Part shown: positions 1 through 5,416 of the stretch, piece by piece | Layout: each line of letters starts with the position of its first letter | How positions within the stretch are numbered: the stretch's first letter is position 1 | Origin: a bacterium | GTDB lineage: Bacteria; JAJRZV01 | Assembly (NCBI GenBank): GCA_024275095.1 | Contig: JAJRZV010000029.1 | Span: forward strand, 1-5,416 | Length of the DNA stretch: 5,416 nt | Direction of reading: 5' to 3' | Translations under genes and position numbers: made by a program | Notes under the pieces: model-generated | Databases searched by the model: none | What the model was told of the DNA's origin: nothing | The model's input: the letters and a program-made list of their open reading frames with translations, nothing else

Positions 1-744
1 GCACAGGCCAACGGTGATATTGAGCACATTGACATGGCCGCGGCACTGATGCGTGCTAATGCAGCGAAAAACCCGTACGCACATCTGCAACATCCGGGTT
101 GTACCAAAGAGGATATTGCGAAGACACCCATCATCTCGTATCCGTTGAGATACTGACATACGTGTCCCACATCGTGTGGCGCCTGTGTCATGATTCTTGT
201 TTCTGAGGATGTGGTGAAGAAATTCGCAGATACTGACAGGGTTGCATGGGTAAAAGGCGTAGCATGCGGTACATCCGATGCGACTATCGGAAATGTGATC
301 GACGGGCAGATTACAGATCCGGCAGACCAGGAAGTGGCGAAAATCGTGGCAAAAAAGGCTTACGAAATGGCAGGAATTTCTGATCCCAAAAAGGAAATTC
401 AGGTTGCAGAAGTGTACGATGGATTTGCACATCAGGTGTTACTGTGGCCTGAAAAATTATTCCTTGTGGAAGAGGGCGGAGGTTCTTGTCGAATGATTGA
501 AAAGGGTGAATTTGAAATTGAAGGTGAAATGCCTGTAAATCCTTCCGGGGGTGTAACCAGCACAAATGCGATCGGTGCATCAGCTATGGTTCGAGTGGCT
601 GAGGTTGCTCTCCAGGTGATGGGCCTCGCAGAAGGAGGACATCAGGTGCCCCGGCGTGTGAAAAATGGCCTTGCACACGGCTGGGGCGGCTTGTTTCAGT
701 TCGTTACAGTTACCATTCTTGGTGATGAACCTGCTACACATTAA
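1..744 (+). CDS. SCP2-type thiolase (acyl-CoA acyltransferase), C-terminal part, interrupted by in-frame TGA at 154-156
   Basis: The frame is open from base 1 except for one TGA at codon 52. It ends at TAA 742-744, so about 247 C-terminal residues of a protein that is usually near 390 are present; the nucleophilic cysteine region lies upstream. Before the TGA the frame reads ISYPLRY and after it HTCPTSCGAC followed by MILVSE, which is the continuous thiolase segment usually seen as PLR-x-x-D-x-C-P-x-x-D-G-A. Further thiolase marks are AEVYDGFA (codons 136-143), NPSGG (180-184) and HGWGG (226-230). The classical GHP histidine and CxG cysteine motifs are replaced by TNAIGAS and HGWGG, a pattern I associate with SCP2/SCP-x-like thiolases paired with DUF35 proteins. 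Reaction: thiolytic cleavage or Claisen condensation of an acyl-CoA; the substrate is unknown. ATG 190 could in principle start a 184-residue fragment, but it has no Shine-Dalgarno and would lack the preceding conserved segment. I consider one gene, either broken, mis-sequenced or recoded. Confidence 0.85.
154..190 (+). other. Hairpin starting at the in-frame TGA of the thiolase
   Basis: As RNA, UGACAUA (154-160) pairs with UGUGUCA (184-190) with one G-U. After a C/C mismatch, 162-164 pairs with 180-182. After a two-base bulge (165-166), CCACA (167-171) pairs with UGUGG (175-179) around the loop UCG. This gives fifteen pairs in 37 bases, with the UGA forming the foot of the stem, as in the E. 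coli fdhF selenocysteine insertion element. Against a true bacterial SECIS: the loop is only three bases and has no G in its first two positions. The pairing is seen directly; any recoding role is inference. Confidence 0.4.
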
Positions 745-751
745 AGGAGGT
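745..751 (+). promoter_or_regulatory. Ribosome binding site of the DUF35 gene
   Basis: AGGAGGT begins immediately after the thiolase TAA and lies five bases before ATG 757. It is a near-perfect Shine-Dalgarno, fixes the start of the downstream gene, and indicates that the two genes are translated from one message. Confidence 0.9.
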
Positions 752-756
752 CACCC

Positions 757-1218
757 ATGGCTGAAGAAAGAGAACAAACAAAAGTTTTCAAATCCAATTG
801 GGATTTACCGCTTTATTCCTGGCGGATAGAGGCAGACGCTCTTAATCTGTTTATAAAAGGATTGAAAGAGAAAAAAATACTCGGCCGCAAATGCTCTAAA
901 TGTGGTACGGTTTATGTTCCAGGCCCCACATATTGTCGCAAGTGCATGGTTGACATAGAAGAAGTGGTAGAGGTGGGCCAGGAGGGTGTGATAGGAGCCT
1001 TCACCGTGAACCTCGCAGACATACGAGGCAACCCCCTGCCAGAGATTTCTATTGTCGTGTGCGTGAAGCTGGATGGGGCAGATTCCTGGTTGATGAGCCG
1101 ACTCGAAGGATGGACGGACTGGAAAGAAGTAAAATCAGGAATGCGGGTTCGCATTGTGTGGAAGGATGAAGTGAAAGGAGCGCTCGCTGATTTAGATCAT
1201 TTCGAACTAATTAAGTAA
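757..1218 (+). CDS. DUF35 / Zn-ribbon OB-fold protein, thiolase partner
   Basis: A 153-residue protein with the DUF35 layout. It has an N-terminal helical segment (about residues 20-42, with LNLFIKGLKEKK), a rubredoxin-like zinc ribbon with C46-x2-C49 and C60-x2-C63, then a beta-rich OB-fold of about residues 68-150. Length is normal for the family. DUF35 proteins bind acyl-CoA in the OB-fold and bridge or support an adjacent thiolase. Known cases are the archaeal acetoacetyl-CoA thiolase/HMG-CoA synthase complex and BbsA with BbsB in anaerobic toluene degradation. The gene starts 12 bases after the thiolase stop, so a stoichiometric complex with that thiolase is the natural inference. No enzyme activity of its own is expected. 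The last 12 bases overlap the 3' end of folC on the other strand. Family assignment is firm; the pathway is not shown by the sequence. Confidence 0.9.
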   Translation: MAEEREQTKVFKSNWDLPLYSWRIEADALNLFIKGLKEKKILGRKCSKCGTVYVPGPTYCRKCMVDIEEVVEVGQEGVIGAFTVNLADIRGNPLPEISIVVCVKLDGADSWLMSRLEGWTDWKEVKSGMRVRIVWKDEVKGALADLDHFELIK

Positions 1219-2478
1219 GGCACGCGATTTAACCATGGAATAAGCTTCACCGGCAAGATAGAAAGATCCGGTTAAGAGTATATTTTTCTTTTCCTTTTGC
1301 CATTTTTTCCAGGGAAGTTTTTTTACACCGGGATATGTATAGATATTATCGAAATTGGCTTTTGAGGCTTCTTCTTTGAGAGTATCAAGTGGGGCATTTC
1401 GAGATGTTACATGTATCGGTACAAGAAAAACCTCACCGGCGATTTTGCGGAGAATTTTCAACTGATGGGAGGCCTTGTCCTGTAAACGCGAATATACGAG
1501 CGTAAAATTCTTGTTGAATCCTTGAAGCCAGGTTACAAGCCGTTCAGTAGCTGCCGGGTTGTGTGCTCCGTCAAAAATCCATAGGGGATTAGTGCTGACA
1601 ATGTGACATCGTGCCGGTATGGAGAGGGTAATCTTCTGCAGGCTTTTTTGAAGCAGTTTATATTGGAGTCCGAAGAGAAACGCTGCAATTACGGCCATGG
1701 CCAGATTTTCAACGAGATGGGAGGGGAGGTATGATGAAAATTTTGAACATGTAAATATACGTTTTTGAAACGTCACGTCTATCTGGTCTTTTCTTTCGTG
1801 TACAGTGAAGTCACGATGAAGCACATAAGGTGTGGCTCCAGTATTGCTGCACTGCTTCTTTACCACGTCCAGGGCTTCTCCTTCACACCCGGTAACAACA
1901 GCATAAGGTCCTTTGATAATGCACACTTTTTCACATGCTATTGCAGCAATGGTGGTGCCCAGGATATGAGTGTGGTCCAGGTGCACATTGGTTAATATAG
2001 CCACTTGTGGCTGGACAATATTCGTGGCGTCCCACCTGCCACCAAGGCCTACTTCTATAACTGCAACGTCGATGTGACTTTCAGCAAAGTAACTGAAGGC
2101 TGCGAGCGTGGCAAATTCAAAATAGGTGGGTCGACAACCCGCCCGGGGCGCAAGTGTGGAAATATTCTTCGAAAAATTTATTATATAGTGTTCAGGGATT
2201 TCGTGTGTTCCTTGAGGGGATAAAATTTTGATACGTTCTGTGAATCTCATGAGATGCGGTGACGTATAGAGTCCAACCCGATATCCGGCATGAGCAAATA
2301 TCCGGGCCAGGTAAGTTGCGGTACTTCCCTTGCCGTTCGTTCCTCCGATTAATATTGAAGGGAACGTTTTTTCTGGATGATTTAAAAGTTCCGCATAGGT
2401 GAGAACCCGTTCCAGGCCTGGCTGAGGCTGCTCTCTCCCCCATAATTTTTCTATGTAAAGGTGGACCTGGTCTTTCAT
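1207..2478 (-). CDS. folC: Bifunctional folylpolyglutamate synthase / dihydrofolate synthase
   Basis: An intact 423-residue Mur-ligase-family protein, the usual length for FolC. Visible motifs are the ATP-binding P-loop GTNGKGST (46-53), TSPHL (72-76), the EVGLGGRWDATN block (142-153), NVHLDHTHILG (164-174) and FDGAHNPAA in the C-terminal domain. It ligates glutamate to folates using ATP, retaining them in the cytoplasm; many bacterial enzymes also make dihydrofolate from dihydropteroate. The helix usually written EKAGIIK is EKVCIIK here; lysine 184, the position carbamylated in studied FolC proteins, is kept. The start is ATG 2478, five bases after the accD stop and with no Shine-Dalgarno, which suggests translational coupling to accD; accD-folC adjacency is also known in E. 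coli. The stop TAG lies inside the end of the convergent DUF35 gene. Whether both activities are present cannot be told. Confidence 0.93.
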   Translation of the reverse strand: MKDQVHLYIEKLWGREQPQPGLERVLTYAELLNHPEKTFPSILIGGTNGKGSTATYLARIFAHAGYRVGLYTSPHLMRFTERIKILSPQGTHEIPEHYIINFSKNISTLAPRAGCRPTYFEFATLAAFSYFAESHIDVAVIEVGLGGRWDATNIVQPQVAILTNVHLDHTHILGTTIAAIACEKVCIIKGPYAVVTGCEGEALDVVKKQCSNTGATPYVLHRDFTVHERKDQIDVTFQKRIFTCSKFSSYLPSHLVENLAMAVIAAFLFGLQYKLLQKSLQKITLSIPARCHIVSTNPLWIFDGAHNPAATERLVTWLQGFNKNFTLVYSRLQDKASHQLKILRKIAGEVFLVPIHVTSRNAPLDTLKEEASKANFDNIYTYPGVKKLPWKKWQKEKKNILLTGSFYLAGEAYSMVKSRALLN

Positions 2479-2483
2479 GAAGA

Positions 2484-3320
2484 TCAGAGAAGATTTAAAA
2501 GACTGACCAATGTGGCTTTAAGATTACCCCTGTGTACAATCATGTCCACGAAACCTTTTTCCATTACCATTTCTGCTCGCTGGAAACCTTCAGGCAGTTC
2601 CTGTCGAATAGTTTCTCTTATCACTCTTGGACCGGCGAAACCGACAAGTGCTCGAGGTTCTGCAATAATAATATCTCCCAGTGAGGCAAAACTTGCTGCG
2701 ACCCCTCCACTTGTGGGATCACTCAGGATGGAAATAAAAGGTCGCGAAGAAGAAGATTTGAATTCTCTTACCGCAGCGATAGTCTTGGTCATCTGCATCA
2801 ATGACACAATCCCTTCTTGCATTCTGGCACCACCAGAAGACGTGATTGTAATAACTGGTATATTATCTTTACCACATGTCTGAAAAAGAAGATGCAAACG
2901 TTCACCTACAACTGATCCCATACTGCCGCCCATGAACCGGAAGTCAAACACACCCAATCCCACCCTGTGGGAAACAAGCTTTCCTATCACACACGTGACT
3001 GCTTCGGATATACCTGTTTTCTCGTGTGTTTCTTTTAACCTGTCCTCGTATTTTTTCGTATCCTTAAACCCTAAGAAGTCCGTAGGTAGCACATTGTCGC
3101 CGACCGTTTCTTCTCTTTCATCCACCAGGAGTTTTAGCCATTCATCCGCAGAAAGACGAAAGTGATAGTTACAGCGTGGACACGTTTTGAAATTACGTTC
3201 TACTTCGGCACGATAGATAATTTATCCGCAGAAAGGACATTTGACCCACAGGCCTTCGGGCGTTTTTTTTCGTGGTATTGATGAAGGTGACTTTTTCCTT
3301 GATCCGAAAAGAAATGCCAT
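2484..3320 (-). pseudogene. accD: Acetyl-CoA carboxylase carboxyltransferase subunit beta, with premature TAA in the zinc ribbon
   Basis: Read from ATG 3320 (MAFLFGSRKK) the frame gives a full AccD of 278 codons, normal for the family, apart from TAA at codon 33 (3224-3222). The stop sits in the N-terminal zinc ribbon (C28-x2-C31, C47-x2-C50), between CPFCG and IIYRAEVE. Homologues typically have lysine there, so AAA to TAA explains it. The rest is intact: FMGGSMGSVVGER, SSGGARMQEG, SDPTSGGVAASFA and VGFAGPRVI form the acetyl-CoA-binding crotonase-fold site. AccD with AccA transfers carboxyl from biotin-BCCP to acetyl-CoA, giving malonyl-CoA for fatty acid synthesis. A shorter open frame begins at GTG 3125, but that codon is the valine of LLVDEREET and such a product lacks the zinc ribbon. 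No Shine-Dalgarno precedes ATG 3320, which is 9 bases from the upstream gene. Because accD is normally essential, a sequence error is as likely as real decay. Confidence 0.85.
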
Positions 3321-3329
3321 GATGACGTA

Positions 3330-4091
3330 TTAAATGGAAATGGTAGAACCCTGTTCCAGTAACTGTATTCTATTGTCGTGGAGTTGTCTGAGCTCTTTTT
3401 TTATTTGATTTATAAATCGTGGCTTGAGGTGATACACGTAGACAGGTACATCTTTTTTCAATTTATGAAGATCTTTCTGGAGAGTGGCAGGAGTGTAGTG
3501 GAAGCTTGCATCTGCCACGCTCTGAAGCGAGTTGGGAAATGACGTTTAAACAAAGAGGGCTCTCAGATTTCGCGATTGATTGGCTATTTCCCACAGCATT
3601 TCAGTTGGGCCGGTATCACTGCTTATAATAAAGGATGAACCATCACCTGAAACCTTTACCCCTACCGTATCAATGGCATGAGATACAGGAAACACATTGA
3701 ATTTTAATCCGTTGCATTGGAATCCATTAACACTTTTTACCACCCGATATTTCATTACAGGCTTGTTAGCTGTAGGTAGTTTTGAAAAGTCAGGCCACAC
3801 GATGTTGTTAAATACGTGTTTTTTCAGGGTGTCAATTACGCTTTCCAACCCCACAATAGTTACAGGTGATGTCCTCAGACCGAAAATGTTATCAATGAGA
3901 AATGGAACGTCTTTAATATGGTCGAAATGACAGTGGGTGATAAGAATTGCATCGATACGCGCCTGTTCGTCAATACTGAGACTGGAGGTGAGTGCGCCTG
4001 CATCTATGGAGACCCTATCGTTAATCAGAAAACAGGTTGTTTTATATTTAAGGGTTTCGCTTCCGTAACACCCGAGAATACGAATCTTCAC
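3330..4091 (-). pseudogene. Metallo-beta-lactamase-fold hydrolase, class II cyclic-nucleotide phosphodiesterase-like, with premature TAA
   Basis: A 253-codon frame from GTG 4091 (MKIRILGCYGSE), broken only by TAA at codon 182 (3548-3546). Metal-site residues are H53-x-H55-x-D57-H58 (HCHFDH), H138, D159 (SSDTGPT) and, after the stop, H198 (FHYTP) and H221 (YHLKP). The frame reads ALFV, stop, TSFPNSLQ; homologues as I recall them have E-T/V-SFPN, so GAA to TAA explains it. A product ending at 181 would lose the last metal ligand and should be inactive. The fold and the C-terminal HLKP motif resemble class II cAMP phosphodiesterases (yeast PDE1, Vibrio CpdP), which hydrolyse cyclic nucleotides. 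The adjacent upstream cyclic-nucleotide receptor supports this, but other phosphodiester substrates are possible. TTG 4103, overlapping the regulator's TGA, is an alternative start; GTG is preferred because GAGG lies six bases before it. Confidence 0.75.
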
Positions 4092-4097
4092 TGAGGG

Positions 4098-4101
4098 CCT
4101 C
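4098..4101 (-). promoter_or_regulatory. Ribosome binding site selecting GTG 4091 of the hydrolase gene
   Basis: GAGG on the minus strand overlaps the TGA stop of the regulator gene and sits six bases before GTG 4091. It argues for GTG 4091 over TTG 4103 and for coupling of the two genes. Confidence 0.5.
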
Positions 4102-4750
4102 AAATGTCTCCAAATTGTTCTTTCATGGTGAGATATTCAAGGAACTTATCCAGTTTTTCTATAGACTCCACCACAAATCCACCGTCAGCATCGCTGATAA
4201 TTCGCGCTTTCCGCAGTTTGTCGATCACATCACGAGTCTCGTCTTCACTGAGGCCGCAGAGCGTGGCCACTTCTGATACTCCCGCATTAATCTTCAGTCC
4301 TCCTGCAATTTGTTCGCCTTTTTCATTGGCCAATCGTTTGAGAATGTGAACCACCTTTCTATTTTTGTCTTTGATTAAGAGACTTTCTATTTGTGCGTTT
4401 GTTTCTCTGAGACGTTGAGAAAGTTTTTTTATAATTCGATAGGCAATTTCTGGATTGCTTTTAATCATGGCTTCAAATGTCCCCTCATCTACCTCGAGCA
4501 TTTTTGCATCTTCTATCACTTCTGCTGAGGCAGAGCGGGGTTTATCATCGAGAATTGCCATTTCTCCAAAAAATTCTCCCGGCCCCAGTACAGCCAGTGT
4601 TTTATCTACGTCACCGATTTGTTTGAAGATTCTGACTTTTCCCGACTGAATAATGTACATCGTTTTTCCTGTATCCCCCTCGCGAAAAATCACGGTGCCT
4701 TTTGACATCTCGCGTCCAAATCGTTGAAAAAGTTTGTCTTGAACAGACAT
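4100..4750 (-). CDS. CRP/FNR-family cyclic-nucleotide-binding transcriptional regulator
   Basis: An intact 216-residue protein. Residues about 10-120 form a cyclic-nucleotide-binding beta-roll: GTVIFREGDTGKTMYII, then the phosphate-binding cassette GEFFGEMAILDDKPRSASA (58-76). The cassette has E63 and the R72-S73-A74 trio typical of proteins that really bind cNMP. A connecting helix (about 100-130) precedes a C-terminal winged-helix-like region (about 130-205) with VSEVATLCGLSEDETRDVIDKL as the probable helix-turn-helix. Its fit to the classical CRP recognition helix is loose, so DNA binding is likely rather than certain. No N-terminal cysteine cluster of FNR type is present. The start at ATG 4750 is chosen over an ATG at 4801 because GAGAGGTG precedes it at six bases; the extra segment from 4801 would also cover the promoter. 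It heads the run with the phosphodiesterase-like gene, accD and folC, and diverges from an envelope protein gene, a possible target. Ligand (cAMP, cGMP or other) unknown. Confidence 0.88.
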   Translation of the reverse strand: MSVQDKLFQRFGREMSKGTVIFREGDTGKTMYIIQSGKVRIFKQIGDVDKTLAVLGPGEFFGEMAILDDKPRSASAEVIEDAKMLEVDEGTFEAMIKSNPEIAYRIIKKLSQRLRETNAQIESLLIKDKNRKVVHILKRLANEKGEQIAGGLKINAGVSEVATLCGLSEDETRDVIDKLRKARIISDADGGFVVESIEKLDKFLEYLTMKEQFGDI

Positions 4751-4756
4751 TTTTTT

Positions 4757-4764
4757 CACCTCTC
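4757..4764 (-). promoter_or_regulatory. Ribosome binding site of the CRP-family regulator
   Basis: GAGAGGTG on the minus strand is followed by six A bases and ATG 4750. This fixes the regulator start at 4750 rather than at the in-frame ATG at 4801. Confidence 0.75.
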
Positions 4765-4784
4765 TTGATGAAATAAATCCAATT

Positions 4785-4814
4785 TTGACATACTTTATCA
4801 TCTATGACTATCAA
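4785..4814 (+). promoter_or_regulatory. Candidate sigma-70 promoter for the outer-membrane protein gene
   Basis: TTGACA (4785-4790, perfect -35) is followed after 18 bases by TATCAA (4809-4814, 4/6 of a -10). The start would lie near 4821, giving a leader of about 68 bases. It overlaps the opposite-strand candidate almost completely, so the two could not both be occupied at once. The weak -10 keeps confidence low. Confidence 0.35.
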
Positions 4815-4820
4815 AGTCAA
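4792..4820 (-). promoter_or_regulatory. Candidate sigma-70 promoter for the regulator-hydrolase-accD-folC run
   Basis: On the minus strand, TTGACT (4820-4815) is followed after exactly 17 bases by TAAAGT (4797-4792). These match the consensus boxes 5/6 and 4/6. The start point would fall near 4785, about 35 bases before ATG 4750. It is the best promoter-like pair seen in the divergent region and the only obvious one for the four-gene run; it is not proven. Confidence 0.5.
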
Positions 4821-4840
4821 ATTAAGCACGGTATTTTGTA

Positions 4841-4859
4841 TTGCAAAGAGCTTGCAAAG
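4841..4859 (+). repeat. Tandem TTGCAAAG half-sites, 11-base period
   Basis: TTGCAAAG occurs at 4841-4848 and again at 4852-4859, placing the copies about one helical turn apart. Each contains the palindrome TTGCAA. They lie 30 to 48 bases before the envelope gene start and downstream of its candidate promoter, a position suited to a repressor or to leader control. Two 8-base copies in A/T-rich DNA may also be chance. Confidence 0.4.
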
Positions 4860-4888
4860 GCAGGGTAATTTTAATAATATAAAAAACA

Positions 4889-5416
4889 ATGTGTAAGCAA
4901 GGGATAAAAATCATCTCAGTAGCATGTTTACTCGTTTTTGCACTTATAACTTCCGTAAATGCAGAAATACCCCGTGTGAGCCTCAGCGGCTCCAGCGGAT
5001 TAATTTTTAACAGAACCGCTGCTACTCTCCCAGGTGGAGAGTTCAGCACAATGTTTTTTTTCGGCATGCGCAAGTTCCTTACTCCCAAAGAGCATTTTTA
5101 TTCCGAACCGCGGAACTTTAATCTTGATGCAGAGCTCAGTGCAGCTTTTGGAGTCGCTGCGGGAGTGGAAACAGGCCTTGCTGTACCGGTGGCTTTTTAC
5201 GGCGGCGTGGAAGGAAAAACTGGTGTGGGGGCCCCGGAAGTGTTTTTTAAATATTCGCCTCTGCATGTAAACGGCCGGCCGATAGGTCTTGCATTTACCC
5301 TGTACGGGCGTTTCCCGCCGGGTACCAACACGACAGAAATTGCAAGCGGGAAGTTTAACGGTGGAGGTGATGTGAGCTTTACATGGACTCCCGTGGAAAG
5401 TCGAACGCTATTCTTA
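4889..5416 (+). CDS. Secreted, probable outer-membrane beta-barrel protein, N-terminal part
   Basis: The frame is open from ATG 4889 to the window end, 176 codons without a stop, so the gene is cut by the edge. Residues 1-25 are a clear Sec signal peptide: basic start with K3 and K7, hydrophobic core IISVACLLVFALITSV, and likely signal peptidase I cleavage at VNA|E. The mature part is rich in glycine, aromatic residues and alternating hydrophobic stretches, for example SSGLIFNRTAATLPGGEF, FGVAAGVETGLAVPVAFYGG, IGLAFTLYGRFPPGT and GGGDVSFTWTP. This looks like antiparallel strands and turns of an outer-membrane barrel of the OmpA-like or porin/meta-pathway transporter type. I cannot assign a named family without the C-terminus. 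A stop at 4880-4882 makes ATG 4889 the first possible start; no good Shine-Dalgarno precedes it. It is divergent from the cyclic-nucleotide regulator, which may control it. Confidence 0.75.
   Translation, partial: MCKQGIKIISVACLLVFALITSVNAEIPRVSLSGSSGLIFNRTAATLPGGEFSTMFFFGMRKFLTPKEHFYSEPRNFNLDAELSAAFGVAAGVETGLAVPVAFYGGVEGKTGVGAPEVFFKYSPLHVNGRPIGLAFTLYGRFPPGTNTTEIASGKFNGGGDVSFTWTPVESRTLFL

Follow-up and report, generated by a model that had tools for sequence, protein, structure and literature searches.

In-frame stop codons in conserved genes of a metagenome-assembled bacterial genome most likely reflect errors in the assembled sequence

Three genes on one contig of a bacterial metagenome-assembled genome (MAG) each carry a single in-frame stop codon, and we infer with good confidence that these stops are base-substitution errors in the short-read consensus. 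Faults in the assembly, rather than a novel mode of decoding, are the most likely source of the lesions. The window, i.e. the whole stretch of DNA that was analysed, comprises contig C125 in full (5416 bases); the MAG has a size of 2.45 Mb, 136 contigs, and a completeness of 97%. A phylum-level search of the genome collection returned only this genome. The window contains the following features:

1..744, plus strand: thiolase (SCP2/lipid-transfer type), C-terminal 247 codons, left end lost at the contig edge, one in-frame TGA, terminator TAA (Pfam Thiolase_C_1, 4.7e-27; 73% identical relative in genome G019)
154..156, plus strand: TGA in the thiolase frame, aligned at the DNA level with GGA (Gly) of the G019 thiolase, the closest relative
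757..1218, plus strand: DUF35/ChsH2-like zinc-ribbon and OB-fold protein, intact, ends with TAA (Pfam zf-ChsH2, 2.2e-7; OB_ChsH2_C, 8.3e-6)
1207..2478, minus strand: folC, folylpolyglutamate synthase, open frame, ends with TAG (Pfam Mur ligase domains; 55 homologs aligned)
2484..3320, minus strand: accD, acetyl-CoA carboxylase carboxyltransferase beta subunit, one in-frame TAA, ends with TGA (Pfam Carboxyl_trans, 2.6e-13; Zn_ribbon_ACC, 7.3e-10); the inferred start is the ATG of MAFLF
3222..3224, minus strand: TAA in the N-terminal zinc-ribbon region of accD; Glu in 70, Gln in 2, and Lys in 1 of 109 relatives
3330..4103, minus strand: metallo-beta-lactamase-fold hydrolase, class II cyclic-nucleotide phosphodiesterase-like, one in-frame TAA, ends with TAA (Pfam PDEase_II, 1.2e-17; Lactamase_B_2, 2.4e-13)
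3546..3548, minus strand: TAA in the hydrolase at an invariant Glu (14 of 14 relatives)
4100..4801, minus strand: cyclic-nucleotide-binding regulator, intact, ends with TGA (Pfam cNMP_binding, 9.7e-26)
4889..5416, plus strand: start of a seventh open reading frame (ORF), which continues without a stop into contig C66 for a total of 557 codons (exact 141-base overlap, joined frame open)
5276..5416, strand not assigned: exact 141-base overlap with the start of C66, a short-read assembly-graph end (end comparison)

The three stops lie where an initial annotation made from the sequence had placed them (TGA 154-156, TAA 3224-3222, and TAA 3548-3546), with open frames on either side. Its count of six genes, three of them interrupted, holds for the interrupted ones, while a seventh ORF begins at the right end and the thiolase is cut by the left end. 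Both flanks of each stop encode the same protein according to Pfam and tblastn, the alignments of AccD, the hydrolase, and the thiolase pass straight through the stops, and no accompanying frameshift was seen in the window, all as had been claimed. A single substitution per stop suffices, as had also been proposed: each of the three fits a single coding-strand change from G to T, though the genes occupy both strands of the contig. For the hydrolase, the suggested change from GAA to TAA agrees with the Glu of all relatives, whereas the suggested AAA to TAA in accD would require the Lys found in one relative only, and GAA is far likelier. At the thiolase site, Gly occurs in 4 of 16 thiolases, which are the four best-matching ones. 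Here TAC TGA CAT of the window corresponds to TAC GGA CAT in the G019 relative, which also has the unusual residues nearby, leaving one odd base. We had considered residues near this TGA as further errors and rejected them, since the closest relative is nearly identical there and the residues are thus natural. Apart from its stop, AccD has no deviation at 50 invariant columns of the homolog alignment, and none of the AccD relatives listed contains a stop. A search for a second intact AccD-type copy, as advised by the initial annotation, found none in the genome; the accD of the window is the only one.

Stops of the same kind recur across the genome. About 1.2 Mb (93 contigs including the window) was read, of which ~474 kb was covered by homology to proteins of other genomes, the genome's own paralogs, and E. 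coli, and isolated stops were chosen by eye from the alignment list. Scoring of the frames around stops by codon usage was dropped for homology, as it was too weak even for the three stops of the window. The 28 ABC_tran domains of the genome and all its other thiolases are free of stops, which had given the first impression that the lesions are confined to this contig; the wider survey overturned it. The genome-wide count of stops in conserved genes that the initial annotation had called for yielded ~12 further isolated in-frame stops in ~470 kb of covered sequence outside the window, all identified by the homology survey:

contig C11: rplC
contig C7: rplU (Gln in 29 of 29 relatives)
contig C21: prfB and dnaE
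contig C29: trmD (Val/Ala/Ser at the site) and an ATPase
contig C76: accC
contig C72: gspE/pilB
contig C59: malic enzyme
contig C89: M16 peptidase (Glu in both homologs)
contig C128: ABC permease
contig C96: radical-SAM protein

The contigs bearing these stops are 5 to 74 kb long. The genes hit have one lesion each and include core translation, replication, and lipid genes, and accD, rplC, rplU, and trmD have one full-length match each in the genome. The replaced residue is clear at some sites, such as those in rplU and the M16 peptidase, and ambiguous in rplC, accC, prfB, dnaE, and the ATPase. At all but one of the sites compared, a single base change suffices to turn a codon for an observed residue into the stop. 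TAA replaces Gln in rplU, Glu in the hydrolase and mostly in accD, and Val/Ala/Ser in trmD, i.e. no single amino acid. Frameshifts were detected in argS, oadA/pyruvate carboxylase B, and a P-type ATPase with a screen that tests query continuity, an earlier version of which returned tandem paralogs; an apparent frameshift at L198 was rejected because it is a fusion in the relative. In rplU (L171:3634-3978, minus strand), a Val (GTA) furthermore replaces the Gly that all 28 relatives have, and this may be another error of the G-to-T type.

The window ends in 141 bases with which contig C66 begins, without a mismatch, and seven further pairs of sampled contigs have exactly 141 end bases in common, which marks the genome as a de Bruijn assembly of short reads (k=141). 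When 350 kb of genome G019 (166 kb covered) was surveyed for stops in the same way, no convincing one appeared, and 80 comparison loci, mostly from MAGs (741 kb covered), contained two clear lone stops, the other listed lines being judged by eye as wrong-frame alignments or gene boundaries:

L099:8697: accD, in a k141-named MAG
L058:9660: folC, in another MAG

Both are likely errors of the same kind. The genome under study, with 12 stops per 470 kb, exceeds the rate of the comparison loci (2 per 741 kb) ~10 times (P=4e-4) and differs from the absence of stops in G019 with P=0.045.

Several lines of evidence favour consensus error. Like lesions affect rplC, rplU, dnaE, prfB, trmD, and accC on different contigs and are accompanied by the frameshifts in argS and oadA; the stops strike blindly, including at invariant residues such as the Gln of rplU and the Glu of the hydrolase, and replace different amino acids; the tRNAs read include no suppressor, and RF1 and RF2 each have a gene; and the assembly is of the short-read type, with rare like cases in other assemblies and none in G019. 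The stops of the window would accordingly belong to a genome-wide load of wrong bases, which is estimated at ~6.5e-4 per base from the rate outside the window under the assumption of uniform substitutions, or ~1 wrong base per 1.5 kb as inferred from nonsense changes. Their cause would be an error of sequencing, template damage, or assembly rather than real mutation, and all three genes are probably unbroken in the organism itself. Short-read MAGs with consensus errors likewise are fragmented assemblies with k-mer ends, whose conserved and essential genes bear isolated substitutions and, now and then, a frameshift, but here the stops are about tenfold commoner than in the comparison loci, rich in TAA, and locally dense in one contig. 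The window has 3 stops in 4.76 kb of homology-covered sequence, where the rate elsewhere (~12 in 470 kb) predicts 0.12 (P ~3e-4 before correction for the window having been chosen for its stops), for which low local coverage or chance would be the only accounts we can offer.

Several observations do not sit easily with random error. A rate near 6.5e-4 is high for the fair coverage that contigs of up to 74 kb imply, and the stop-free ABC domains and other thiolases likewise count against the error reading. TAA makes up 12 of the 15 stops, which has P=0.0017 under uniform substitutions and P ~0.04 if all changes were G:C to T:A (binomial estimate). Consensus error should produce missense and nonsense changes at ~16 to 1, and random error dense enough for three stops should add ~5 missense changes at the ~150 near-invariant columns of the window, where 3 were seen, i.e. 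no excess, at low power. The best-identified lost bases mostly look like G-to-T on the coding strand, with rplU (C-to-T) as the exception, and a test of the substitution spectrum at conserved columns showed a weak lean to G:C-to-T:A that is confounded by unequal reference sets. Such a lean would suit oxidative (8-oxoguanine-type) damage or a reading error, which we offer only as a suggestion and not as a claim of cause.

The initial annotation had left error or damage, early decay, and readthrough side by side; the genome-wide stops and the essential genes they hit favour the first and make decay implausible. Real nonsense mutations, either from early gene decay or from DNA of a minority strain or of dead cells that became fixed in the assembly, are an unlikely source of the stops. 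Single substitutions in otherwise intact frames have the look of recent inactivation, and there are some frameshifts elsewhere in the genome, but no cell survives with single-copy rplC, rplU, trmD, and accD as well as dnaE, prfB, and argS all broken, and each gene has only one lesion while the remainder of the protein is conserved. The pseudogenes of decaying bacterial genomes resemble the present cases in having premature stops in recognisable genes and differ in that here the targets are core single-copy genes, each with a single lesion and no further erosion. Early decay is implausible where single-copy genes of translation and replication are affected throughout the genome.

Less probable still is efficient natural readthrough in essential genes, at UAA codons (and a few UAG/UGA) dispersed over the genome, with no codon reassigned. 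The excess of TAA, the stops in essential genes with otherwise intact frames, and the lack of a missense excess in the window are in line with it, and ~16 of the 43 tRNA genes lie outside the sequence read. Against this, no suppressor or cognate anticodon for the stops was found among the tRNAs in the 1.2 Mb read, RF1 is intact, and RF2 is present, with an internal TAA in its own gene. All three stop codons also end genes normally (TGA 277, TAA 222, and TAG 56 of 555 long ORFs), and some of the stops are at invariant residues, which a suppressor would not restore. Should the reads bear the stops out, readthrough on such a scale in essential bacterial genes would be remarkable.

A reassigned code, in which UAA/UAG would encode Glu and UGA Gly, is effectively excluded. 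In Absconditabacteria/Gracilibacteria UGA encodes Gly (NCBI table 25), and here one TGA stands at a position that is Gly in the closest relatives, but TGA is the commonest terminator of this genome (277 of 555 long ORFs) and RF2 is present. Blastocrithidia reads UAA/UAG as Glu with dedicated tRNAs and also uses UAA as terminator (PMC11040004). Several TAA/TAG sites of the present genome are likewise Glu in relatives and TAA also ends genes, whereas the ~15 stops in ~157,000 homology-covered codons are very rare where a reassigned codon would be common, the replaced residues are mixed (TAA also at the invariant Gln of rplU and the Val/Ala/Ser site of trmD), no cognate tRNA is among those read, and both release factors are present. 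Each of GAA>TAA, GAG>TAG, and GGA>TGA is no more than a nonsense change by one G-to-T step. The argument of the initial annotation against reassignment is borne out, given that TAA, TGA, and TAG are all ordinary terminators, that the replaced residues differ, and that the genome has an intact RF1 as well as RF2. The authors of a screen of 250,000 genomes caution that pseudogenes or contamination can give rise to in-frame stops that mimic reassignment (PMC8629427).

This assembly, the only one of its phylum in the collection, has ~1 nonsense change for every 40 kb of conserved coding DNA. With consensus error as the preferred reading, apparent pseudogenes, missing enzymes, or recoded stops in it are thus untrustworthy without the reads.

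Some further observations concern individual genes. The frame of prfB, encoding RF2 (L244:8465-9532, contig C21), begins right after a stop and resembles the classical, here putative, programmed frameshift site of RF2; the internal TAA, ~82 codons in, is separate from this stop at the gene start. ARAGORN called a tRNA-Pro at L197:12653-12728 (contig C69) whose AGG anticodon is unusual in bacteria; the call may be spurious, or one more base may be wrong. The closest relative of the thiolase is in G019, while other genes are nearest to those of G026 or other genomes. The metallo-hydrolase adjoins accD in the window (2484-4103), in G019 (C2:21236-22822), and also in G027 and G033, i.e. in a common gene neighbourhood. 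The convergent folC (minus strand) and DUF35 gene (plus strand) overlap by 12 bases at positions 1207-1218 of the window.
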